Positions 1 through 64,000 of a stretch of 64,000 nucleotides of DNA are shown piece after piece. Under the pieces are notes generated by a model. It was not told where the DNA came from. It did not search any database and saw only the letters and a program-made list of their open reading frames with translations. How positions within the stretch are numbered: position 1 is the stretch's first letter; the number at the start of each line of letters is the position of its first letter. Source of the DNA: Acinetobacter kyonggiensis (GTDB lineage Bacteria > Pseudomonadota > Gammaproteobacteria > Pseudomonadales > Moraxellaceae). The stretch is taken from assembly GCF_900107285.1 (NCBI RefSeq), contig NZ_FNPK01000002.1, forward strand, positions 124,001 through 188,000, given 5' to 3'. Position numbers and translations under genes: made by a program.

Positions 1-440
1 AAGGCAAAGCCAAAAAGCAGCGACACGCGTAAACCATAGAGAATACGTGCCAACACGTCTCGTCCTTGGTCATCGGTTCCTAACCAGTTTTGCGAAGTTG
101 GTGCAGAAGGTACAGGCACCGCCAGTTCTAAATTTGGCGTTTGGTAGGAATATTGAATCAGGGGCCAAAGCGCCCACCCTTGATTATCAATCAGCTGTTG
201 TACTACGGGGTCTTTATAATCGGCTTCTGTTTCAAATACACCGCCAAAGGTGGTTTCGGGATAGGATTTAAAAACAGGTAGATAAAATGAATCATCATAT
301 TTCACTAACAGCGGTTTATCGTTAGCAATCAATTCCGAAGCCAGCGACACAATAAAAATCAGCGCAAATAAAATCAGACAAGCAAAACCGAGTTTATTTT
401 CCTTAAAGCGTTTTAAGCGCATATGCATTAAAGGTGACAT
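1..440 (-). CDS. yejE: Peptide ABC transporter permease YejE (partial)
   Basis: Inner-membrane permease of the YejABEF oligopeptide importer. Reading the minus strand from the ATG at 440 gives a start MSPLMHMRLKRFKENKLGFA, one hydrophobic segment at about residues 18-38, and a periplasmic stretch ending in the motif NWLGTDDQGRDVLARILYG, which is typical of the second permease of dipeptide/oligopeptide transporters. The gene runs off the left edge of the window, so only about 146 residues are visible and the transmembrane core is missing. Its ATG overlaps the TAA stop of yejB by one base, so the two are translationally coupled. A yejF ATPase would be expected next, outside the window. The motif and the operon context make the call firm. 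Confidence 0.9.
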   Translation of the reverse strand, partial: MSPLMHMRLKRFKENKLGFACLILFALIFIVSLASELIANDKPLLVKYDDSFYLPVFKSYPETTFGGVFETEADYKDPVVQQLIDNQGWALWPLIQYSYQTPNLELAVPVPSAPTSQNWLGTDDQGRDVLARILYGLRVSLLFGFA

Positions 441-1504
441 TACTCTGCACCTCGTGAATCAAAATTAATACGCGGATCAATCACCTGATACAGTACGTCA
501 CTGATTAAACGTAAAAGCAAACCGAGCAAGGTGAATAAAAATAATGTACCAAAAATGACAGGATAATCACGCTGTTGAATGGCTTCAAAGCCCAGCAAAC
601 CTAAACCATCTAAATTAAAGATGATTTCAATAAATAAGTTGCCAACAAAGAAAATACCAATCAATGCTTCGGGTAAACCCGCAATCACAATCAACATCGC
701 ATTTCGGAACACGTGACCATATAACACGCGTGATTCGCTTAAACCTTTAGAACGCGCAGCCAAGACATATTGTTTGTTTAACTCTTCCATAAAGGAATAT
801 TTGGTTAAATAGGTCAGTCCCGCAAAACCACCAATCACCATGGCTAATAACGGCAAAGTCATATGCCAAAAATAATCTTTAATTTTACCCAGCCAACTTA
901 AGCTGTGAAAATTTTCAGACACTAAGCCCTGCAAGGGAAACCATTGAAAATAGGAGCCACCGGCAAAAAAGACTATCAGTAACACGGCAAAAACAAAAGA
1001 TGGGATGGCATAGCCAATCGCCAATAACATTGAGGTCGATTTATCAAACAGCATGCCATGTTGGCGCGCCTTTTTAATCCCCAAAGGAATCGAAATCAGA
1101 TAAATTAACAAAGTGCTCCATAAGCCCAAAGACAAGGACACTGGCATTTTTTCCCAAAGTAATTGGGTAACAGGCTTATCTTTAAAAAAACTGGTGCCAA
1201 AATCAAAGCTGGCATAACTTTTCAGCATAGTCCAAAAGCGTTCATGTGCAGGTCGATCAAAACCATATTGGGCTTTAATCTTCTCCACCATTTCCTCACT
1301 TAAACCTTTTGCACCCTGATAATTACTTTTGCTATGCGCAGTTTCACCACCCGTTGCACCCATACCTTGAAAAGTTTCCGCTTGTTGAATCGCTTGCTCA
1401 ACGGGCCCTCCCGGTGCAATTTGAATCACCACAAAGTTAATCAGTAAAATGAAAAACAGGGTCGGAATAATCAGCAGCAGTCTTTTTAATATATATATGC
1501 CCAT
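440..1504 (-). CDS. yejB: Peptide ABC transporter permease YejB
   Basis: First inner-membrane permease of the Yej peptide importer, 354 residues, usual for the family. It starts with a transmembrane helix (residues 5-27), followed by a periplasmic loop rich in Gly, Ser and Lys (about 40-75) that is normal for YejB. Several further membrane helices follow. The cytoplasmic EAA-type loop (about residues 240-270, ending KGLSESRVLYGHVFRNA) is the site that contacts the ATPase. It lies 32 bases downstream of yejA and overlaps yejE by one base, so it belongs to the same minus-strand operon. Partner selectivity comes from the YejA binding protein. The family assignment is clear from the length, the EAA loop and the neighbours. 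Confidence 0.92.
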   Translation of the reverse strand: MGIYILKRLLLIIPTLFFILLINFVVIQIAPGGPVEQAIQQAETFQGMGATGGETAHSKSNYQGAKGLSEEMVEKIKAQYGFDRPAHERFWTMLKSYASFDFGTSFFKDKPVTQLLWEKMPVSLSLGLWSTLLIYLISIPLGIKKARQHGMLFDKSTSMLLAIGYAIPSFVFAVLLIVFFAGGSYFQWFPLQGLVSENFHSLSWLGKIKDYFWHMTLPLLAMVIGGFAGLTYLTKYSFMEELNKQYVLAARSKGLSESRVLYGHVFRNAMLIVIAGLPEALIGIFFVGNLFIEIIFNLDGLGLLGFEAIQQRDYPVIFGTLFLFTLLGLLLRLISDVLYQVIDPRINFDSRGAE

Positions 1505-1536
1505 CGAAACAATGTTCCTTGTGCCTTGGTGATTGC

Positions 1537-3375
1537 TTATTGTTGACGTAAATAATGCGTGATTTTTTTGGCTTGTTCGGCATCACTCCACCAATAGTCA
1601 ATCCCCGATGATAACTTTGGTTTGACTTTAGGCTGATGATACATATTCCAATAGGCAAACCAGTTTTCACCTTTACCATAAGTCGGAATTTGATAATAAC
1701 CAGCACGTAATAATCGATCGAGCACCTTGGTTCTCAGCACCAATTGTTCGCGATCTGGTGCCTGAATAACCTGCTGAATGACAGCATCAATCACCGCATT
1801 TTTAATGCCCGAATAATTATAATTCCCCGGCTGATCTGCCGATGCGCTGCCCCAAAACTGCGCCTGCTCATTGCCCGGATTAAGTGACTGTGGCATCACG
1901 CTGGTGGTCATGTCAAAATCTTTACTCCGCATTCGTTCAATGTACTGTGGCACATCGACTTGTCGAATAGCAACATCAACACCCAAACGCTTCATATTGC
2001 GGATAAATGGCATCAGCGTACGCTGCAAACCCTCTTGATGAATGAGGAATTCAATCTGAATGGGCTGGGCTTTGCTGTCCAGTAATCGTCCATTTTGGAA
2101 GGTATAACCTGCTTTTAATAACTGCTGCCGTGCAATGAGCAAATTATTACGATTAAAACCACTGGCATCAGAAATTGGATATTGCCAAGCTTTAAGCACC
2201 CCCTGACGTTGAATCGGATTTAATCGTGCCAAATACGGCTTCAAAATGGCCATTTCTGCCCGACTAGGAACACCTTTCGCTTCAAGTTCACTGTTGGAAA
2301 AATAGCTCTGCAAGCGTTGATATTGCCCATAAAACAAAGCTTTATTTTGCCATTCAAAATCATAAGCATTGCTGATGGCTTGACGAAATTGAATGTCATT
2401 AAAAGGGGCACGGCGCGTATTAAAGACAAAACTTTGTGTCGCAATCGGATTGTGGTGCTGAAATCTATATTTCACCACCATCCCCGATTTCACAGCAGGA
2501 AAATTGTATTCCGTAACCCATTTGCGCGCAGTCATTTCTTCATGCAAGGTATATTGACCCGACTTAAAACCTTCAAAAGCGATGTCTAAGCTGCGGTAAT
2601 AGACATACTTCAAACGCGCAAAATTATAACGCCCTTTATTCACCGCTAAGTCTTTGCCCCAATAATTGGGATTCAATTTATAGGTAATACTGCGACCAGC
2701 ATCAATGCGATCAATTAAATAAGGCCCTGAACCCAAAATAGGTTGCAAAGTGACGCGGGTAAAATCTTTATGCAGCCAATCCTTTTTTGAATAAATCGGC
2801 ATTTGCGACAAAATCAGCGGCATTTCCGTGTTTTTGTCCGATTTAAAACTCATCTTGACCACATATTTGGACAAGACTTCAGTTTTATCCAAATCAGCCA
2901 AATACATTTGCAAACCCGGATTGGATTTAGTCTGATAAGCATCAAAACTAAACTTGACATCTTGTGCTGTCACGGCACTGCCATCGCTAAAACGTGCTTT
3001 TGGATTTAAATGAAAAATGACATATTGCATTTTTTTAGGATCAAAGGTGACTTTTTCTGCCAGCAAAGGATACATCACCCCAGGCTCATCCAGTGAACTT
3101 GACATCAATGAATCAAACAGATGCTCAACCCCATCTGTGGAACTGCCTTTACCATTCATACTATTTAAGTTATCGAACGTGCCATTACTGGCGGTACTTA
3201 AATAGCCCCCTTTCGGCGCATGGGCATTGGCATAAGGCATGACAGACAAGCCAGCATATTTCGGCTGACTATGTACGGCAATATACGGTGTAGTCTGCAC
3301 AGCAGCCCACACCCCTTGAGTCAGAAGACCCAGTCCACAGGCAAAACCAAAGCGTTTTGCGCTAGCCAATAACAT
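1537..3375 (-). CDS. yejA: Periplasmic peptide-binding protein YejA
   Basis: Extracellular solute-binding protein of family 5 (SBP_bac_5), 612 residues, which would deliver oligopeptides to the YejBE permeases. Residues 1-24 form a Sec signal peptide ending GVWAA. The N-terminal motif APKGGYLS and the block LAEKVTFDPKKMQYVIFHLN match the YejA subgroup. The gene begins 28 bases after the stop of the upstream transglycosylase gene and is followed 32 bases later by yejB, so all of these may be read as one transcript. No regulatory motif was recognised in the short gap. The exact ligand cannot be told from sequence; YejA relatives bind peptides and some peptide-like antibiotics such as microcin C. 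Confidence 0.9.
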   Translation of the reverse strand: MLLASAKRFGFACGLGLLTQGVWAAVQTTPYIAVHSQPKYAGLSVMPYANAHAPKGGYLSTASNGTFDNLNSMNGKGSSTDGVEHLFDSLMSSSLDEPGVMYPLLAEKVTFDPKKMQYVIFHLNPKARFSDGSAVTAQDVKFSFDAYQTKSNPGLQMYLADLDKTEVLSKYVVKMSFKSDKNTEMPLILSQMPIYSKKDWLHKDFTRVTLQPILGSGPYLIDRIDAGRSITYKLNPNYWGKDLAVNKGRYNFARLKYVYYRSLDIAFEGFKSGQYTLHEEMTARKWVTEYNFPAVKSGMVVKYRFQHHNPIATQSFVFNTRRAPFNDIQFRQAISNAYDFEWQNKALFYGQYQRLQSYFSNSELEAKGVPSRAEMAILKPYLARLNPIQRQGVLKAWQYPISDASGFNRNNLLIARQQLLKAGYTFQNGRLLDSKAQPIQIEFLIHQEGLQRTLMPFIRNMKRLGVDVAIRQVDVPQYIERMRSKDFDMTTSVMPQSLNPGNEQAQFWGSASADQPGNYNYSGIKNAVIDAVIQQVIQAPDREQLVLRTKVLDRLLRAGYYQIPTYGKGENWFAYWNMYHQPKVKPKLSSGIDYWWSDAEQAKKITHYLRQQ

Positions 3376-3403
3376 GTAAAAGCACTCCCTGTCTTTGCAT
3401 GTT

Positions 3404-6400
3404 TTATAAGTTTGGAACTTTAATCACTTCACCAATACGCAATTGAGTATTCGTTTGAATATCATTCATTTCAGCGAGTTTTCCAGTATCCACGCCATAA
3501 CGGTTTGCCAAACCAATCAAGGTATCACCGCGTTTAATTTTATAGTCAGCCACTGTTTTAGGAACCACAATCTGTTGACCTACCCGTAAACTTGCACGGG
3601 CATTTAAATCATTTAGCGCAGCCAATTCAGCCACCGACACTCCAGACCGACTCGCAATGGCATTTAAAGACTCACCGGGTTTTACCGTATAGGCTTCAGT
3701 ATTGCGCGATGGTTTCGCGGCTTTGCTGTTTGGTGCATCCACCTTTATTTCAGGCTTTGGCAGATCACCTTCAATTTTTAAGCGTTGCCCGACCCGTACA
3801 TTTGAAGTACGCGACAAACCATTTAAAGTCGCCAAATAATCCAACTGTAAGTGATATTTTTTCGCAATGCTGCTGAGTGTTTCACCCGATTTCACCACAT
3901 GGGTATCACTCTGTTTTTCAGTACTCTGCTTTTCTGCACTGGCTTTTTCAATTTTTGCTTCGATCTTACTTACGACAGGTTCTTCACCGCTCAGTTTTAA
4001 ACGCTGTCCCACACGTAGTCCCGTATTACGATTAATACCATTGATATTAGCAATATAGTCCATGCCTAAATTATATTTCGCAGAAATGGCAGATAAACTA
4101 TCACCCGATTGCACCGTGTAACTCTCGGGAACCGTTGAACCCGCAGGAATTTTAATAGTTTGCCCGACTTGTAAACCACGGCTATTAGAAAGTTTATTAA
4201 GCTGTGCCAGTTCAGTTAAAGACATTTTTGATTGTGCTGCAATGCTATACAAAGTATCGCCACGTTGTACCTGATAATTTTCAGTTTTATACGATGGTTC
4301 TACAATTGCTGCATCCACTTTAACAGGGGTGGATTTTTCTTCCGGTTTACTGTCTACCTTGGTATCTACTTCCTGTAATGGAACATTAATTTTTTGTCCC
4401 ACCATTAAATGACTGCCCGAAGTTAAACCCGTGGTTAAGTCTGCCAATTCTTGATTAGACAAAGCATAACGGTCTGCAATCAGTTTTAAGTATTCACCGC
4501 GTTTAACCACATACGGCTTGGTCTTTACTTTAGAAACTGGGCTTGCACTGCTTACCTTATTTTCTGTTTTATTCGAATTTGCCGAAGCGGTTTCTTTTAA
4601 TGCTAATTTCTGCCCAACACGCACGCCACTGTTTACAGCTAAATCATTGTAATCCGCCAGTTGTTTGACCGACAGACCAAATTGGCTCGCAATGCCCGTT
4701 AAGCTATCATTGGCTTGCACCACATAGGTTTCAGGTGCTGCTTTGGTCTTAGGCGGTGTAGATGATTCTGTATTTTGTGGCTTCGCATCGTATAAATAAA
4801 TACTGGTTCCGACATAGAGCGGTGAACTTGGGTCAATCTGATTCCACTTCGCCACATCAAGCCAATTCAAACCATTTTTCATGGCAATCACTGCCAGCGT
4901 ATCCCCCGGAAGCACCGTATAGGTACTGCGCTTGCCTTTAGGCGGCACGACAACAATTTCTGAATCCGTCTTCACGTAATTTTTACCTTGGTTACGTTTG
5001 GCTTCGTCAGAATCCGCTTTGGTATTTTCAGCTACGCCTTTTGGATACGAGAATCCTTTGGTTAATTCCTTCCCTTGTTGCTCGGCAACTGACTGACTGG
5101 TTTGAATCGCGGTTAATTTGATTTTACCGTCAAAAGGATCAGTAATTTCTGTACCTTGCGGTGCGATTGCTTTAATTTCTTCGACCACTTTGTCTTGCTC
5201 AGCTTTACTGGCGACGGGCTGAAGCACTTGCTCTACGGTTTTATTTTCACCTTCAGCTTTGACTGCCGCCAAAATCTGTTCACGCTCACGTGCAGATAAC
5301 GGTGGCTCAACGCTTACAAGTTTAACATTGGCAACTTGAGTGACCGCAACAGGAATACGTGGTGCACTTGGGATATCACTATTTGCAGCAAAAGATGCCA
5401 ATGCTGCCGAACCTTGAGGGGTAGATATCCGTTTAGTTGAGCTTTGTGTTGCCACCACAGGACTCACAGGTTTCACTGTGGTCGCGGCGACAGGCTGAGA
5501 TGCTTTGGTTGTATTGGTCACTAATATCGGTGGTGCTGTTTTTACCGGATTAATCACTTGCGTATTCAGTTCAGGCGGATTACTTCTTTCTGGGGTAAAG
5601 GGCTGTGCTGCACTTGCCCATAAACTGCCCGAACTTGATTGTAATTTTTTGAGTTTTGTATCAATTGATGGACTTAAATCGGCAGGAATAATAATGCGCA
5701 TTGGGCTTTCACTATCAATACGATCACCACGATGCCCCGGATTTAACTGATAGAGCTCTGCACGGCTTAAACCCGTAATCGCAGCAACCTCATTTAAACT
5801 TACTGCCCCAATCGCGACTTCCCTAAAATGCGGACGATTGGCAATCGGTGGCAATGACACACCATAAGCATTTGGATTTTTAATAATTTGAGCCACAGCC
5901 AAGAAACGCGGTACATAGTTCATAGTTTCTTGCGGCAGTTTCAGTGACCAATAATCGGTTGGTAAACCTGCGGCTTTATTACGATTGATCGCTTGTTGGA
6001 TACGACCGGGACCTGCATTGTATGCGGCTAAAGCCAGCTCCCATGAACCAAACTGGTTATACAGCCCACCTAAAAACTCATACGCCGCACGGGTTGATTC
6101 AACCACATCTCGACGACCATCGTATAAACTGGTTTGTTTTAAACCATAAATACGTCCCGTACTGGGAATAAACTGCCACATCCCTGCGGCGGCTGCACTA
6201 CTGGTCGCAGCGGGATCATACGAACTTTCAATAATCGGTAACAAAGCCAGTTCTGTTGGCAAACCGCGACGTTCAGCTTCTTTCACCGTGTGATAAAGAT
6301 AGCGCGAAGCACGTGCGCTCAAACGATCTAAATATGGTTGACGCGAAATAAACCAACCACGTTGCGCCTCAATACGAGAGTCCCAATGCGTTTGATCCAT

Positions 6401-6688
6401 TTTAAAACCAACAGTCATACGCTTCCAAACGTCACCGTGTTTTAAAATTAACAGACGATCACCCTCTACTGCACGCATATCGGTTGCAGAAAGTAAATCT
6501 TCTAAAGAATCCAAGCTATTGGCATCTAGATATCCAGAACCCACCAATTTTGATTTTGATCCTTGCGTTGCATTTTGGCTTGAGGAACAGCCCGTCAAAC
6601 CTAAAGCAGCTAAGGCTGAACCCAATACAGTAATTTTTAAAAACTGAGGTAATGAAGGCTGATACAAAATCGCGGTTGGTTTATACAT
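3404..6688 (-). CDS. mltD: MltD-like lytic transglycosylase with eight LysM repeats
   Basis: Outer-membrane-anchored murein hydrolase that cleaves the glycan backbone of peptidoglycan. The chosen ATG at 6688 gives a lipoprotein signal with lipobox LTGC at about residue 33. A longer reading to 6760 adds 24 residues in front of the signal and is less likely. The SLT domain follows, with the catalytic Glu in IIESSYDP, then GMWQFIPSTGRIYGL and AAYNAGPGR. A degenerate LysM comes next, then a long low-complexity linker rich in Pro, Val and Thr, and finally eight well-formed LysM modules, each with a [VT]xxGDTL-like start and an RVGQxLxV-like end. E. coli MltD is about 450 residues with two LysM modules, so this 1094-residue protein is strongly expanded. 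It stands 28 bases upstream of yejA and is divergent from the RNase HI-DnaQ gene. Confidence 0.88.
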   Translation of the reverse strand: MYKPTAILYQPSLPQFLKITVLGSALAALGLTGCSSSQNATQGSKSKLVGSGYLDANSLDSLEDLLSATDMRAVEGDRLLILKHGDVWKRMTVGFKMDQTHWDSRIEAQRGWFISRQPYLDRLSARASRYLYHTVKEAERRGLPTELALLPIIESSYDPAATSSAAAAGMWQFIPSTGRIYGLKQTSLYDGRRDVVESTRAAYEFLGGLYNQFGSWELALAAYNAGPGRIQQAINRNKAAGLPTDYWSLKLPQETMNYVPRFLAVAQIIKNPNAYGVSLPPIANRPHFREVAIGAVSLNEVAAITGLSRAELYQLNPGHRGDRIDSESPMRIIIPADLSPSIDTKLKKLQSSSGSLWASAAQPFTPERSNPPELNTQVINPVKTAPPILVTNTTKASQPVAATTVKPVSPVVATQSSTKRISTPQGSAALASFAANSDIPSAPRIPVAVTQVANVKLVSVEPPLSAREREQILAAVKAEGENKTVEQVLQPVASKAEQDKVVEEIKAIAPQGTEITDPFDGKIKLTAIQTSQSVAEQQGKELTKGFSYPKGVAENTKADSDEAKRNQGKNYVKTDSEIVVVPPKGKRSTYTVLPGDTLAVIAMKNGLNWLDVAKWNQIDPSSPLYVGTSIYLYDAKPQNTESSTPPKTKAAPETYVVQANDSLTGIASQFGLSVKQLADYNDLAVNSGVRVGQKLALKETASANSNKTENKVSSASPVSKVKTKPYVVKRGEYLKLIADRYALSNQELADLTTGLTSGSHLMVGQKINVPLQEVDTKVDSKPEEKSTPVKVDAAIVEPSYKTENYQVQRGDTLYSIAAQSKMSLTELAQLNKLSNSRGLQVGQTIKIPAGSTVPESYTVQSGDSLSAISAKYNLGMDYIANINGINRNTGLRVGQRLKLSGEEPVVSKIEAKIEKASAEKQSTEKQSDTHVVKSGETLSSIAKKYHLQLDYLATLNGLSRTSNVRVGQRLKIEGDLPKPEIKVDAPNSKAAKPSRNTEAYTVKPGESLNAIASRSGVSVAELAALNDLNARASLRVGQQIVVPKTVADYKIKRGDTLIGLANRYGVDTGKLAEMNDIQTNTQLRIGEVIKVPNL

Positions 6689-6905
6689 AAAGGAATCCAA
6701 ACAACTCGTATAAAATTTATTTTTTAGATATGCCATTGTAGTGAAGCATGTCGTAGACACAAGGCTGTAATTTAGCGCTATTTCAGTATAAATGTTACAA
6801 GAAATTAAAAATTAACCATGTTATACGGTTCTAAACTGCAATTGCGTTATACAATATACCACTCGCTTTGTTTAATTTGACTCTCACTTGTTCGGATTTG
6901 GTTAT

Positions 6906-8339
6906 ATGACTCAAACAATTACACTCTATGTCGATGGCGCTTGCCGCGGCAATCCTGGTTTAGGCGGTTGGGGTGCATATGTCATTACTGAATCTAAAGA
7001 ACACAAACTTTATGGTGGCGAACCACACACCACCAACAATCGTATGGAATTAATGGCGGCAATTGAAGGGATTAAATTTTGCCCTACCGATGCCAAATTG
7101 ATTATCTGGACCGATTCGAACTACGTCAAACAAGGCATTACCGAGTGGATTCACGGCTGGAAAAAGAAAAACTGGAAAGATGTTAAAAATCCAGATCTTT
7201 GGAAATTACTGGATGCAACCTGCCAAGGTCGTGAAATTGAGTGGCACTGGATTAAAGGTCATGCAGGACATGCAGGTAATGAAATGGCAGATCAATTGGC
7301 AAATTTAGGGGCAGACCAAACCCTTGAGTCAATGAAAAATCCATCTGCAAATGCAAATCAAACACCCACAGTCGTTGTCGATATGGATAAAAAAAAAGAT
7401 GAAAAAGATTGGTTGTTAGATGACCCTTTTGGTTTTGATTTAATGGATTCTGACCCACAAGATGACGATGAAATTTTAGAAAATGATGATCAAATTACAG
7501 AACATTTAACAGTAGAAATTGCTCAGACTGAAACGGTGCAAGACTATATTATGCCGCAACAAGAAATTTTATCGAGTACTGCCACACCTTCTGCATCAGC
7601 GCATCCACACATTGTTATTACCCCTCGAAGCAAAGAAGTATTTGGCCCACGCCAACTGATTTTAGATACAGAAACCACAGGTTTTTATTTCCAAGATACG
7701 GATCGTATTATTGAGGTCGGTGCGATTGAAATGGTGAACCGTAAACTTACGGGCAGCTCCATTCATATTTATATCAACCCGAAAAAACCTGTGGGCGACT
7801 CTGAAAATATTCATGGTATTTCAGATGCCTTCTTGCAAGACAAACCTGAGTATGCAGAAATTGCAGAGGTACTTTTTAATTACTTAAAAGGTGCTGAAAT
7901 TATTGCCCATAACGCCACCTTCGATATGAACTTCCTGAACATGGAGTTTAAACGCGCAGGTTTTGTTGCCCTCTCTGAAGTCTGTTCCGTCACCGACACC
8001 TTGGCTATGGCGAAAAATAAGCATCCGGGGCAAAAAAACTCCCTTGATGCTTTAGTGCGCCGTTATGAAGTTCCACAACGAGACCGTACTTTCCATGGTG
8101 CGTTACTCGATGCGGAAATTTTATCTGATGTTTATCTTGCCATGACGGGTGGTCAAGTCTCCTTCGATATGGATAGCTTGACTGAAAGTGAACAACAAGA
8201 AGCACAAACCGCACGCCAGCAAAGTGTACAGGTTGATCTACCAATCATTTATCCTTCAGCACAAGAACTTGACGAACATGAGACATGGATCAAACAATTT
8301 GAAGAAAAACATGGAATAGCCTGTCTTTTTGCAAAATAA
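6906..8339 (+). CDS. dnaQ: RNase HI - DNA polymerase III epsilon (DnaQ) fusion
   Basis: Single 477-residue protein joining ribonuclease HI, which removes RNA from RNA-DNA hybrids, to the 3'-5' proofreading exonuclease of the replicative polymerase. RNase H catalytic residues are visible at D10, E48, D70 and D129. An acidic, low-complexity linker spans about 141-245. The DnaQ exonuclease follows with DTETTG (D254, E256), HNATFD (335-340) and H397/D402. A sequence like a clamp-binding motif (GGQVSFDMD) lies soon after, as in E. coli epsilon. The ATG at 6906 is preferred because it begins MTQTITLYVDGACRGNPG, a canonical RNase HI start; an in-frame TTG at 6888 would add six residues. In E. coli rnhA and dnaQ are separate, adjacent, divergent genes. 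Confidence 0.92.
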   Translation: MTQTITLYVDGACRGNPGLGGWGAYVITESKEHKLYGGEPHTTNNRMELMAAIEGIKFCPTDAKLIIWTDSNYVKQGITEWIHGWKKKNWKDVKNPDLWKLLDATCQGREIEWHWIKGHAGHAGNEMADQLANLGADQTLESMKNPSANANQTPTVVVDMDKKKDEKDWLLDDPFGFDLMDSDPQDDDEILENDDQITEHLTVEIAQTETVQDYIMPQQEILSSTATPSASAHPHIVITPRSKEVFGPRQLILDTETTGFYFQDTDRIIEVGAIEMVNRKLTGSSIHIYINPKKPVGDSENIHGISDAFLQDKPEYAEIAEVLFNYLKGAEIIAHNATFDMNFLNMEFKRAGFVALSEVCSVTDTLAMAKNKHPGQKNSLDALVRRYEVPQRDRTFHGALLDAEILSDVYLAMTGGQVSFDMDSLTESEQQEAQTARQQSVQVDLPIIYPSAQELDEHETWIKQFEEKHGIACLFAK

Positions 8340-8463
8340 AATCTACATTTCTAGTGTTTTTTGTATTTAAACGTTTAGCAGTTAAGTTATAGTTAAACGT
8401 AAAGAAGTTTCGCCTTAATTGGCTGCTCATAAACAGATAAAACCCTAGGAAAGGTGCAGATAC

Positions 8464-10107
8464 ATGTCTTACCAAACCTCTATTCATTTTGACCCAACTG
8501 CATTGCTGATAATAAAAAATGAGGTTGATAACTCAATTAAATTAGTTGAATCAGCGGTGAGTACTTTAGCAGAAGACCAAAGTTTACCTTTTGGTATTGA
8601 TGATGCGCTCAATCAATTTGAGCAATGTGCTCAAGTCTTGGCGCTGATTGACATGCAAAGTTTGGCTAAAATTGCACAATATTCAGCTGAATTAATGCGT
8701 AAAATTATGGGGAATCCTGCGCAAATTAACACGCAAGAGGTGATTGCTTTAAGTGAAGGCACCACCATGTTGAAGCGCTATATCGAATTTATTTGCTTAC
8801 GCGAAGTTAAAATCCCACAATTCCTACTCGACACCCTCAATCGTTTGGAAATTGTCTTGGGTAAACCAATTACCCATGAAGGTCAGCATATCGAGTCGCT
8901 ACTTGACTGCATCACCCCAGATTTTCAACTGCCTCAAGCACCTACATTAGAAAAATCTAAATATGTGCATCGCTTGTATAAATTATCTTTGAACAAGATG
9001 ATTAAACAAGATGAAACTGAATTTGATCTTCAAGCCATTAAATTAGTCGGTGCATATTTAGCAGGTCTTGCTGAAAATACACCAAGTAAACAATATTGGA
9101 ATTTGGTGCATGTCGCGTTTAATCAGATGGATCATTTGCTGCTCAATGACCCACGTTTACGCACCTTAGTCAGCATTGAAAGAAATATGGCCCAATATTT
9201 CAATGCACCTGATCGTTTCAAACCAAGTTTGTCCGATTTAGCCAATATTTTAAGTTTGTGTATTAGCCAAGAAGATGATGCTGCACAGCATATTCGTAAC
9301 CAATTAAACATTGGTGACGACCATCTTACAGATACGCAATTACAAGTCTTCAGCCGTCATTTATATGGCCCTGATTTTGATACCATGCATACGATTAGTG
9401 AACTTGTGACCAGTGAAATGGCACAAATTCGTAACGACATCGAATATAACTATCAAAACATGACCGCAGAGAAAACTTCAGAATTACAACAGAAATTAAA
9501 CAATCTGGCTAATATTTTCAAAGTGTTAAATCTCAATGAAGCCTTCAATGATTTATCGCGCCAAGCCAGTTTGCTTAACGATGCAGAGGTGCTAAAAGAT
9601 GAAGGTTTTGCACAACAATTGATGAATTGTATTTTATCTGCAATGAATTCAATTGGGGTTTTAGAGCGTCATCACACTTCAAGCCGTTTACAGCTTCGTG
9701 TTAACAATATGAATATTTCGTTAGATCGTTTAGACGAAGCACATGAAGCTTTACTCAATGAAGCGAAGATGCTGGTTGATCTGTCTAGTCAAACCTTAAT
9801 GCAATATGCACAAGACAATAATCTTACGATAGTAGAAAGTATTCCGACCCAATTACGTGAAATTGGTGGTGCATTACTGTTCTTAAATGCTGAAGCAGGT
9901 CAAACGGCATTAAGAACTGCGGCTGATTTTATCCAACAGCAAATTGAAACGTCAGGATTGATCAACCCTGAACACATCAATTATACGCTCGACACTTTAG
10001 CCAGTGCCGATATGATGATTGACAATTTAAAATACAAACAGCCTGTATTACAGTCGATGTTTAATGTAGCATTGCAAAGTAGCGAAAAACTGAAAACTGT
10101 TGCCTAA
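8464..10107 (+). CDS. fimL: FimL-like Hpt-domain-related protein
   Basis: Cytoplasmic all-helical protein of 547 residues resembling FimL, a relative of the N-terminus of ChpA that lacks a phosphorylatable histidine. In Pseudomonas, FimL links the Chp chemosensory pathway, type IV pili and cAMP signalling. The N-terminal 150 residues look like a degenerate histidine phosphotransfer module (LNQFEQCAQVLALIDMQSLA). The rest is helical with heptad character near 430-460. It is followed directly by nudC, with the stop and start sharing one base (TAATG), so the two are cotranscribed. No pilus genes lie nearby. The call rests on remembered family similarity, not a search; a generic chemotaxis-scaffold role is the fallback. 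Confidence 0.6.
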   Translation: MSYQTSIHFDPTALLIIKNEVDNSIKLVESAVSTLAEDQSLPFGIDDALNQFEQCAQVLALIDMQSLAKIAQYSAELMRKIMGNPAQINTQEVIALSEGTTMLKRYIEFICLREVKIPQFLLDTLNRLEIVLGKPITHEGQHIESLLDCITPDFQLPQAPTLEKSKYVHRLYKLSLNKMIKQDETEFDLQAIKLVGAYLAGLAENTPSKQYWNLVHVAFNQMDHLLLNDPRLRTLVSIERNMAQYFNAPDRFKPSLSDLANILSLCISQEDDAAQHIRNQLNIGDDHLTDTQLQVFSRHLYGPDFDTMHTISELVTSEMAQIRNDIEYNYQNMTAEKTSELQQKLNNLANIFKVLNLNEAFNDLSRQASLLNDAEVLKDEGFAQQLMNCILSAMNSIGVLERHHTSSRLQLRVNNMNISLDRLDEAHEALLNEAKMLVDLSSQTLMQYAQDNNLTIVESIPTQLREIGGALLFLNAEAGQTALRTAADFIQQQIETSGLINPEHINYTLDTLASADMMIDNLKYKQPVLQSMFNVALQSSEKLKTVA

Positions 10108-10880
10108 TGTCTGAACTATCACTTGCTTATATTTTTCATCAACATCAACTTTTAGTGGATGAAAACTTTCAACTTCCTCGAGTTGAAAGTTTAGCAAGTG
10201 ATCTTTACTTTCACGCAGGCGATCAAGTGATTGCCCGTGATTTACGTGAAGATGAAGCTATTCCTCAAGGTTTACAGTTGGTTCCCATCCGTCAATTATT
10301 GACGCTTTGGGATACCCAGCAATTTGAATATGCCAGTCGTGCAATTCAACTCTTAGAATGGCGTAGAAACCATAAATTTTGCAGTCATTGTGGGCATCAA
10401 ACAGAAGCACATCCGACTGAACATGCCATGATTTGCCCTGCATGCCGCTATCATCAATATCCCCGTGTCCAACCTTGCGTTATCATTGTAATTACACGCG
10501 GTGATGATGAAATTCTGCTGGCAAAAAATGCAAAAAATACAACCGATATGTACGGTCTCATAGCAGGTTTTGTCGAAGTTGGGGAAACTTTGGAAGAGGC
10601 TGTACGCCGTGAAACCTTCGAGGAAATTGGATTAAAATTAAAAAATGTCCAATATCTTGCCAGCCAACCTTGGCCTTTCCCAAGCAATCTCATGCTCGCT
10701 TTTCGTGCTGAATATGCTTCTGGAGTAATCAAACTTCAAGAAGAAGAAATTAGCGATGCGCAATTTTTTAAATTTGATCAACTGCCTGAAATTCCATTTA
10801 AAGGCAGCATTGCATACGCGATGATCAAGCACGTCATTGAAGGTCACCCTGTGGCAGATGACACTCGTGAATGGTTATAA
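10107..10880 (+). CDS. nudC: NAD+ diphosphatase / RNA decapping hydrolase NudC
   Basis: Nudix hydrolase of 257 residues that cleaves NAD(H) to NMN(H) and AMP and removes NAD caps from RNA 5' ends. It has a four-cysteine zinc site (C92, C95, C110, C113). The Nudix box runs over about residues 154-176 (GFVEVGETLEEAV then RETFEEIGL). The NudC-specific SQPWPFP motif at 186-192 separates it from other Nudix proteins. Its length matches the E. coli enzyme (257). The start codon overlaps the stop of the fimL-like gene by one base. It converges with the hydrolase gene on the other strand, with one base between the two stop codons and no obvious terminator between them. Confidence 0.96.
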   Translation: MSELSLAYIFHQHQLLVDENFQLPRVESLASDLYFHAGDQVIARDLREDEAIPQGLQLVPIRQLLTLWDTQQFEYASRAIQLLEWRRNHKFCSHCGHQTEAHPTEHAMICPACRYHQYPRVQPCVIIVITRGDDEILLAKNAKNTTDMYGLIAGFVEVGETLEEAVRRETFEEIGLKLKNVQYLASQPWPFPSNLMLAFRAEYASGVIKLQEEEISDAQFFKFDQLPEIPFKGSIAYAMIKHVIEGHPVADDTREWL

Positions 10881-10881
10881 A

Positions 10882-11769
10882 TTAAGGTTTTAGCGCTTCC
10901 TCTAAAACCGCCAAAATTTGTTTTTTGGTTTGGAAATAACGGCTAAACAAACTCGAAACCGATCCCATAATGGAAACATGCCCCGTACCAGAGATGGTAA
11001 TCATTTGGCTATGATTGCCCTTTTCCTGCAAAATACGATGAAAATCTTCTGAATTATTACGACCGACCACTTGATCATTCGATGCTAAAAACAGGTAATG
11101 CTTAACTTCATTGGTTTCAACAAAATAATACGGCATGACATTTTGATAGGGTACGTTCTGATCAAATGCGTCTGCACATAAGGGATCATCTTTATAATCA
11201 AAATGATAAGGTCCCGATAAACCAATAATCACGCGAATTTGAGAACGACATTGCAAAGCATAAGGCTTCGGATGATAAATGGCCGACATCACATTAAAGG
11301 CACCCGCTGAATGCCCCATCAAGACTATTTTTTCAGTGCGAATCTTTAATTTCGTTTGATGCTGCGTCAGATAATTTAATGCCAAATTCAAGTCATCAAT
11401 ATAACTCGGAAAAACATATTTCGGTGCCAGATGATAATTAATGACGACAACATCATAGCCTTCTTTCGCAAAGGCTTCACCGACAAAGCGATAGTCTTTT
11501 TTGTCCCCATGCAACCATGCCCCGCCATGTACAAACACAATTAAAGGGCGTTGCTCACGTGCGACTTCGGCAGAAAAAATATCTAAGCGCTGTCGTGCTT
11601 TTAGACCATAAGCAATATTTTTATTCAGCGTATAACCCTTTCGAGGAGTTAAACGATTCAAGACATAACTACCAAAATCGTAAAGGCGGAACTCTTTATA
11701 CAGCGTTCTCGCCAATTCTACTTTTTGATGCAACGTTTTTGTGATGACCCGAGTAACATTATTGAGCAT
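10882..11769 (-). CDS. Alpha/beta hydrolase (esterase/lipase family)
   Basis: A 295-residue serine hydrolase of the BD-FAE/carboxylesterase type. The oxyanion motif HGGAW is at residues 81-85, and the nucleophile elbow GHSAG places the catalytic serine at 154. An Asp in SNDQVV and the His in GTGHVS complete a plausible triad. No signal peptide is evident, so it probably acts in the cytoplasm. The substrate is unknown; relatives hydrolyse short-chain esters or N-formylkynurenine. The start lies 11 bases inside the end of the dolP gene, implying cotranscription downstream of dolP. Other in-frame starts are possible, but this one leaves a normal family length. Confidence 0.82.
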   Translation of the reverse strand: MLNNVTRVITKTLHQKVELARTLYKEFRLYDFGSYVLNRLTPRKGYTLNKNIAYGLKARQRLDIFSAEVAREQRPLIVFVHGGAWLHGDKKDYRFVGEAFAKEGYDVVVINYHLAPKYVFPSYIDDLNLALNYLTQHQTKLKIRTEKIVLMGHSAGAFNVMSAIYHPKPYALQCRSQIRVIIGLSGPYHFDYKDDPLCADAFDQNVPYQNVMPYYFVETNEVKHYLFLASNDQVVGRNNSEDFHRILQEKGNHSQMITISGTGHVSIMGSVSSLFSRYFQTKKQILAVLEEALKP

Positions 11770-12442
11770 TCGTAGGCTCTGCTTGATCTGGATCGATTGC
11801 TACAGGTGTTTGTTCAACAGGTTGGGCATTGACAACTGGACTACTAAAGCTTGAAGTCACTGCACGTGATTGTTCAACATTATCAATCAAGGTAATAATT
11901 TTAGTAACATTACCCACTTGCTGAAGCACTTGATTAAGATCATTAATCTCTGCCTGATTTAAACGCCCCATCACGTACAGAATCCCATCTTCGGTATGGA
12001 TACGCACTTTACTATCAGAGACCACTACAGCTTTCATAATCAGACCACGTGTATTTGCCGTCACTGTGGTATCTTGCATAATGCTGCTATAACCAATTTG
12101 ATCGCCAACGGTAAGGTAATTATGTACCGTTTTAACATCCGTCATCGCACGTAAATTATCTTCCGCCAATTGCTTTAAATGCGCATCTGGCACTTGTCCT
12201 GTAAGCAGGACATTACCGTGAAAACTTTCAATATTTACACGAGATTGTTTAAAGCGTGAATCTAATTTATATAAATTAATTTTAGCAGTACGTTCTATAG
12301 AAGAATCAATAAATACCTGTCCAAGTGAACGAGCACCACTTTCTGTTCCAACTGGCGCTGACCCTGTACCACTTGATATAAAGCTCGCACAACCAGATAA
12401 ACTTGCTACACACAGTAACGTCATTGCAATACGATTAAACAC
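11759..12442 (-). CDS. dolP: BON-domain outer-membrane lipoprotein (DolP-like)
   Basis: Lipoprotein of 227 residues with a lipobox LSGC near residues 15-18, so it should be anchored in the outer membrane facing the periplasm. Two BON domains follow (about 50-115 and 125-190), recognisable by motifs such as HGNVLLTGQVPD and EDGILYVMGRLNQAE. The C-terminus is a Pro/Gln/Val-rich tail. DolP (YraP) supports outer-membrane integrity and BAM function. The order LpoA-like, yraN, dolP, divergent from rsmI, mirrors the E. coli yraL-yraM-yraN-diaA-yraP block except that diaA is missing. A 65-base gap separates it from yraN. Confidence 0.85.
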   Translation of the reverse strand: MFNRIAMTLLCVASLSGCASFISSGTGSAPVGTESGARSLGQVFIDSSIERTAKINLYKLDSRFKQSRVNIESFHGNVLLTGQVPDAHLKQLAEDNLRAMTDVKTVHNYLTVGDQIGYSSIMQDTTVTANTRGLIMKAVVVSDSKVRIHTEDGILYVMGRLNQAEINDLNQVLQQVGNVTKIITLIDNVEQSRAVTSSFSSPVVNAQPVEQTPVAIDPDQAEPTNAQ

Positions 12443-12507
12443 TCAGCAAGACTCCTAATCATCCATTTAAATTCTATTTTATTGCAATATTTATACTCTA
12501 ATTTTGT

Positions 12508-12939
12508 TCAAAGATTAATAAACTCTTGATCAAAAGTAAAAGCATTTTCTATCCATTGCTGATCATAAGGGCATTTAGAAAAATCTTGCTGTATCTTTTT
12601 TGCAAATTGTTGGAAAAAATCAAAACAAATCACATCAAAACGGCAATAAAATTCTTGGAATTGCGGCTGTGCATTTAAAAAGCACAGTGCTGATTTCATA
12701 ATCTTCTTTTGCTTTGAGGATGAAATCGTTTCACATGATTGTGCATATTGCGTCACTGAGCGTGCCTTGACCTCCACAAAAATCAATTCTTGATCCTTTT
12801 GTACAATCAGATCAATTTCCCCATAGCGGCAATGATAATTCGCAACAATCAAGGTAAAACCCTGCGCTTGTAATAACTTTAAAGCCTGCTGCTCTGCCCA
12901 CTGCCCCAAGTTTAATGGGCTAGATATCGTCTCTAACAT
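12508..12939 (-). CDS. YraN family protein (UPF0102)
   Basis: Small 143-residue protein of the YraN/UPF0102 family, which has a restriction-endonuclease-like fold but no settled biochemical role. Visible family features are [12 protein letters not shown] near the N-terminus, then YGEIDLIV and FVEVKAR at about residues 39-60, which carry the E/D-x-EVK nuclease-like signature. The C-terminal third is rich in Phe and Gln and less conserved. Its start ATG shares one base with the stop of the upstream LpoA-like gene, so they are translationally coupled. Coupling with an LpoA homologue is conserved in many gammaproteobacteria. Confidence 0.9.
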
Positions 12940-13874
12940 TACAACACCTTCAAACCTTTTTGAGTATTTTCATAACAATGTGGTACACGATGAATTTGAT
13001 GATCACTCAGTTGAATCAGTCCTGTACGTCCCTGAAACTCAAGATTTCTCAAATGAGGCGCTTGTAAATACTGCTGACTGATCTGCCAAGCATCGCCACC
13101 AAATGCTAATAATCGCTGATAGGACATCGCAACAGGGTTCTGTTGATAGGCATGTATCAGATCGGGCCAGACACGGCTATATAAAGCGGGTGCATCACAA
13201 AATTTCACGCCCTGAGGTATGGTTTGATCTTGTTCAATGGCATTGGCCAATACATAAATGTGCTGCGTGGGCAGTTTAATCAGGCTGTTTATCCATTCAT
13301 GCTGACCAAGCAATAATAAACCCTGCTGCTTGGTCAGCTTTTGGGGCACTTCTTCCACAATGCGAATAGCATGCTGCGTCTGCCCCATTAACGACATCAA
13401 AAAAAGTTCACTTTCAGCTTCCGATCCTTTTTGACGCAAAACATAGAGCTGTTTAATTTTATCTTGCTCGAACACTTGATTCAGTGCATCCGCATCTTGT
13501 TTTTTCGACAAACTAAATTGCCACACATTTTCCGCTTGGTTGCTGACATCGTTTAAAGCCAAAATACGCAGTTTCAAGTTCGCCTGCATTACAATATCCA
13601 CCTCGCTGCGCGCTAAAGGCCCAACAATCATTTGCGTGCTTTTGCTCACATGGCGTTTTAACAGTTGCGCCATAGATTTCTGATCTGAGTTTACAAATTT
13701 AATCGAGGTTTTCATGCCCGATGCTTGATAAGCACTCATAAAGCCCTGTTTGATACTCAATCCAGCTCGCGCCATAGGCCCCGATTCAGGTAAAATGACC
13801 AATACTTCGGCTTGTGCATAATTAAAAATGCCAAACAGGATAAAACCTATCAAATTCTTTTTATTATTCAACAT
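12939..13874 (-). CDS. Penicillin-binding protein activator (LpoA C-domain-like)
   Basis: A 311-residue exported protein with a signal peptide over residues 1-22 (ending NYAQA) and no lipobox cysteine. The mature part resembles the C-terminal periplasmic-binding-protein-like domain of LpoA, the activator of PBP1A: it opens with [22 protein letters not shown] and contains [13 protein letters not shown]. coli LpoA is about 680 residues with an N-terminal TPR-like domain. That half is absent here, so the protein is a short form. The gene is divergent from rsmI with 12 bases between start codons and heads the yraN-dolP-hydrolase group. Whether it activates a PBP without the N-domain is not known from sequence. 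Confidence 0.78.
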
Positions 13875-13886
13875 TGGAAAAACCTT

Positions 13887-14726
13887 ATGAGTGCTCAGTT
13901 ATTTGTTGTAGCGACCCCAATTGGGCACTTAGATGACATTACTTATCGTGCTATTGATGTTTTAAAGTCAGTGAGTATTATCGCGGCAGAAGATACACGT
14001 ACTTCTGCTCAATTATTAAAGCACCATAATATATCAACTCCACTCACTGCTTGTCATGAGCATAATGAAAGTAACAAAATTGATATTTTGATCCAAAGAT
14101 TGCTGAACGGCGAAAACATGGCATTGATTAGTGATGCGGGTACACCGCTCATTAGTGATCCGGGTTTTAAATTGGTGCGTGCCGCACAAGACAATAATAT
14201 CCGTGTTGTTCCTGTACCCGGTGCCTGCGCTGCAATTGCCGCACTTAGTTCGGTGGGTTTACCTAGCGACCGTTTTAGTTTTCAAGGCTTCTTGCCTTCG
14301 CGTCAATCTCAACGCCTGATTCAGTTAGAAAAGCTCAAAGATGAAACACAAACTTTAATTTTTTATGAAGCACCACACCGTATTTTAGAGTCAGTTAAAG
14401 ATATGGCAGATGTTTTTGGGGCAGACCGCCCTGTGGGTTTTGCTCGTGAAATTACTAAAACCTTTGAAACCATTAAAAAAATGACCTTGGCAGATTTAAT
14501 TCAATTGATTGAATCGGATCGTAACCAGCAAAAAGGCGAAATTGTTTTAGTCATTGGTGGTGCAACGCAAGAGAAAGATTTAGAACAAGAAAAACTAGAT
14601 CAGTTATTAACGCGTTTATTGCAAGATTTATCGGTCAAAGCGGCTTCGCAACTGGCAGCGGACTTGACTGGCATTAAAAAGAAAGTGGCGTATCAACGTG
14701 CGTTGGAACTCACCAATAAAGATTAA
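13887..14726 (+). CDS. rsmI: 16S rRNA (cytidine-1402 2'-O)-methyltransferase RsmI
   Basis: SAM-dependent methyltransferase of the tetrapyrrole-methylase fold that modifies C1402 of 16S rRNA in the decoding centre. The start at 13887 gives the canonical beginning MSAQLFVVATPIGHLDDIT; an upstream in-frame start at 13812 would add 25 unrelated residues. Family motifs include AAEDTRTSAQLLKHH, LISDAGTPLISDPGF and VPGACAAIAALSSVGL. The C-terminal region carries a short helical domain ending KKVAYQRALEL. The 279-residue length is normal. It is divergent from the LpoA-like gene and ends in a strong hairpin terminator at 14748-14775. Confidence 0.95.
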   Translation: MSAQLFVVATPIGHLDDITYRAIDVLKSVSIIAAEDTRTSAQLLKHHNISTPLTACHEHNESNKIDILIQRLLNGENMALISDAGTPLISDPGFKLVRAAQDNNIRVVPVPGACAAIAALSSVGLPSDRFSFQGFLPSRQSQRLIQLEKLKDETQTLIFYEAPHRILESVKDMADVFGADRPVGFAREITKTFETIKKMTLADLIQLIESDRNQQKGEIVLVIGGATQEKDLEQEKLDQLLTRLLQDLSVKAASQLAADLTGIKKKVAYQRALELTNKD

Positions 14727-14747
14727 AGAATTAGTTCATCAAAACTA

Positions 14748-14775
14748 AAAAAGCATCACCGAAGTGATGCTTTTT
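14748..14775. terminator. Bidirectional rho-independent terminator
   Basis: Twelve-base arms (aaaaagcatcac / gtgatgcttttt) around a CGAA loop, with T-runs on both strands. It lies between the convergent rsmI and SutA-like genes and can serve both. Confidence 0.9.
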
Positions 14776-14806
14776 TATATCTCTGACAACATGGAGCAAA
14801 AAAAGA

Positions 14807-15058
14807 TTAGTCTTTTGCAGATTCGTCCGCAGGAACTTCCGTAATGCGTCCACCACGTGCCAGAAAGGCTGCAACTTCATCTTCCAATGCCTGACGTTGC
14901 TTCAATTTTGCTGTCACAGTCAATGTTTCAGCTTCTGCCATATCACCATCAGTTGCACTGTTTTCACTGCTGTCAGATGCACCTTTTTCAGCCGCTTTGG
15001 CTTCATCATCATCTACTGCTGTTTCTTCTACGTCATCGTAGTCATTCATATCCGTCAT
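14807..15058 (-). CDS. sutA: SutA-like RNA polymerase-binding regulator
   Basis: Very acidic 83-residue protein. The first half is almost entirely Asp, Glu, Ala and Ser and is probably disordered. The C-terminal part (KQRQALEDEVAAFLARGG then RITEVP) matches the conserved end of SutA, a Pseudomonas regulator that binds the RNA polymerase beta subunit and promotes transcription in slow growth. The ATG at 15058 is preferred because a strong GGGGAG lies just upstream; a start six codons earlier would include that SD. The gene converges with rsmI. The identity comes from the acidic-plus-LARGG architecture, so it is probable rather than proven. Confidence 0.7.
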   Translation of the reverse strand: MTDMNDYDDVEETAVDDDEAKAAEKGASDSSENSATDGDMAEAETLTVTAKLKQRQALEDEVAAFLARGGRITEVPADESAKD

Positions 15059-15235
15059 CTTTATTTCTCCCCACAAATGACTTCTCTTGATCCAATTTAA
15101 ATTGGATGCGAATTAGGAAGAAATTTAGCAATCTCTGAGCATTTCGCATAGAGTTAAATATCAAAAATTCGTATCTTTTTTAATCAAAAAAGTAAACTTA
15201 TATGAATATTTGTACAAAAAGCAGCATTTTCAAAA

Positions 15236-16477
15236 TTAAACGGCATACATGGTCTGTTTTAAAACCTGCAATCCATTGGCTTGAGACAAAAAGGCATCTT
15301 TTAAAATCGCATGCTGTTCCACTTGTTTTAAGCCCAAATTTCGCGCCCATACCACTGGAAAAAGCGATGTCGTTTCCAACCACCCCAGTGCAGACATACT
15401 GTGCATCATGGCATCATTTTGTCCTTTACGGCGGTGCTCATAGCGCTGTAGGGTTTGCTCGTGTGCCCATACACCACGCTTTTGATCATGCAGCAACACA
15501 TCGCATAAAATAGCGGCATCTAAGCAACCAATATTCACCCCTTGCCCTGCTAAAGGATGAATCACATGTGCAGCATCACCAATTAACGCTAAGCCTGCTT
15601 TGACATACTGCTGTGCTGCCCGTGCTTTCAGTGGAAATTGTGCGCGTGGCGTTGCCTCTAGAACTTGACCCAACATATGATGACTTTCACGGGTGAGAAG
15701 TGCACAAAAATTTGCATCATCCAGAGCTGCGTATTCTTCTGCATAATCGTCTGGTAATGTCCAGACAATCGATTGCCAATAACCCTCTTGTTCAGGTTTT
15801 AAACTCGCCATCGGTAAAAATGCCAGTGGGCCAGTTTCAAGAAAAATTTGACGCGCCACATGCAGATGTGGCTGTGCCGTTCGGATCGCACAGGTCAAAC
15901 CCGCTTGCTTATAATCCAAAACATCAATGTCGATAAAAGCTTGCTCGCGTACAAATGAATTTGCACCATCAGCACCAATCACCAATTTGGTTTTTAACTG
16001 AGAACCATCAGCAAGGTGAATATGCCAAACCCCAACGCCTTGTTCCACACGGGCAACTTTGACTTGAGTCCGATAATCTTTCACCTGTTCCAGCATTTTT
16101 TGCTGAATGGCTAAATTCAAGACGCTGGGTTCCACCATCGAACCCAAAGTCTGTTCAGCACGGGGCATGTTTTGGCTAGGTTGTCCAAAATTAATTTCAC
16201 CATAGCCATTTTTATTCCACACTTGCATACCGCTATAAGGCATGTGACGTGCAAGTTTGTCCCAGACTTGGACTGTTTTGAGCAAATGAATAGTCGCTTG
16301 GCTTAAGGCCAATACACGCGGATTGGCAACGGCTAAAGTTTTAGCTTCATCCAAAATGGGAGCCGCATCTAAAACCGTTGCTTGCACGCCACCTTGAGCA
16401 AGCAGCAAGGCAGTTAAACCACCAACTAAACCACCGCCAATAATGACAACCTCTAGCACATCTAAAACGTCACTCAT
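15236..16477 (-). CDS. UbiH/UbiI/UbiF-type FAD-dependent ubiquinone hydroxylase
   Basis: Class A flavoprotein monooxygenase of 413 residues that hydroxylates the ubiquinone precursor ring. The N-terminal dinucleotide motif IIGGGLVGGLTALLL is at residues 11-26, the DG motif is in VIGADGANSFVR, and the second FAD motif is LIGDAAHVIHPLAGQGVNIG. It overlaps the end of ubiH by four bases (ATGA). By analogy with the E. coli pepP-ubiH-ubiI order it is most likely the C5-hydroxylase UbiI, but UbiF (C6) has the same motifs and cannot be excluded. Membrane association in the Ubi complex is expected from the family. Confidence 0.85.
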   Translation of the reverse strand: MSDVLDVLEVVIIGGGLVGGLTALLLAQGGVQATVLDAAPILDEAKTLAVANPRVLALSQATIHLLKTVQVWDKLARHMPYSGMQVWNKNGYGEINFGQPSQNMPRAEQTLGSMVEPSVLNLAIQQKMLEQVKDYRTQVKVARVEQGVGVWHIHLADGSQLKTKLVIGADGANSFVREQAFIDIDVLDYKQAGLTCAIRTAQPHLHVARQIFLETGPLAFLPMASLKPEQEGYWQSIVWTLPDDYAEEYAALDDANFCALLTRESHHMLGQVLEATPRAQFPLKARAAQQYVKAGLALIGDAAHVIHPLAGQGVNIGCLDAAILCDVLLHDQKRGVWAHEQTLQRYEHRRKGQNDAMMHSMSALGWLETTSLFPVVWARNLGLKQVEQHAILKDAFLSQANGLQVLKQTMYAV

Positions 16478-17682
16478 ACTTTTAACCCCATTGCATAATT
16501 GGCAACAAGCGGTTTAATGCCCGGAATGGTATCAAAAGCCACCAAACCTGTGTTTCGGATAAATTTTAGTATCGGATTTTGATTGCTAAAGCCACGTACC
16601 ACAGAATCGCAGAATTTAATCACACGTTGTTGATCAGTTAAACGCGCTTGCTCATACGCAAGTAACATACTTGGCTGACCAATATCATCCGATTGTGCGA
16701 GTTGTTCAGTCAAGTAACGCACCAATACATAAGCATCACGCATACACAGGTTAAAACCTTGCCCCGCCACTGGATGAATGGTGTGTGCTGCATTCCCCAT
16801 CAGCACTACACGACCAATAGCTTGTTTTTCTGCAAGTACTTGTGACAATGGGAAGCTAAAGCGCTTACCTGTTTTTTGGAATTTACCTGCGCGGTCGCCA
16901 TAGGTTTCTTGTAAAGCATCAAGGAAATGTTGGTCATTTTCATCGCCCAGCCATTCACCTTCTGTGCCTTTTTTCACTGGCCAAACTACAGAGCGACGAT
17001 ATTCACCCGGTAAAGGTAATAATGCCAAAGGCCCTAAATGGCTAAAGCGTTCAAAGCCAACATGCTTATGCGGTTTCGACGTTTGTACTGTGGTGACAAT
17101 TGCAACTTGGTCGTAATCATGTTCGCTTGCACCAATACCGAGGGCTTTACGGCAAAATGAATCACGACCATCGGCAGCAATCACCAATTTTGCCTGTAAT
17201 GACAAATGTTCTTCGCCACGTATCGCCTCAATCAATGCTTGATCGGTGTCTTGCGTCAGTGAAGTAACTTGTACGCCATCAATTAATTCAATCAGCGGCT
17301 GTTTGCGAACTTCTGTAAGAAGTACACGCCCCAGCCAAGCATTTTCAATCACCTGACCAAAACTTTCGACTTTTTCTTGTTCTGCTTTTAAACGTGCCTT
17401 ACCAAAACTACCTTGTTCAGTAATATGCACCTCAAGAATTGGGGTCGCATGCGCTTGCAATGCATGCCATAAACCGAGTTCTTGATAAATTTGTACACTA
17501 CGACGCGACAATGCACTATTTCGCGCATCAAAACTGGAGTGATATGGCGCAAGATTGACATCATCATAATTCGGGTACTTAATCGCCTCTAACAGCTTAA
17601 CCGCAATGTTTGCCTTGGCCAACATTAACGCCAGACTTAGCCCGACCATACCACCGCCGACAATGATCACTTCTTGCTGCAT
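16474..17682 (-). CDS. ubiH: 2-octaprenyl-6-methoxyphenol hydroxylase UbiH
   Basis: FAD-dependent monooxygenase (402 residues) of aerobic ubiquinone biosynthesis. It carries the Rossmann motif IVGGGMVGLSLALML at residues 6-20, AADGRDSFCRKALG for NAD(P)H/FAD contact, and LMGNAAHTIHPVAGQGFNL, where the N of GNAAH is characteristic of UbiH rather than UbiI/UbiF (which have D). It is cotranscribed with the downstream hydroxylase through a four-base overlap. A terminator after pepP and a small membrane-protein gene separate it from pepP, so it probably has its own promoter, unlike the E. coli arrangement. Confidence 0.88.
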   Translation of the reverse strand: MQQEVIIVGGGMVGLSLALMLAKANIAVKLLEAIKYPNYDDVNLAPYHSSFDARNSALSRRSVQIYQELGLWHALQAHATPILEVHITEQGSFGKARLKAEQEKVESFGQVIENAWLGRVLLTEVRKQPLIELIDGVQVTSLTQDTDQALIEAIRGEEHLSLQAKLVIAADGRDSFCRKALGIGASEHDYDQVAIVTTVQTSKPHKHVGFERFSHLGPLALLPLPGEYRRSVVWPVKKGTEGEWLGDENDQHFLDALQETYGDRAGKFQKTGKRFSFPLSQVLAEKQAIGRVVLMGNAAHTIHPVAGQGFNLCMRDAYVLVRYLTEQLAQSDDIGQPSMLLAYEQARLTDQQRVIKFCDSVVRGFSNQNPILKFIRNTGLVAFDTIPGIKPLVANYAMGLKV

Positions 17683-17755
17683 GCGTATATCCTTTTTGTA
17701 GTATCTATAAGGTTTAGATACTTATAATCTTGATTGAATTTATATTACATCAAGC

Positions 17756-18217
17756 CTAAGAATTTTGACATTGCAATGCACGTTCCTGAGCAAGCTTGTT
17801 CTGATCTATTTCATTAACCAATTTATTCGTAAGTGGAATAACATAGATGATCAGACCAATCAGCAAAATAGTTCCACCGAGGCTCACATAGGATCGCCAT
17901 GTGGCTTTAGCCCCATAAGCATAAGCTTGTAGCGACCATGTTTTTTGTTCAGGTAACGGGTACTGCTTTAAACGGATAATTTTAAAATTTTGCGGCAATT
18001 CATAGAGCTGAATGAGCAGAAATAAAATTGAAAAACCAAGGTATAAGCCCTTGTAAAAAATCTCATAGCCTTGTGGATGACATAAAAACCAATTTGTTGA
18101 TTTAAACCATGGGATGATGCCAAAATATAAAATTCCAATAGGAATAAGCCAAAGGCTATACAAGACAATTTTTTTAATTTTTTCTTCTTTACTGTAAAGC
18201 GGTGCGTAATCGTTCAT
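17756..18217 (-). CDS. Hypothetical membrane protein, three predicted helices
   Basis: Unrecognised 153-residue protein. Hydrophobic segments at about residues 18-37, 55-70 and 113-131 suggest three transmembrane helices with charged connecting loops, and the C-terminus is polar. It lies between the pepP terminator and ubiH, 73 bases upstream of ubiH on the same strand, so it could share a transcript with ubiH. No catalytic or metal-binding motif is visible. The reading frame is well bounded and has an ATG start, and its composition matches neighbouring genes, so it is probably real. Confidence 0.65.
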   Translation of the reverse strand: MNDYAPLYSKEEKIKKIVLYSLWLIPIGILYFGIIPWFKSTNWFLCHPQGYEIFYKGLYLGFSILFLLIQLYELPQNFKIIRLKQYPLPEQKTWSLQAYAYGAKATWRSYVSLGGTILLIGLIIYVIPLTNKLVNEIDQNKLAQERALQCQNS

Positions 18218-18258
18218 TGTATTTTGTTCATAGTCATTATTTTTAGAAAATTATAAAG

Positions 18259-18289
18259 AAAAAAGCCGACCATTCGGTCAGCTTTTTTA
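18259..18289 (-). terminator. Terminator of pepP
   Basis: On the minus strand the hairpin AAAAGCTGACC-GAAT-GGTCGGCTTTT is fully paired with one G-U wobble and is followed by a T-run. The plus-strand reading has a mismatch, so it works for pepP. Confidence 0.85.
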
Positions 18290-18302
18290 AATGAAATTCA
18301 AC

Positions 18303-19628
18303 TTATTGAACTGCCATTAAAGCTTCAATTTCTTCAACCGTTTTCACGACTGCAGCAGTTAAAACACGTGGTCCATTTTTAGTCACAACCACATCATCTT
18401 CAATACGAATGCCTATGCCACGCCATTTCGCATCTACAGTTTCATCATCCGGTGCAATATAAAGACCCGGTTCAACTGTCACCGCCATGCCTTCTTCATA
18501 GGTACGCCAGTCTCCATCTTGTTTGTATGAACCGACATCATGCACGTCCATACCCAACCAGTGACCTGTACCATGCATATAGAATTGATGAAAACTTTCA
18601 GATTCAATAATCTGTTCAATATCGCCTTGCATCAAGCCCAAATCAAGTAAACCCTGCACCAAAATACGTACTGCAATACGATGTGGTTCTTTATACGAAT
18701 TACCAATACGCACAGCATCAATCGCTGCAAGTTGCGCTTTTAAAACAACCTCATATAACGCTTTTTGTTCAGGACTAAATTTGCCGTTGACTGGAAAAGT
18801 ACGGGTAATGTCCGAGGCATACAGTTGATATTCACAAGCCGCATCAATCAGGACTAAATCGCCATCTTTCAGTACTTTGTCATTTTCAACATAATGTAAA
18901 ATACAGCCATTTGCACCACCGCCAACAATACTGTTATACGAAGGCACACAACCATTTTGACCAAAAATATAATTCAGTTCGGCTTCAAGCGCATATTCCA
19001 TCATGCCCGGCTTAACCGCTTGCATAGCACGGGTATGTGCTTGAGCTGAAATAGTCGATGCGATTTGCATCAATTCAATTTCTTGTGTCGACTTATGCAA
19101 ACGCATTTCATCTAAAATACGATCGAGTTGAATCACCTGTGCAGGTGCAGATGAGCCTTTACGCGATTCGCCATTGGCTTCAGCAATCCATTTGGCTACA
19201 CGTGCATCAAAATCGACTTGTTGCCCCATGCGATAAAATAGTTTTTGCTTATTGAGCAATTTCTCAATAATTTCCTCATCCAGCAGATCAATGGCATAAG
19301 CTTCATCGGCATCATAATCCTCTACTGCACCATCAACTCCCGCTCGGTAACCGTGCCAGATTTCCATTTCACGGTCACGTTCGCGGCAGAACAAGCTATA
19401 GGTATAACCTTCATCTATAGACTCAAAGGTCTCAATGATTGCCACTGCTTCAGGTTCGGCAAATCCCGTCAGGTAGAAAAAGCTACTGTCCGCACGAAAT
19501 TTATAATCTGCATCACGGTTACGCATAGCAACCGGACTGGTGGCAATAATCGCAATACTGTGCGGACCCATTTCTTCTGCTAGGCGGTCGCGACGTTCCT
19601 GAAAATCTGCTTGAGTCAGTTTCATCAT
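18303..19628 (-). CDS. pepP: Xaa-Pro aminopeptidase PepP
   Basis: Dimanganese aminopeptidase P (441 residues) that removes N-terminal residues preceding proline. The N-terminal creatinase-like domain runs to about residue 175. The pita-bread catalytic domain follows with metal ligands in LVLIDAACEY (Asp), ASDITRTFP (Asp), HGTGHWLGMDVHD (His), TVEPGLYI (Glu) and GIRIEDDV (Glu). Length and motifs match E. coli PepP. Two adjacent ATG codons (19628 and 19625) are equally possible starts. A ygfB homologue lies upstream on the same strand 76 bases away, as in E. coli, and a clear terminator follows. Confidence 0.95.
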   Translation of the reverse strand: MMKLTQADFQERRDRLAEEMGPHSIAIIATSPVAMRNRDADYKFRADSSFFYLTGFAEPEAVAIIETFESIDEGYTYSLFCRERDREMEIWHGYRAGVDGAVEDYDADEAYAIDLLDEEIIEKLLNKQKLFYRMGQQVDFDARVAKWIAEANGESRKGSSAPAQVIQLDRILDEMRLHKSTQEIELMQIASTISAQAHTRAMQAVKPGMMEYALEAELNYIFGQNGCVPSYNSIVGGGANGCILHYVENDKVLKDGDLVLIDAACEYQLYASDITRTFPVNGKFSPEQKALYEVVLKAQLAAIDAVRIGNSYKEPHRIAVRILVQGLLDLGLMQGDIEQIIESESFHQFYMHGTGHWLGMDVHDVGSYKQDGDWRTYEEGMAVTVEPGLYIAPDDETVDAKWRGIGIRIEDDVVVTKNGPRVLTAAVVKTVEEIEALMAVQ

Positions 19629-19704
19629 TGAGAGGTACTTTTATCTTTTATGAGTGGAGTTGATAACTTTTACATCGCTTGTTGTTACATCACAGTCGTC
19701 TGAG

Positions 19705-20337
19705 TTAGCTTGGACGATGCGGTGTAAACATTTCTACAATATTGTTTGTTTCTGGTGCAGTTGTACTTTGTTTCAATTGCGGCTGAAGATTTTTCAGCAA
19801 TGGTGTTTCTGCAATTTCCACTTTTTTGCGTCCCAAAGACAGACTAACAGGAATTAAACGCACAAATTCATAAAGTTCCTGATAGCTTGCTTCGCCCTCT
19901 TCGTCATCGTCAGATTCTTCAAATTCGACTGCTGCAACATCTTGAAGATGTTCAATCCATTCGACTTCATCTTGACGGATATGACCTGAAGCCAAACCAA
20001 AACCGAGTACCACCCCTGCACACCAATCTGCCAACGCTTGAACACGATCAGCGAGAACGTGTTCATCATCAGGAAGCAGTGGTAAATAGTCCAGTTCATC
20101 ATCTGATAAAGCATGAGAAATATCTTCTGCTTCCTCTGCGAGCAAATTCAGAACGTGATCATCCAATGCTGGAATTTCAAGCGTTGCTAAAATTTGTTGC
20201 CATTCTTCACTTTTAGGTGCTTGAGTAACACAAACAATACCTGTAAGTAATCCATGTAACTCACTTGGGCTTGAAATCTCTTCAATTTTTGAAAAATTGT
20301 GGTGCCATTCCGACCAACCTGAAATATCGTCTTGCAT
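19705..20337 (-). CDS. YgfB/YecA family protein (UPF0149)
   Basis: Acidic 210-residue protein of the UPF0149 family. Recognisable blocks are SSPSELHGLLTGIVC near the N-terminus and LADWCAGVVLGFGLASG at about residues 105-125. The downstream region is strongly acidic (SDDDEEGEASYQELYEFVRLIPVSL). YgfB in Pseudomonas modulates transcription of the ampDh3/TUEB locus; the role here is unknown. The ATG at 20337 is preferred over a TTG four codons earlier. It sits upstream of pepP, the conserved neighbour, and is divergent from the coiled-coil gene. Confidence 0.88.
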   Translation of the reverse strand: MQDDISGWSEWHHNFSKIEEISSPSELHGLLTGIVCVTQAPKSEEWQQILATLEIPALDDHVLNLLAEEAEDISHALSDDELDYLPLLPDDEHVLADRVQALADWCAGVVLGFGLASGHIRQDEVEWIEHLQDVAAVEFEESDDDEEGEASYQELYEFVRLIPVSLSLGRKKVEIAETPLLKNLQPQLKQSTTAPETNNIVEMFTPHRPS

Positions 20338-20401
20338 TCGTTTATCCAATCTCTATACTTCGTATATATTACCTTTGTTTGCAATACTGTGCGACTACGA
20401 T

Positions 20402-20953
20402 ATGTTAGAAGAATTACAGCGTCTACAGGCGCATATTGGCGTTTTAAAAACGCGACTTACGCATTATGAAAGTGAAAATAATGCACTCAACGCGGCAAAA
20501 GAAAATTCTGCCGATCATCATCATGCCCAAATTGTGCAAAAAAACGGCATCATTACCCAGAAACAAGAAGAAATAGACAACCTTAGCGAGCAATTAAGTG
20601 ATGCGCAGTCTCAATTCAAGCAATTGAATACGGATGCGACCTCACTGGCTGATCGTTATAGTCGTTTAGAAAAAAGTTGTACCGATCTTAAGAATCGTTT
20701 TCAGGAAATTCTTGCTGAACGTAATGAATTACGTGTCATCAAAGAAAAAATGCAAAATGAACAGCGTCTTGCTCAACAGGAAATTCAGGGTTTTCAGCAA
20801 GAACGTGAAAGATTGTTACAAAAAAATGAACATGCCAAAGCAAAAGTCGAAGCCATTATTCAGCGCTTGTCTATTTTAGGCACGGCTCAGGATCATCACG
20901 CGCAAGAAATTCAACAACTTGCTCACCCAACAGAAGCAAATGAGGACATTTAA
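20402..20953 (+). CDS. Coiled-coil protein preceding zapA
   Basis: 183-residue protein with heptad repeats over almost its whole length (MLEELQRLQAHIGVLKTRL onward), rich in Gln, Glu, Lys and Leu, and with no other domain visible. The ATG at 20402 is chosen because the longer frame from 20297 runs back into the divergent ygfB start region. It ends two bases before the zapA start, so the pair are cotranscribed. Short coiled-coil proteins precede zapA in other gammaproteobacteria. A role in the Z-ring, as for ZapB, is only a guess from context. Confidence 0.75.
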   Translation: MLEELQRLQAHIGVLKTRLTHYESENNALNAAKENSADHHHAQIVQKNGIITQKQEEIDNLSEQLSDAQSQFKQLNTDATSLADRYSRLEKSCTDLKNRFQEILAERNELRVIKEKMQNEQRLAQQEIQGFQQERERLLQKNEHAKAKVEAIIQRLSILGTAQDHHAQEIQQLAHPTEANEDI

Positions 20954-20955
20954 TC

Positions 20956-21240
20956 ATGACTGAACAAATTGCTGTTGAGTTGCGTGTATTGGGACATACT
21001 TTTCGTTTAGCCACGACTGAAAGTGAAAAAGGTGATTTAGAGCGCGCCGCTGAATTATTAAATCAAAAATATGATGATTTTCGTCGTAAAGCCCCACGTC
21101 TTGAACCAAGTAAACTGATTATTATGGTGGCGCTAGAACTGATGCAAGAAGTACTGGCGATGAATAAGTCGTTGCAAGAGTATTCACATTGCGAGCGTTT
21201 ACTCGCAACCATTTTAGAAGATGTGGATAATTTAGTTTAG
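20956..21240 (+). CDS. zapA: Cell division protein ZapA
   Basis: 94-residue ZapA that bundles FtsZ protofilaments at midcell. The conserved N-terminal beta region is present (AVELRVLGHTFRLATTESE), then DLERAAELLNQKYDDFRRK and a C-terminal coiled-coil helix. The length is typical. It follows the coiled-coil gene by two bases and is followed 102 bases later by the 6S RNA, the same zapA-ssrS order as in E. coli. The start ATG is the only sensible one. Confidence 0.93.
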   Translation: MTEQIAVELRVLGHTFRLATTESEKGDLERAAELLNQKYDDFRRKAPRLEPSKLIIMVALELMQEVLAMNKSLQEYSHCERLLATILEDVDNLV

Positions 21241-21308
21241 TTTTTATTCAAACTGAACAAAGTATCGGCATTTGAAATGTAAGTTTACAGTTACTGCACA
21301 CTGAAGAT

Positions 21309-21336
21309 TTGCCAATGCCACATTATTCGTTATACT
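21309..21336 (+). promoter_or_regulatory. Candidate sigma70 promoter of 6S RNA
   Basis: TTGCCA at 21309-21314 and TATACT at 21331-21336 with a 16-base spacer place a start near 21343, exactly where the conserved 6S RNA sequence begins. Confidence 0.6.
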
Positions 21337-21342
21337 TACTAC

Positions 21343-21526
21343 ATCTCTGAGGTGTTCGCCAGCGGGTCAAGTTCCCCTGAGCCGATATCAACACCATTGG
21401 ATTGTGTTCTGTATATTTAGAGTGTATGCCTGCCTTCGAGTAGGAAACCCAGCAAGTATGCGTCGCGTCCACCTTGAACTTTAGGGTTCAAGGGTAATGA
21501 CATGCAGCGGCATCATCGGAGTGTTT
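21343..21526 (+). ncRNA. ssrS: 6S RNA
   Basis: Regulatory RNA that mimics an open promoter and sequesters sigma70 RNA polymerase in stationary phase. Segments match E. coli 6S closely: ATCTCTGAGGTGTTCGCC at the 5' end, then CCCCTGAGCCGATAT, the block CACCTTGAAC...GGGTTCAAGGG, and a 3' end GCGGCATCATCGGAGTG. The two ends pair to form the closing stem, and the length (about 184) is right. The location directly after zapA is the conserved one. The exact 3' end is uncertain by a few bases. Confidence 0.93.
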
Positions 21527-22014
21527 TTATTTACTCTAAAAACAATAATTTATATAAAATCAATATACTAAAAATTATTTTTAAATGTGGTTTCAATTAA
21601 AATTTCGTCAGTAAAAAATACTTTTAACAGCTATTCATAATGGCTCAATATTCTTATTTGCCTTAAAACCTTCCATATCGGTTAAAAAATATAATTTCAC
21701 CCGCAGTTAAGTACCTCAACGATCAAAGCCTATGATCGATGTATTCATCATGATATGAGCTTTGAAAGCATAATATTTTTTCTATCTGGCAGAACAATAA
21801 CTCAACCCTGCATAAACCTTAAAATTCTGATGCCTCGTTATCCTTGCATAATGCTGACAGGAATAGAAAAAGCAGTTAAGTTTAATCAGCGCAATACGGG
21901 GGATGTGTTCCACAACTGCCCTTCTGAGTTTAATTGCATAGAAAAATACTATGGTGTACTCAAATAGAAGATAAATCGACTTTAAATTATTTTTTAGCTA
22001 TGAATTAGTTACTG
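21527..22014. other. AT-rich intergenic region without a supported gene
   Basis: Nearly 490 bases between the 6S RNA and the phosphopantetheinyl transferase stop codon. One 70-codon plus-strand frame at 21755-21967 lacks a ribosome binding site and any recognisable motif. No terminator, tRNA or repeat was recognised. Confidence 0.5.
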
Positions 22015-22746
22015 TTATTGAGCTACAAGCGTTAAAACGTGCTGTTTATGTATTTTTGCTGAAACCATAATCTGAGCCTCAAAATTGACTTCTCTCACAT
22101 CAAATTTCATTGTGAGTGAATGCCTCAAATAGCTAAACCCAGATAGTTCAAAACGATGAAAATCAATACCATGATGAATTTGCTTAGAAAAAGCCTTGAA
22201 CGCGCTTTCCTTTGCAGAAAAGATCAATGTAGCCGCTATTTCTTTACTTATTCCTTTTGCAGTCAATAAATGAAGTTCTCTTGACGAATAAACTTTGCCC
22301 TCTATCCCCGAAAGATCGGTTTTTGTCATAATCGGTTCTATGTCTATTCCCACAAAACTGACCAATCTTGAAGGAGTAACTGCACACATTGCTATACTGT
22401 TGCTATGCGTGAGTGTGCCAATCACATTTTGGGGAAATATCGGTTCTTTATGCTTACCAATATTTACTTGTTCCAAGCAAACCCTTTGGTGCATTGCAGA
22501 CAGTGCTACTTTGGCTGTATAACGCCCCGCCAAAAACTCACTTTGCCTAATACTTGGATAGGACAGCAACTGATTTGGAAGCAGAATTGAGAGTTCATCA
22601 AACAAATTCACATCAAAATATTGTCGATTAAATTTACAATATGCCAAATACAGGTCAGCACATGGTTCATATAACAGTTTTTGTGTTTCTATAAACCTAT
22701 TAGGAAGTGGAAGACGAATATAGCAATTCACAAAACGATTCAGCAC
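22015..22746 (-). CDS. 4'-phosphopantetheinyl transferase (EntD/Sfp superfamily)
   Basis: Enzyme of 243 residues that transfers phosphopantetheine from CoA to carrier proteins. The two signature motifs are present: GIDIE at 133-137 (Mg-binding) and FSAKESAFKA at 176-185. A helix-rich N-terminal region with FLAGRYTAKVAL fits the EntD/NpgA type. No NRPS, PKS or siderophore gene lies in the window, so its carrier protein must be encoded elsewhere. The gene stands alone on the minus strand with AT-rich flanks and weak synteny, suggesting accessory origin. The activity call is solid; the pathway is unknown. Confidence 0.85.
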   Translation of the reverse strand: MLNRFVNCYIRLPLPNRFIETQKLLYEPCADLYLAYCKFNRQYFDVNLFDELSILLPNQLLSYPSIRQSEFLAGRYTAKVALSAMHQRVCLEQVNIGKHKEPIFPQNVIGTLTHSNSIAMCAVTPSRLVSFVGIDIEPIMTKTDLSGIEGKVYSSRELHLLTAKGISKEIAATLIFSAKESAFKAFSKQIHHGIDFHRFELSGFSYLRHSLTMKFDVREVNFEAQIMVSAKIHKQHVLTLVAQ

Positions 22747-22819
22747 TGTGCCATCTCAAGCTATTAAGCGAAGCCAATAAGGACAGTGATTACCCTGCCC
22801 CTATATAAAGAACAAAACC

Positions 22820-23488
22820 TTATTTGCTAAGGGCGACCATGCCTTTCACCAACTTAGTAATCCCTTGGAAAATATCCTTTAAATTGGCATGATCATCCAT
22901 GTAGGCTGGTGTTGTAACCAAGCGATTGGTCGTATCTATAACACAATCATTGGTTTCACATACCTGATGCACAGCACCCGTTTTTTCGATTTCTGCGGCA
23001 GTTCCAGCATGGCTACCAATGGTAAGTGTAGGCTGAAGATCACCAAATGCTAGTGCCAATAATGCAGGAGAAATACATATTGCACCGATTGGTTTATGAC
23101 TTGTTTTAAAATCTGTTAGAACAGCAACGACCACGGGATCTACTTCACCCTCAGCACCTTTAAAGGCAAATGTTGATAGATTCTTTGCAACGCCAAAACC
23201 GCCAGGAATAACAAGACCATCAAATTGTTCTGCTTTAAGTTCCGTAATCGGGCTAATCTCGCCCCGAGCAATTCTGCCCGCCTCTTGTAGTACATTTCTG
23301 CTCGCAGATGGATCAGGCTCACCAGTGATATGATTCACTACATGATGTTGCTGCATATCTGGTGCAAAGATACTGTATTCAATACCTTCTATATCCAATG
23401 CCAATAGCGCTAAAACAGACTCTCGAATTTCCGCTCCATCTAAATAACCACAGCCTGATAAAATAACCGCGACTTTTTTCATCTTCAT
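22820..23488 (-). CDS. elbB: ElbB family DJ-1/PfpI glyoxalase-like protein
   Basis: 222-residue member of the DJ-1/PfpI superfamily matching ElbB (isoprenoid biosynthesis glyoxalase). It opens with KKVAVILSGCGYLDGAEIRE and contains DGLVIPGGFGVAKNLSTFAF and the nucleophile elbow Cys in GAICISPALLA. E. coli ElbB (217 residues) has glyoxalase III-like activity in vitro; the physiological role is unclear. The first ATG gives MKMKKVAV, and a second ATG two codons later is equally good. The AraC regulator gene lies upstream on the same strand with 87 bases between. Confidence 0.9.
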   Translation of the reverse strand: MKMKKVAVILSGCGYLDGAEIRESVLALLALDIEGIEYSIFAPDMQQHHVVNHITGEPDPSASRNVLQEAGRIARGEISPITELKAEQFDGLVIPGGFGVAKNLSTFAFKGAEGEVDPVVVAVLTDFKTSHKPIGAICISPALLALAFGDLQPTLTIGSHAGTAAEIEKTGAVHQVCETNDCVIDTTNRLVTTPAYMDDHANLKDIFQGITKLVKGMVALSK

Positions 23489-23575
23489 TCCTTAATTTGC
23501 TTTGCAATGTGTTGCAAACAAATCATAAATGTATCTGTCGAGTCACAATACATCCGAATACGTCATAAATTATCC

Positions 23576-24382
23576 CTAATCAAGCATTTTTGTTTTACGA
23601 ATTTCTCGTGGCGTCATACCAAAAAGAATCTTGAATTGTTCGGTAAATCTAGATTGAGATTGATAACCACATTGCTCTGCAATATTGCCAATATGAAATT
23701 GCGTGGTTTGTAACAAATGAAGCCCATGACCTAATCGGGCTCGATTGCGAATATCTTGGATATTATTGCCTTCACTTTTAAGCTTACGTCTTAATGTTGA
23801 AGCACTCATAAATAAATTAGAAGCAATCAAATCCACAGGCCAATCACAAGAAATATCATTTGAGATCATGGACTGAACCTTCTCACTTAAGCTTGGAGGC
23901 TCAACGATATTGCAAACATCCTTGTAACCAGAATGATAGATAATCTCGAGTATTTCTCTTTTTCTCAACCTCATCACTTGAGATGGTGCGATTGATGAAA
24001 ACTCTATCAATTGGCAAAGTGCGCTAGCAAGCACGGGGTTTATTTCACCCTGAAAATATTTTTTATACGGCGCAGAATTTTTAGGGAGTTCAGCAAAATC
24101 TTCGTGTTCGAAATCAATCAGTACCGCAAAATACTCCTCTTGAATCGGGATATTTCGCATATCAATTCGAGGACTGTTCGATAAAAATACAAAGCTACCT
24201 GACAGACATTCTACCGATCCAGATTTACCCAATTGTTTAGTACCACTGAGTATAAAAATGAGTAATGGCTTGATAATAGGCACATTGGTAATCATCTGCT
24301 CTTTATGAGAAGAATAAACTGAAAAAGGGAAACACGACTGATTTTTAACCGCTTCTTTAGCGACTACAATAATATTATCCAT
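23576..24382 (-). CDS. AraC family transcriptional regulator
   Basis: 268-residue regulator with a C-terminal double helix-turn-helix of the AraC/XylS type at about residues 165-262. The first HTH is in DLIASNLFMSASTLRRKLKS, and the second in HIGNIAEQCGYQSQSRFTEQF then KILFGMTPREIR. The N-terminal half is a poorly conserved sensor region with beta-strand character and no clear ligand motif. The layout resembles GadX/AppY-like regulators. The targets are not known; the adjacent elbB gene on the same strand is the obvious candidate. Confidence 0.88.
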   Translation of the reverse strand: MDNIIVVAKEAVKNQSCFPFSVYSSHKEQMITNVPIIKPLLIFILSGTKQLGKSGSVECLSGSFVFLSNSPRIDMRNIPIQEEYFAVLIDFEHEDFAELPKNSAPYKKYFQGEINPVLASALCQLIEFSSIAPSQVMRLRKREILEIIYHSGYKDVCNIVEPPSLSEKVQSMISNDISCDWPVDLIASNLFMSASTLRRKLKSEGNNIQDIRNRARLGHGLHLLQTTQFHIGNIAEQCGYQSQSRFTEQFKILFGMTPREIRKTKMLD

Positions 24383-24901
24383 AATTAAGCGTTCGGGATA
24401 TCAGCTATTTATTGATCGTTATATCCTGAAACTCTACCCCTAATATTAAATTAATACTGCATAGATAAATCTAAGACTTTTAAAAACCTAAGAAATAGCT
24501 GAAAGCTAAAGCCGAATTTTTCTGATGACAACCATATCCAGAATAGCGTAAACCATTTATGAATTTAAATTTTGTATTGGACATGTGTCTAAATGCAGCT
24601 ACAACCCGAACAAAATTGCTGCTAGGTTTCTAAATTGAAATATTTAGAAGCCATCTTTACCAGAACGCAGTGTATTAATGTGTTCATATAAAGAATAAGC
24701 TGCCAACTCATGATCTGTTTAGGTAATACAATCTGATTGCATCTTTATTGTTGCTCCCATTTACCGCAGTTGATTTATCCCCTAAATCAACATATTAAAT
24801 GCCCAACACATCATTTTCATTACTGTATTCTAGAGCTAGGTGCAATCACCATCGGAATTTGCACCAGTATAACCAAGATTAAATTTTAAGCTATTCATTT
24901 T

Positions 24902-25069
24902 ATGGGAATAATAAAAAATACTGTTCCCTGTAAAACCTCTTGTTATGTTGGAGAAACCGCAACTATTTGCTGTAAATGTCATTCCCACGAGTGTAAAAAA
25001 GATCATCCTATTTACGCTGCAAGCAGCTTAGCCACACTTCAAGCATGCCATAATCTTCGTCGACCATAG
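24902..25069 (+). CDS. Possible cysteine-rich small protein (55 aa)
   Basis: Short frame beginning MGIIKNTVPCKTSCYVGE and containing a CCKCHSHEC cluster, seven cysteines in all, which could bind metal. The N-terminal two thirds look protein-like, while the end (SLATLQACHNLRRP) is less convincing. No good ribosome binding site precedes the ATG. It overlaps a 63-codon GTG-started frame on the other strand. It may be a real small metal-binding protein, a fragment of a decayed gene, or chance. Confidence 0.25.
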   Translation: MGIIKNTVPCKTSCYVGETATICCKCHSHECKKDHPIYAASSLATLQACHNLRRP

Positions 25070-25189
25070 AGTAACTCCTCACAATTTTATCTTTATCAAT
25101 AAAATGCTTACCCATAAAATCAATCACTGTGTGATAGGTATACTTGAATGTAATTGTGCTGCGATTGAACAAGTGAATAGTCACCGATT

Positions 25190-25330
25190 TTGTAGACACC
25201 TTTAAGTTAGATAAAATGGCTAATTAACGAGGTGTTTATGAGCAGACATGTTATTTTTCCTTCGTTTAAGAAACATGTATTGCGAATAAGATTCAACAGC
25301 CTCCTGAGCTACATGTTCAATAGCTCAAGA
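25190..25330 (+). mobile_element. Possible IS3-type element end with orfA start remnant
   Basis: TGTAGACACC at about 25191 is followed by AACGAGGTGTTTATGAGC, and the next codons read MSRHVIFPSFKKHVL. That resembles the MSRRxFSPEFKxxV start of IS3-type OrfA proteins, but it hits a stop after about 33 codons. No right end or transposase body follows. Recognition is from memory of IS3 starts and is tentative. Confidence 0.3.
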
Positions 25331-25345
25331 AGCTATTGAAATGCT

Positions 25346-25888
25346 TTATCTTTTATATAGAGCTTCGATCGTACTTGATGCCAACGAATGGGCTTTGACC
25401 ATATAACCTGTCAATGCCCCAGATGCATCAGCAGGTAATTCCAGTTTTTTTGAAAGTGCATACACCGTGAATTGATAGCGATGTGCGCCATGACCTTGAG
25501 GCGGACACGCTCCCCCAAATCCTTTTTGACCATAATCATTGCTCACATCAATAACATCTTTATCATCGAGCTTGCCATTACCAGATGGGATTGACGTCAC
25601 TTCAGCAGGGATATTCACCACTTGCCAGTGCCACCAGCCACTGCCAGTCGGTGCATCTGGATCATAAGCCATGATTGCATAAGCCTGCGTCCCAGCTGGA
25701 GCGCCACTCCATGACAACTGCGGAGATTTATTTTCGCCCGAACAACCAAAACCTTGGAATTCAAACTTATTTTTCATGAATACGCCATGCGCGATATCGG
25801 TACTTTTTAATTTGAATTCGTCAGCATGTGCGAATCCAGCGGTCAACCCGATAACAGGCAGCATGAATTTTAAAATAGACTTATACAT
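25346..25888 (-). CDS. YbhB/YbcL family PEBP (Raf kinase inhibitor-like) protein
   Basis: Exported 180-residue phosphatidylethanolamine-binding-protein homologue. Residues 1-22 form a signal peptide ending GFAHA. The mature part has AYAIMAYDPDAPTGSGWWHW and HRYQFTVYAL, the DPDAP and H-x-Y ligand-pocket motifs of the family. The bacterial function is poorly defined. It is flanked on both sides by decayed IS sequence, so it may be a passenger or a survivor in a rearranged region. No operon partner is visible. Confidence 0.9.
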   Translation of the reverse strand: MYKSILKFMLPVIGLTAGFAHADEFKLKSTDIAHGVFMKNKFEFQGFGCSGENKSPQLSWSGAPAGTQAYAIMAYDPDAPTGSGWWHWQVVNIPAEVTSIPSGNGKLDDKDVIDVSNDYGQKGFGGACPPQGHGAHRYQFTVYALSKKLELPADASGALTGYMVKAHSLASSTIEALYKR

Positions 25889-25950
25889 TAAGATCTCCGT
25901 TTATGAAAAAACACGGTGATCTTAATGTTTTTGCTTCGCTCAAATTCTCT

Positions 25951-26115
25951 CTAACGCGCCATATTTTCGCCTAAATAAATCATATCCTGATCAAATACAA
26001 ACAATTTAGCCACTGCTACATCTGATATATCCAGTCCACACATACCTGTGATATGTTTTGCAATGTCACGACAACTCATGCCGTATGCATATAGTGACAT
26101 GATTTTATTATTCAT
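25951..26115 (-). pseudogene. IS256-family transposase remnant
   Basis: A 54-codon minus-strand fragment beginning MNNKIMSLYAYGMSCRDIAK and continuing HITGMCGLDISDV. It matches the KIxSLYAKGMSxRDIxxHxxxxYGxxVS block of IS256-type transposases, upstream of the catalytic DDE core. Downstream codons drift from the family and then hit a stop. Only this piece is left, with no inverted repeats seen, so it cannot transpose. Confidence 0.65.
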
Positions 26116-26263
26116 TTTTTTCAACAATCTAGTCTGATTCTTTTTAACTGACTATGACTCAAACTCACCACTACAATCTTCAGGATGCTTTAAGCCCCAA
26201 TAAACCACATTCTGCTTAAACAATGATTCATCACTCAAACAGTTGGCTTAAATAAAATTCAGG
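26116..26263. other. Intergenic remainder between IS256 remnant and lrgB
   Basis: About 150 bases with no recognisable gene or terminator. It may include more decayed transposase sequence. Confidence 0.3.
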
Positions 26264-26956
26264 CTATAACAGCATTTTAATCAATGCAATCACGGGTGGC
26301 GCAAATAGAACCATAATTATGCCAGAAATAATCATCGACAAACTTGCCACGACCCCTTCCTCGGAATGACGTTGTTGCGCCCGAGCAATCCCCATTGCAT
26401 GTGCAGCATTACCAAATGCAGCACCATAAGCAATCCGATGCGGATATCTCATCCACATCAAAAACAGGTCTCCAAATAACATCCCCACTAATCCTGTAAT
26501 CACAGTAAAAAGTGGAATAAGACTAATAGAGCCATCAATTTTTTCAGTTAAGATTAAGGCAAATGGGATAGAAATCGAACGTGCCAATAAACTATTTTTT
26601 ACGATTTGCTCAATATTAAGTAAATTTGCCAAACACCAGCTGCTTAAAATACCAATCAACATCGAAATACTGGAGGTGATAATTAAAACTTTAAAATATT
26701 TACGGATCATCGTTCTATATCTAAATACAGGAATTGCAAATGCCACAGTAATTGGCCCGAGCATTGCCACTAAGTATTGGGTATAACTGTAATAATCCTG
26801 AAAAGTACGCTGAAAAGTGAGAATGCTTAAAATACTCAATATGGGCACAATAATAATGGGAGAAAAATAAATCTTTCTTGTGTGTATAAATAATTTCTTG
26901 GCAAAGAAATAACACACAAGCGTCCATATAAAGAAAAATATTCCCCAAAGTGACAT
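26264..26956 (-). CDS. lrgB: LrgB/CidB family membrane protein
   Basis: 230-residue polytopic membrane protein of the LrgB/CidB family, partner of LrgA in modulating murein hydrolase export and cell lysis; some members transport pyruvate or glycolate. Family blocks include YLVAMLGPITVAFAIPVFR, ARSISIPFALILTEKIDGS, and AYGAAFGNAAHAMGIARA then HSEEGVVASLSM near the C-terminus. Its start overlaps the end of lrgA, so the two are coupled. The length is normal. Confidence 0.92.
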   Translation of the reverse strand: MSLWGIFFFIWTLVCYFFAKKLFIHTRKIYFSPIIIVPILSILSILTFQRTFQDYYSYTQYLVAMLGPITVAFAIPVFRYRTMIRKYFKVLIITSSISMLIGILSSWCLANLLNIEQIVKNSLLARSISIPFALILTEKIDGSISLIPLFTVITGLVGMLFGDLFLMWMRYPHRIAYGAAFGNAAHAMGIARAQQRHSEEGVVASLSMIISGIIMVLFAPPVIALIKMLL

Positions 26957-27339
26957 TATTTAACCTCATCCTGTTTTAATAACATCCTGACACTAAGCAT
27001 TGAACTTGCCATCACCAGAAAAGTACTGATAAAAATTACGATGACGATTTTCCATCCGCTACTCATGAGTAATTGCTGATATTGAATAACCCCAACCACA
27101 GGCGGAATAAAAAATAAAAGTAATTCAGTTAACAATAGGTTAGCACCGTGTTCCACCTGCTCTAGTCGAATCCATTGCATTTCAAGCAAAAATAATAGAA
27201 TGAAGAAACCCAACACGCCTGATGCAATTGGTAAATGTAAAAATTTTTGAATGCTATAAGCAAAGCCCCAAACTATCAGGATCAGAAGAATCTGTAATAA
27301 CGTAACTCGCAGCTGTTTTAAACGGAATGAACTCAACAT
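26956..27339 (-). CDS. lrgA: LrgA/CidA family holin-like membrane protein
   Basis: 127-residue holin-like protein with four hydrophobic segments. It contains LPIASGVLGFFILLFLLE and GANLLLTELLLFFIPPVVG, which align with the CidA/LrgA pattern (LPIPGSVLGLLLLF and LLxxMxLLFVPxxVG). It is the first gene of the lrgAB pair on the minus strand. A LysR or LytR regulator is often adjacent but none is seen here. About 200 bases without features separate it from the unknown gene upstream. Confidence 0.9.
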   Translation of the reverse strand: MLSSFRLKQLRVTLLQILLILIVWGFAYSIQKFLHLPIASGVLGFFILLFLLEMQWIRLEQVEHGANLLLTELLLFFIPPVVGVIQYQQLLMSSGWKIVIVIFISTFLVMASSMLSVRMLLKQDEVK

Positions 27340-27538
27340 GACTTAATGATGTACTCAACTTGTACAAGTTTGCTGTTTAAAAGGCCCAATGGAGATGTGT
27401 TTATAAATTTTAAATACAGATTTTTCTTTTAACTGCATATCGAAATATGTATTTAACTTCAATTACAGATAAAAATTTGGCTAAAATTAAAAATAAATCC
27501 ATTAAGAATACCTCAAGCCATTCACTGCGTTAACACAG

Positions 27539-28354
27539 TTAAAGACGAGGACTAAATACAGAATTTTGATGTTGTAGACAGGTTTGCATATATTCAGCAT
27601 AAACAGATAATTTTTCATAAATATGCTCGGCATAGAACATATCTTCAATTAAGTGAATGCTTTGCTGCGTATTATAACTATCACAATACTGAAGCAGCTC
27701 AGCATTAATTTCTGAAAATTTTTCACAAAGTTTAATATAGTCTGCATCTTTGTTTTTAAATAATAATTTACGCGTATTCAGCTCACCACTATCGATAATT
27801 TTTTCCTGATGCTGTGTGCTAATTAGGCGGATACTCACTTTAAAAAATATTTCTAATTCATTTCGTTTTTCAGGATTAATGTTCAAATTTGTAATAATGA
27901 AAATACTTGAAACATCCGCTCTACACAGGGCTTTAATAAGGGACAGATATAAAAAATCACTCTCCTCTAATTCAGTCAGACTTAAATCTAAATAAATATT
28001 TAAAGTGCTCAAAACTTCGTCTATTTTCAAAGTCTGCTTTTTTTCTGCCTGATAATAAGTATTCAAAATATTAAGAACAGGCTCCGTTGCAGGTGTATTA
28101 TAAATCACTGTTTTATTCAGGTTCGCTAAAATAAAAGGTGCAAAAAGAAAAGCTAAACTTGCCTGCTCTGCTTGAATTTCAGATTGAATAATATAATGAA
28201 CTTTAAGCTTTGAAAATTCACGTAAAACTTTGGCACGTAATAATGTTGCTTCTAAATTGACATATTGCTGTTGCAATATATTCTTTAATTGCTCAGAAAA
28301 ACTCTTTGTTTCGATGAGTTCTGAGAGTGTATTCAATTTCTCTGTAACAAACAT
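27539..28354 (-). CDS. Hypothetical protein, unrecognised (271 aa)
   Basis: I do not recognise this protein. It is predicted to be soluble, largely helical and rich in Leu, Ile, Glu and Asn, with no signal peptide or membrane segment and no catalytic signature. A middle section (ALCRADVSSIFIITNLNI) has alternating strand-like hydrophobics, and the C-terminus (EDMFYAEHIYEKLSVYAEYM) is helical. The composition is AT-rich compared with housekeeping neighbours. It is divergent from cydA, sharing a 390-base intergenic region that contains a perfect 18-bp inverted repeat. Two further in-frame starts are possible near the N-terminus. Confidence 0.6.
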   Translation of the reverse strand: MFVTEKLNTLSELIETKSFSEQLKNILQQQYVNLEATLLRAKVLREFSKLKVHYIIQSEIQAEQASLAFLFAPFILANLNKTVIYNTPATEPVLNILNTYYQAEKKQTLKIDEVLSTLNIYLDLSLTELEESDFLYLSLIKALCRADVSSIFIITNLNINPEKRNELEIFFKVSIRLISTQHQEKIIDSGELNTRKLLFKNKDADYIKLCEKFSEINAELLQYCDSYNTQQSIHLIEDMFYAEHIYEKLSVYAEYMQTCLQHQNSVFSPRL

Positions 28355-28523
28355 TGCATCACCATTTTGCTTCGAATCTATATTTCATGAGTATTTCACT
28401 TGCTCATTCAATGCCGATCCGTCATGTCCGATCCCAACTTGATGCATTAACAAATAGCCACTCATGAGACTGAAATAGATTTTGTCGTGATGCTGCTCAA
28501 ATGTATAGCTACAAAAACATTGG

Positions 28524-28574
28524 AAAAAAATATAACAGTTTTAAAAATCACAGTTCAAACTGTTATATTTTTTT
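28524..28574. promoter_or_regulatory. Perfect 18-bp inverted repeat upstream of cydA
   Basis: Arms AAAAAAATATAACAGTTT (28524-28541) and AAACTGTTATATTTTTTT (28557-28574) surround a 15-base loop, about 175 bases before cydA. The core TATAACAG...CTGTTATA and the following 35 bases recur at 33004-33039. This suggests a regulator-binding site with a promoter rather than a terminator, although the A/T runs would also fit a weak bidirectional terminator. Confidence 0.6.
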
Positions 28575-28747
28575 AAGCAATTTTCTGTACCTACTCATCA
28601 TTTAAATTGTGATGCAAGATAAAGTAATTCCTCTTGATCGGTGGTTTAAATGAAACGATCTCTTACTTTTTGTGCTGTTTTATCAACTGACTGTTGTTCT
28701 ATCCGTCATGTAAAACGCAATGATCTGCTCACAATGTGGAGAGTGAT

Positions 28748-30208
28748 ATGAGCCTCGGACTCACTGCTCTAGAATTAGCGCGCATACAATTTGCTTTTAC
28801 TGTTTCTTTTCACATTATTTTCCCTGCTACTTCTATTGGTCTGGCATGTTTCCTTGCGGTACTGGAATGGAAATGGTTGCGTACTCAAGACCCGATCTAT
28901 AAAGATTTATTCAAGTACTGGATTAAAATCTTTGCTGTTGCCTTTGGTATGGGCGTGGTATCAGGCGTTGTCATGAGTTATCAGTTTGGTACTAACTGGA
29001 GCGAATTCTCACGCATAGCAGGCAGTATTACGGGGCCTTTACTGACCTATGAAGTGCTAAGTGCTTTCTTTCTTGAAGCTGGTTTTCTCGGCATTATGCT
29101 GTTTGGCTGGGGACGAGTCAGTCCAAAAGCACATTTCTTTGCAACGCTCATGGTGGCAATTGGCACCTGTATTTCCATGTTCTGGATTTTGTCTTCCAAC
29201 AGTTGGATGCAGACCCCGCAAGGCTTTGCCATTGAAAATGGCATTATTGTACCTACCGACTGGTGGGCCATTGTCTTTAATCCATCCTTCCCCTACCGTT
29301 TTGCCCATATGGCTACCGCAGCATTCCTCGTGTCATCTTTACTGGTGGTCGGTACAGCAGGATGGCATTTACTCAAAGGGCGTCGTGATACTTTGGTTAA
29401 AAAATCATTCTCTATGGGTTTATGGATGGTTCTGATCACCTCATGTTTACAAGTCGTTATTGGCGATCACCACGGCTTAAACACTCTAAAACATCAACCT
29501 GCAAAACTGGCAGCGATTGAGGGACACTGGGAAACCAATCGTGATCATGCAATGCCACTGCTGCTGTTTGCAATTCCAGATATGCAAAATGAACGCAATG
29601 CAGTCGAATTCGGCATTCCTCATTTGGGGAGTCTGATTCTCACCCACTCGATGGATGGTCAAGTCACAGGCTTAAAAGATTTTGCAGCTGAAGATCGTCC
29701 AAATGTACCAATCGTCTTCTGGAGCTTTCGTGTCATGGTCAGTCTGGGAATGTTGATGGTACTGCTCTCTTTGATTGCACTCTGGTTACGTAAGCAAGGT
29801 TCATTGTATGAAAGCTCATGGTTCCATAAATTTGCCATCATCATGGGGCCTACGGGTTATGTTACCTTATTAGCAGGTTGGGTCACCACTGAAGTCGGTC
29901 GTCAGCCGTGGGTAGTTTATGGCGTGATGCGTACTCGGGATGGTTTATCCCACTCTGTCACAGCGGATCAAGTCGGTCTTAGTCTGCTTATTTTTGTGTT
30001 GGTCTATACCGTGGTGTTTGGTAGCGGCATTTACTACATGCTCAAACTGATTAAAACTGGCCCTGCGTTCTTAGACAGTTTAGCACCTGAAGAAACAGCG
30101 GGTCTGGGTCATTTTAAAACCCCATTACGTCCACTGAGTGCTGTGGATGAAATGATTGATGATGAAACATCAACGACAGATCAAAATAAGGAGAAACATC
30201 ATGATTGA
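28748..30208 (+). CDS. cydA: Cytochrome bd-type (CIO-like) ubiquinol oxidase subunit I
   Basis: Heme-bearing subunit (486 residues) of a cytochrome bd quinol oxidase in the inner membrane, reducing O2 to water without proton pumping. Heme ligands and motifs are present: the His in FTVSFHIIFP, FGMGVVSGVVMSYQFGTNW, PYRFAHMATAAFLV, and the GRQPWVVYGVMRT motif. It is shorter than E. coli CydA (522), and the Q-loop region is of the short, CioA-like type linked to cyanide-insensitive oxidases. GGAG lies at a good distance before the ATG at 28748; an upstream ATG at 28736 lies at the edge of that SD. The last bases overlap cydB. Confidence 0.93.
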   Translation: MSLGLTALELARIQFAFTVSFHIIFPATSIGLACFLAVLEWKWLRTQDPIYKDLFKYWIKIFAVAFGMGVVSGVVMSYQFGTNWSEFSRIAGSITGPLLTYEVLSAFFLEAGFLGIMLFGWGRVSPKAHFFATLMVAIGTCISMFWILSSNSWMQTPQGFAIENGIIVPTDWWAIVFNPSFPYRFAHMATAAFLVSSLLVVGTAGWHLLKGRRDTLVKKSFSMGLWMVLITSCLQVVIGDHHGLNTLKHQPAKLAAIEGHWETNRDHAMPLLLFAIPDMQNERNAVEFGIPHLGSLILTHSMDGQVTGLKDFAAEDRPNVPIVFWSFRVMVSLGMLMVLLSLIALWLRKQGSLYESSWFHKFAIIMGPTGYVTLLAGWVTTEVGRQPWVVYGVMRTRDGLSHSVTADQVGLSLLIFVLVYTVVFGSGIYYMLKLIKTGPAFLDSLAPEETAGLGHFKTPLRPLSAVDEMIDDETSTTDQNKEKHHD

Positions 30209-31205
30209 TCTGGCTTTAATCTGGGTCGGTATTATCGGTCTAGGTGTCCTTATTTATGTCGTTATGGATGGTTTTGACCTTGGGATTGGGATTTTATTCC
30301 CATTCATTCAGGATCATCAGGAACGTGATGTAATGATGAATACCGTTGCCCCAGTTTGGGACGGCAATGAAACATGGATGGTGCTAGGTGGGGCAAGTTT
30401 ATATGCTGCCTTCCCCTTGGCGTATGCGACTATTCTTTCCGCACTTTATCTGCCAATTACCTTCATGGTGGTGGCCTTAATTTTCCGTGGCGTTGCATTT
30501 GAGTTTCGTTTTAAAGCAACGCGTACCAAATATTTGTGGGATCAAGCCTTTATTTGGGGTTCGATTCTATCTAGCTTCTTTCAAGGTGTGATTCTTGGTG
30601 CTTATATTCAGGGAATTGAAACCACGCATGGAATTTACAGTGGTGGTGCGTGGGATTGGTTGACACCTTTCTCTATTTTCTCTGGCATAGGTGTGGTTGC
30701 CATGTATGCAGCACTGGGTTGTGGTTGGTTAATTCTTAAAACGGAAGCAAGCTTACAGCACACCATGTATCAACTTATGCCAAAGTTAATCATTGCTTTG
30801 TTGATTATCTTTGCGGGTGTCAGCTTATATACTCCATTTACCCATCCTGAAATTGCACAGCGCTGGTTCTCTTTACCCAATCTTTTCTATTTCAGCCCTG
30901 TACCAATTTTAGTGCTACTTTTTGTCTGGCTTATTATCTCTGCTTGCAAGAAACAGCAAGATGTTAAACCGTTTATCTATACGTTGGCATTGGTGTTTCT
31001 CGCATTTACTGGCTTTATTATCAGTTTATGGCCAAATATTATTCCGCCATCTGTGACCATCTGGCAAGCAGCATCACCAGAATCAAGTCTGAAATTTACC
31101 TTGGTTGGTGCAGTCATTTTGATCCCGATCATTATGACTTATACCTTCCTATCTTATTGGGTATTTCGTGACAAAGTTCGTATTGGCGATGAGGGTTATC
31201 ATTAA
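30201..31205 (+). CDS. cydB: Cytochrome bd-type ubiquinol oxidase subunit II
   Basis: 334-residue membrane subunit paired with CydA. The start at 30201 follows an AAGGAG and gives MIDLALIWVGIIGLGVLIYV, then the signature YVVMDGFDLGIGILFPF and WDGNETWMVLGGASLYAAFP. Eight to nine hydrophobic segments are apparent. It overlaps cydA by eight bases and is followed 18 bases later by a 42-codon DUF2474-like gene. The whole unit looks like the CIO arrangement. Confidence 0.95.
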   Translation: MIDLALIWVGIIGLGVLIYVVMDGFDLGIGILFPFIQDHQERDVMMNTVAPVWDGNETWMVLGGASLYAAFPLAYATILSALYLPITFMVVALIFRGVAFEFRFKATRTKYLWDQAFIWGSILSSFFQGVILGAYIQGIETTHGIYSGGAWDWLTPFSIFSGIGVVAMYAALGCGWLILKTEASLQHTMYQLMPKLIIALLIIFAGVSLYTPFTHPEIAQRWFSLPNLFYFSPVPILVLLFVWLIISACKKQQDVKPFIYTLALVFLAFTGFIISLWPNIIPPSVTIWQAASPESSLKFTLVGAVILIPIIMTYTFLSYWVFRDKVRIGDEGYH

Positions 31206-31223
31206 TTTTTGGAGGCATTTTTA

Positions 31224-31352
31224 ATGAATAAACTGATGTCTAAAATGAACTCAAACCAATGGTTTATTGTCCTATGGTTAGTTGGATTTCTAGGATTGGC
31301 ATTGATTGCTGGACTGTTCCGAGTTCTGTTATATTTTGCTTATCCGTCATAG
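31224..31352 (+). CDS. DUF2474-like small subunit of bd oxidase (42 aa)
   Basis: Small membrane protein with one helix. It opens MNKLMSKMNSNQWFIVLWLV and ends LFRVLLYFAYPS, which fits the DUF2474 family found directly after cyanide-insensitive oxidase genes. A strong GGAGG at 31211-31215 precedes the ATG, and the gene starts 18 bases after the cydB stop. Like CydX in E. coli it probably stabilises the oxidase, but that is inference. It is too short for most ORF callers. Confidence 0.8.
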   Translation: MNKLMSKMNSNQWFIVLWLVGFLGLALIAGLFRVLLYFAYPS

Positions 31353-31439
31353 CAGTTTAATGCAATCTATCGACATTCATGGTTTTCCAGATTGGACTGA
31401 ATTGACTTGTTACAGTAGCCAAGCAACTATGATAAAAAC

Positions 31440-31470
31440 ATATGGATAGAGTGATCTATCCATATTTTAT
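31440..31470 (+). terminator. Hairpin after the cyd operon (terminator or operator)
   Basis: Perfect 11-bp arms (atatggataga / tctatccatat) around GTGA, followed by TTTTAT. It lies between the cyd genes and the MocR gene, about 30 bases before the MocR start, so it may end the cyd transcript or regulate mocR. Confidence 0.5.
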
Positions 31471-31495
31471 CTACATTATGATGACCTGAATTGTT

Positions 31496-32923
31496 ATGTA
31501 TAAATCTGAAAAACTTGCCAACAGCCTAAAATTATTGATTGAAAATGGCACTTGGAAAGCCAATGAAAAATTGCCCTCCTTGCGCCATCAAGCAGAACTA
31601 TCGGGTTTTAGCTTGATTACGGTCATGAATGCGTATCAAGAACTGGAAGCGCAAGGACTGATTTATTCAAAAGAAAAGTCGGGTTATTTTGTGGTTGCAC
31701 AACAACCTGCAAATGATGAACAAAATCAGAATGTCACACTCAATGCTAAAATTGAAATTAACTCGACTGTATTTCAATATTTAAAATCCATTCAACCCGA
31801 TACGATTATTCCTTTTGGCACTGCTTTTCCGAATAGCCAATTGCTCTATTCAGCCAAATTAATCCAGACTTTAGGACAACTCGCCCGACATAGACTGAGC
31901 TATGAACAAACGCCCAGCTTGCCACCTGGTAATTTCGCCTTACGAAAACTAATCGCTCAACGCTATTGTATGCAAGGGATTCAGACTGACCCGTCAGACA
32001 TTGTGATTACATCGGGTGGATTAGATGCTTTGAACTTGTCTTTACAAGCCATGACGCAAGCAGGTGATTATATTTTATTGCAACAGACTATTTTTTATGG
32101 CGCATGGCAAGCGGCAGAACGCTTGGGCTTAAAAGTGATTACCATTCCTGAACATCCTGAACATGGAATTGATCTGAATGCCTTTGAACAAGCAATTCAA
32201 AAATACCCCATCAAGGTGTGTCTACTGATGCTGAATTGTCATAATCCGATTGGGTTTACCGTGAGTGATGAAATTAAGTTTCAATTGGCAAAGTTATTAC
32301 ATCAGTATGAAATTCATTTGATTGAAGATGATGTCTATGAAGAACTGCATTATGACCATAAAAAACCACTCTCAATGAAATACTTTGATCAGCAAAATCT
32401 GGTGCTACATTGTTCTTCATTCTCTAAAACATTAGGCGCAGGCTTTCGTGTGGGCTGGGTCTATGCAGGAAAATTTTCCGAACATATTCAACATATTCAG
32501 TTAATGAGTACACTATCGGTCAATTCATTTATTCAAAATGCACTGGTTGAATATTTATCACACCGTCATTATGAAAAGCATCTTAAAACCCTACGTTCAT
32601 CCTTGGAGCGTAATAAAAAACAGTTTTATGCTTATCTAACAGAACATTTACCACCTGTATGTAAAATTGCCTATTATCCCTCAGGTTATTTCTTATGGAT
32701 TGAATTACCTGAATATATAGAGAGTGTCTATATTTATCAGCTACTATTAGCTCGAAATATTAGCATTGCACCCAGCGTCTTATTTAATGCTAACTTTGCT
32801 AAACAAAATAATTTCTTACGGATTAATTGTTCTTTTGACTTTAATGATCGGATTAAATTTGCTTTGTCACAGGTGGTTGAATGTATTCAATATGCTATAA
32901 ATAACCCTTCTGTACGATCATAA
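31496..32923 (+). CDS. MocR-type GntR regulator with aminotransferase domain
   Basis: 475-residue MocR/GabR-like regulator. The N-terminal winged HTH spans about residues 1-66 (KLPSLRHQAELSGFSLITVM). A class I aminotransferase-like domain fills the rest: NCHNPIG at 248-254, IEDDVYEEL near 277-284, and the PLP-binding lysine at 311 in SFSKTLGAGFRVGW. Such proteins bind direct or inverted repeats and respond to PLP or amino compounds. It sits directly after the cytochrome bd operon, and similar inverted repeats flank the module on both sides, which makes cyd control by this protein a reasonable hypothesis. No aminotransferase substrate can be assigned. Confidence 0.88.
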   Translation: MYKSEKLANSLKLLIENGTWKANEKLPSLRHQAELSGFSLITVMNAYQELEAQGLIYSKEKSGYFVVAQQPANDEQNQNVTLNAKIEINSTVFQYLKSIQPDTIIPFGTAFPNSQLLYSAKLIQTLGQLARHRLSYEQTPSLPPGNFALRKLIAQRYCMQGIQTDPSDIVITSGGLDALNLSLQAMTQAGDYILLQQTIFYGAWQAAERLGLKVITIPEHPEHGIDLNAFEQAIQKYPIKVCLLMLNCHNPIGFTVSDEIKFQLAKLLHQYEIHLIEDDVYEELHYDHKKPLSMKYFDQQNLVLHCSSFSKTLGAGFRVGWVYAGKFSEHIQHIQLMSTLSVNSFIQNALVEYLSHRHYEKHLKTLRSSLERNKKQFYAYLTEHLPPVCKIAYYPSGYFLWIELPEYIESVYIYQLLLARNISIAPSVLFNANFAKQNNFLRINCSFDFNDRIKFALSQVVECIQYAINNPSVRS

Positions 32924-33003
32924 TTTATCTCGTTTAAAGCCTCAATTGATTCATAAAAGTCAGTATTTTATAATTTCTATTGTTGGATTTATATGCACAT
33001 AAC

Positions 33004-33039
33004 TATAACAGATGAATAAAAACACATAAATCTGTTATA
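33004..33039. promoter_or_regulatory. Second copy of the TATAACAG inverted-repeat element
   Basis: Ten-base arms TATAACAGAT (33004-33013) and ATCTGTTATA (33030-33039) spaced by 16 bases. The total span is 36, against 37 for the core of the cydA-upstream copy. The downstream sequence (TTTTTTTAATCATTTTTTGT) aligns with that after the first copy. It stands about 90 bases before the 40-codon membrane ORF. Confidence 0.6.
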
Positions 33040-33126
33040 TTTTTTTAATCATTTTTTGTATCTACACGTTTAAAGCTAAACTCGACATAATGATGTTATC
33101 TTAAAGGCTAAGCAGTGGGCATCAAT

Positions 33127-33249
33127 ATGAATTCATTAAAAAAGAAAAACAAAGCGAGTTTTGTATTTTTCATCATCACACTTTATGCATTCATTGGATT
33201 CGGTTTAGGTTATCTCATTTGGGAATATATTTTACAAAAAAGTATATAG
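33127..33249 (+). CDS. Small single-helix membrane protein (40 aa)
   Basis: Frame with a basic start MNSLKKKNKASF, one hydrophobic helix (about residues 12-31) and a short tail (WEYILQKSI). It looks like a genuine small membrane protein but matches no family I know. It lies downstream of the second inverted-repeat element, which shares sequence with the cydA upstream region. The ribosome binding site is weak. Coregulation with cytochrome bd is inferred only from the shared element. Confidence 0.45.
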   Translation: MNSLKKKNKASFVFFIITLYAFIGFGLGYLIWEYILQKSI

Positions 33250-33402
33250 TAAGTGAAAAACTCCGCACAGATGTCATGCACTGGCTTTATTAAATCTAAT
33301 TTTTTGATTGTTGAATCGACCTGTTCCTATTTAGAGTAAAACGTATTCATCTTATTCCAAATGCTCCTGATAGCTTTAAGTTCTAACATGAGCTTTGATG
33401 AA
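33250..33402. other. Intergenic region next to the leader-distal CRISPR end
   Basis: About 150 bases with no gene, repeat copy or cas remnant visible. It marks the left border of the CRISPR locus. Confidence 0.5.
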
Positions 33403-36400
33403 TTGCTAAGCTGCCTACATGGCAGTGAACTGGCTTTTATAGCATTGAGATGACGGATGTATTTTCTAAGCTGCCTACATGGCAGTGAACATAGCCCCTT
33501 GCTTCGTCATTGAAATACTTTCATTTCTAAGCTGCCTATATGGCAGTGAACTTTGCAACTAAGCTGTCATATTGCCCTGAAAATTTCTAAGCTGCCTATA
33601 TGGCAGTGAACGATGCAGAATGAATTGGCACAATGGGGTAAGTTTTCTAAGCTGCCTATATGGCAGTGAACAATCAACTCAATTTTTTGGGTGGATTGTT
33701 CTTTTTCTAAGCTGCCTACATGGCAGTGAACTTCTCTTGTAGAAATGAGCGTGTAGGTGCATATTTCTAAGCTGCCTACATGGCAGTGAACACCACACCA
33801 ACACCAGATCGGGTTGATGATGTTTTCTAAGCTGCCTACATGGCAGTGAACAGTCCTAGCTGATAGCTTTGAAGAGCTACAAATTTCTAAGCTGCCTACA
33901 TGGCAGTGAACGCTATTATCGGACGGCGCTGTATTGGTCTTTTTTTCTAAGCTGCCTACATGGCAGTGAACCATACATCATGGCGGGCATTGCACGTATG
34001 AATTTTCTAAGCTGCCTACATGGCAGTGAACACTAATCGAAGAAATTTATTAATATAGTGTGCTTTCTAAGCTGCCTACATGGCAGTGAACGATTAATAA
34101 CTTTCAATGATCACACTGTTTCTTTTCTAAGCTGCCTACATGGCAGTGAACATCGCATTCAGGGCACACGTATCGACGCGGCTTTTCTAAGCTGCCTACA
34201 TGGCAGTGAACAATCGAAAATTTTCCCTGGCAAAGATTGAATATTTCTAAGCTGCCTACATGGCAGTGAACCTTCTACTGATAATCCACCTCCACCTAAT
34301 GAATTTCTAAGCTGCCTACATGGCAGTGAACAAGTGGAATAAGTGCAAAGGCCATGTATTTGATTTCTAAGCTGCCTACATGGCAGTGAACAAGCATTAG
34401 AAAATACGACTAATACTGCTACTTTTCTAAGCTGCCTACATGGCAGTGAACGTCCCCGACCAGTCATAACCATGTGCATATAATTTCTAAGCTGCCTACA
34501 TGGCAGTGAACGCTTTGGAGTAACATCACGAGCATCATTATCATTTCTAAGCTGCCTACATGGCAGTGAACTCAATATCCATCTGTGACAGAGTTTAGTA
34601 TTGTTTCTAAGCTGCCTACATGGCAGTGAACATTTTAATGGTTTAGGTTGGTCGTTATGTCAATTTCTAAGCTGCCTACATGGCAGTGAACTCATGGATT
34701 CAGTTCAAGCAGAAGGCGGAAACTTTCTAAGCTGCCTACATGGCAGTGAACGGTGTTTCGGTAACATCAACCACTGCTCAAGGTTTTCTAAGCTGCCTAC
34801 ATGGCAGTGAACATTCTTCTGTATGTCAGCGTGTTATTGATGATTTTCTAAGCTGCCTACATGGCAGTGAACCTTCTACTGATAATCCACCTCCACCTAA
34901 TGAATTTCTAAGCTGCCTACATGGCAGTGAACGGTTGACAGTAGGTTGGCCGTCTGGGATAAGCTTTCTAAGCTGCCTACATGGCAGTGAACCAACGCAC
35001 CTCTAAGCCGTCGCTAACTTTTTGATTTCTAAGCTGCCTACATGGCAGTGAACATAATCCTGTCATTTGTCCATCAGATGTATCATTTCTAAGCTGCCTA
35101 CATGGCAGTGAACAAGTTTTGGGGTGCAATGCTTGGCTGGGTTAATTTCTAAGCTGCCTACATGGCAGTGAACTGTAATTGTTGCCGTAATAAAGCGCAT
35201 CTAATTTTCTAAGCTGCCTACATGGCAGTGAACCTGTGGAATTATTGTTCCATTCACCACGGTCATTTCTAAGCTGCCTACATGGCAGTGAACGGAAATC
35301 ACGAAACAGATGGTTATCAAGCGTGGTTTCTAAGCTGCCTACATGGCAGTGAACAAAGGAGTGGTACGGGTATGAATTTAATGCATTTTCTAAGCTGCCT
35401 ACATGGCAGTGAACCAAGCTATTCCACCAAACCCTGAATTTAGCGGTTTCTAAGCTGCCTACATGGCAGTGAACTCAATGACACATAACCTTGCGTTTCT
35501 AGATCATTTCTAAGCTGCCTACATGGCAGTGAACTTTCTCCTGAATTTGTTGTTACTCTGAAATCATTTCTAAGCTGCCTACATGGCAGTGAACTTAACC
35601 CTCTAGATTACGGTGCAAAATTTGATTTTCTAAGCTGCCTACATGGCAGTGAACGGATGGTCGCGGGCTTGGTAGTGACTGGGACGTTTCTAAGCTGCCT
35701 ACATGGCAGTGAACGCTCAGTAGTGGTTCACCGCGAACCTCATCGATTTCTAAGCTGCCTACATGGCAGTGAACCAACTTTGCCAAATGGAACGGTAATC
35801 CCTGCTTTTCTAAGCTGCCTACATGGCAGTGAACATTGTTTTATAGCTCACGCTTCATCTCCTTGTTTTCTAAGCTGCCTACATGGCAGTGAACAACCTC
35901 CCATGATCCGACAATATTCCCGCTATTTTCTAAGCTGCCTACATGGCAGTGAACGGTTTTATCTTTGCTCATGAAAAGCGCTCAGATTTCTAAGCTGCCT
36001 ACATGGCAGTGAACATTGGCTATCGCTGGTGCTGCTCGTTTGAATTTTTCTAAGCTGCCTACATGGCAGTGAACGAAACTAAGGCGTGAATCATATACAG
36101 TTGAAATTTCTAAGCTGCCTACATGGCAGTGAACGCACAGTCACAATTGGGTGTAAGTATCCAACATTTCTAAGCTGCCTACATGGCAGTGAACTCAAGA
36201 TGATCTCTATTCACTTCAGATAGATATTTCTAAGCTGCCTACATGGCAGTGAACTTTATAATTTGCATAAGTGATCGGTATTTTAATTTCTAAGCTGCCT
36301 ACATGGCAGTGAACTTTTACCTGACTTGCCCAGCGTGCCATCTCGTCTTTCTAAGCTGCCTACATGGCAGTGAACATCGTGGCTTTCCCGTCGTCTGTAA

Positions 36401-37638
36401 GTGGATCTTTCTAAGCTGCCTACATGGCAGTGAACTTTTTACAAACAATAGAATAAGAACCCCAATTTTTCTAAGCTGCCTACATGGCAGTGAACCATCT
36501 CGTTTAACACCTTGAGTTTTTAACAATTTTCTAAGCTGCCTACATGGCAGTGAACAACAAAACACTCAATAGAATGTTTAATGATATTTTTCTAAGCTGC
36601 CTACATGGCAGTGAACAAAAGCGCATGAGATTGAATTTCGTAAACAGTTTTCTAAGCTGCCTACATGGCAGTGAACGAGCTGAGCGATAATTTTCGTTCA
36701 GTGTATAATTTCTAAGCTGCCTACATGGCAGTGAACCAGGGAAGAACATCCCAATCATTCCTGTTTATTTTCTAAGCTGCCTACATGGCAGTGAACCTTA
36801 GATTCTTTCGAGGCTTTTCGCATCCCTTTTTCTAAGCTGCCTACATGGCAGTGAACGTCGTTACCAGTTTTTAAAGCCTACATGGGATTTTCTAAGCTGC
36901 CTACATGGCAGTGAACTTTATTGATACGGCCTATGAATTTCGTATTGCTTTCTAAGCTGCCTACATGGCAGTGAACAAGAGTTCGCCATTTCGAATAGTG
37001 CCCTCATATTTCTAAGCTGCCTACATGGCAGTGAACGCTGAAAACTCTCGATGGAATACAGTTTCAGGCTTTCTAAGCTGCCTACATGGCAGTGAACCGA
37101 AAGTAACAGTACTGAGCGCAACAGATGGCTTTCTAAGCTGCCTACATGGCAGTGAACAGCAAAATAAATGCATCGCCGTTGTCGTAATTATTTCTAAGCT
37201 GCCTACATGGCAGTGAACTTGAAGTTTCCCACCATTCTGTAACTAGAGTTTTTCTAAGCTGCCTACATGGCAGTGAACGTCAATGGATGAGTGGTGCAGG
37301 TTATAATCGTTTTCTAAGCTGCCTACATGGCAGTGAACTTTCTTGATTATCACCATAAAAAAATGATGATTTTCTAAGCTGCCTACATGGCAGTGAACGT
37401 AGATGGTCAGAATGATCAGGCAAGCACGCCTTTCTAAGCTGCCTACATGGCAGTGAACTCATTTCTTATACTTGTGATTACTTTGCTATATTTCTAAGCT
37501 GCCTACATGGCAGTGAACAAACAGTTTGGCCAGAACATGATTTACACCTTTTTCTAAGCTGCCTACATGGCAGTGAACTAATTGAAGTCGCGAATTCCTT
37601 GTTTCATCCATTTCTAAGCTGCCTACATGGCAGTGAAC
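33403..37638 (-). CRISPR. Type I-F CRISPR array, 71 repeats and 70 spacers
   Basis: 28-base repeats alternate with 32-base spacers (eight are 33). On the transcribed minus strand each repeat starts GTTCACTGCC, has a loop ATGTA, and ends GGCAGCTTAGAAA. The CTGCC/GGCAG stem is the Cas6f recognition hairpin, and cleavage after it would leave the 8-nt handle CTTAGAAA. The leader side is at 37638, next to cas6f, so the oldest units lie near 33403. Repeats at 33524, 33584 and 33644 carry loop ATATA instead of ATGTA. The terminal repeat at 33403 has one change in the handle. The spacer at 34272-34303 is identical to that at 34873-34904; otherwise the spacers look distinct by eye. Confidence 0.99.
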
Positions 37639-37769
37639 AGTAATTTTATAGCAAAAAATAAAGTTATAACAGTGAGTTAATACTCATAATCTACAAAAGA
37701 CCCAAGTTTCAACCCACTTTTATAACTCATTGATTTTATTAAACTGTTAAAGAGTGAAAAAATATTGGG
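37639..37769 (-). promoter_or_regulatory. CRISPR leader with IHF site and candidate promoter
   Basis: 131 bases between the cas6f stop and the first repeat. On the minus strand AATCAATGAGTTA (37735 to 37723) is a perfect match to the IHF consensus WATCAANNNNTTR, and IHF is known to guide spacer integration in type I-E and I-F systems. Just inside it, TTGAAA (37712-37707) and TATGAG (37688-37683), spaced by 18 bases, form a plausible promoter for pre-crRNA starting about 38 bases before the array. GACCCAA/TTGGGTC at the two sides (37699-37705 and 37765-37771) is an additional inverted pair of unknown meaning. Confidence 0.75.
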
Positions 37770-38357
37770 TCAAAATTCTGGTACAGATGACTCTGAACTT
37801 AAACCATAAGTACTAAAAACCTGACTTTCAGATTGTTCAGCATTTTGCTTTTCTATAAAAAGTTTAAACATTTGATCTGAAGTTAAACTTTTCATTTGGA
37901 CAAATGGCAAATTCGTCGTTGTCACTACATTGCTATAGCGAGCTAAAGCTTCGTCAAAGCCAATATCACCGCGTTTTACTCGATGGCGGGCCAAACGTGC
38001 AGCATTGGTTTTAACTTGCTTACGCTTATAAATAGCGTAACCGTTTATATTCTCTGGGACTTCTCGAATAGAAGTGATGTGAACATAATCAGTTAATCGA
38101 TCTAACCATTTTTTAAGATCAAGTTTTTTCAAATCAGCTTCATTTTGGGCAAAAAGCCGAAGCTTTTCACCCAAAAATCCAATACCTTTTTCCTGATTAA
38201 ATCGATATTGAGGAAAAGACACACCAATATTCACCTTATTATTTGTATCTTTTATTTCAGCCAAAGCAATATGCAACTGCGTATAGAGCTTTGACCAAAT
38301 GAAATACGATGAAATCTCGGCTTGATCAATCAGCGTGATTTCTTGGTAATATTTCAT
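37770..38357 (-). CDS. cas6f: CRISPR endoribonuclease Cas6f (Csy4)
   Basis: 195-residue RNase that cuts pre-crRNA at the repeat hairpin and stays bound to the 3' stem in the Csy complex. The catalytic histidine falls at H29, the same position as in Pseudomonas aeruginosa Csy4, and the arginine-rich segment AARLARHRVKRG (about residues 119-130) corresponds to the RNA-binding helix. The GYAIYKRKQVK block before it is also family-like. The start is two bases after the cas7f stop. It is the last cas gene, directly upstream of the leader and array. The usual length is about 187. Confidence 0.95.
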   Translation of the reverse strand: MKYYQEITLIDQAEISSYFIWSKLYTQLHIALAEIKDTNNKVNIGVSFPQYRFNQEKGIGFLGEKLRLFAQNEADLKKLDLKKWLDRLTDYVHITSIREVPENINGYAIYKRKQVKTNAARLARHRVKRGDIGFDEALARYSNVVTTTNLPFVQMKSLTSDQMFKLFIEKQNAEQSESQVFSTYGLSSESSVPEF

Positions 38358-38359
38358 AT

Positions 38360-39370
38360 TTAGTCCTTAGCACTTTGACCGAATACACCACCACGGACTA
38401 AAACAGCCATGACATAGTGTTCCTGTTCAGCATTTTCTAACTTTTCACCCAAAGCATATTTATCAAAGAGTGTGAAAAAGTCTTTTTTCTCTTTTGGGGT
38501 ACGATACGCTTTACCTAAATTCGTCACTGCACCATAAGGCTCAATTGCAATCGCCATTTGTTTATCTTCAAATTCTGGATACCACGTATCAATAGTACGT
38601 AGTGCATTTCCAACTTTTTGAGAGTGCATTGCCGCGACATCATTCACTTGATATAAAATCTTACTTTTATCGCCTTTACCTTTGTCTAGTACAAGTTCTT
38701 CGCTTGGATAAACTTCCTGCGCTTTCCCCACCAAAGCATACGCTTCAACCTTTAATAGTAAATACGGTAACTCACCCTTTAAAGCCGAAGCAATTTGATC
38801 GGCTAATGCCTGAACTTTGCTGTCAACCGTATCAAAGTCATGAAGTGAATATTCAAAAGCATTAAAGCTAACTGATTGTTGATCATTCACCGTGACAACT
38901 ACTTCAACTTTTTCAGCCCCCACACGGTTACGCCATAAAAAGCGCCCATTGGCAATATTCAATGCATAACGCTTAGCAAGTTCGGTAAAACCATATTGCT
39001 GAATATAGTCTTTTGCTACGGCTTCATAAGACTTAAAGAATGCTTCATTATTACAAGCGGATGGTTTTTCCACCCCACCCAGCACTTTTAAGCTAAATGA
39101 AATTTTTAATGTGTCCTGATTTTCACCCACTGAACAGGCATCTACTTTTTGTAAATTGGCATTTTCCACTTTAGCATCCAATTTAAGTGGATCAGCATCC
39201 GCTGCTTTGAGACGATTTGAAATCGTACCACGTACTGATTTTTCAATTAACTTCAATGCTGTTTGTTCAGCACGGTTTCCCCAATTTGTCCCATAAAAAT
39301 ATCCGTCAGATGGTACTAATTTCTTTTCAAATGCTAAGACACTTGCAACTGCTTTTTCATTTTTAGCCAT
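38360..39370 (-). CDS. csy3: Type I-F Cas7f (Csy3) backbone protein
   Basis: 336-residue subunit that forms the six-copy crRNA-binding backbone of the I-F Cascade. It begins with VASVLAFEKKLVPSDGYFYG, the conserved Csy3 start, contains GRFLWRNRVGAEKVEV, and ends with the FGQSAKD tail. The length agrees with the Pseudomonas protein (342). It stands 24 bases after cas5f and two bases before cas6f, in the middle of the operon. The high expression expected of this subunit fits its clean SD spacing (AAGGAAT). Confidence 0.95.
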   Translation of the reverse strand: MAKNEKAVASVLAFEKKLVPSDGYFYGTNWGNRAEQTALKLIEKSVRGTISNRLKAADADPLKLDAKVENANLQKVDACSVGENQDTLKISFSLKVLGGVEKPSACNNEAFFKSYEAVAKDYIQQYGFTELAKRYALNIANGRFLWRNRVGAEKVEVVVTVNDQQSVSFNAFEYSLHDFDTVDSKVQALADQIASALKGELPYLLLKVEAYALVGKAQEVYPSEELVLDKGKGDKSKILYQVNDVAAMHSQKVGNALRTIDTWYPEFEDKQMAIAIEPYGAVTNLGKAYRTPKEKKDFFTLFDKYALGEKLENAEQEHYVMAVLVRGGVFGQSAKD

Positions 39371-39394
39371 GAATTTTATTCCTTAATGAATGAT

Positions 39395-40285
39395 TTAAAT
39401 CGTTGTTGTTAAGTTTTGACAAAGGTATAAATTATCTTCTAAATCAATATGATATTTCCATAACAATTGATCTAGACTTTCGATACGATAAGGCATGATA
39501 AATTCACCCAGCGTAATCACACTTTCTGCAAAACGATGGGGTGTATTTGCATCACGCTGATTTTTTGCTTGCCCTAATTCAGAAATCCCTTGAAAACCAA
39601 CTGCAATTGGAACAAGCCAGCCCGTAGTTTTACGTTTAGATGACCATGTGACTTTGCCATTTTCATCTTGTGCGGAACTATGCGTGACTTTTAAATAATC
39701 CAGTACAGCATCTAAGGCATCTTTGCCTTCATTCATACTTTCAATGACCAAGTCACGACGTTCAATAAGGACATGACCGAGCATTAATTTATTTAAAAGA
39801 GGCTTGAGTTGCTGATTTTGGTCTTTATCTTCATCAAAATATTGCAAGCTACAATTTTTCACTGCCAATACATCGCCACTGGCAAATTTCATACTTAAAA
39901 TTAATTTTTGTACATCTACCAATAGCCGTTTTTCTTCATCAGGGTCTAAATTTTGACATTCAATCAATAGTGAAACTTCAAGATGGCAACGTGCTTCTTC
40001 AATAAAAGCAGGTCTATTACCATCTTTATCAAGCGGATTTGCAGTGCCTACAATTGAATGTACAAAATCCCCTCGCCCCTTATAGGTTTGTAAATCAAAG
40101 TGATGACAACTTACCGCAACTTTATCTAAAACAATCTTTGTGTAACCTTGAGCTTGTAATTTTCGTTGCAAGGCATGTACCGCACCAAACCATGCTGTCA
40201 TTGCAGGAAAGCCTATGGTATATGGACTACTCATGGCATTGGCATTTTGAATTTTTAAATGTGGAATCAGTAAGAAGTTACGCAT
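39395..40285 (-). CDS. csy2: Type I-F Cas5f (Csy2)
   Basis: 296-residue subunit that caps the 5' handle of the crRNA and pairs with Cas8f in the I-F surveillance complex. Family features are the start RNFLLIPHLKIQNANAMSSPYTIGFPAMTAW and the later block TTGWLVPIAVGFQGISELG, followed by RFAESVITLGEF. It is shorter than the Pseudomonas protein (327), but the ends look complete. Its ATG shares a base with the stop of cas8f (TAATG). No unusual residues were noted. Confidence 0.94.
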   Translation of the reverse strand: MRNFLLIPHLKIQNANAMSSPYTIGFPAMTAWFGAVHALQRKLQAQGYTKIVLDKVAVSCHHFDLQTYKGRGDFVHSIVGTANPLDKDGNRPAFIEEARCHLEVSLLIECQNLDPDEEKRLLVDVQKLILSMKFASGDVLAVKNCSLQYFDEDKDQNQQLKPLLNKLMLGHVLIERRDLVIESMNEGKDALDAVLDYLKVTHSSAQDENGKVTWSSKRKTTGWLVPIAVGFQGISELGQAKNQRDANTPHRFAESVITLGEFIMPYRIESLDQLLWKYHIDLEDNLYLCQNLTTTI

Positions 40286-41553
40286 TAGAAAAACTCCTTA
40301 TCTTGTTCTAGTATTTCTAATACCACTATTTTGACTTCTTTAATTTCTAGATCGCTAAACATTTTTGAATGGCTCATAAACTTTTCATAACTGTCTAATA
40401 TCCATTTTGCTGTGCGTCGTGAAATTTCATCACGCCATTCTTCTTGATGTTCTCTTTGTTCCCAATGTACTTCATCTAACCAAATTCTTTGATCCAATGG
40501 CAAATGTTGGTAATACTCCTTATTCGACCATCCTGACTGATTTCTACGGATACAAAATGCTATAAACAAAATTTCGTAAATAATTTGCTGTATTGTTTGT
40601 CTGATTTTTTTTCGTATATGCCTATTGCTTACAACTTGCTCCGTTTCTTTTAGATCAGAACGAACATACTTTTGTAATATTGAAAATTCATGATTAAATT
40701 TTTTCCAATAAAGACACTGCGCAAAAAAATCTTTAGTTGGTAATTTCACCTTACGTTTTTCAAATTGAGGTGGTGCACTGGATAATAAATACGCCCGTCC
40801 TGCATTTTGACTATTTAATACGCTGACATTTTGTGGTTGTGTTCCACCATAAGCCGTCACTGTTAAATCATAAACATCGGCATAACCCACATCATCAAGT
40901 TCATTCTTTTTACGTTGTTCTTTTGCCAATTTTGTTGCATCTGAAAAACGTATTGCATCAATATTTTGCTTTAATTTGGTGATTAATCCCGAAGGTGTGA
41001 GTAATGAAAGTAAATGGTAGTTTTCTCCGCCAACAGGAAAATAGACCTGCTTTACTAAATGATCTGTTTTTACTGACGTATCATTTTCTTTAATCACAAG
41101 AAAAGCTAAGCGTAAAGCATCAAAATCCAAAGAGGAATGTTGAATAAATTGTTTTAAATCTTCATTTTGTTGTTCAAAGGCATCTAAAATCGTCTGCCCA
41201 TTTTCCAAATTGACTGACAAAAATTTGAAAACATCCATTGCAGCAGCATTACCAAAGACATCTAAGGAATAATTCACATTACCACTACGTAAATATCCGT
41301 CGACTGAATAGTCTGCTTGAACAATCACACTGGATGTTTTCGCACTAGGGTGACTAAATTTACTTGGATGGCTCACCATCGAAAGTTGACTGACTCGTTT
41401 AGCCGCATCAGACAACCATTCTTGTACACTAAACCGCTCATTGGCTTGCTGCTGTAATTCAGCAATTACCGTTTCATTTTCTACTTTCTTTAACCGATCT
41501 TTGAGCCACAGCTCTTTCCGTTCATTTAAAAATGCTTCAATACTTGCTGTCAT
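40285..41553 (-). CDS. csy1: Type I-F Cas8f (Csy1) large subunit
   Basis: 422-residue subunit that recognises the PAM (GG/CC in I-F systems) and recruits Cas2-3 after R-loop formation. It is divergent in sequence, as Csy1 proteins usually are. Recognisable parts are SHPSKFSHPSAKTSS near residue 60, PVGGENYHLLSLLTPSGL in the middle and NVSVLNSQNAGRAYLLSSAPP. A Lys-rich PAM-sensing region cannot be pinned by eye. It follows cas2-3 by 19 bases and overlaps cas5f by one base. The identity rests on the conserved middle blocks plus the operon order. Confidence 0.93.
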   Translation of the reverse strand: MTASIEAFLNERKELWLKDRLKKVENETVIAELQQQANERFSVQEWLSDAAKRVSQLSMVSHPSKFSHPSAKTSSVIVQADYSVDGYLRSGNVNYSLDVFGNAAAMDVFKFLSVNLENGQTILDAFEQQNEDLKQFIQHSSLDFDALRLAFLVIKENDTSVKTDHLVKQVYFPVGGENYHLLSLLTPSGLITKLKQNIDAIRFSDATKLAKEQRKKNELDDVGYADVYDLTVTAYGGTQPQNVSVLNSQNAGRAYLLSSAPPQFEKRKVKLPTKDFFAQCLYWKKFNHEFSILQKYVRSDLKETEQVVSNRHIRKKIRQTIQQIIYEILFIAFCIRRNQSGWSNKEYYQHLPLDQRIWLDEVHWEQREHQEEWRDEISRRTAKWILDSYEKFMSHSKMFSDLEIKEVKIVVLEILEQDKEFF

Positions 41554-41572
41554 TATCTATTTATCCCCCCTA

Positions 41573-44500
41573 TTATTTATCTTTATTCAAAACCACTAAA
41601 CCCAATTGCTCTGAATAAATCAGCTTTTTTTCACTGTCATATTCAGGAAGCATTATTTCTCCGTAACACTTTGATAAATTTTCAATATCAGTATTAATAT
41701 CCTCACTTTCAGATACTTTTTCAATTGCCATACGACACAAAATGTCGTTGTAATTCCGATTTAACCAAAGTCGCTGCTTTTCTATATCAGTTAATACAAC
41801 ATGCCGAATGCTGTAGAAATCTGTCCGCTCAATATATTTACCAAAATCATCTTTTTCACAAAATATAAGCTTGTTGTTTTTCCAAACGGCAAACAGTCGA
41901 ATATTCGGTGAGCTTTGTCTAAATGCATTAAAACGTTGTGGCAAAGCCGTTAAAAACCATTTTTGCGTGAGCCAACCATTTAAAGGTTGTGCCCCTACTT
42001 TTTCATAAGATGTTAAAGCATCTGCCATCACAGCATGTTCTAAATCAGCTAATTTTTTAGTTGGTTGCAATGGATTATTACGCTGTATGCGAGGAATAGC
42101 ATTAATACCTGATTCAATTTTTTGAATATCTAACAGTTCAGCAAGATTCTTGCTGTCTAATTTAAAATTTCCTTTCGCAGAATTAATTTCAAAACCGGGT
42201 TTTTCAAAAGCAACATCAGCTTTCCTTAAACCTTTTAAGTTATATTGCAACAACGCAATATTCGGCTTTTCAATATCTTGTTCTAATTTACGATGCCGAA
42301 GTACCCGACCTGCCAACTGAATAATCGAACGATATGAAGAAGGTTCAACAATTGCCCAATCAAAATCATGGTCTCGTCCAACTTCTTCCACAGGTGTCGC
42401 CACTAAAATAAAAATGACGTTGTCTGCTTGTGTAGAATCTAAATGCTCTCGAATCACAGGATTTGAAAATGCTTTGGGTTGTTCACCAAATTTTTCTTTA
42501 CGCTTTAGAACGATATCTAAATGATGTTCCTGCTCACTGCGCAACAATAAAACTTGTCGGCTATGATATGCCATGGTTCGAGCAGCTACATCAGACGACC
42601 ATTCTGCATTGAGTAAATACTGCGTGAGCGCAACACAGGGTGGAATATTGGCAACACGGATGACTCCCAAAGAAACTTTTTTACCTGTCTTTTCATCAAT
42701 CGTATAATGATCGTGATGTAATTTCTCTACATGCTGTTGAATACGTTCAAAATATTGTGATTGCACACTTTCATCTAATTGCTGTGTGTTTTTTTCTGCT
42801 ACTAAATCAGCACAATCAATGATATATGCTTTATGTTTCACTACTTGTTCCAATAAATATTTAGCACGAATTTGTACAAATTTTTCATGTGCCTTTTTAT
42901 AATCCAAAATAATATTGTGATTATTTTCTAATGGAATCATGTGTATTGGTGCTTTGAACTCATCTACCCACATACTAATAACATCAGTATTTTTTAACTT
43001 TTTAAAAGCACAATACAGTTGCCACCCTTGCTGATAGGCATTGAAAAACCCTTCTGCCAATGCAGGTGGAATCGTCGCAGATGAAATCATCACCTTACGT
43101 CCCAACATTCCTGTTAAATGCACTAATCGAGCAATTGCTATTAAATCTTGCCCATTAAAATCATCAACTTCATCAATCACTAAATCTGAAGACAACAACC
43201 TTAAACATGGCAAAATATATTTTCCGCCGCGTTTGGTTTCAGTGGCAGACATAATATGATCAATGGTACAAGCCAAAACAGGTTTATATAAAAATGCTTT
43301 ATTTCGCTCCGCTTGATTTTGTGGAAATAACGCATTCATAAAATCGGCTTGTGGCATCGTCTCATAATCAAGTTCGTTATCTAATAGTTGTTCTAAAGAT
43401 TCTGAGCCTATCTCGGCAAAATCATTTTCTATTTCATCTTTCTGTTGCGTATTTTGATGGTGTAACTCCTGAACCGCTTTAGATCCAATCAGGACTGCAA
43501 GCTCATCATTGCCCAAACCAATATCATTACGATAAGAATCACCTGTTTGTAGAGTTAAGGTTCTTAAACCCAAAGCAAGGATGTAACGTAGTGAATCAGC
43601 ATTCGGTGAAAGTGCCTGCATAATTTTGGCATTGGCAATGGTTTTACCTTTACCTGTACTTGCCATATTGACAATAAACCAACCCTGTTTTTCAGCGCCC
43701 TCATTCTTTTGCACAAATTGCTGAATGCTTTTGACTGCTTGATCTTGCCATTCAAAACCATCTGGACTTTTCTTTTTCAGTTTTTGAATATCGTAAGCAG
43801 GTTCCATATCTTCAGCCAAACGACTTAAAGATTGACTCACCAATAAGGCATTTTTACTCACATTGACCAAATGTTCATCTAAGAACTGTTTTGGCTGCTT
43901 CGTCTTTTGATCCGTGTTAGCAATCAAGGTGAGTTTGGTTTTCCATGTTTTATCTGCATCACAAGATGAATAATAATGATCGCCTAACATCAAACATAAA
44001 CGCGCATGATGCAATATGACCCGCCAACTACCATCGGCAAAAATTTGTTCTGTATGAACTAATTCCTGTAATAAACGCCCAGACCATTTTTTGACTTGTT
44101 TTGTCCACTCTGTAGACTGGCTCAGTAAACCTTGCTCAAACTCAAAACATTGCTTTAAACGTAGCTTATAATCATTTTCTTCAAATTTATTTTGATATCC
44201 CCAATCCGCACCAATACTTTTTAATAAACTTGAAAGTGTTTCTTTTGGAGTACATGCATAAGCTTTTCGACGATCTTCTTCTTTTAAATCGGGTAACCGG
44301 TGATGGGAAACGATCAACCAAGAAACCAATTGCGCCATAGGCGGTAGTTGATCTAAAGCTTTGGACTGATCTAAATTTTGCGTAATGGTTTGTTTTAATG
44401 CGTCTTCACTCCAGCTCTGTTGAAGTAATAAATTTAGCCATGCTTCATCATTTTCAATATCACCGGAATGTTGTACTAAAGCATTAAGTAAGAGACATGA

Positions 44501-44962
44501 GATCCATTCGTGTCGCAATGGATCACCCTTTTTACTATTCTTACTCGTTGAGTTTAGTTTTTCTTGGAATAAAACTGTTGCTTTTCCCCAGTCATGTAGT
44601 AAAGCAGAAACTGCCACCAATGCTTTTATTAAAGGCAAATAATGCCAATCATTCTCCCATTTATTTTGTGCCAAACTTTTCTTTGTTGTATTCACAGGTA
44701 CAATCCCCTGCGCATTAAACTTATTCCGATTCCCCACAATCCACAGCAACTCACTTCTACGCCTGCCCCGAATCCAATGACAACTGACTGCTGTACTTTT
44801 AGTCACAGTTTTGCGTAATAATTTTTTAACGGCAATTAGACCATCTTCGGTAATGACCGTTTGCCAAGTGTTATCGCCAATACGGTCAGCAAAAGCATCC
44901 AATACACGACGCGTTCGAGCTAAAGCTTTCTTTTCACACTGACTAACAAAGGTGACAATCAT
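41573..44962 (-). CDS. cas3: Cas2-Cas3 fusion nuclease-helicase (type I-F)
   Basis: 1129-residue fusion typical of type I-F. Residues 1-95 are a Cas2 domain used with Cas1 in spacer acquisition. The HD nuclease follows (HD at 123-124, H151, HH at 220-221) and would degrade the displaced strand. The superfamily 2 helicase has Walker A ASTGKGKT at 434-441 and DEVD at 597-600, then SSATIPP (motif III) and QLAGRVLRHRK (motif VI). All catalytic residues appear intact. Its start overlaps the cas1 stop by four bases. The slightly greater length than in Pseudomonas (1076) is spread across loops. Confidence 0.97.
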   Translation of the reverse strand: MIVTFVSQCEKKALARTRRVLDAFADRIGDNTWQTVITEDGLIAVKKLLRKTVTKSTAVSCHWIRGRRRSELLWIVGNRNKFNAQGIVPVNTTKKSLAQNKWENDWHYLPLIKALVAVSALLHDWGKATVLFQEKLNSTSKNSKKGDPLRHEWISCLLLNALVQHSGDIENDEAWLNLLLQQSWSEDALKQTITQNLDQSKALDQLPPMAQLVSWLIVSHHRLPDLKEEDRRKAYACTPKETLSSLLKSIGADWGYQNKFEENDYKLRLKQCFEFEQGLLSQSTEWTKQVKKWSGRLLQELVHTEQIFADGSWRVILHHARLCLMLGDHYYSSCDADKTWKTKLTLIANTDQKTKQPKQFLDEHLVNVSKNALLVSQSLSRLAEDMEPAYDIQKLKKKSPDGFEWQDQAVKSIQQFVQKNEGAEKQGWFIVNMASTGKGKTIANAKIMQALSPNADSLRYILALGLRTLTLQTGDSYRNDIGLGNDELAVLIGSKAVQELHHQNTQQKDEIENDFAEIGSESLEQLLDNELDYETMPQADFMNALFPQNQAERNKAFLYKPVLACTIDHIMSATETKRGGKYILPCLRLLSSDLVIDEVDDFNGQDLIAIARLVHLTGMLGRKVMISSATIPPALAEGFFNAYQQGWQLYCAFKKLKNTDVISMWVDEFKAPIHMIPLENNHNIILDYKKAHEKFVQIRAKYLLEQVVKHKAYIIDCADLVAEKNTQQLDESVQSQYFERIQQHVEKLHHDHYTIDEKTGKKVSLGVIRVANIPPCVALTQYLLNAEWSSDVAARTMAYHSRQVLLLRSEQEHHLDIVLKRKEKFGEQPKAFSNPVIREHLDSTQADNVIFILVATPVEEVGRDHDFDWAIVEPSSYRSIIQLAGRVLRHRKLEQDIEKPNIALLQYNLKGLRKADVAFEKPGFEINSAKGNFKLDSKNLAELLDIQKIESGINAIPRIQRNNPLQPTKKLADLEHAVMADALTSYEKVGAQPLNGWLTQKWFLTALPQRFNAFRQSSPNIRLFAVWKNNKLIFCEKDDFGKYIERTDFYSIRHVVLTDIEKQRLWLNRNYNDILCRMAIEKVSESEDINTDIENLSKCYGEIMLPEYDSEKKLIYSEQLGLVVLNKDK

Positions 44963-45918
44963 ACTTCATCTCCATTTTTAGAAGATAAAGCCGCTTCCTT
45001 CACCTGATCAAACATAAAATCTAAACATTTATGCTCTGTAAACTTCTGAAGTATTTGTTGTCTAAACTCTTGCTCACTTAACTTTTCTTTTGCGCAAATA
45101 AAGGCATACGGAAGTACCACAGCATCCTTAATTAAATCTGCCACATCAAACACCAAAGCACCACGACGGGTTTTACCATGCATCACCGCAAAACCATGTG
45201 GAATGCCTAAAACCCAAAGTGTAGTCGCTGCCAATCCATAGGCTAAATAATTACCATGATTGAGAAAATCATTGGCTAAATCGCCCTGTTCACGATTGCG
45301 CTCAAAACTCATTTTGTTACGTGTTGCAGCAATTTTATAAAGTTGTTTGGTCATTGCCGCTTCATGCAAAAGTAAATCACCGACTTTTGTGGTATTAGGA
45401 ATTTTCTTTTCAAAACCATCCAGTGCAGTTTGAATATCCCGATCATCCAAATAAAAACCCTGTTCTTTTAAATCACGGTCTTTATCCCAAACTTTGCGTA
45501 TAAAATCGATACGAGCCTGTTGAAATTGTTTGGCTACGGCTAGACGCTTGGCATCTTCGAACCAAAATTGCATCCAACCCTGCATATATTCTGTCGGTCG
45601 ATATTCACTTTGCGGTGTCATCCACTCAATTTCACTGCCCATAAAAAGTGGCGTCCCACCGCCACCGCAAAAGCCCACCAACACCCCAGCACTGGCTAAC
45701 ATTCGCATCGCTGCCTGAGTGATAGATGTACCTGTGCCCAATAAAATAACGGTGGTATTGGCAATCGGGATATTCCAATATTGGTTTTCATTTTTAGCTT
45801 CAGTCAAATATAAAACACGACCGTCTTTTTGCATGACTCGTGCATGTTCAAGGTAATACACATTGGCGCGTTTAGAATGAAGAATAGCTTTTAAGTCTGA
45901 TGGGTTAAGTTGTTCCAT
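44959..45918 (-). CDS. cas1: CRISPR-associated integrase Cas1 (type I-F)
   Basis: 319-residue integrase that inserts new spacers at the leader end. The metal-binding catalytic triad is visible as E186 (LLLHEAAM), H247 (AVMHGKTRRG) and D258/D261 (VFDVADLI). The type I-F start LKAILHSKRANVYYLEHARV is present. It is the first gene of the six-gene operon (cas1, cas2-3, cas8f, cas5f, cas7f, cas6f). With Cas2 fused to Cas3, the acquisition machinery is complete, so the locus could adapt actively. Confidence 0.97.
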   Translation of the reverse strand: MEQLNPSDLKAILHSKRANVYYLEHARVMQKDGRVLYLTEAKNENQYWNIPIANTTVILLGTGTSITQAAMRMLASAGVLVGFCGGGGTPLFMGSEIEWMTPQSEYRPTEYMQGWMQFWFEDAKRLAVAKQFQQARIDFIRKVWDKDRDLKEQGFYLDDRDIQTALDGFEKKIPNTTKVGDLLLHEAAMTKQLYKIAATRNKMSFERNREQGDLANDFLNHGNYLAYGLAATTLWVLGIPHGFAVMHGKTRRGALVFDVADLIKDAVVLPYAFICAKEKLSEQEFRQQILQKFTEHKCLDFMFDQVKEAALSSKNGDEV

Positions 45919-45994
45919 TTTTATACGTTTTATATTTTTAGATAGATAATTTAATATACATAATTTAGATAAATATTTTAAGTAAAATAAAATA

Positions 45995-46024
45995 CTTATA
46001 AAGTTTTTTACACAGTAATTTCAA
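45995..46024 (-). promoter_or_regulatory. Candidate promoter of the cas operon
   Basis: On the minus strand TTGAAA (46024-46019) and TATAAG (46000-45995) are spaced by 18 bases, about 75 bases before the cas1 ATG, in a very AT-rich 290-base intergenic region. It has the same TTGAAA-N18 layout as the leader promoter candidate. Confidence 0.5.
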
Positions 46025-46145
46025 CCGTTTCTTATTTGATTTAACTTCACTTACAAAGGAAAAAATACGCTAAATTTATACCTCATGATGACGATAAAAT
46101 TTTTAAATATAAATTAAATATAAACACTATCCATCATAAAATTTA

Positions 46146-46186
46146 CCCCAAAAATCTCATTGATCAACATAAAAAGATTTTCGGGG
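46146..46186 (-). terminator. Possible terminator of maeA
   Basis: Twelve-base arms (ccccaaaaatct / agattttcgggg, one G-U pair on the minus strand) with a 17-base loop, right after the maeA stop. There is no perfect T-run, so it is moderate. Confidence 0.45.
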
Positions 46187-46207
46187 CAATATATGATTAT
46201 TCACATA

Positions 46208-47908
46208 TTAAAAAGTAATACGTTTATAACTGCGGTACTCAGGTTTCCAATAATGCTTTTCAATGGCTTTCGCTAAAGTTTCATCACTGACAATCGGTGC
46301 AACACCCGCCTGCATTGCCGCTTGAGCCACTTTTAAAGCAATGATTCTTGAAACCTGTTGAATTGAATCAATGTCGGGCAACAAATCTGCATCGGGATCA
46401 ATCAGTTTCGGTGAACAATCTGCAAGGGCATTGCTTGAAGCCATTAACATACTGTCGGTCACACGTGTAGCACCTGACGCAATCACACCCAAACCAATGC
46501 CTGGGAATATATACGAGTTATTACACTGCGAAATATTATAAATCTTGCCCTGATAATTCACTGGAGCAAATGGACTCCCCGTCGCAATTAACGCCTTACC
46601 ATCCGTCCACTGAATAATATCCGCAGGCACCGCTTCAACACGTGACGTCGGATTAGATAACGGTAAAACAATCGGACGTTCACAGTTGGCCGCCAGTGTG
46701 CGAATCACTTCTTCTGTAAATAAACCCGGTTGACCCGAAACCCCAATCAATACCGTGGGTTTGGCATTTTTCACTACATCCAATAAAGAAATGACTTCTT
46801 CAGCATTGCCCCACTCGGCAATCACTTCAGGTTTTTGTGCTAATTTTCTTTGGAAATCCAGTAGGTTTGGCTGATTTTCAGTAATTAAACCGAAACGGTC
46901 GACCATATAGACACGAGCACGTGCTTCGAACTCAGTTAAGCCTTCTGCCATCATTTGTGCCACAATTTGTTCAGCAATACCGCAACCTGCCGAACCCGCA
47001 CCTAAAAAGGCAACGGTCTGATCTTTTAACTGTTTGCCTGCTGCATGTGAGGCTGCAATTAAGCTGCCTACTGAAACGGCTGCTGTCCCTTGAATATCAT
47101 CATTAAAACAGCAAATTTTATCGCGATACTTATTCAGCAATGGCATGGCATTTTTTTGCGCAAAATCTTCAAACTGAATCAGTGCATCTGGCCAACGACG
47201 CTGAATCGCTGCAATCACATGATCAACAAAATCATAATATTCATCACCACTAATGCGTGGCTGATTCCAACCTAAATAAATAGGATCATTTAACAACTGC
47301 TGGTTATTGGTGCCGACATCCAAAGTAATGGGTAAGGTATACGCGGGGCTAATACCACCACAAGCGGTATACAGGGAAAGTTTACCAATCGGAATGCCCA
47401 TGCCACCGATGCCCTGATCACCTAAACCTAAAATACGTTCGCCATCTGTAATCACAATTACTTTAACGTTTTTACGATTGACGTTATGCAAAATGTCTTC
47501 AATATGATCGCGATCAGGATAAGAGATGAAGATCCCACGATGACGGCGGTAAATATCCGAAAATTGCTGACATGCCTCACCCACTGTTGGGGTGTAAATA
47601 ATCGGCATCATTTCACTTAAATGATTTTCAAGTAGATGATAAAACAGGGTTTCGTTGGTATCTTGAATATTACGCAAGTAAATATGTTTATTGATCGCAT
47701 CGTTAAATGAGCAATATTGCTGATATGAACGATGGCTCTGTTCCTCAATCGTTTCAATAACATGCGGAATTAAGCCATGTAAATTAAATTTACTACGCTC
47801 TTGTTCGGTAAACGCAGAGCCTTTATTTAACAACGGAAGTTCTAAAAGCGTATTTCCTGCATAAGGAATATATAAAGGTTGTTTAATCACCAAGTTATCT
47901 GTCGTCAT
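46208..47908 (-). CDS. maeA: NAD-dependent malic enzyme
   Basis: 566-residue enzyme that oxidatively decarboxylates malate to pyruvate. It matches E. coli MaeA/SfcA (565). Motifs include [15 protein letters not shown], the malate-site block [14 protein letters not shown] then [30 protein letters not shown] (metal and substrate) and the nucleotide-binding [17 protein letters not shown]. The C-terminal part contains [12 protein letters not shown] and [13 protein letters not shown]. It stands alone on the minus strand next to the cas operon. The 566-base upstream region has no other gene. Confidence 0.95.
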
Positions 47909-48396
47909 TTCCTATCTCATTTCAAAAGTCATGAAGATGGTATACAGAAAAATGTATATCATATCTTCACAAGCGACTAGCTTAGCCCGATTTTACCGCG
48001 ATGGTATATTTTAAAATTTGATACCAATACACAAACAATTTTTTAATCTAATAAAGATAAAAAAATCTGCTTTTTCAATTCAATATATCTAGGTGAATAA
48101 AAAAACCGATGCTTTCGAATAAAATTTTGAGCTTATTTTAATCTTTTTAATCATCATTTAAAGCGGTGATAAATTTGCTTACATACATTTCCAAAATTTA
48201 TAATAATTGCACAGTTGTGGTGCGTTAAATTTAAATGCTTAAAATTTGATTGAAGGCTAAAACTGTCAAACTATATTTAGCGACATTTCAGACATTATTC
48301 TTATTCAGCATACGCTATGTTGATCAGCAACTTTTTTCATATTTATGACCGATGTCATGAACTTATTTACTTCATTTAGTTCCTGCTTTCTGCGCC
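47909..48396. other. AT-rich intergenic region, no gene seen
   Basis: About 490 bases between maeA and the copA terminator, presumably holding the maeA promoter. An imperfect inverted pair (ggtatacag/tgtatatc) lies near 47938-47958. No conserved ORF, tRNA or repeat was recognised. Confidence 0.5.
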
Positions 48397-48428
48397 AAAA
48401 AAATACCCAAGAAATTTATCTTGGGTAT
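48397..48428 (-). terminator. Terminator of the copper ATPase gene
   Basis: Minus-strand hairpin ATACCCAAGA-TAAATT-TCTTGGGTAT followed by a run of T, 47 bases after the stop. Confidence 0.88.
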
Positions 48429-48474
48429 CGCAGCGTATTTGAGCTGTTTAAACTTATTTAGAACTATGTTAAGG

Positions 48475-51345
48475 CTATTTAGACTTTTGCAGTCGCAAAG
48501 CATTAATCACCACGGATAATGAACTTAGTGACATGGCAACAGCAGCCAACATTGGTGTCAACAACAAACCCGTCAATGGATAAAAAATACCTGCTGCAAC
48601 AGGCACACCTAAGCCGTTATAAACAAATGAAAATGCCAAATTTTGTTTCATGTTTTTGACACCCAGTTTTGCCATGTGAATGGCATCCGCCACCCCACGA
48701 ATATCACCTTTTACCAAGGTAATTTGTGCCGTCTGTTTGGCAATATCCGTTCCATTACCCATTGCAATCCCAATATTGGCTTGAGCAAGTGCAGGCGCAT
48801 CATTTATACCATCACCTGCCATGGCTACAATTTTGCCCTGTGCTTGATATTTTTTCACGATGTCTAATTTTTCAGTCGGTGTACAGTTGCCATAAACATG
48901 CTGAATGCCAAGCTCTGCGGCCACCAGTTTTGCATTTTGTTCGTGATCACCCGTTGCCATGACAACATCCACACCATCGGCAATCAATTGTGCTATCACT
49001 TGATGCGCATTTGGTTTAACTGCGTCATGAATCGAAATATACGCCAAAACATCCTGCTCATTGGCCAAGAAACTAATCACATTGCCTTTTGCACGTTGTT
49101 GTTGTAACTGAGTCTGAACAGATGCTTCTAAGTTTAAACCCAATTGATCGAGTAGCTTTTGACTGCCAACATACAGCATTTGATCATGAATCTGACCTCT
49201 TACGCCAAAGCCCGTGACATCTTCAAAATCATTGACTTTAAGCAGTTCAGTTGCCGCAACCAATTTCGTCAAAGTCTGTGCAATAGGATGGGTTGAATAC
49301 TGTTCAATCGATGCAATCCATTGTTCAGCCTGAGCTTGTGTCACCTGATCGGACAATAACTGAATTTCTTTTAGGCTGGGCTTGCCTTCAGTCAATGTTC
49401 CTGTTTTATCAATCACCAAAGTATTGACTTTACTTAATGCTTCAATCGCTTCGGCATCTTTAAACAATACGCCTTTTTGTGCAGCTCGCCCCGTGGTTGC
49501 CATTACCGACATGGGAGTTGCCAAACCTAAAGCACAAGGACAAGCAATAATCAGTACAGCCACGGCACACATCAATGCCAAATCAAATTGTGCATTGCCA
49601 AAGACCATCCAAGCGATAAAGGTCAGCACACTAATGATAAGCACTGTAACAACAAAATATTTAGCAAAAACATCGGCAAGTCGTTGTAATGGTGCTTTAG
49701 AGCGTTGCGCTTCTGCCACGGTTTGAATCATTTTAGCGAGTGTGGTATTTGCACCCACCGCAGTGGTTCGAATACGAATACTGCCCTGCTGATTCACCGT
49801 TCCGCCAATGACTAAATCATCTAATTCTTTTTTGACTGGAACCGGTTCACCCGTCATCATCGCTTCATCGACATAGGTTTTGCCTTCAACCACAACACCA
49901 TCCAGTGGAATTTGCTCCCCCGATGAAATTTGCAGAATATCGCCTTGTTTCACCATGCCAATATCAACTTCGACCACTTGATCATTCTGCACCAGTTTTG
50001 CAGTATTGGATTGCAATCGCAGTAATGACTTTAATGAATCAGCAGTTTTGGCACGGGCTTTCAACTCCATCATTTGCCCAAGCAAACTTAAAGACACAAT
50101 CATACAGGCTGCTTCAAAATACACCGCCACGCCATGACCTGTTTTGGCTTCCATCGGAATAAGGGATGGAAAAACAGTTGCAACCACACTATAAATAAAG
50201 GCCGCTAATACCCCTACTCCAATGAGACTCCACATGTTTAAGTTACGTGTTTTATAAGATGTCCAGCAACGCTCAATAATGGGTTTCCCCGCCCAAAGCA
50301 CCACAGGAATAGAAAGCACCAATTCAATCCACGGTTGAATATGCTGTGGAATAAAGGCATGAATATGCGAACCCATCGCCAAGACAAAAACAATTAAGGT
50401 CAAAGGCAAAGTCAGCCAAAAACGATGGCTAAAATCTACCAGTTCAGGGTTCGGTGCATCATCCAAGGTTGGTTGCATAGGCTCTAAAGCCATACCACAA
50501 ATCGGGCAAGTCCCCGGGCCTTTTTGTACAATTTCGGGGTCCATCGGACAGGTATAATCCATATCTGCCGCACCTTCTGGTACAGGACGTTCATCGAGAG
50601 GAATTAAATAAAATTCAGGATCCTGTTTAAATTTATCCAAACAAGATGGATTACAGAAATAATAGGTTTTATCTTGATAATCTGTTTTTAAATCGGTTGA
50701 TGTGCCCACCGACATGCCACAGACAGGATCAATTTCTGTTTGTCCTGAAGAATTTACCGCATGACCACCCGCACAACACGATGACTGTTTTTTCGGTTCT
50801 GGTGGTTTTTCTGTGCCACAGCATGAAGCGCTTTGAGTCTTTGAAACCACATATTGCTCAGGTGCGATATTAAACTTACTTAAACAACGCTCAGAACAAA
50901 AATAATAGCCATGGTCTTGGTCAATACTGTGATATTGAGAATCGGTTTTAACCTGCATACCACAAACGGGGTCAACCACCGTTTCAATGGATTGAACTGC
51001 TGTTTTCGGTTTATTTCCAGCACAACAGCCCGATGATTGCGCTACAGGTTGTTGATCTTGAGGCGCACAGCATGAAGCCGTTTTTTCTTCGGTTTTAGCT
51101 TTTGGAGCACAACCACAACCGGTTTTTTTCGGTTCATTTCCCTCAGCTGACAGCAGATATTGTTCAGGATTTAGCTCAAATTTATTTAAACAACCCTTAC
51201 AACAGAAATAATAACGCTGCCCTTTATAGTCAATATTGGGTTTAGACAAATCGGTAACTTTCATCCCGCAAACAGGATCTACTTTGACCCATTCCGGACT
51301 CGATTGTTGTTTTGTACAGCAAGAAGATTTAGCTTGTTCACTCAT
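48475..51345 (-). CDS. copA: Copper P1B-type ATPase with three YHS domains
   Basis: 956-residue inner-membrane copper (or silver) exporter. Instead of N-terminal HMA domains it has three YHS metal-binding domains (about 22-63, 124-165, 205-247), each with a DPVCGM motif and a YYFC...CLxKF end. A heavy-metal-binding domain (YTCPMDPEIVQKGPGTCPICGM, split here by position 264-286) follows. CC pairs occur in the linkers at 9-10, 92-93, 107-108, 175-176 and 190-191. The ATPase core shows MTGEP, the membrane CPC in IACPCALGLATP, DKTGTLTEGKP and GDGINDAPALAQA. It is divergent from a MerR-type regulator with a palindromic operator between them. Silver specificity is possible. Confidence 0.93.
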   Translation of the reverse strand: MSEQAKSSCCTKQQSSPEWVKVDPVCGMKVTDLSKPNIDYKGQRYYFCCKGCLNKFELNPEQYLLSAEGNEPKKTGCGCAPKAKTEEKTASCCAPQDQQPVAQSSGCCAGNKPKTAVQSIETVVDPVCGMQVKTDSQYHSIDQDHGYYFCSERCLSKFNIAPEQYVVSKTQSASCCGTEKPPEPKKQSSCCAGGHAVNSSGQTEIDPVCGMSVGTSTDLKTDYQDKTYYFCNPSCLDKFKQDPEFYLIPLDERPVPEGAADMDYTCPMDPEIVQKGPGTCPICGMALEPMQPTLDDAPNPELVDFSHRFWLTLPLTLIVFVLAMGSHIHAFIPQHIQPWIELVLSIPVVLWAGKPIIERCWTSYKTRNLNMWSLIGVGVLAAFIYSVVATVFPSLIPMEAKTGHGVAVYFEAACMIVSLSLLGQMMELKARAKTADSLKSLLRLQSNTAKLVQNDQVVEVDIGMVKQGDILQISSGEQIPLDGVVVEGKTYVDEAMMTGEPVPVKKELDDLVIGGTVNQQGSIRIRTTAVGANTTLAKMIQTVAEAQRSKAPLQRLADVFAKYFVVTVLIISVLTFIAWMVFGNAQFDLALMCAVAVLIIACPCALGLATPMSVMATTGRAAQKGVLFKDAEAIEALSKVNTLVIDKTGTLTEGKPSLKEIQLLSDQVTQAQAEQWIASIEQYSTHPIAQTLTKLVAATELLKVNDFEDVTGFGVRGQIHDQMLYVGSQKLLDQLGLNLEASVQTQLQQQRAKGNVISFLANEQDVLAYISIHDAVKPNAHQVIAQLIADGVDVVMATGDHEQNAKLVAAELGIQHVYGNCTPTEKLDIVKKYQAQGKIVAMAGDGINDAPALAQANIGIAMGNGTDIAKQTAQITLVKGDIRGVADAIHMAKLGVKNMKQNLAFSFVYNGLGVPVAAGIFYPLTGLLLTPMLAAVAMSLSSLSVVINALRLQKSK

Positions 51346-51377
51346 CAGACTTACCCATTTAATTATTCAATTGTGCT

Positions 51378-51409
51378 AGCATAAAGTCTGTACCTAGGTA
51401 CAGAGTCAA
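51378..51409 (-). promoter_or_regulatory. MerR-type operator-promoter of copA
   Basis: A perfect 16-base palindrome CTGTACCTAGGTACAG (51388-51403) sits between TTGACT (minus strand, 51409-51404) and TATGCT (51383-51378). The 20-base spacer is overlong, as MerR/CueR activators require, so they can twist the promoter. It lies 33 bases upstream of the copA ATG. Confidence 0.88.
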
Positions 51410-51429
51410 GTCATATTGAGGATACTTTT

Positions 51430-51810
51430 ATGCTCACCATTGGAAAACTGGCTAAACAATGTCAGGTCAATGTCGAAACCATTCGTTATTATCAACGCAT
51501 TGGCTTAATGCGTATTCCGGAAACCACTCAAAGTTATCGTTATTATAATAGCCAAGATATTGAAACTTTAAGCTTTATTCAAAAGGCTAAAGATGCGGGT
51601 TTACAGCTCAGTGAAATTCAGGAGTTATTACAGCTACAACTTGAAGACCGTGAACAAGTTCGCCATGTTATACAACAACGTCTGGACAAAATTGACCAAC
51701 GAATTCAAGAACTCAATAGCTTAAAACAACGCCTTTCAACGTGGATTGATGAATGTAAAACAGCCAATAATAACTGTTGCCCAATATTGAAAGAACTTAA
51801 AAACAGTTAA
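51430..51810 (+). CDS. MerR family copper-responsive regulator (CueR-like)
   Basis: 126-residue MerR-type activator. The N-terminal winged HTH (TIGKLAKQCQVNVETIRYYQ then RIGLM) is followed by a long dimerisation helix and a C-terminal metal loop. C109 and C117, spaced by seven residues, match the CueR Cu(I)-binding pair (C112/C120). C116 lies beside them. It is divergent from copA, and the shared region carries a perfect MerR-type operator, so copper induction of copA is the most likely role. Silver or gold sensing cannot be ruled out. Confidence 0.88.
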   Translation: MLTIGKLAKQCQVNVETIRYYQRIGLMRIPETTQSYRYYNSQDIETLSFIQKAKDAGLQLSEIQELLQLQLEDREQVRHVIQQRLDKIDQRIQELNSLKQRLSTWIDECKTANNNCCPILKELKNS

Positions 51811-51859
51811 ACTTACACCCTACTCTACACTTGAACTTTTCGTTTAGGACCAACGACTT

Positions 51860-52447
51860 ATGTCTATCGACTTAAAATCACTACGACAACAACTTAAAAC
51901 CAAGCGCAAACAAGTCGATAAATTCCAACAACAGTCTTCCTCCAGCAAAATCTTACATCGCTTACGTCATTTTCCACAGCTACAACAGGCAAAGCGCGTC
52001 GGTATTTATTTACATGCTTTTGGTGAAATTCAGACCCAGCAAATGATTGAATATTGCTTCGCACAGCATAAACAGGTCTATTTACCCATGATTTGCACCA
52101 TGAATCAGCAATTGCACTGGGTCAAAATTTCAAAACAACAATATCGCAACAAACGCTTTTCACATCATCCTCTTGGCATGCAAGAACCGATGGCAAGCCG
52201 TGCAATGCATGTCTCAAAACTGGATGTGCTAATCATGCCTTTACTGGCATGTGATGTTTACGGGACACGCATTGGAATGGGTGGCGGTTTTTATGATAAA
52301 ACCCTTGCCAGTGCGCCAAATAAGCCTTTGCGCTTAGGCATTGCACATGACTTTCAACTGGTACAAGAGCGACTTCCCCGTCAGGTTTGGGATCAGCCAC
52401 TCGATGTACTTATTACACCCTTACACATGCGGTTATTTAAACGTTAA
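51860..52447 (+). CDS. fau: 5-formyltetrahydrofolate cyclo-ligase
   Basis: 195-residue enzyme (YgfA/MTHFS) that converts 5-formyl-THF to 5,10-methenyl-THF using ATP. Conserved pieces are the N-terminal LRQQLKTKRKQV, VGIYLHAFGEIQTQQMI, and the C-terminal active-site block DVYGTRIGMGGGFYDKTLA. In E. coli the gene lies right after 6S RNA; here it is about 30 kb away from ssrS, between the copper regulator and lon. The start at 51860 is 49 bases after the regulator stop. The N-terminal half is less conserved but complete. Confidence 0.9.
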   Translation: MSIDLKSLRQQLKTKRKQVDKFQQQSSSSKILHRLRHFPQLQQAKRVGIYLHAFGEIQTQQMIEYCFAQHKQVYLPMICTMNQQLHWVKISKQQYRNKRFSHHPLGMQEPMASRAMHVSKLDVLIMPLLACDVYGTRIGMGGGFYDKTLASAPNKPLRLGIAHDFQLVQERLPRQVWDQPLDVLITPLHMRLFKR

Positions 52448-52593
52448 TTTGGCATTTTTGACTGTTGTTATAAGCATTAAATCAATTATTTAAGTATTTA
52501 TCATACAATTTATGTGCAGCTCCCCTTGTAATTTTTGAAATACACATCACTATAAAAATATGGCAACACCATTGTTACTCATTAGGAGTGCCC

Positions 52594-55020
52594 ATGTCTG
52601 AAATTATTATGAATCAAGAAACCTTAGAACCACAGGTTCCAAGCGTATTACCGCTTTTAGCGCTACGAGATGTTGTGGTTTATCCACACATGCAAATTGC
52701 GTTATTTGTAGGTCGTGAAAAATCGATCAAAGCAGTTGACGTGGCTCGTAACAGTGACAATCTCGTATTTGTTGTTGCGCAACAAGATTCGCTTACAGAA
52801 GAAATTGATCACGACAACCTATATCAATACGGTACTGTCGCAAAGATTGTGCAAGTTGTGAATCATGAAAATGATGAAAACTGTATCAAAGTATTAATTG
52901 AGGGATTACATCGTTCTAAACTGGTAAAAATCATCGAAAATGATGAATATTTATCGGCTGAACATGCAATTAGCCCAATGACAGTCAACATTAAAGCAGA
53001 ATCTCAAGAAACACGTATACAAGAACTGCGCACTTTATTTGCACAATATGCAGAAGCAAAATTACGTAATGCACGTGAATTGATTACTGCTGCAAATAAA
53101 ATTGATGATTTATTGCAACTGGTGTTCTTTGTCGCAACCCGTGTGCCTTTAAACATTGATGTCAAACAAAAGTTCTTAGAACACGATGATTTTGAAGCTC
53201 ACTTACAAGAGTTAATGACTTATCTGTTGCAACAATCTGAAGAACAACAGATTGAACAAACCTTGCATGACTCGGTAAAACGCCAAATGGAGAAAAACCA
53301 GCGCGAATATTTCCTCAATGAAAAGATGAAGGTCATTCAGCGCGAACTTTCTGACATGAATGGCGGTGCTGAAGATGATGTTGCAGAAATTGAACGTCGT
53401 CTTGAAGAAGCCGATTTACCTGAACATGTGCGCAAAAAAGCAGAGTCAGAATTCCGCAAGCTTAAAGCAATGCAACCTGCTTCAAGTGAAGCCGCAGTTG
53501 TTCGCAACTATATCGAAGCTATTTTAGATACCCCGTGGAATAAAGCCAGTAAAGTTAGTATTAACTTGGCAAAAGCACAGGAAATTCTAGATGCAGACCA
53601 TTATGGTCTAGATGAAGTTAAAGAGCGTATTGTTGAATACTTAGCGGTTCAATCACGGGTGAAAAAACTCAAAGGGCCTATCCTTTGCTTAGTTGGGCCT
53701 CCAGGGGTCGGTAAAACTTCACTCGGTGAATCGGTTGCCAAAGCCACAGGTCGTGAATTTGTCCGCATGGCTTTAGGTGGCGTGCGTGATGAAGCGGAAA
53801 TTCGTGGTCACCGTCGTACCTATATTGGTGCGATGCCGGGTAAAATTGTGCAATCGTTAACCAAAGTCGGTGTCAAGAATCCATTGTTCTTGCTCGATGA
53901 AATTGACAAAATGGCGCAAGATTACCGTGGCGACCCTGCTTCTGCATTACTTGAAGTGCTTGATCCATCGCAAAACAGCAAGTTTAACGATCACTATTTA
54001 GATCTGGATCTTGACCTGTCTGAAGTAATGTTTATCTGTACTGCAAACAGTATGAATATTCCAGAAGCTTTGCTGGACCGTATGGAAGTGATTCGTCTTC
54101 CGGGTTATACCGAAGAAGAAAAAGTCAATATTGCAGACCGTTATCTTGTGCCTAAAGCAATTAAGGACAATGGTTTACGCGGCAAAGAATTGACCATTCA
54201 TGAAGAAGCGATTCGTGACATCGTGCGTCGCTATACACGCGAAGCCGGTGTGCGTAGCCTAGAACGTGAAGTCTCAAAAATTGCCCGTAAAGTGGTCAAA
54301 GAAGCGGTCAGCAAAAAAGCCAAAAACTTGCATATCGACATCACTGCGGAAAACTTATCTGACTACTTAGGCGTACATAAATTCGACTATGGTATGGCAG
54401 AAGAAGAAGCTGAAGTCGGTCGTGTCAATGGTTTAGCTTGGACTTCTGTCGGTGGTGAATTACTGTCGATTGAAGTGGCAGCTGTAAAAGGTAAAGGTAA
54501 ATTCATCACGACAGGTTCACTTGGCGATGTCATGAAAGAATCCATTACCGCTGCAATGACTGTGGTACGTACCCGTGCAGATGCACTGGGTATTGAAGCT
54601 GCACGATTTGAAGAAACCGATGTTCACGTGCATTTACCTGAAGGTGCAACACCAAAAGATGGTCCATCTGCTGGTTTAGCATTAACCACAGCATTGGTTT
54701 CTGCCTTCACAGGTATCCCTGTTCGTGCGGACATTGCAATGACAGGTGAAACCAATTTAGGTGGTCGTGCCATGCGTATTGGTGGCTTAAAAGAGAAACT
54801 ACTTGCAGCACACCGTGGCGGCATTAAGTTAGTCTTTATCCCACAAGAAAATGTACGTGATCTGGTGGAAATTCCAGACAATGTCAAAGCTGGTTTAGAA
54901 ATTAAAGCCGTGAAAAGTATCGATGATATTTTGCCATTGGCTTTAACAGAAATGCCAAAACCTTTGCCAAAAAATCCGATTGTAAAACCGGCCGCTGAAG
55001 GTAAAGCTGCACGTCATTAA
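52594..55020 (+). CDS. lon: ATP-dependent protease Lon
   Basis: 808-residue cytoplasmic AAA+ protease that degrades misfolded and regulatory proteins. The LON substrate-binding domain comes first (SVLPLLALRDVVVYPHMQIA), then a coiled helical region, then the ATPase with Walker A GPPGVGKTS and Walker B FLLDEIDKM. The proteolytic domain carries the catalytic Ser in PKDGPSAGLA and the Lys in GGLKEKLLAA. The ATG at 52594 follows AGGAG at 52584-52588, five bases apart, so it is preferred to the GTG at 52588. A strong terminator follows. The C-terminal Lys/Pro/Ala tail is short. Confidence 0.97.
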   Translation: MSEIIMNQETLEPQVPSVLPLLALRDVVVYPHMQIALFVGREKSIKAVDVARNSDNLVFVVAQQDSLTEEIDHDNLYQYGTVAKIVQVVNHENDENCIKVLIEGLHRSKLVKIIENDEYLSAEHAISPMTVNIKAESQETRIQELRTLFAQYAEAKLRNARELITAANKIDDLLQLVFFVATRVPLNIDVKQKFLEHDDFEAHLQELMTYLLQQSEEQQIEQTLHDSVKRQMEKNQREYFLNEKMKVIQRELSDMNGGAEDDVAEIERRLEEADLPEHVRKKAESEFRKLKAMQPASSEAAVVRNYIEAILDTPWNKASKVSINLAKAQEILDADHYGLDEVKERIVEYLAVQSRVKKLKGPILCLVGPPGVGKTSLGESVAKATGREFVRMALGGVRDEAEIRGHRRTYIGAMPGKIVQSLTKVGVKNPLFLLDEIDKMAQDYRGDPASALLEVLDPSQNSKFNDHYLDLDLDLSEVMFICTANSMNIPEALLDRMEVIRLPGYTEEEKVNIADRYLVPKAIKDNGLRGKELTIHEEAIRDIVRRYTREAGVRSLEREVSKIARKVVKEAVSKKAKNLHIDITAENLSDYLGVHKFDYGMAEEEAEVGRVNGLAWTSVGGELLSIEVAAVKGKGKFITTGSLGDVMKESITAAMTVVRTRADALGIEAARFEETDVHVHLPEGATPKDGPSAGLALTTALVSAFTGIPVRADIAMTGETNLGGRAMRIGGLKEKLLAAHRGGIKLVFIPQENVRDLVEIPDNVKAGLEIKAVKSIDDILPLALTEMPKPLPKNPIVKPAAEGKAARH

Positions 55021-55035
55021 TGGTAATTTGATACA

Positions 55036-55063
55036 AAAAAGAGAGCTTCGGCTCTCTTTTTTT
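55036..55063 (+). terminator. Terminator of lon
   Basis: GAGAGC-TTCG-GCTCTC stem (55041-55056) flanked by an A-run and followed by a seven-base T-run, 20 bases after the lon stop. Confidence 0.95.
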
Positions 55064-55099
55064 ATGCGCTTAGTTTGCTATATTAGAGATATATAGCAA

Positions 55100-55269
55100 A
55101 CTTGAAAAACCAAGCGCTTGACCTCATTTATTCATTATAGAAACACAAATATAGAAATACAGATGCGCTGTAAGCTTCTATTTTAGCTGTTGTGTGAATG
55201 GTCATCTACATCTCCAGGTGGATGACCTTTTGATCGCAGTCCCATTTTTCTTAGTGGACTGCGTTTTTT
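55100..55269 (+). ncRNA. Candidate small RNA between lon and the M28 peptidase
   Basis: Behind the lon terminator lie two further strong plus-strand hairpins. The first, GGTCATC...GATGACC, spans 55199-55228. The second, CGCAGTCC...GGACTGCG, spans 55235-55263 and ends in TTTTTT just at the convergent peptidase stop codon, a perfect intrinsic terminator. No ORF precedes it that would need a second terminator, so a short untranslated RNA is the simplest reading. A possible -35 (TTGACC near 55118) exists but no convincing -10, so the 5' end is uncertain. I cannot name a family. Confidence 0.5.
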
Positions 55270-56233
55270 ATGGCTTAGATGGCAATGGCGTTAGTAAACT
55301 ATTCACCAAACCATCAATTACATTGGCCATTTTTCCAATATTCAGCGTTTTTAAAGTATCTTTTTCGGTATGATAATTCTTATTTCGAAAAAAAGCGGTA
55401 TCGGTAATCATCACTGCTGGAATATCAAACTTCCAATAATTAAGATGATCTGAGAACTCCATTCCTGAAACAAAAGAAGGTGCAACCAATCTTTGACACT
55501 CTAAACGGTTCAGTGTTCGCATTTCTTCACAGTATTTCGCGCCCAAATCATAAGACTGTAAATTACTCACCGTAGCAATATAATTCGCATGACTAGGATA
55601 AACCCACTTCAAACCGGCTGGATATTCTTGCACCAATTTTTCATCAAAGTAACCAATCATATCTAAAATATACACACCTTGAATTTGATCTTTTTGTGCT
55701 TGTACCGATTTGGCATGGATATAACTGCCCATCTGCTCGGTTTTAAAAAACGGCGGTTCTTGTAAGGTATAAAATACAAATTCTATATTTTGCGTGAGTT
55801 GAGATTTCTGTTGCGCAAGAATACGTGCAGTTTCAATTACTCCCGCTACACCAGAAGCATTATCATCAGCACCCTGCTGCTCACCAAAGACATCGTAATG
55901 TGCACCTATAATCACTTTGTCCGCATGACCCGCTGTTAAAGTACACACTACATTACGATAACCTAAACCATTGACCGAATAATTTTGATATTGACATGGA
56001 ATACCAAACAAGCGCATTTGTTCTTTAATCCATGCCGAAACACGCTGTAATTCTTCTATATTTTTATAATTACGATAGCTATCAGTACCAATAATTTGTT
56101 CCAAATAGACTTTTAAATTATTCGTGCTTGCTGTCGTCAGGTTAGGTGCTGCCCATGTTGAAGCACTCAAAAAAATAGAGAAAAGAAATGTGCCCAAGCA
56201 TAAGCCTATATTTTGATTTTTTTTTGCTCTCAT
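55268..56233 (-). CDS. M28 family zinc aminopeptidase, exported
   Basis: 321-residue secreted metallopeptidase. Residues 1-29 form a signal peptide (ending ASTWA). The zinc and catalytic residues of the M28 family are apparent in IIGAHYDVFGEQQGADDNASG (His, Asp), TLQEPPF (catalytic Glu region), VYILDMIGYFD and the final HTEKDTLKTLN (His). The likely role is to trim N-terminal residues from peptides in the periplasm or outside the cell. It converges with lon and the candidate sRNA. No partners lie on the same strand, so it is probably monocistronic. Confidence 0.88.
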   Translation of the reverse strand: MRAKKNQNIGLCLGTFLFSIFLSASTWAAPNLTTASTNNLKVYLEQIIGTDSYRNYKNIEELQRVSAWIKEQMRLFGIPCQYQNYSVNGLGYRNVVCTLTAGHADKVIIGAHYDVFGEQQGADDNASGVAGVIETARILAQQKSQLTQNIEFVFYTLQEPPFFKTEQMGSYIHAKSVQAQKDQIQGVYILDMIGYFDEKLVQEYPAGLKWVYPSHANYIATVSNLQSYDLGAKYCEEMRTLNRLECQRLVAPSFVSGMEFSDHLNYWKFDIPAVMITDTAFFRNKNYHTEKDTLKTLNIGKMANVIDGLVNSLLTPLPSKP

Positions 56234-56387
56234 TTATTCTTCGTCCATGGTTTTTATTTATATTTACTCCACTATTCATGATTAAAACAGCATCACATAC
56301 TAACTTTCAATTGCAATTTGTTGCTCAAAATAAGTAAAAAGCATTTTAGTGCTTATAATAGTGCAGACTCTTAAACCATCAAATCTT

Positions 56388-56870
56388 ATGAAAATCCGTA
56401 TTATTACCATCGGTCAAAAAATGCCTGCTTGGGTACTCACTGGTTTTGAAGATTACTTCAAGCGTATCCAACCTTTTGTGCAAACTCAGATTATTGAATT
56501 ACCCATGGCAAAACGCGGGAAAAATGATTCTGAAGCCGATATCTTAAAATATCGTCAAATTGAAGGTGACAGCATTTTAAATGTGCTTAAACAGAATGAA
56601 ACCCTGATTGCACTTGAAGTGGGTGGCAAAGAATTTAGCACTGAAAAACTCGCTGCAACCATGAAAGAATGGATGCTTGAAGGCAATGATGTGGTATTAG
56701 CAATTGGCGGCCCAGATGGTCACTCGGAAGCGGTGCGTAAAGCGGCTGCATGGCACTGGTCATTGTCCAAGCTCACTTTACCTCACCCTATGGTTCGAGT
56801 GATGCTGATCGAGCAGTTATACCGTGCAATGACCATCAATCACAATCATCCTTATCATCGGGCTGGTTAA
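56388..56870 (+). CDS. rlmH: 23S rRNA (pseudouridine1915-N3)-methyltransferase RlmH
   Basis: 160-residue SPOUT methyltransferase that modifies pseudouridine 1915 in helix 69 of 23S rRNA. The ATG at 56388 gives MKIRIITIGQKMPAWVLTGF, the expected start; an earlier ATG at 56349 adds 13 unrelated residues. The knot motifs are VLAIGGPDGHSEAVR and LTLPHPMVRVMLIEQLYRA, ending in YHRAG. It stands alone here, whereas in E. coli it follows rsfS. A large hairpin lies 117 bases downstream. Confidence 0.94.
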   Translation: MKIRIITIGQKMPAWVLTGFEDYFKRIQPFVQTQIIELPMAKRGKNDSEADILKYRQIEGDSILNVLKQNETLIALEVGGKEFSTEKLAATMKEWMLEGNDVVLAIGGPDGHSEAVRKAAAWHWSLSKLTLPHPMVRVMLIEQLYRAMTINHNHPYHRAG

Positions 56871-57400
56871 ATAAACCTGCTGAGTCCTTTATTAGATCAC
56901 CCACATAGATTAAAAAATACTCAATACTCAGTTCTTTAAAATCAGCACGGCCTCATTTGATTGATTTAGTTTTTATACCTTTGTGTAGGCATTAGCTCTA
57001 TTTTTGAAAGGTCAAAAGTAGAGCTAATGCCTTTTGTTTCCCAGACACGACATCCTGAGCCAGTTTTAAGGCTCTGTTTTAAAATACAGCGCAAGGATGG
57101 GAACCGTGTGGCATCCATGCCACACTCATGAATCCAATACTTCCTAGAATTTATTTTTAATTTTGACTTTACGAACGACTTATATTGATTGAAAAATGAA
57201 TTATGAAAGAAGTCTTCTATTGAATTTTTATCAAACTGAAATTATGGTAAATACCATCGAGCAATTTTGATAAAAATGAATAAGACTATTTTCTATTGTT
57301 CTGTTTATGCAACGAGATGTTGAAATAAACCCTCTTTTATCTATAGGTTAATTTTGACATCATTGCTCCAGTCAATATAATTTGAATTAGGCGCATCATT
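56871..57400. other. Intergenic region with two strong hairpins
   Basis: 530 bases without a supported gene. It contains a near-perfect 21-bp hairpin (56987-57032; AGGCATTAGCTCTA paired with TAGAGCTAATGCCT, loop AAGG) followed by TTTTG. A second perfect stem GTGTGGCA/TGCCACAC lies at 57106-57125. The first could be the rlmH terminator; the second region could be an RNA or a dispersed repeat. Confidence 0.55.
56987..57035 (+). terminator. Long hairpin downstream of rlmH
   Basis: About 21 paired bases with one wobble, AAGG loop, and a short T-run. It is much longer than a usual terminator stem, so attenuation or a repeat element are alternatives. Confidence 0.5.
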
Positions 57401-58177
57401 ATGAATTTGCAAACTTTACCCGGTTTATTTATTTCACATGGCTCTCCCATGCTTGCGCTTAATCCAGAACAAGTTGGCCCTGCATTACAACGACTTAGCC
57501 TGAATCTGCCTAAACCGCAGGCCATTATTGTGATGTCTGCACACTGGGAAAGTAACTCACTTGAAGTAAGTACAAGTGTACGTGCCGAAACTTGGCATGA
57601 TTTCCGTGGTTTTCCCGCTGAACTCTATGAAATCCGCTATCCCGCACCGGGTCAACCAGAACTTGCTGAAGAAATTTTACATCTTTTAGCAGATGCAGGT
57701 TTAGCGGCTCATGCCAATAGCACTCGTCCGCGTGATCATGGCGTGTGGATGCCCCTGCTACATATGTATCCTGATGCAGATATTCCTGTGGTAGAAATTT
57801 CACTACCGATGAACTGGTCTGCTGAAGATATTTATAAAATTGGTCACACACTTGCTCCACTGCGTGAAAAACAAGTGTTAATTATTGGTTCGGGCAGTAT
57901 CACCCATAACTTAGCTGAGTTAGCTTGGCGTGGCGAACCGACTGAAGTGCCTGTATGGGCATCCAGTTTCCGTAATTATGTCGTGAGCAAACTTACTCAT
58001 CAAAATTATGATGCTGTACTGGACTGGCAAACAATTCCCTATGCAAAACGAAATCATCCAACCTTAGAGCACTTTGCCCCACTGTTCTTTACAATGGGAA
58101 CTGGTCAGCGCTTCAACATTGTCCACAGTAGTTTTAGTATGGGTTCACTGGGTATGGATATCTATCGTTTTGACTGA
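57401..58177 (+). CDS. ygiD: DODA-type extradiol dioxygenase (YgiD-like)
   Basis: 258-residue class III extradiol ring-cleavage dioxygenase of the LigB superfamily, resembling E. coli YgiD, a 4,5-DOPA dioxygenase. Metal ligands are expected in LFISHGSPM (His), VMSAHWES (His) and the later NHPTLEHFAPLF (His). The block RPRDHGVWMPLLHMYPDADIPVVEI is characteristic. It begins after a 530-base intergenic region and has no operon partner. The true substrate is uncertain; many such genes act on catechols of unknown origin. Confidence 0.88.
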   Translation: MNLQTLPGLFISHGSPMLALNPEQVGPALQRLSLNLPKPQAIIVMSAHWESNSLEVSTSVRAETWHDFRGFPAELYEIRYPAPGQPELAEEILHLLADAGLAAHANSTRPRDHGVWMPLLHMYPDADIPVVEISLPMNWSAEDIYKIGHTLAPLREKQVLIIGSGSITHNLAELAWRGEPTEVPVWASSFRNYVVSKLTHQNYDAVLDWQTIPYAKRNHPTLEHFAPLFFTMGTGQRFNIVHSSFSMGSLGMDIYRFD

Positions 58178-58316
58178 TTCATAACTTTTTATCAATAATC
58201 AACAAAATAATAGTTATGGATACATTTTGATACCTAATACCTCAAAATGTATCCATTTTTTTTGAGCACGAATACGATATGCTTATAAAAATCTTTCAAA
58301 ACCAAGTACTTTTAAA

Positions 58317-59084
58317 ATGAAACTTAAATTTTTAGCGATTGCCCTTTTTCCATTAACACTTGCGGCTTGTCAATCTAGCGATATGCAAAAAGTTGGAGAT
58401 TTAGCCGTGTCGATGGTTCAACAACAAAATGCAGATAAAACACTCGCTGCCTACCAATGGTCTTATCAACCACAAGGCACAAATAAGCCACTTGTGTTGA
58501 ATTTCAATGATCAACAACATTTAAGTATTGCAACAGGTTGTAATACTCAAGGTACATCATGGAAAATTGAGAAAGGTCAAATTGTCACTGCTGATTTGAT
58601 GTCAACCATGATGGCTTGTTCACCCGAATTAATGAAACAAGAACAGTTCTCCAGCTCACTTTTTGCTAAACGTACTATTCCCTTTGTTTTAAATACACAA
58701 GATGTAAATAAACCAACATTAACGCTTATTGATGCAACAGGTCAAAAAATTGTATTCGAAGGCAAAATGACGCCTGAAACACAATATCAAACGCAAGCTG
58801 AAACCATTTTTCTTGAAATTGCTCCAGAAACAAAAAAATGTACAGGCGTAGCACCACAAACCTGTTTGCAAGTACGTGAAATTAAATACGCAGAAAACGG
58901 TGTTAAAACTCAGGTCGATAAAGACTGGACGTTGTTTTACAACCATATTGAAGGTTTTGAACATAATCCCAATGAGCGCCAAATCATTCGTGTAAAACGT
59001 TATGAAATTAAGAACCCTGCCGCAGATCAGTCTAAATATGCCTATGTACATGACATGACGATTGAACGCGCAACCGTAAAATAA
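58317..59084 (+). CDS. META/DUF4377 domain lipoprotein
   Basis: 255-residue predicted lipoprotein with signal residues 1-18 and lipobox LAAC. The first half (about 40-140) is a META domain similar to heat-shock protein HslJ (LSIATGCNTQGTSWKIEKG then MMACSPELMKQEQFSSSLF). The second half resembles DUF4377 (CLQVREIKYAENG then VDKDWTLFYNHIEGFEHNPN). The function of the pair is unknown; META proteins are linked to stress and envelope resistance. A strong terminator follows at 59103-59132. It appears monocistronic. Confidence 0.85.
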   Translation: MKLKFLAIALFPLTLAACQSSDMQKVGDLAVSMVQQQNADKTLAAYQWSYQPQGTNKPLVLNFNDQQHLSIATGCNTQGTSWKIEKGQIVTADLMSTMMACSPELMKQEQFSSSLFAKRTIPFVLNTQDVNKPTLTLIDATGQKIVFEGKMTPETQYQTQAETIFLEIAPETKKCTGVAPQTCLQVREIKYAENGVKTQVDKDWTLFYNHIEGFEHNPNERQIIRVKRYEIKNPAADQSKYAYVHDMTIERATVK

Positions 59085-59102
59085 GCTGTTCATATCAGTA
59101 AT

Positions 59103-59132
59103 AAAAAACCGATGCCAGAGCATCGGTTTTTT
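59103..59132. terminator. Bidirectional terminator after the META lipoprotein gene
   Basis: AAAAAACCGATGC-CAGA-GCATCGGTTTTTT: thirteen paired bases with T-runs on either strand. Confidence 0.93.
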
Positions 59133-59155
59133 ATTATTCAAGAAAGTAAAATCAT

Positions 59156-59350
59156 ATACCAATTTTTGAAATTAAATGATCATCTTTTATCAACTCAAAT
59201 CCCTCCCAACCTCCCTTTGAAAAAGGGAGGAGTGACACAAATTCAAATACTAATCTGATTTGTGATATTCCCCTATTTAATAAAGATGAGAAGCATTGCT
59301 TCGCAAGAGAGGAGATTCTTAGGATATTGAGATATTGATGAAAATTGGTA

Positions 59351-59351
<1 letters not shown>
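59156..59351. mobile_element. MITE-like element with 11-bp terminal inverted repeats
   Basis: 196 bases bounded by ATACCAATTTT (59156-59166) and AAAATTGGTAT (59341-59351). Inside is a perfect stem CCTCCCTTT-GAA-AAAGGGAGG at 59210-59230, and no real ORF. The right end touches the first base of the gdhA stop codon. No clear target duplication was found. Whether it recurs elsewhere in the genome cannot be judged from this window. Confidence 0.55.
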
Positions 59352-60697
<1,346 letters not shown>

Positions 60698-61043
60698 TTA
60701 ATCCTCAGCAGAAAGATGGATCAAAATTGATCAAATTTTTAAAAAGTGATAATTTTTGGCGCAAAATATTAAATATCTTTTGCAGCCAATCCACAATAGT
60801 TATTTTAAAAAAAATGAAAAAAAGTTTTAATAACATATATTTATATTAACTATAACCAACTAAATTCGCTGAACCCCAGCATGTTTCATCGCTGTTTTCA
60901 TTGACTTTTTTGCTCAATAATAATGCATTCATGGCGCTATTTTCGGGCAAGAGATTAAACAATAAAATCATGCTAAAATCGCACATCTTGACTCAATCTT
61001 CTTTTCTGTATGCTGCTATTTCTTTAGCAGTTGTGGTTTACAC
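60698..61043. other. Divergent promoter region gdhA / rnfB
   Basis: 346 AT-rich bases that must hold both promoters. GATCAA-AA-TTGATC lies at 60719-60732 in the gdhA leader, and TTGACT occurs near 60988 as a possible -35 for rnfB. No gene is seen. Confidence 0.5.
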
Positions 61044-61838
61044 ATGAATTCTCAAATTGCTCTCATCCAAAATATTGATGCCTTACTTCCTCAAACCCAA
61101 TGTGGTTTATGTGGTCATCGAGATGGATGCTTACCTTATGCCAAATCCATTGCAGAAGGTGAAGAAGCCAATAAATGTGTCCCTGGAGGTCAACCTGTCG
61201 CTGATGCACTTGCAGCGCTGCTTAAACGCCCTCAATTACACGCCGAAGAAAGTGTTTGGCCTATTCAAAGTGATGGTCGTCCACAGCGCATGAAAGCGAT
61301 TATTCGTGAAGATGAGTGTATTGGCTGTACCAAATGTATCAGCGCTTGTCCTGTGGATGCCATTATCGGTTCAGGTAAACTCATGCACAGCATTTTGACT
61401 GATTTATGCACGGGCTGTGAACTTTGCATTCCGCCCTGCCCTGTCGACTGCATTGATTTAATTGAAGATGATCACATTTTACCGAATGAGACATTACGTA
61501 TTAGCGAACAAAATGACTTACGCAATCGTTATTACTCACATATTCAACGTGAAGAACAACGACGTACCCATCGTAAGGGCCCTGTGGTACGTGCCAATAT
61601 TGACACTGCATTATTTGCTCAATTTTCAGCTCAAGATGACCGTGTGCCTGACATCTTGATTACGCAAATTGAAGATAAACCAGCGGTTCAGTTAGATGCT
61701 CAATCCACCATTGAGTTGGCAAAAATTCGAACACAAATCAAAAAGTTAGAAAAACAGCTCAGCGTTCGTGATGATGCAAAAAAACGTCTGCTCTTAGATG
61801 AACTCAACCAACAGCTCAATGCTTGTCAAGGAATGTAA
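61044..61838 (+). CDS. rnfB: RnfB-like soluble iron-sulfur protein
   Basis: 264-residue ferredoxin-like protein. The N-terminal 4Fe-4S domain has [10 protein letters not shown] and a later Cys in [10 protein letters not shown]; two further CxxCxxCxxxCP clusters follow at about residues 93-135 ([12 protein letters not shown] and [12 protein letters not shown]). It lacks the N-terminal membrane helix of true RnfB and has a C-terminal helical extension, and no other rnf genes are nearby. It sits directly before nth, one base apart. Nth is itself a 4Fe-4S enzyme, so a role as electron or cluster donor is an attractive but unproven idea. Confidence 0.85.
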
Positions 61839-61839
61839 A

Positions 61840-62535
61840 ATGCCTGTAAAGAATATGACTAAAAAACAAATTCAGGTATTTTTTGAGCGATTACGTGAGC
61901 AAAGACCCAACCCGAAAACTGAACTCAATTATTCCAGTCCTTTTGAGCTTTTAGTCGCGGTTACGCTTTCTGCACAAGCAACCGATGTGAGTGTCAACAA
62001 AGCCACCGACCAGCTATTTCCGATTGCCAATACACCTGAAGCAATCTATGCGTTAGGAGTCTATGGTTTAAAGCAATATATTAAGACCATTGGCTTATAT
62101 AACGCTAAAGCCGAAAATGTGATTAAAGCATGTAAGATATTGATCGAGAAGCATAATAGCATCGTACCCAACAACCGTGCTGACTTAGAAGCATTACCGG
62201 GTGTGGGGCGTAAAACGGCAAATGTGGTGCTTAATACCGCCTTTGGACAAGCGACCATGGCAGTCGATACCCATATTTTTCGTTTAGGCAATCGTACAGG
62301 TTTAGCGGTAGGCAAAAATGTGCTCGAAGTTGAACAGCGACTGCTTAAAGTGATTCCTAAAGAATTTATACTGGATGCACACCATTGGCTGATTTTACAT
62401 GGTCGTTATTGTTGTATTGCCCGTAAGCCCAAGTGCAATGAATGTGTGGTGTCTGATGTCTGCCAGTGGCCAGATCGCTTTGAATTTGGCGCAGCCAAAA
62501 GCATTGCAATAAAAATGCTGCAAGACCAAAACTAA
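61840..62535 (+). CDS. nth: Endonuclease III
   Basis: 231-residue DNA glycosylase/AP lyase of base-excision repair that removes oxidised pyrimidines. The HhH-GPD fold shows LEALPGVGRKTANVVLN, with the catalytic Lys within it and the Asp in AVDTHIFRLGNR. The 4Fe-4S cluster ligands are the C-x6-C-x2-C-x5-C set in CCIARKPKCNECVVSDVC. The ATG at 61840 follows AAGGA at a good spacing; further ATGs upstream would overlap rnfB. The N-terminus is about 18 residues longer than E. coli Nth. It is cotranscribed with the rnfB-like gene. Confidence 0.95.
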   Translation: MPVKNMTKKQIQVFFERLREQRPNPKTELNYSSPFELLVAVTLSAQATDVSVNKATDQLFPIANTPEAIYALGVYGLKQYIKTIGLYNAKAENVIKACKILIEKHNSIVPNNRADLEALPGVGRKTANVVLNTAFGQATMAVDTHIFRLGNRTGLAVGKNVLEVEQRLLKVIPKEFILDAHHWLILHGRYCCIARKPKCNECVVSDVCQWPDRFEFGAAKSIAIKMLQDQN

Positions 62536-62537
62536 AT

Positions 62538-62711
62538 TTAGTTTTGATCTTTATTTTTCTGTTGCAACTTCGGATGGAGTTGACGCGCTGATTGGCTGTT
62601 TTTCTTTTCTGCCGCTTCTTGCTTTTGCACGTGACGTAAAGCTTTAAAACTCTGAACCATTAAGGCCAATACCACAAGACCAAATACAATCACCAGTACA
62701 ATTAAACCCAT
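62538..62711 (-). CDS. Small single-pass membrane protein
   Basis: 57-residue protein from the ATG at 62711: MGLIVLVIVFGLVVLALMVQ forms one helix, followed by a basic, Gln/Lys-rich cytoplasmic tail. A GTG at 62744 would give 68 residues, and a TTG lies in between after a GAGGA. The stop is two bases from the convergent nth stop. No family is recognised. The hydrophobic-then-charged layout argues for a real gene. Confidence 0.55.
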   Translation of the reverse strand: MGLIVLVIVFGLVVLALMVQSFKALRHVQKQEAAEKKNSQSARQLHPKLQQKNKDQN

Positions 62712-62749
62712 TTTCAGCAAGATAGCATCCTCAAAATTTTGCACAAATT

Positions 62750-62782
62750 AAAAGAGCCCTAATATGACTTAGGACTCTTTTA
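62750..62782 (-). terminator. Terminator of adk
   Basis: Minus-strand stem AAAGAGTCCTAA / TTAGGGCTCTTT (one G-U pair) around GTCATA, then TTTT, 35 bases after the adk stop. Confidence 0.85.
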
Positions 62783-62816
62783 ATGTCAAAACATTCACCG
62801 CACTATGGCATATGAA

Positions 62817-63488
<672 letters not shown>

Positions 63489-63567
63489 TCATTTAACAAT
63501 GTATATGACGCTTTGTTCATGCCAAATCTATTGATTCACCATGTAGTCCAGCATCCAATTAATCTAA

Positions 63568-64000
63568 TTATAAGAAAGCCACAAACAAATGTATTGTACC
63601 TGCTATAAATCCAGTTACGCCACCCAGAACAATCAAAATCCATTCGTCTTCCTGAAAAGCAGGCCGTAATAAATTTTGAAACTCTCTTGGTGTCAACTCT
63701 AGAATACGCTCTCTAAACATTTGATAGATTTTCTGTGCACGGCTCGCATTAAACGCAGGGTCGCATACAGGCACCATCGTAATTTCAATTGAGCGATCGA
63801 TCAAGTCTGTCTTGAGTTTTGCATACTCTTTTGGCCCTAAAGAGAGTTGTAAAGAGGTTCTAACCAGAGGTGTTTCCATAATTTGGTTAATATGGCGTTT
63901 AACAAGGCGGCGAGTTTTATCTTTCTTCCCGCCATACATCATTTCCGTCATAATGGATTTTAACGTAATTAGGTCTTCTGTGACTACTCGTGCAAAGACA
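63568..64000 (-). CDS. DUF445 family membrane protein (partial)
   Basis: C-terminal part of a DUF445-type protein; its start lies beyond the right edge. The frame stays open from the window end (reading VFARVVTEDLITLKSI) into MTEMMYGGKKDKTRRLVKRHI, so the internal ATG at 63951 is not the true start. The visible end, FQNLLRPAFQEDEWILIVLG then GVTGFIAGTIHLFVAFL, carries the PxFQxxEW-like block and closing membrane helix seen in this family. The function is unknown. Confidence 0.75.
   Translation of the reverse strand, partial: VFARVVTEDLITLKSIMTEMMYGGKKDKTRRLVKRHINQIMETPLVRTSLQLSLGPKEYAKLKTDLIDRSIEITMVPVCDPAFNASRAQKIYQMFRERILELTPREFQNLLRPAFQEDEWILIVLGGVTGFIAGTIHLFVAFL

Follow-up and report, generated by a model that had tools for sequence, protein, structure and literature searches.

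Two palindromic elements around a cytochrome bd gene cluster of Acinetobacter kyonggiensis as putative operators of one MpaR-like MocR regulon

Two similar palindromes bracket a cytochrome bd gene cluster and a MocR-type regulator gene in Acinetobacter kyonggiensis (GCF_900107285.1, NZ_FNPK01000002.1, forward strand 124,001-188,000), which raises the question of whether both are operators of that regulator and which genes they serve. The window is the whole stretch of DNA that was analysed (64,000 nt), and window coordinates are used here. The flanking genes are those first described in an earlier note, namely cydA (28748-30208, + strand, PF01654), cydB (30201-31205, +, PF02322 and TIGR00203), the MocR gene with GntR and Aminotran_1_2 domains (31496-32923, +, PF00392 and PF00155), and an ORF of 40 aa, small1 (33127-33249, +), that is predicted by eye to be single-span. 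There is also an ORF for a DUF2474-like third small subunit after cydB (31224-31352, +); its match to PF10617 is weak (E 0.0044, 17.5 bits against the gathering cut-off of 26.6). An ORF of 271 aa without a Pfam family (upORF, 27542-28354, -) is divergent from cydA. A strong hairpin (31437-31468, -17.4 kcal/mol), possibly a terminator, lies in the gap between the DUF2474-like gene and mocR. A leader ORF ahead of cydA (28650-28751) was considered and not retained; its peptide is clearly matched in the closest relative only.

The twin element TATAACAG..CTGTTATA is indeed located at 28531-28567 (37 nt; left arm 28531-28538, right arm 28560-28567) and at 33004-33039 (36 nt, +; arms 33004-33013 and 33030-33039). 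Copy 1 has perfect 18-bp arms, AAAAAAATATAACAGTTT and AAACTGTTATATTTTTTT (28524-28541 and 28557-28574), and copy 2 has 10-bp arms, TATAACAGAT and ATCTGTTATA. The likeness of the sequences 3' of both copies corresponds to a 42-nt direct repeat (79%). The exact pattern TATAACAGN{12,24}CTGTTATA occurs at these two sites only in the 3.71 Mb genome, with none for the reversed control, which places the element beyond chance. The exact palindrome pattern is present in 67 of 149 Acinetobacter genomes. Both palindromes fold better than 200/200 shuffles (-14.2 and -9.3 kcal/mol).

The element extends beyond what was first noted. At 16-17 nt downstream of the inverted arms there is a third box, YTGTAYCTA, and a -10-like box lies at a constant distance after the third box. 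On the cydA side, these are CTGTACCTAC (28585-28594, +, spacing 17) and CAAGAT (28615-28620, +); at small1, they are TTGTATCTAC (33056-33065, +, spacing 16) and CATAAT (33086-33091, +). Another third box, TTGTAGCTAT (28505-28514, -), faces upORF and is accompanied by the -10-like box CAAAAT (28479-28484, -). Columns of the -10 box are conserved among element-bearing promoters (A in 80/85, T in 75/85), and no conserved -35 was found at these promoters. The boxes extend from upstream as far as the -35 region, and none of them covers the -10 box. The fixed distance of the -10-like box together with the lack of a conserved -35 suggests that MocR would act as a class II activator.

The operator that faces upORF was identified with at most one mismatch in 35/46 loci (shuffles 0/460) and with at most two mismatches in 46/46 loci (shuffles 5/460), and its spacing is 16 in all 46. 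Judged from these conserved boxes, palindrome 1 is the core of a four-box bidirectional operator predicted to serve both cydA and upORF, the latter being the fourth target of the element. A scheme of two classes, in which activator sites have the third box and autorepressor sites lack it, was dropped because the sites near mocR carry the third box on the opposite strand (YTGTNGCTA), facing upORF. The predicted functional unit consists of the inverted half-site pair TATAACAGAT / ATCTGTTATA and the direct third box YTGTAYCTAC, reaching the -35 region.

The comparison set comprises 149 Acinetobacter genomes where the MocR orthologue is intact in 123, decayed in two, and absent in 24. The pattern of arm and third box has 103 matches in these genomes (one for the reversed control). 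The earlier note had asked whether the element is common without the regulator, and the extended element was identified in 78/123 genomes with intact MocR, 1/2 with decayed MocR, and 0/24 without MocR (Fisher p 1e-9 for intact MocR with phylogeny ignored, the species being non-independent data points). The bare palindrome is present in 66/123 genomes with intact MocR vs 1/24 without it, and that single match (G138) resembles a terminator hairpin. Each of the 103 extended elements lies ahead of cydA, small1, small2, or the divergent upORF; the targets of 102 were assigned by coordinate join and the last one by sequence. Sixteen of the 24 MocR-less genomes retain small1 (E < 1e-7). In the five MocR-less genomes where the region upstream of small1 was examined (L213-L216 and L218), the gene is kept without an element, the best candidates having 4-7 mismatches.

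The element also precedes targets far from mocR. The cydA of G078 and the small1 of G007 are located about 280 kb and 340 kb from mocR, respectively, and the cydA of G130 is on a different contig from mocR. The small1 genes with a palindrome in G125 and G101 are likewise on contigs other than that of mocR. These pairs indicate that the link exceeds mere neighbourhood. An exact extended match is absent from 45/123 genomes with intact MocR. In the subset of these that was examined upstream of small2 or small1, the sites mostly have 1-2 mismatches or a spacing of 15 or 17. One genome with intact MocR (G009, L217) yielded no element ahead of small1. The element also occurs in A. pittii and A. nosocomialis, where the left arm has two mismatches.

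CydA is of the CIO type with a short Q-loop; in the two E. coli CydA chains, a long Q-loop of about 60 additional residues separates two aligned blocks, whereas the short-loop structure 5doq aligns in a single block. Some MocR genomes are without CIO-type cydA (e.g., G034 and G142), hence the oxidase is not a constant target. The predicted structure of upORF, which has orthologues, resembles a TrpD/thymidine-phosphorylase-like fold (Z 9.4). Homologues of small1 are present in 107/149 genomes (E < 2e-7). The small protein was proposed as a regulon member; the element does lie ahead of it in A. kyonggiensis, but the exact element precedes small1 in only 26 of the 90 genomes that have both intact MocR and small1, and small1 is not a constant regulon member. 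The idea of small1 as a CIO subunit was weakened and not adopted because small1 occurs without CIO-type cydA (e.g., G003, G012, and G034). A second small membrane protein, small2, is encoded on another contig in A. kyonggiensis. Pfam scans of 18 small1 and 14 small2 members gave scattered weak matches only and no known family; COX7C matched 2/18 small1 members (best E 0.16).

The regulator has the domains of the MocR subfamily (PF00392, GntR wHTH, E 7.6e-11; C-terminal PF00155, E 1.2e-33). The lysine of its SFSK motif aligns with the PLP-binding K314 of Pseudomonas aeruginosa MpaR, and MpaR residues Y284, F203, and F114 are conserved as well; the roles of these four pocket residues are taken from PMC10790758. 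F114 is present in 21/21 proteins of the MpaR-like group vs 0/22 other MocRs, with the frameshifted L195 left out of the count. Outside the genus, the highest bit scores belong to MpaR-type proteins. A clade of MpaR and the Acinetobacter proteins is neither rejected nor established by the tree (AU p 0.376; L195 and L194 left out of the second tree and the AU test).

The promoters provide a further comparison. All nine ccoG promoters of the MpaR-type loci that have ccoG (three nearly identical) share the promoter layout with Acinetobacter, in which ATCTGAT within a 10-nt arm is followed by N16, CTG[AC][AG]YCTGT, and a -10-like hexamer at the equivalent place. PMC10790758 reports that ATCTGAT and cyanide are required for full ccoN4 activation by MpaR; the need of that arm for expression has been demonstrated in P. 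aeruginosa only. An ATCTGWT arm is present in Acinetobacter at the fixed promoter distance, in both sequence and spacing. In a further family, MocR is divergent from cioA and ATCTGTTATA-N15-CTGTATCTG faces cioA. Half-site likeness alone was rejected as proof of kinship to MpaR because half-sites resembling ATAACAGAT also adjoin MocRs without F114. Neither ccoG nor ccoN4 was found beside Acinetobacter mocR, which adjoins cydAB, upORF, or small-protein genes. A wider search of 369 genomes gave a match in 61, and the neighbourhoods were viewed at 29 loci. Two F114 proteins were added (L266 and L267). Inspection by eye placed one of them next to cytochrome-c-like genes, and neither adjoins cioA or ccoG. 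On residues and promoter layout, the Acinetobacter regulator resembles MpaR.

We consider it probable that both elements are operators of one MpaR-like MocR regulon that includes the CIO-type oxidase and has a predicted cyanide-type signal. The original proposal of one regulon is well supported by the co-occurrence with MocR and by the targets of the 103 elements, and it was incomplete as upORF and small2 would also belong. The regulon is probably run by the MocR gene that lies between the elements. MocR would bind the arms and the third box and recruit RNA polymerase. The putative regulon in A. kyonggiensis comprises upORF, cydAB with the DUF2474-like gene, small1, and small2, and mocR may be co-expressed by read-through from the oxidase genes. 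It would induce a reserve respiratory enzyme and very small membrane proteins, most likely under respiratory poisoning, e.g., by cyanide, which may be sensed via PLP in the aminotransferase-like domain; we infer both this signal and a respiratory function of the small proteins. A stronger version, which we regard as rather doubtful, is a dedicated cyanide-sensing regulon that in many lineages would mainly produce the orphan single-span small1 and small2, of unrelated families. These would serve as inducible accessory subunits for the protection or retuning of terminal oxidases, with the CIO oxidase and the TrpD-fold partner upORF as additional, optional members.

The same regulon and activator may respond to another signal, i.e., PLP status, an amine, an amino acid, or an inhibitor like sulfide or NO, and this is a serious possibility that falls somewhat short of even chances. 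MocRs are described as sensing varied PLP-linked ligands, some governing redox genes (PMC5320631), and CIO is reported to confer H2S and NO tolerance (PMC10968556). The Acinetobacter arms also read ATCTGTT, not ATCTGAT. However, the characterised protein with equal promoter layout and pocket residues responds to cyanide, and the target is a CIO-type oxidase. Repression of these promoters by MocR, with relief by a ligand, is improbable, although repressors are common among GntR proteins. Autorepression by PdxR-type MocRs is described in PMC5320631, but the boxes here leave the -10 free, the promoters are without a conserved -35, and MpaR is an activator (PMC10790758).

MocR binding is itself deduced, and another DNA-binding protein could use the element with MocR as a mere neighbour. 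This is very improbable given the absence of the extended element from all MocR-less genomes, 16 of which retain small1, the trans elements that track MocR presence, and the equivalent layout at MpaR-type loci. The palindromes might also be intrinsic terminators, as both fold better than shuffles, T-runs follow them, and copy 2 is directly after mocR. Their stems are nevertheless A+T-rich rather than G+C-rich with loops of 15-16 nt, many copies lead into AAAAAAC without a T-run, copy 1 sits between two divergent start codons, and the third box, spacing, and -10 box are conserved across species. Termination was rejected on location and conservation and retains only a minimal probability.

Bacterial cyanide sensing is described as poorly understood in PMC10790758. 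The MpaR-like regulon proposed here provides a genus-wide and directly testable prediction, with the operator, the regulator, and all four targets specified. It suggests a bipartite MpaR operator, with a layout common to MpaR-type loci and Acinetobacter, and a possible route for induction of the CIO-type oxidase. It would also place three protein families without an assigned function (small1, small2, and upORF) in one response.

No description of such an Acinetobacter regulon was found in the open-access literature searched. If its third box is read as ATCTAC, the operator is similar to known repeated-box operators in having a pair of direct boxes with a distance of about 30 bp, in addition to an inverted box. 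The accessible main text of the paper behind this comparison does not mention Acinetobacter, and a four-box operator common to two divergent activated promoters was not found in the accessible part of that literature. The oxidase genes are similar to CIO-type cytochrome bd subtype C, where short Q-loop CydA, CydB, and a DUF2474-like protein are equally placed, but co-regulated upORF and orphan small proteins were not found in the accessible part of PMC5322542.

The Acinetobacter system differs from that of MpaR, which is cyanide-responsive and activates ccoN4, ccoG-mpaR, and nirA, in several respects. The identity between Acinetobacter MocR and the MpaR-type proteins found is about 37%, and ccoG, ccoN4, and nirA are replaced as targets by CIO-type cydAB, upORF, and two orphan small proteins. 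Acinetobacter also adds an inverted left arm and the bidirectional four-box version, and its arm is ATCTGTTATA whereas that of MpaR-type loci is ATCTGATNNG. Both systems share the MocR architecture with the four residues, the layout arm-N16-third box-N20- -10 that is common to 9/9 MpaR-type ccoG promoters, and a connection to respiratory genes, which are activated in the published MpaR case.

The two inverted repeats that the earlier note had placed at window positions 28531-28567, before cydA, and 33004-33039, before the gene of a 40-aa protein (small1, 33127..33249, +), were both borne out in the sequence. The exact palindrome pattern has no third copy in the 3.71 Mb of the same genome that were searched (reversed control 0). 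The anatomy of the operator was read from 85 distinct aligned instances from the loci at hand, many of them from related species, which were selected on arm plus third box with the -10 columns left unfixed. The right arm exhibits the consensus (AT)CTGTTATA. The third box, YTGTAYCTA, begins 16 nt past the right arm in 75 of the 85 instances, 17 nt in 6, and 15 nt in 4. A -10-like box lies 30 nt past the third-box start, and its best columns are A (80/85), A (71/85), and T (75/85). No conserved -35 hexamer was found at the expected place in the aligned instances, and the third box ends there. This layout suggests an activator-dependent promoter. We read the third box as repeating the arm in direct orientation, at a distance of about 30 bp when ATCT[AG] is taken as the box. 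According to PMC5320631, the commonest MocR motif type consists of two direct boxes and an inverted one.

The 85 instances were assigned by tblastn to cydA (37), small1 (27), small2 (14), upORF (5), and mocR (2), where small2 encodes a second small membrane protein, upORF is the 271-aa gene divergent from cydA (27542..28354, -), and mocR is the regulator gene (31496..32923, +); some of the instances come from loci retrieved around small1, and for some of the seven upORF and mocR assignments the locus also contains a small2 gene. A coordinate join over all 103 matches of the extended element (arm plus third box) gave small2 37, cydA 33, small1 26, upORF 6, and one unassigned match (G014), which lies upstream of a cydA (L238). 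A third operator in this genome, with one right-arm mismatch, stands before small2 on another contig (L249). The small1 operator (33004-33091) and the small2 operator (L249, upstream of 1574, -) match almost base for base, which looks like the result of copying one gene's promoter to the other.

CydA is a subunit of the CIO type (cyanide-resistant-type cytochrome bd) with a short Q-loop and is accompanied by CydB, and a DUF2474-like protein beside cydAB gave a weak match. The small1 and small2 products are conserved short proteins, each with one hydrophobic stretch by eye. No Pfam family was found for either of them, and no family was found for upORF. The small proteins may act on respiration.

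The earlier note had proposed that the MocR controls both the oxidase and the small protein as one regulon. The MocR orthologue is intact (at least 53% identity) in 123 of 149 genus genomes, broken or truncated in two (G089 and G143), and absent from 24, where the classes are our reading of the table and two of the MocR-less genomes, G029 and G110, have a completeness of only about 65%. Co-occurrence agrees with the proposal for the extended element, which is present in 78/123 intact-MocR, 1/2 broken-MocR, and 0/24 MocR-less genomes. The corresponding counts for small2 are 59/123, 2/2, and 0/24. Fisher p values against MocR presence, with relatedness ignored, are 1e-9 for the extended element and 1.3e-6 for small2. 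Of the 24 MocR-less genomes, 16 keep small1 (E < 1e-7), and no element was found upstream of this gene in the five MocR-less loci inspected (L213-L216 and L218). A fixed link to small1 is opposed by MocR-bearing G009 (L217), where no element was found upstream of small1, and by the 90 intact-MocR genomes having small1, only 26 of which carry the exact element before it. Spacing-15 variants add some small1 operators beyond the exact matches. In G007, G078, G125, G101, and G130, cydA or small1 lies either on a different contig from mocR or at a great distance from it. In G143 (L250) the MocR is reduced to a fragment, yet small2 is still present and its arm and third box are intact (spacing 15); this regulon may be in the course of losing its regulator.

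The side of the first element that faces upORF exhibits CTGTTATA-N16-TTGTAGCTA, followed, with the same spacing, by CAAAAT as the -10-like box. The 420 nt preceding upORF were searched with two third-box positions left free; the best match there has at most one mismatch in 35/46 loci and at most two in 46/46, and its spacing is 16 in all 46. When these stretches were dinucleotide-shuffled, the counts were 0/460 and 5/460, respectively. The matching boxes that face upORF make 28479-28620 an operator of four boxes with a divergent promoter on either side. The AlphaFold model of upORF (pLDDT 78, pTM 0.78) is similar in fold to anthranilate phosphoribosyltransferase/thymidine phosphorylase (Foldseek E 3e-4; Z 9.4, 194 residues, 4.2 A), a likeness between predicted and known folds that does not establish a function. 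Divergent upORF relatives (25-30% identity) come after a second cioAB-DUF2474 cluster in all three loci inspected (L295-L297), which are from two MocR-less genomes and from G001, which has MocR. The next gene in two of these loci encodes a MocR-type regulator distinct from the window one. These relatives and MocR-type genes at second clusters support a functional tie between upORF, CIO, and a MocR-type regulator. The same trio of cioAB-DUF2474 cluster, upORF homologue, and MocR-type gene has thus been assembled twice.

Other features lie nearby. A 33-codon ORF leads into cydA (28650-28751), and its stop overlaps the cydA start (ATGA). Its peptide has a clear match in the closest relative only, but L221 and L080 also contain an ATG-A/G-AACGATCT stretch. 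Downstream of upORF, two ORFs (26264-27339, -) resemble an LrgA/LrgB (CidA/CidB) membrane pair. A CRISPR array (33406-37640) starts about 155 bp past small1 and has 71 copies of the repeat CTAAGCTGCCTAYATGGCAGTGAAC, the first at 33406 and the last at 37614. An ORF near it (37770-38357, -) resembles Cas6f/Csy4.

The window regulator is a MocR whose best NCBIfam match is PdxR, below the PdxR cut-off. In 194 genomes of the same order, the most similar proteins from outside the genus share 36-39% identity with it. A CcoG/FixG gene is close by in 9/10 proteins labelled MpaR-type, after the cyanide-responsive MocR of Pseudomonas aeruginosa, which is the same pairing as PA14_10540-mpaR in PMC10790758. 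The MpaR-type group is probably Pseudomonas-like. One further relative (G186) has its MocR divergent from cioA. Residues as named for MpaR in that paper (K314, Y284, F203, and F114) were read in the frame of the MpaR-type proteins, and the expected letters were found at all four. The F114 position is F in 21/21 of the set of Acinetobacter, MpaR-type, and G186 proteins and in 0/22 other MocRs. A clade of MpaR-type and Acinetobacter proteins is neither shown by the tree nor rejected by the AU test (p 0.376). A MocR that does not belong to the F114 group, at L272 near 1423, is likewise flanked by ATAACAGAT-like half-sites; this half-site is therefore found more widely than in the MpaR group.

The ccoG upstream regions exhibit a common layout in 9/9 MpaR-type loci having ccoG (three nearly identical), namely ATCTGAT in a 10-nt arm, 16 nt, CTG[AC][AG]YCTGT, 20 nt, and a -10-like hexamer (CATAGT, TACAGT, and GATCAT are examples). 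The spacing of arm, third box, and -10 is that of the window operators. The layout before cioA in G186 is ATCTGTTATA-N15-CTGTATCTG. We infer that the window MocR binds and activates at its operators, and the signal may be cyanide or a similar respiratory poison. PMC10790758 reports that ccoN4 was no longer expressed in P. aeruginosa once ATCTGAT was scrambled; the motif there is 61-62 bp upstream of the transcription starts. By our estimate, about 62-68 bp separate the window arm corresponding to ATCTGAT from the start that the -10 predicts downstream of it, compared with 61-62 bp in the known MpaR case.
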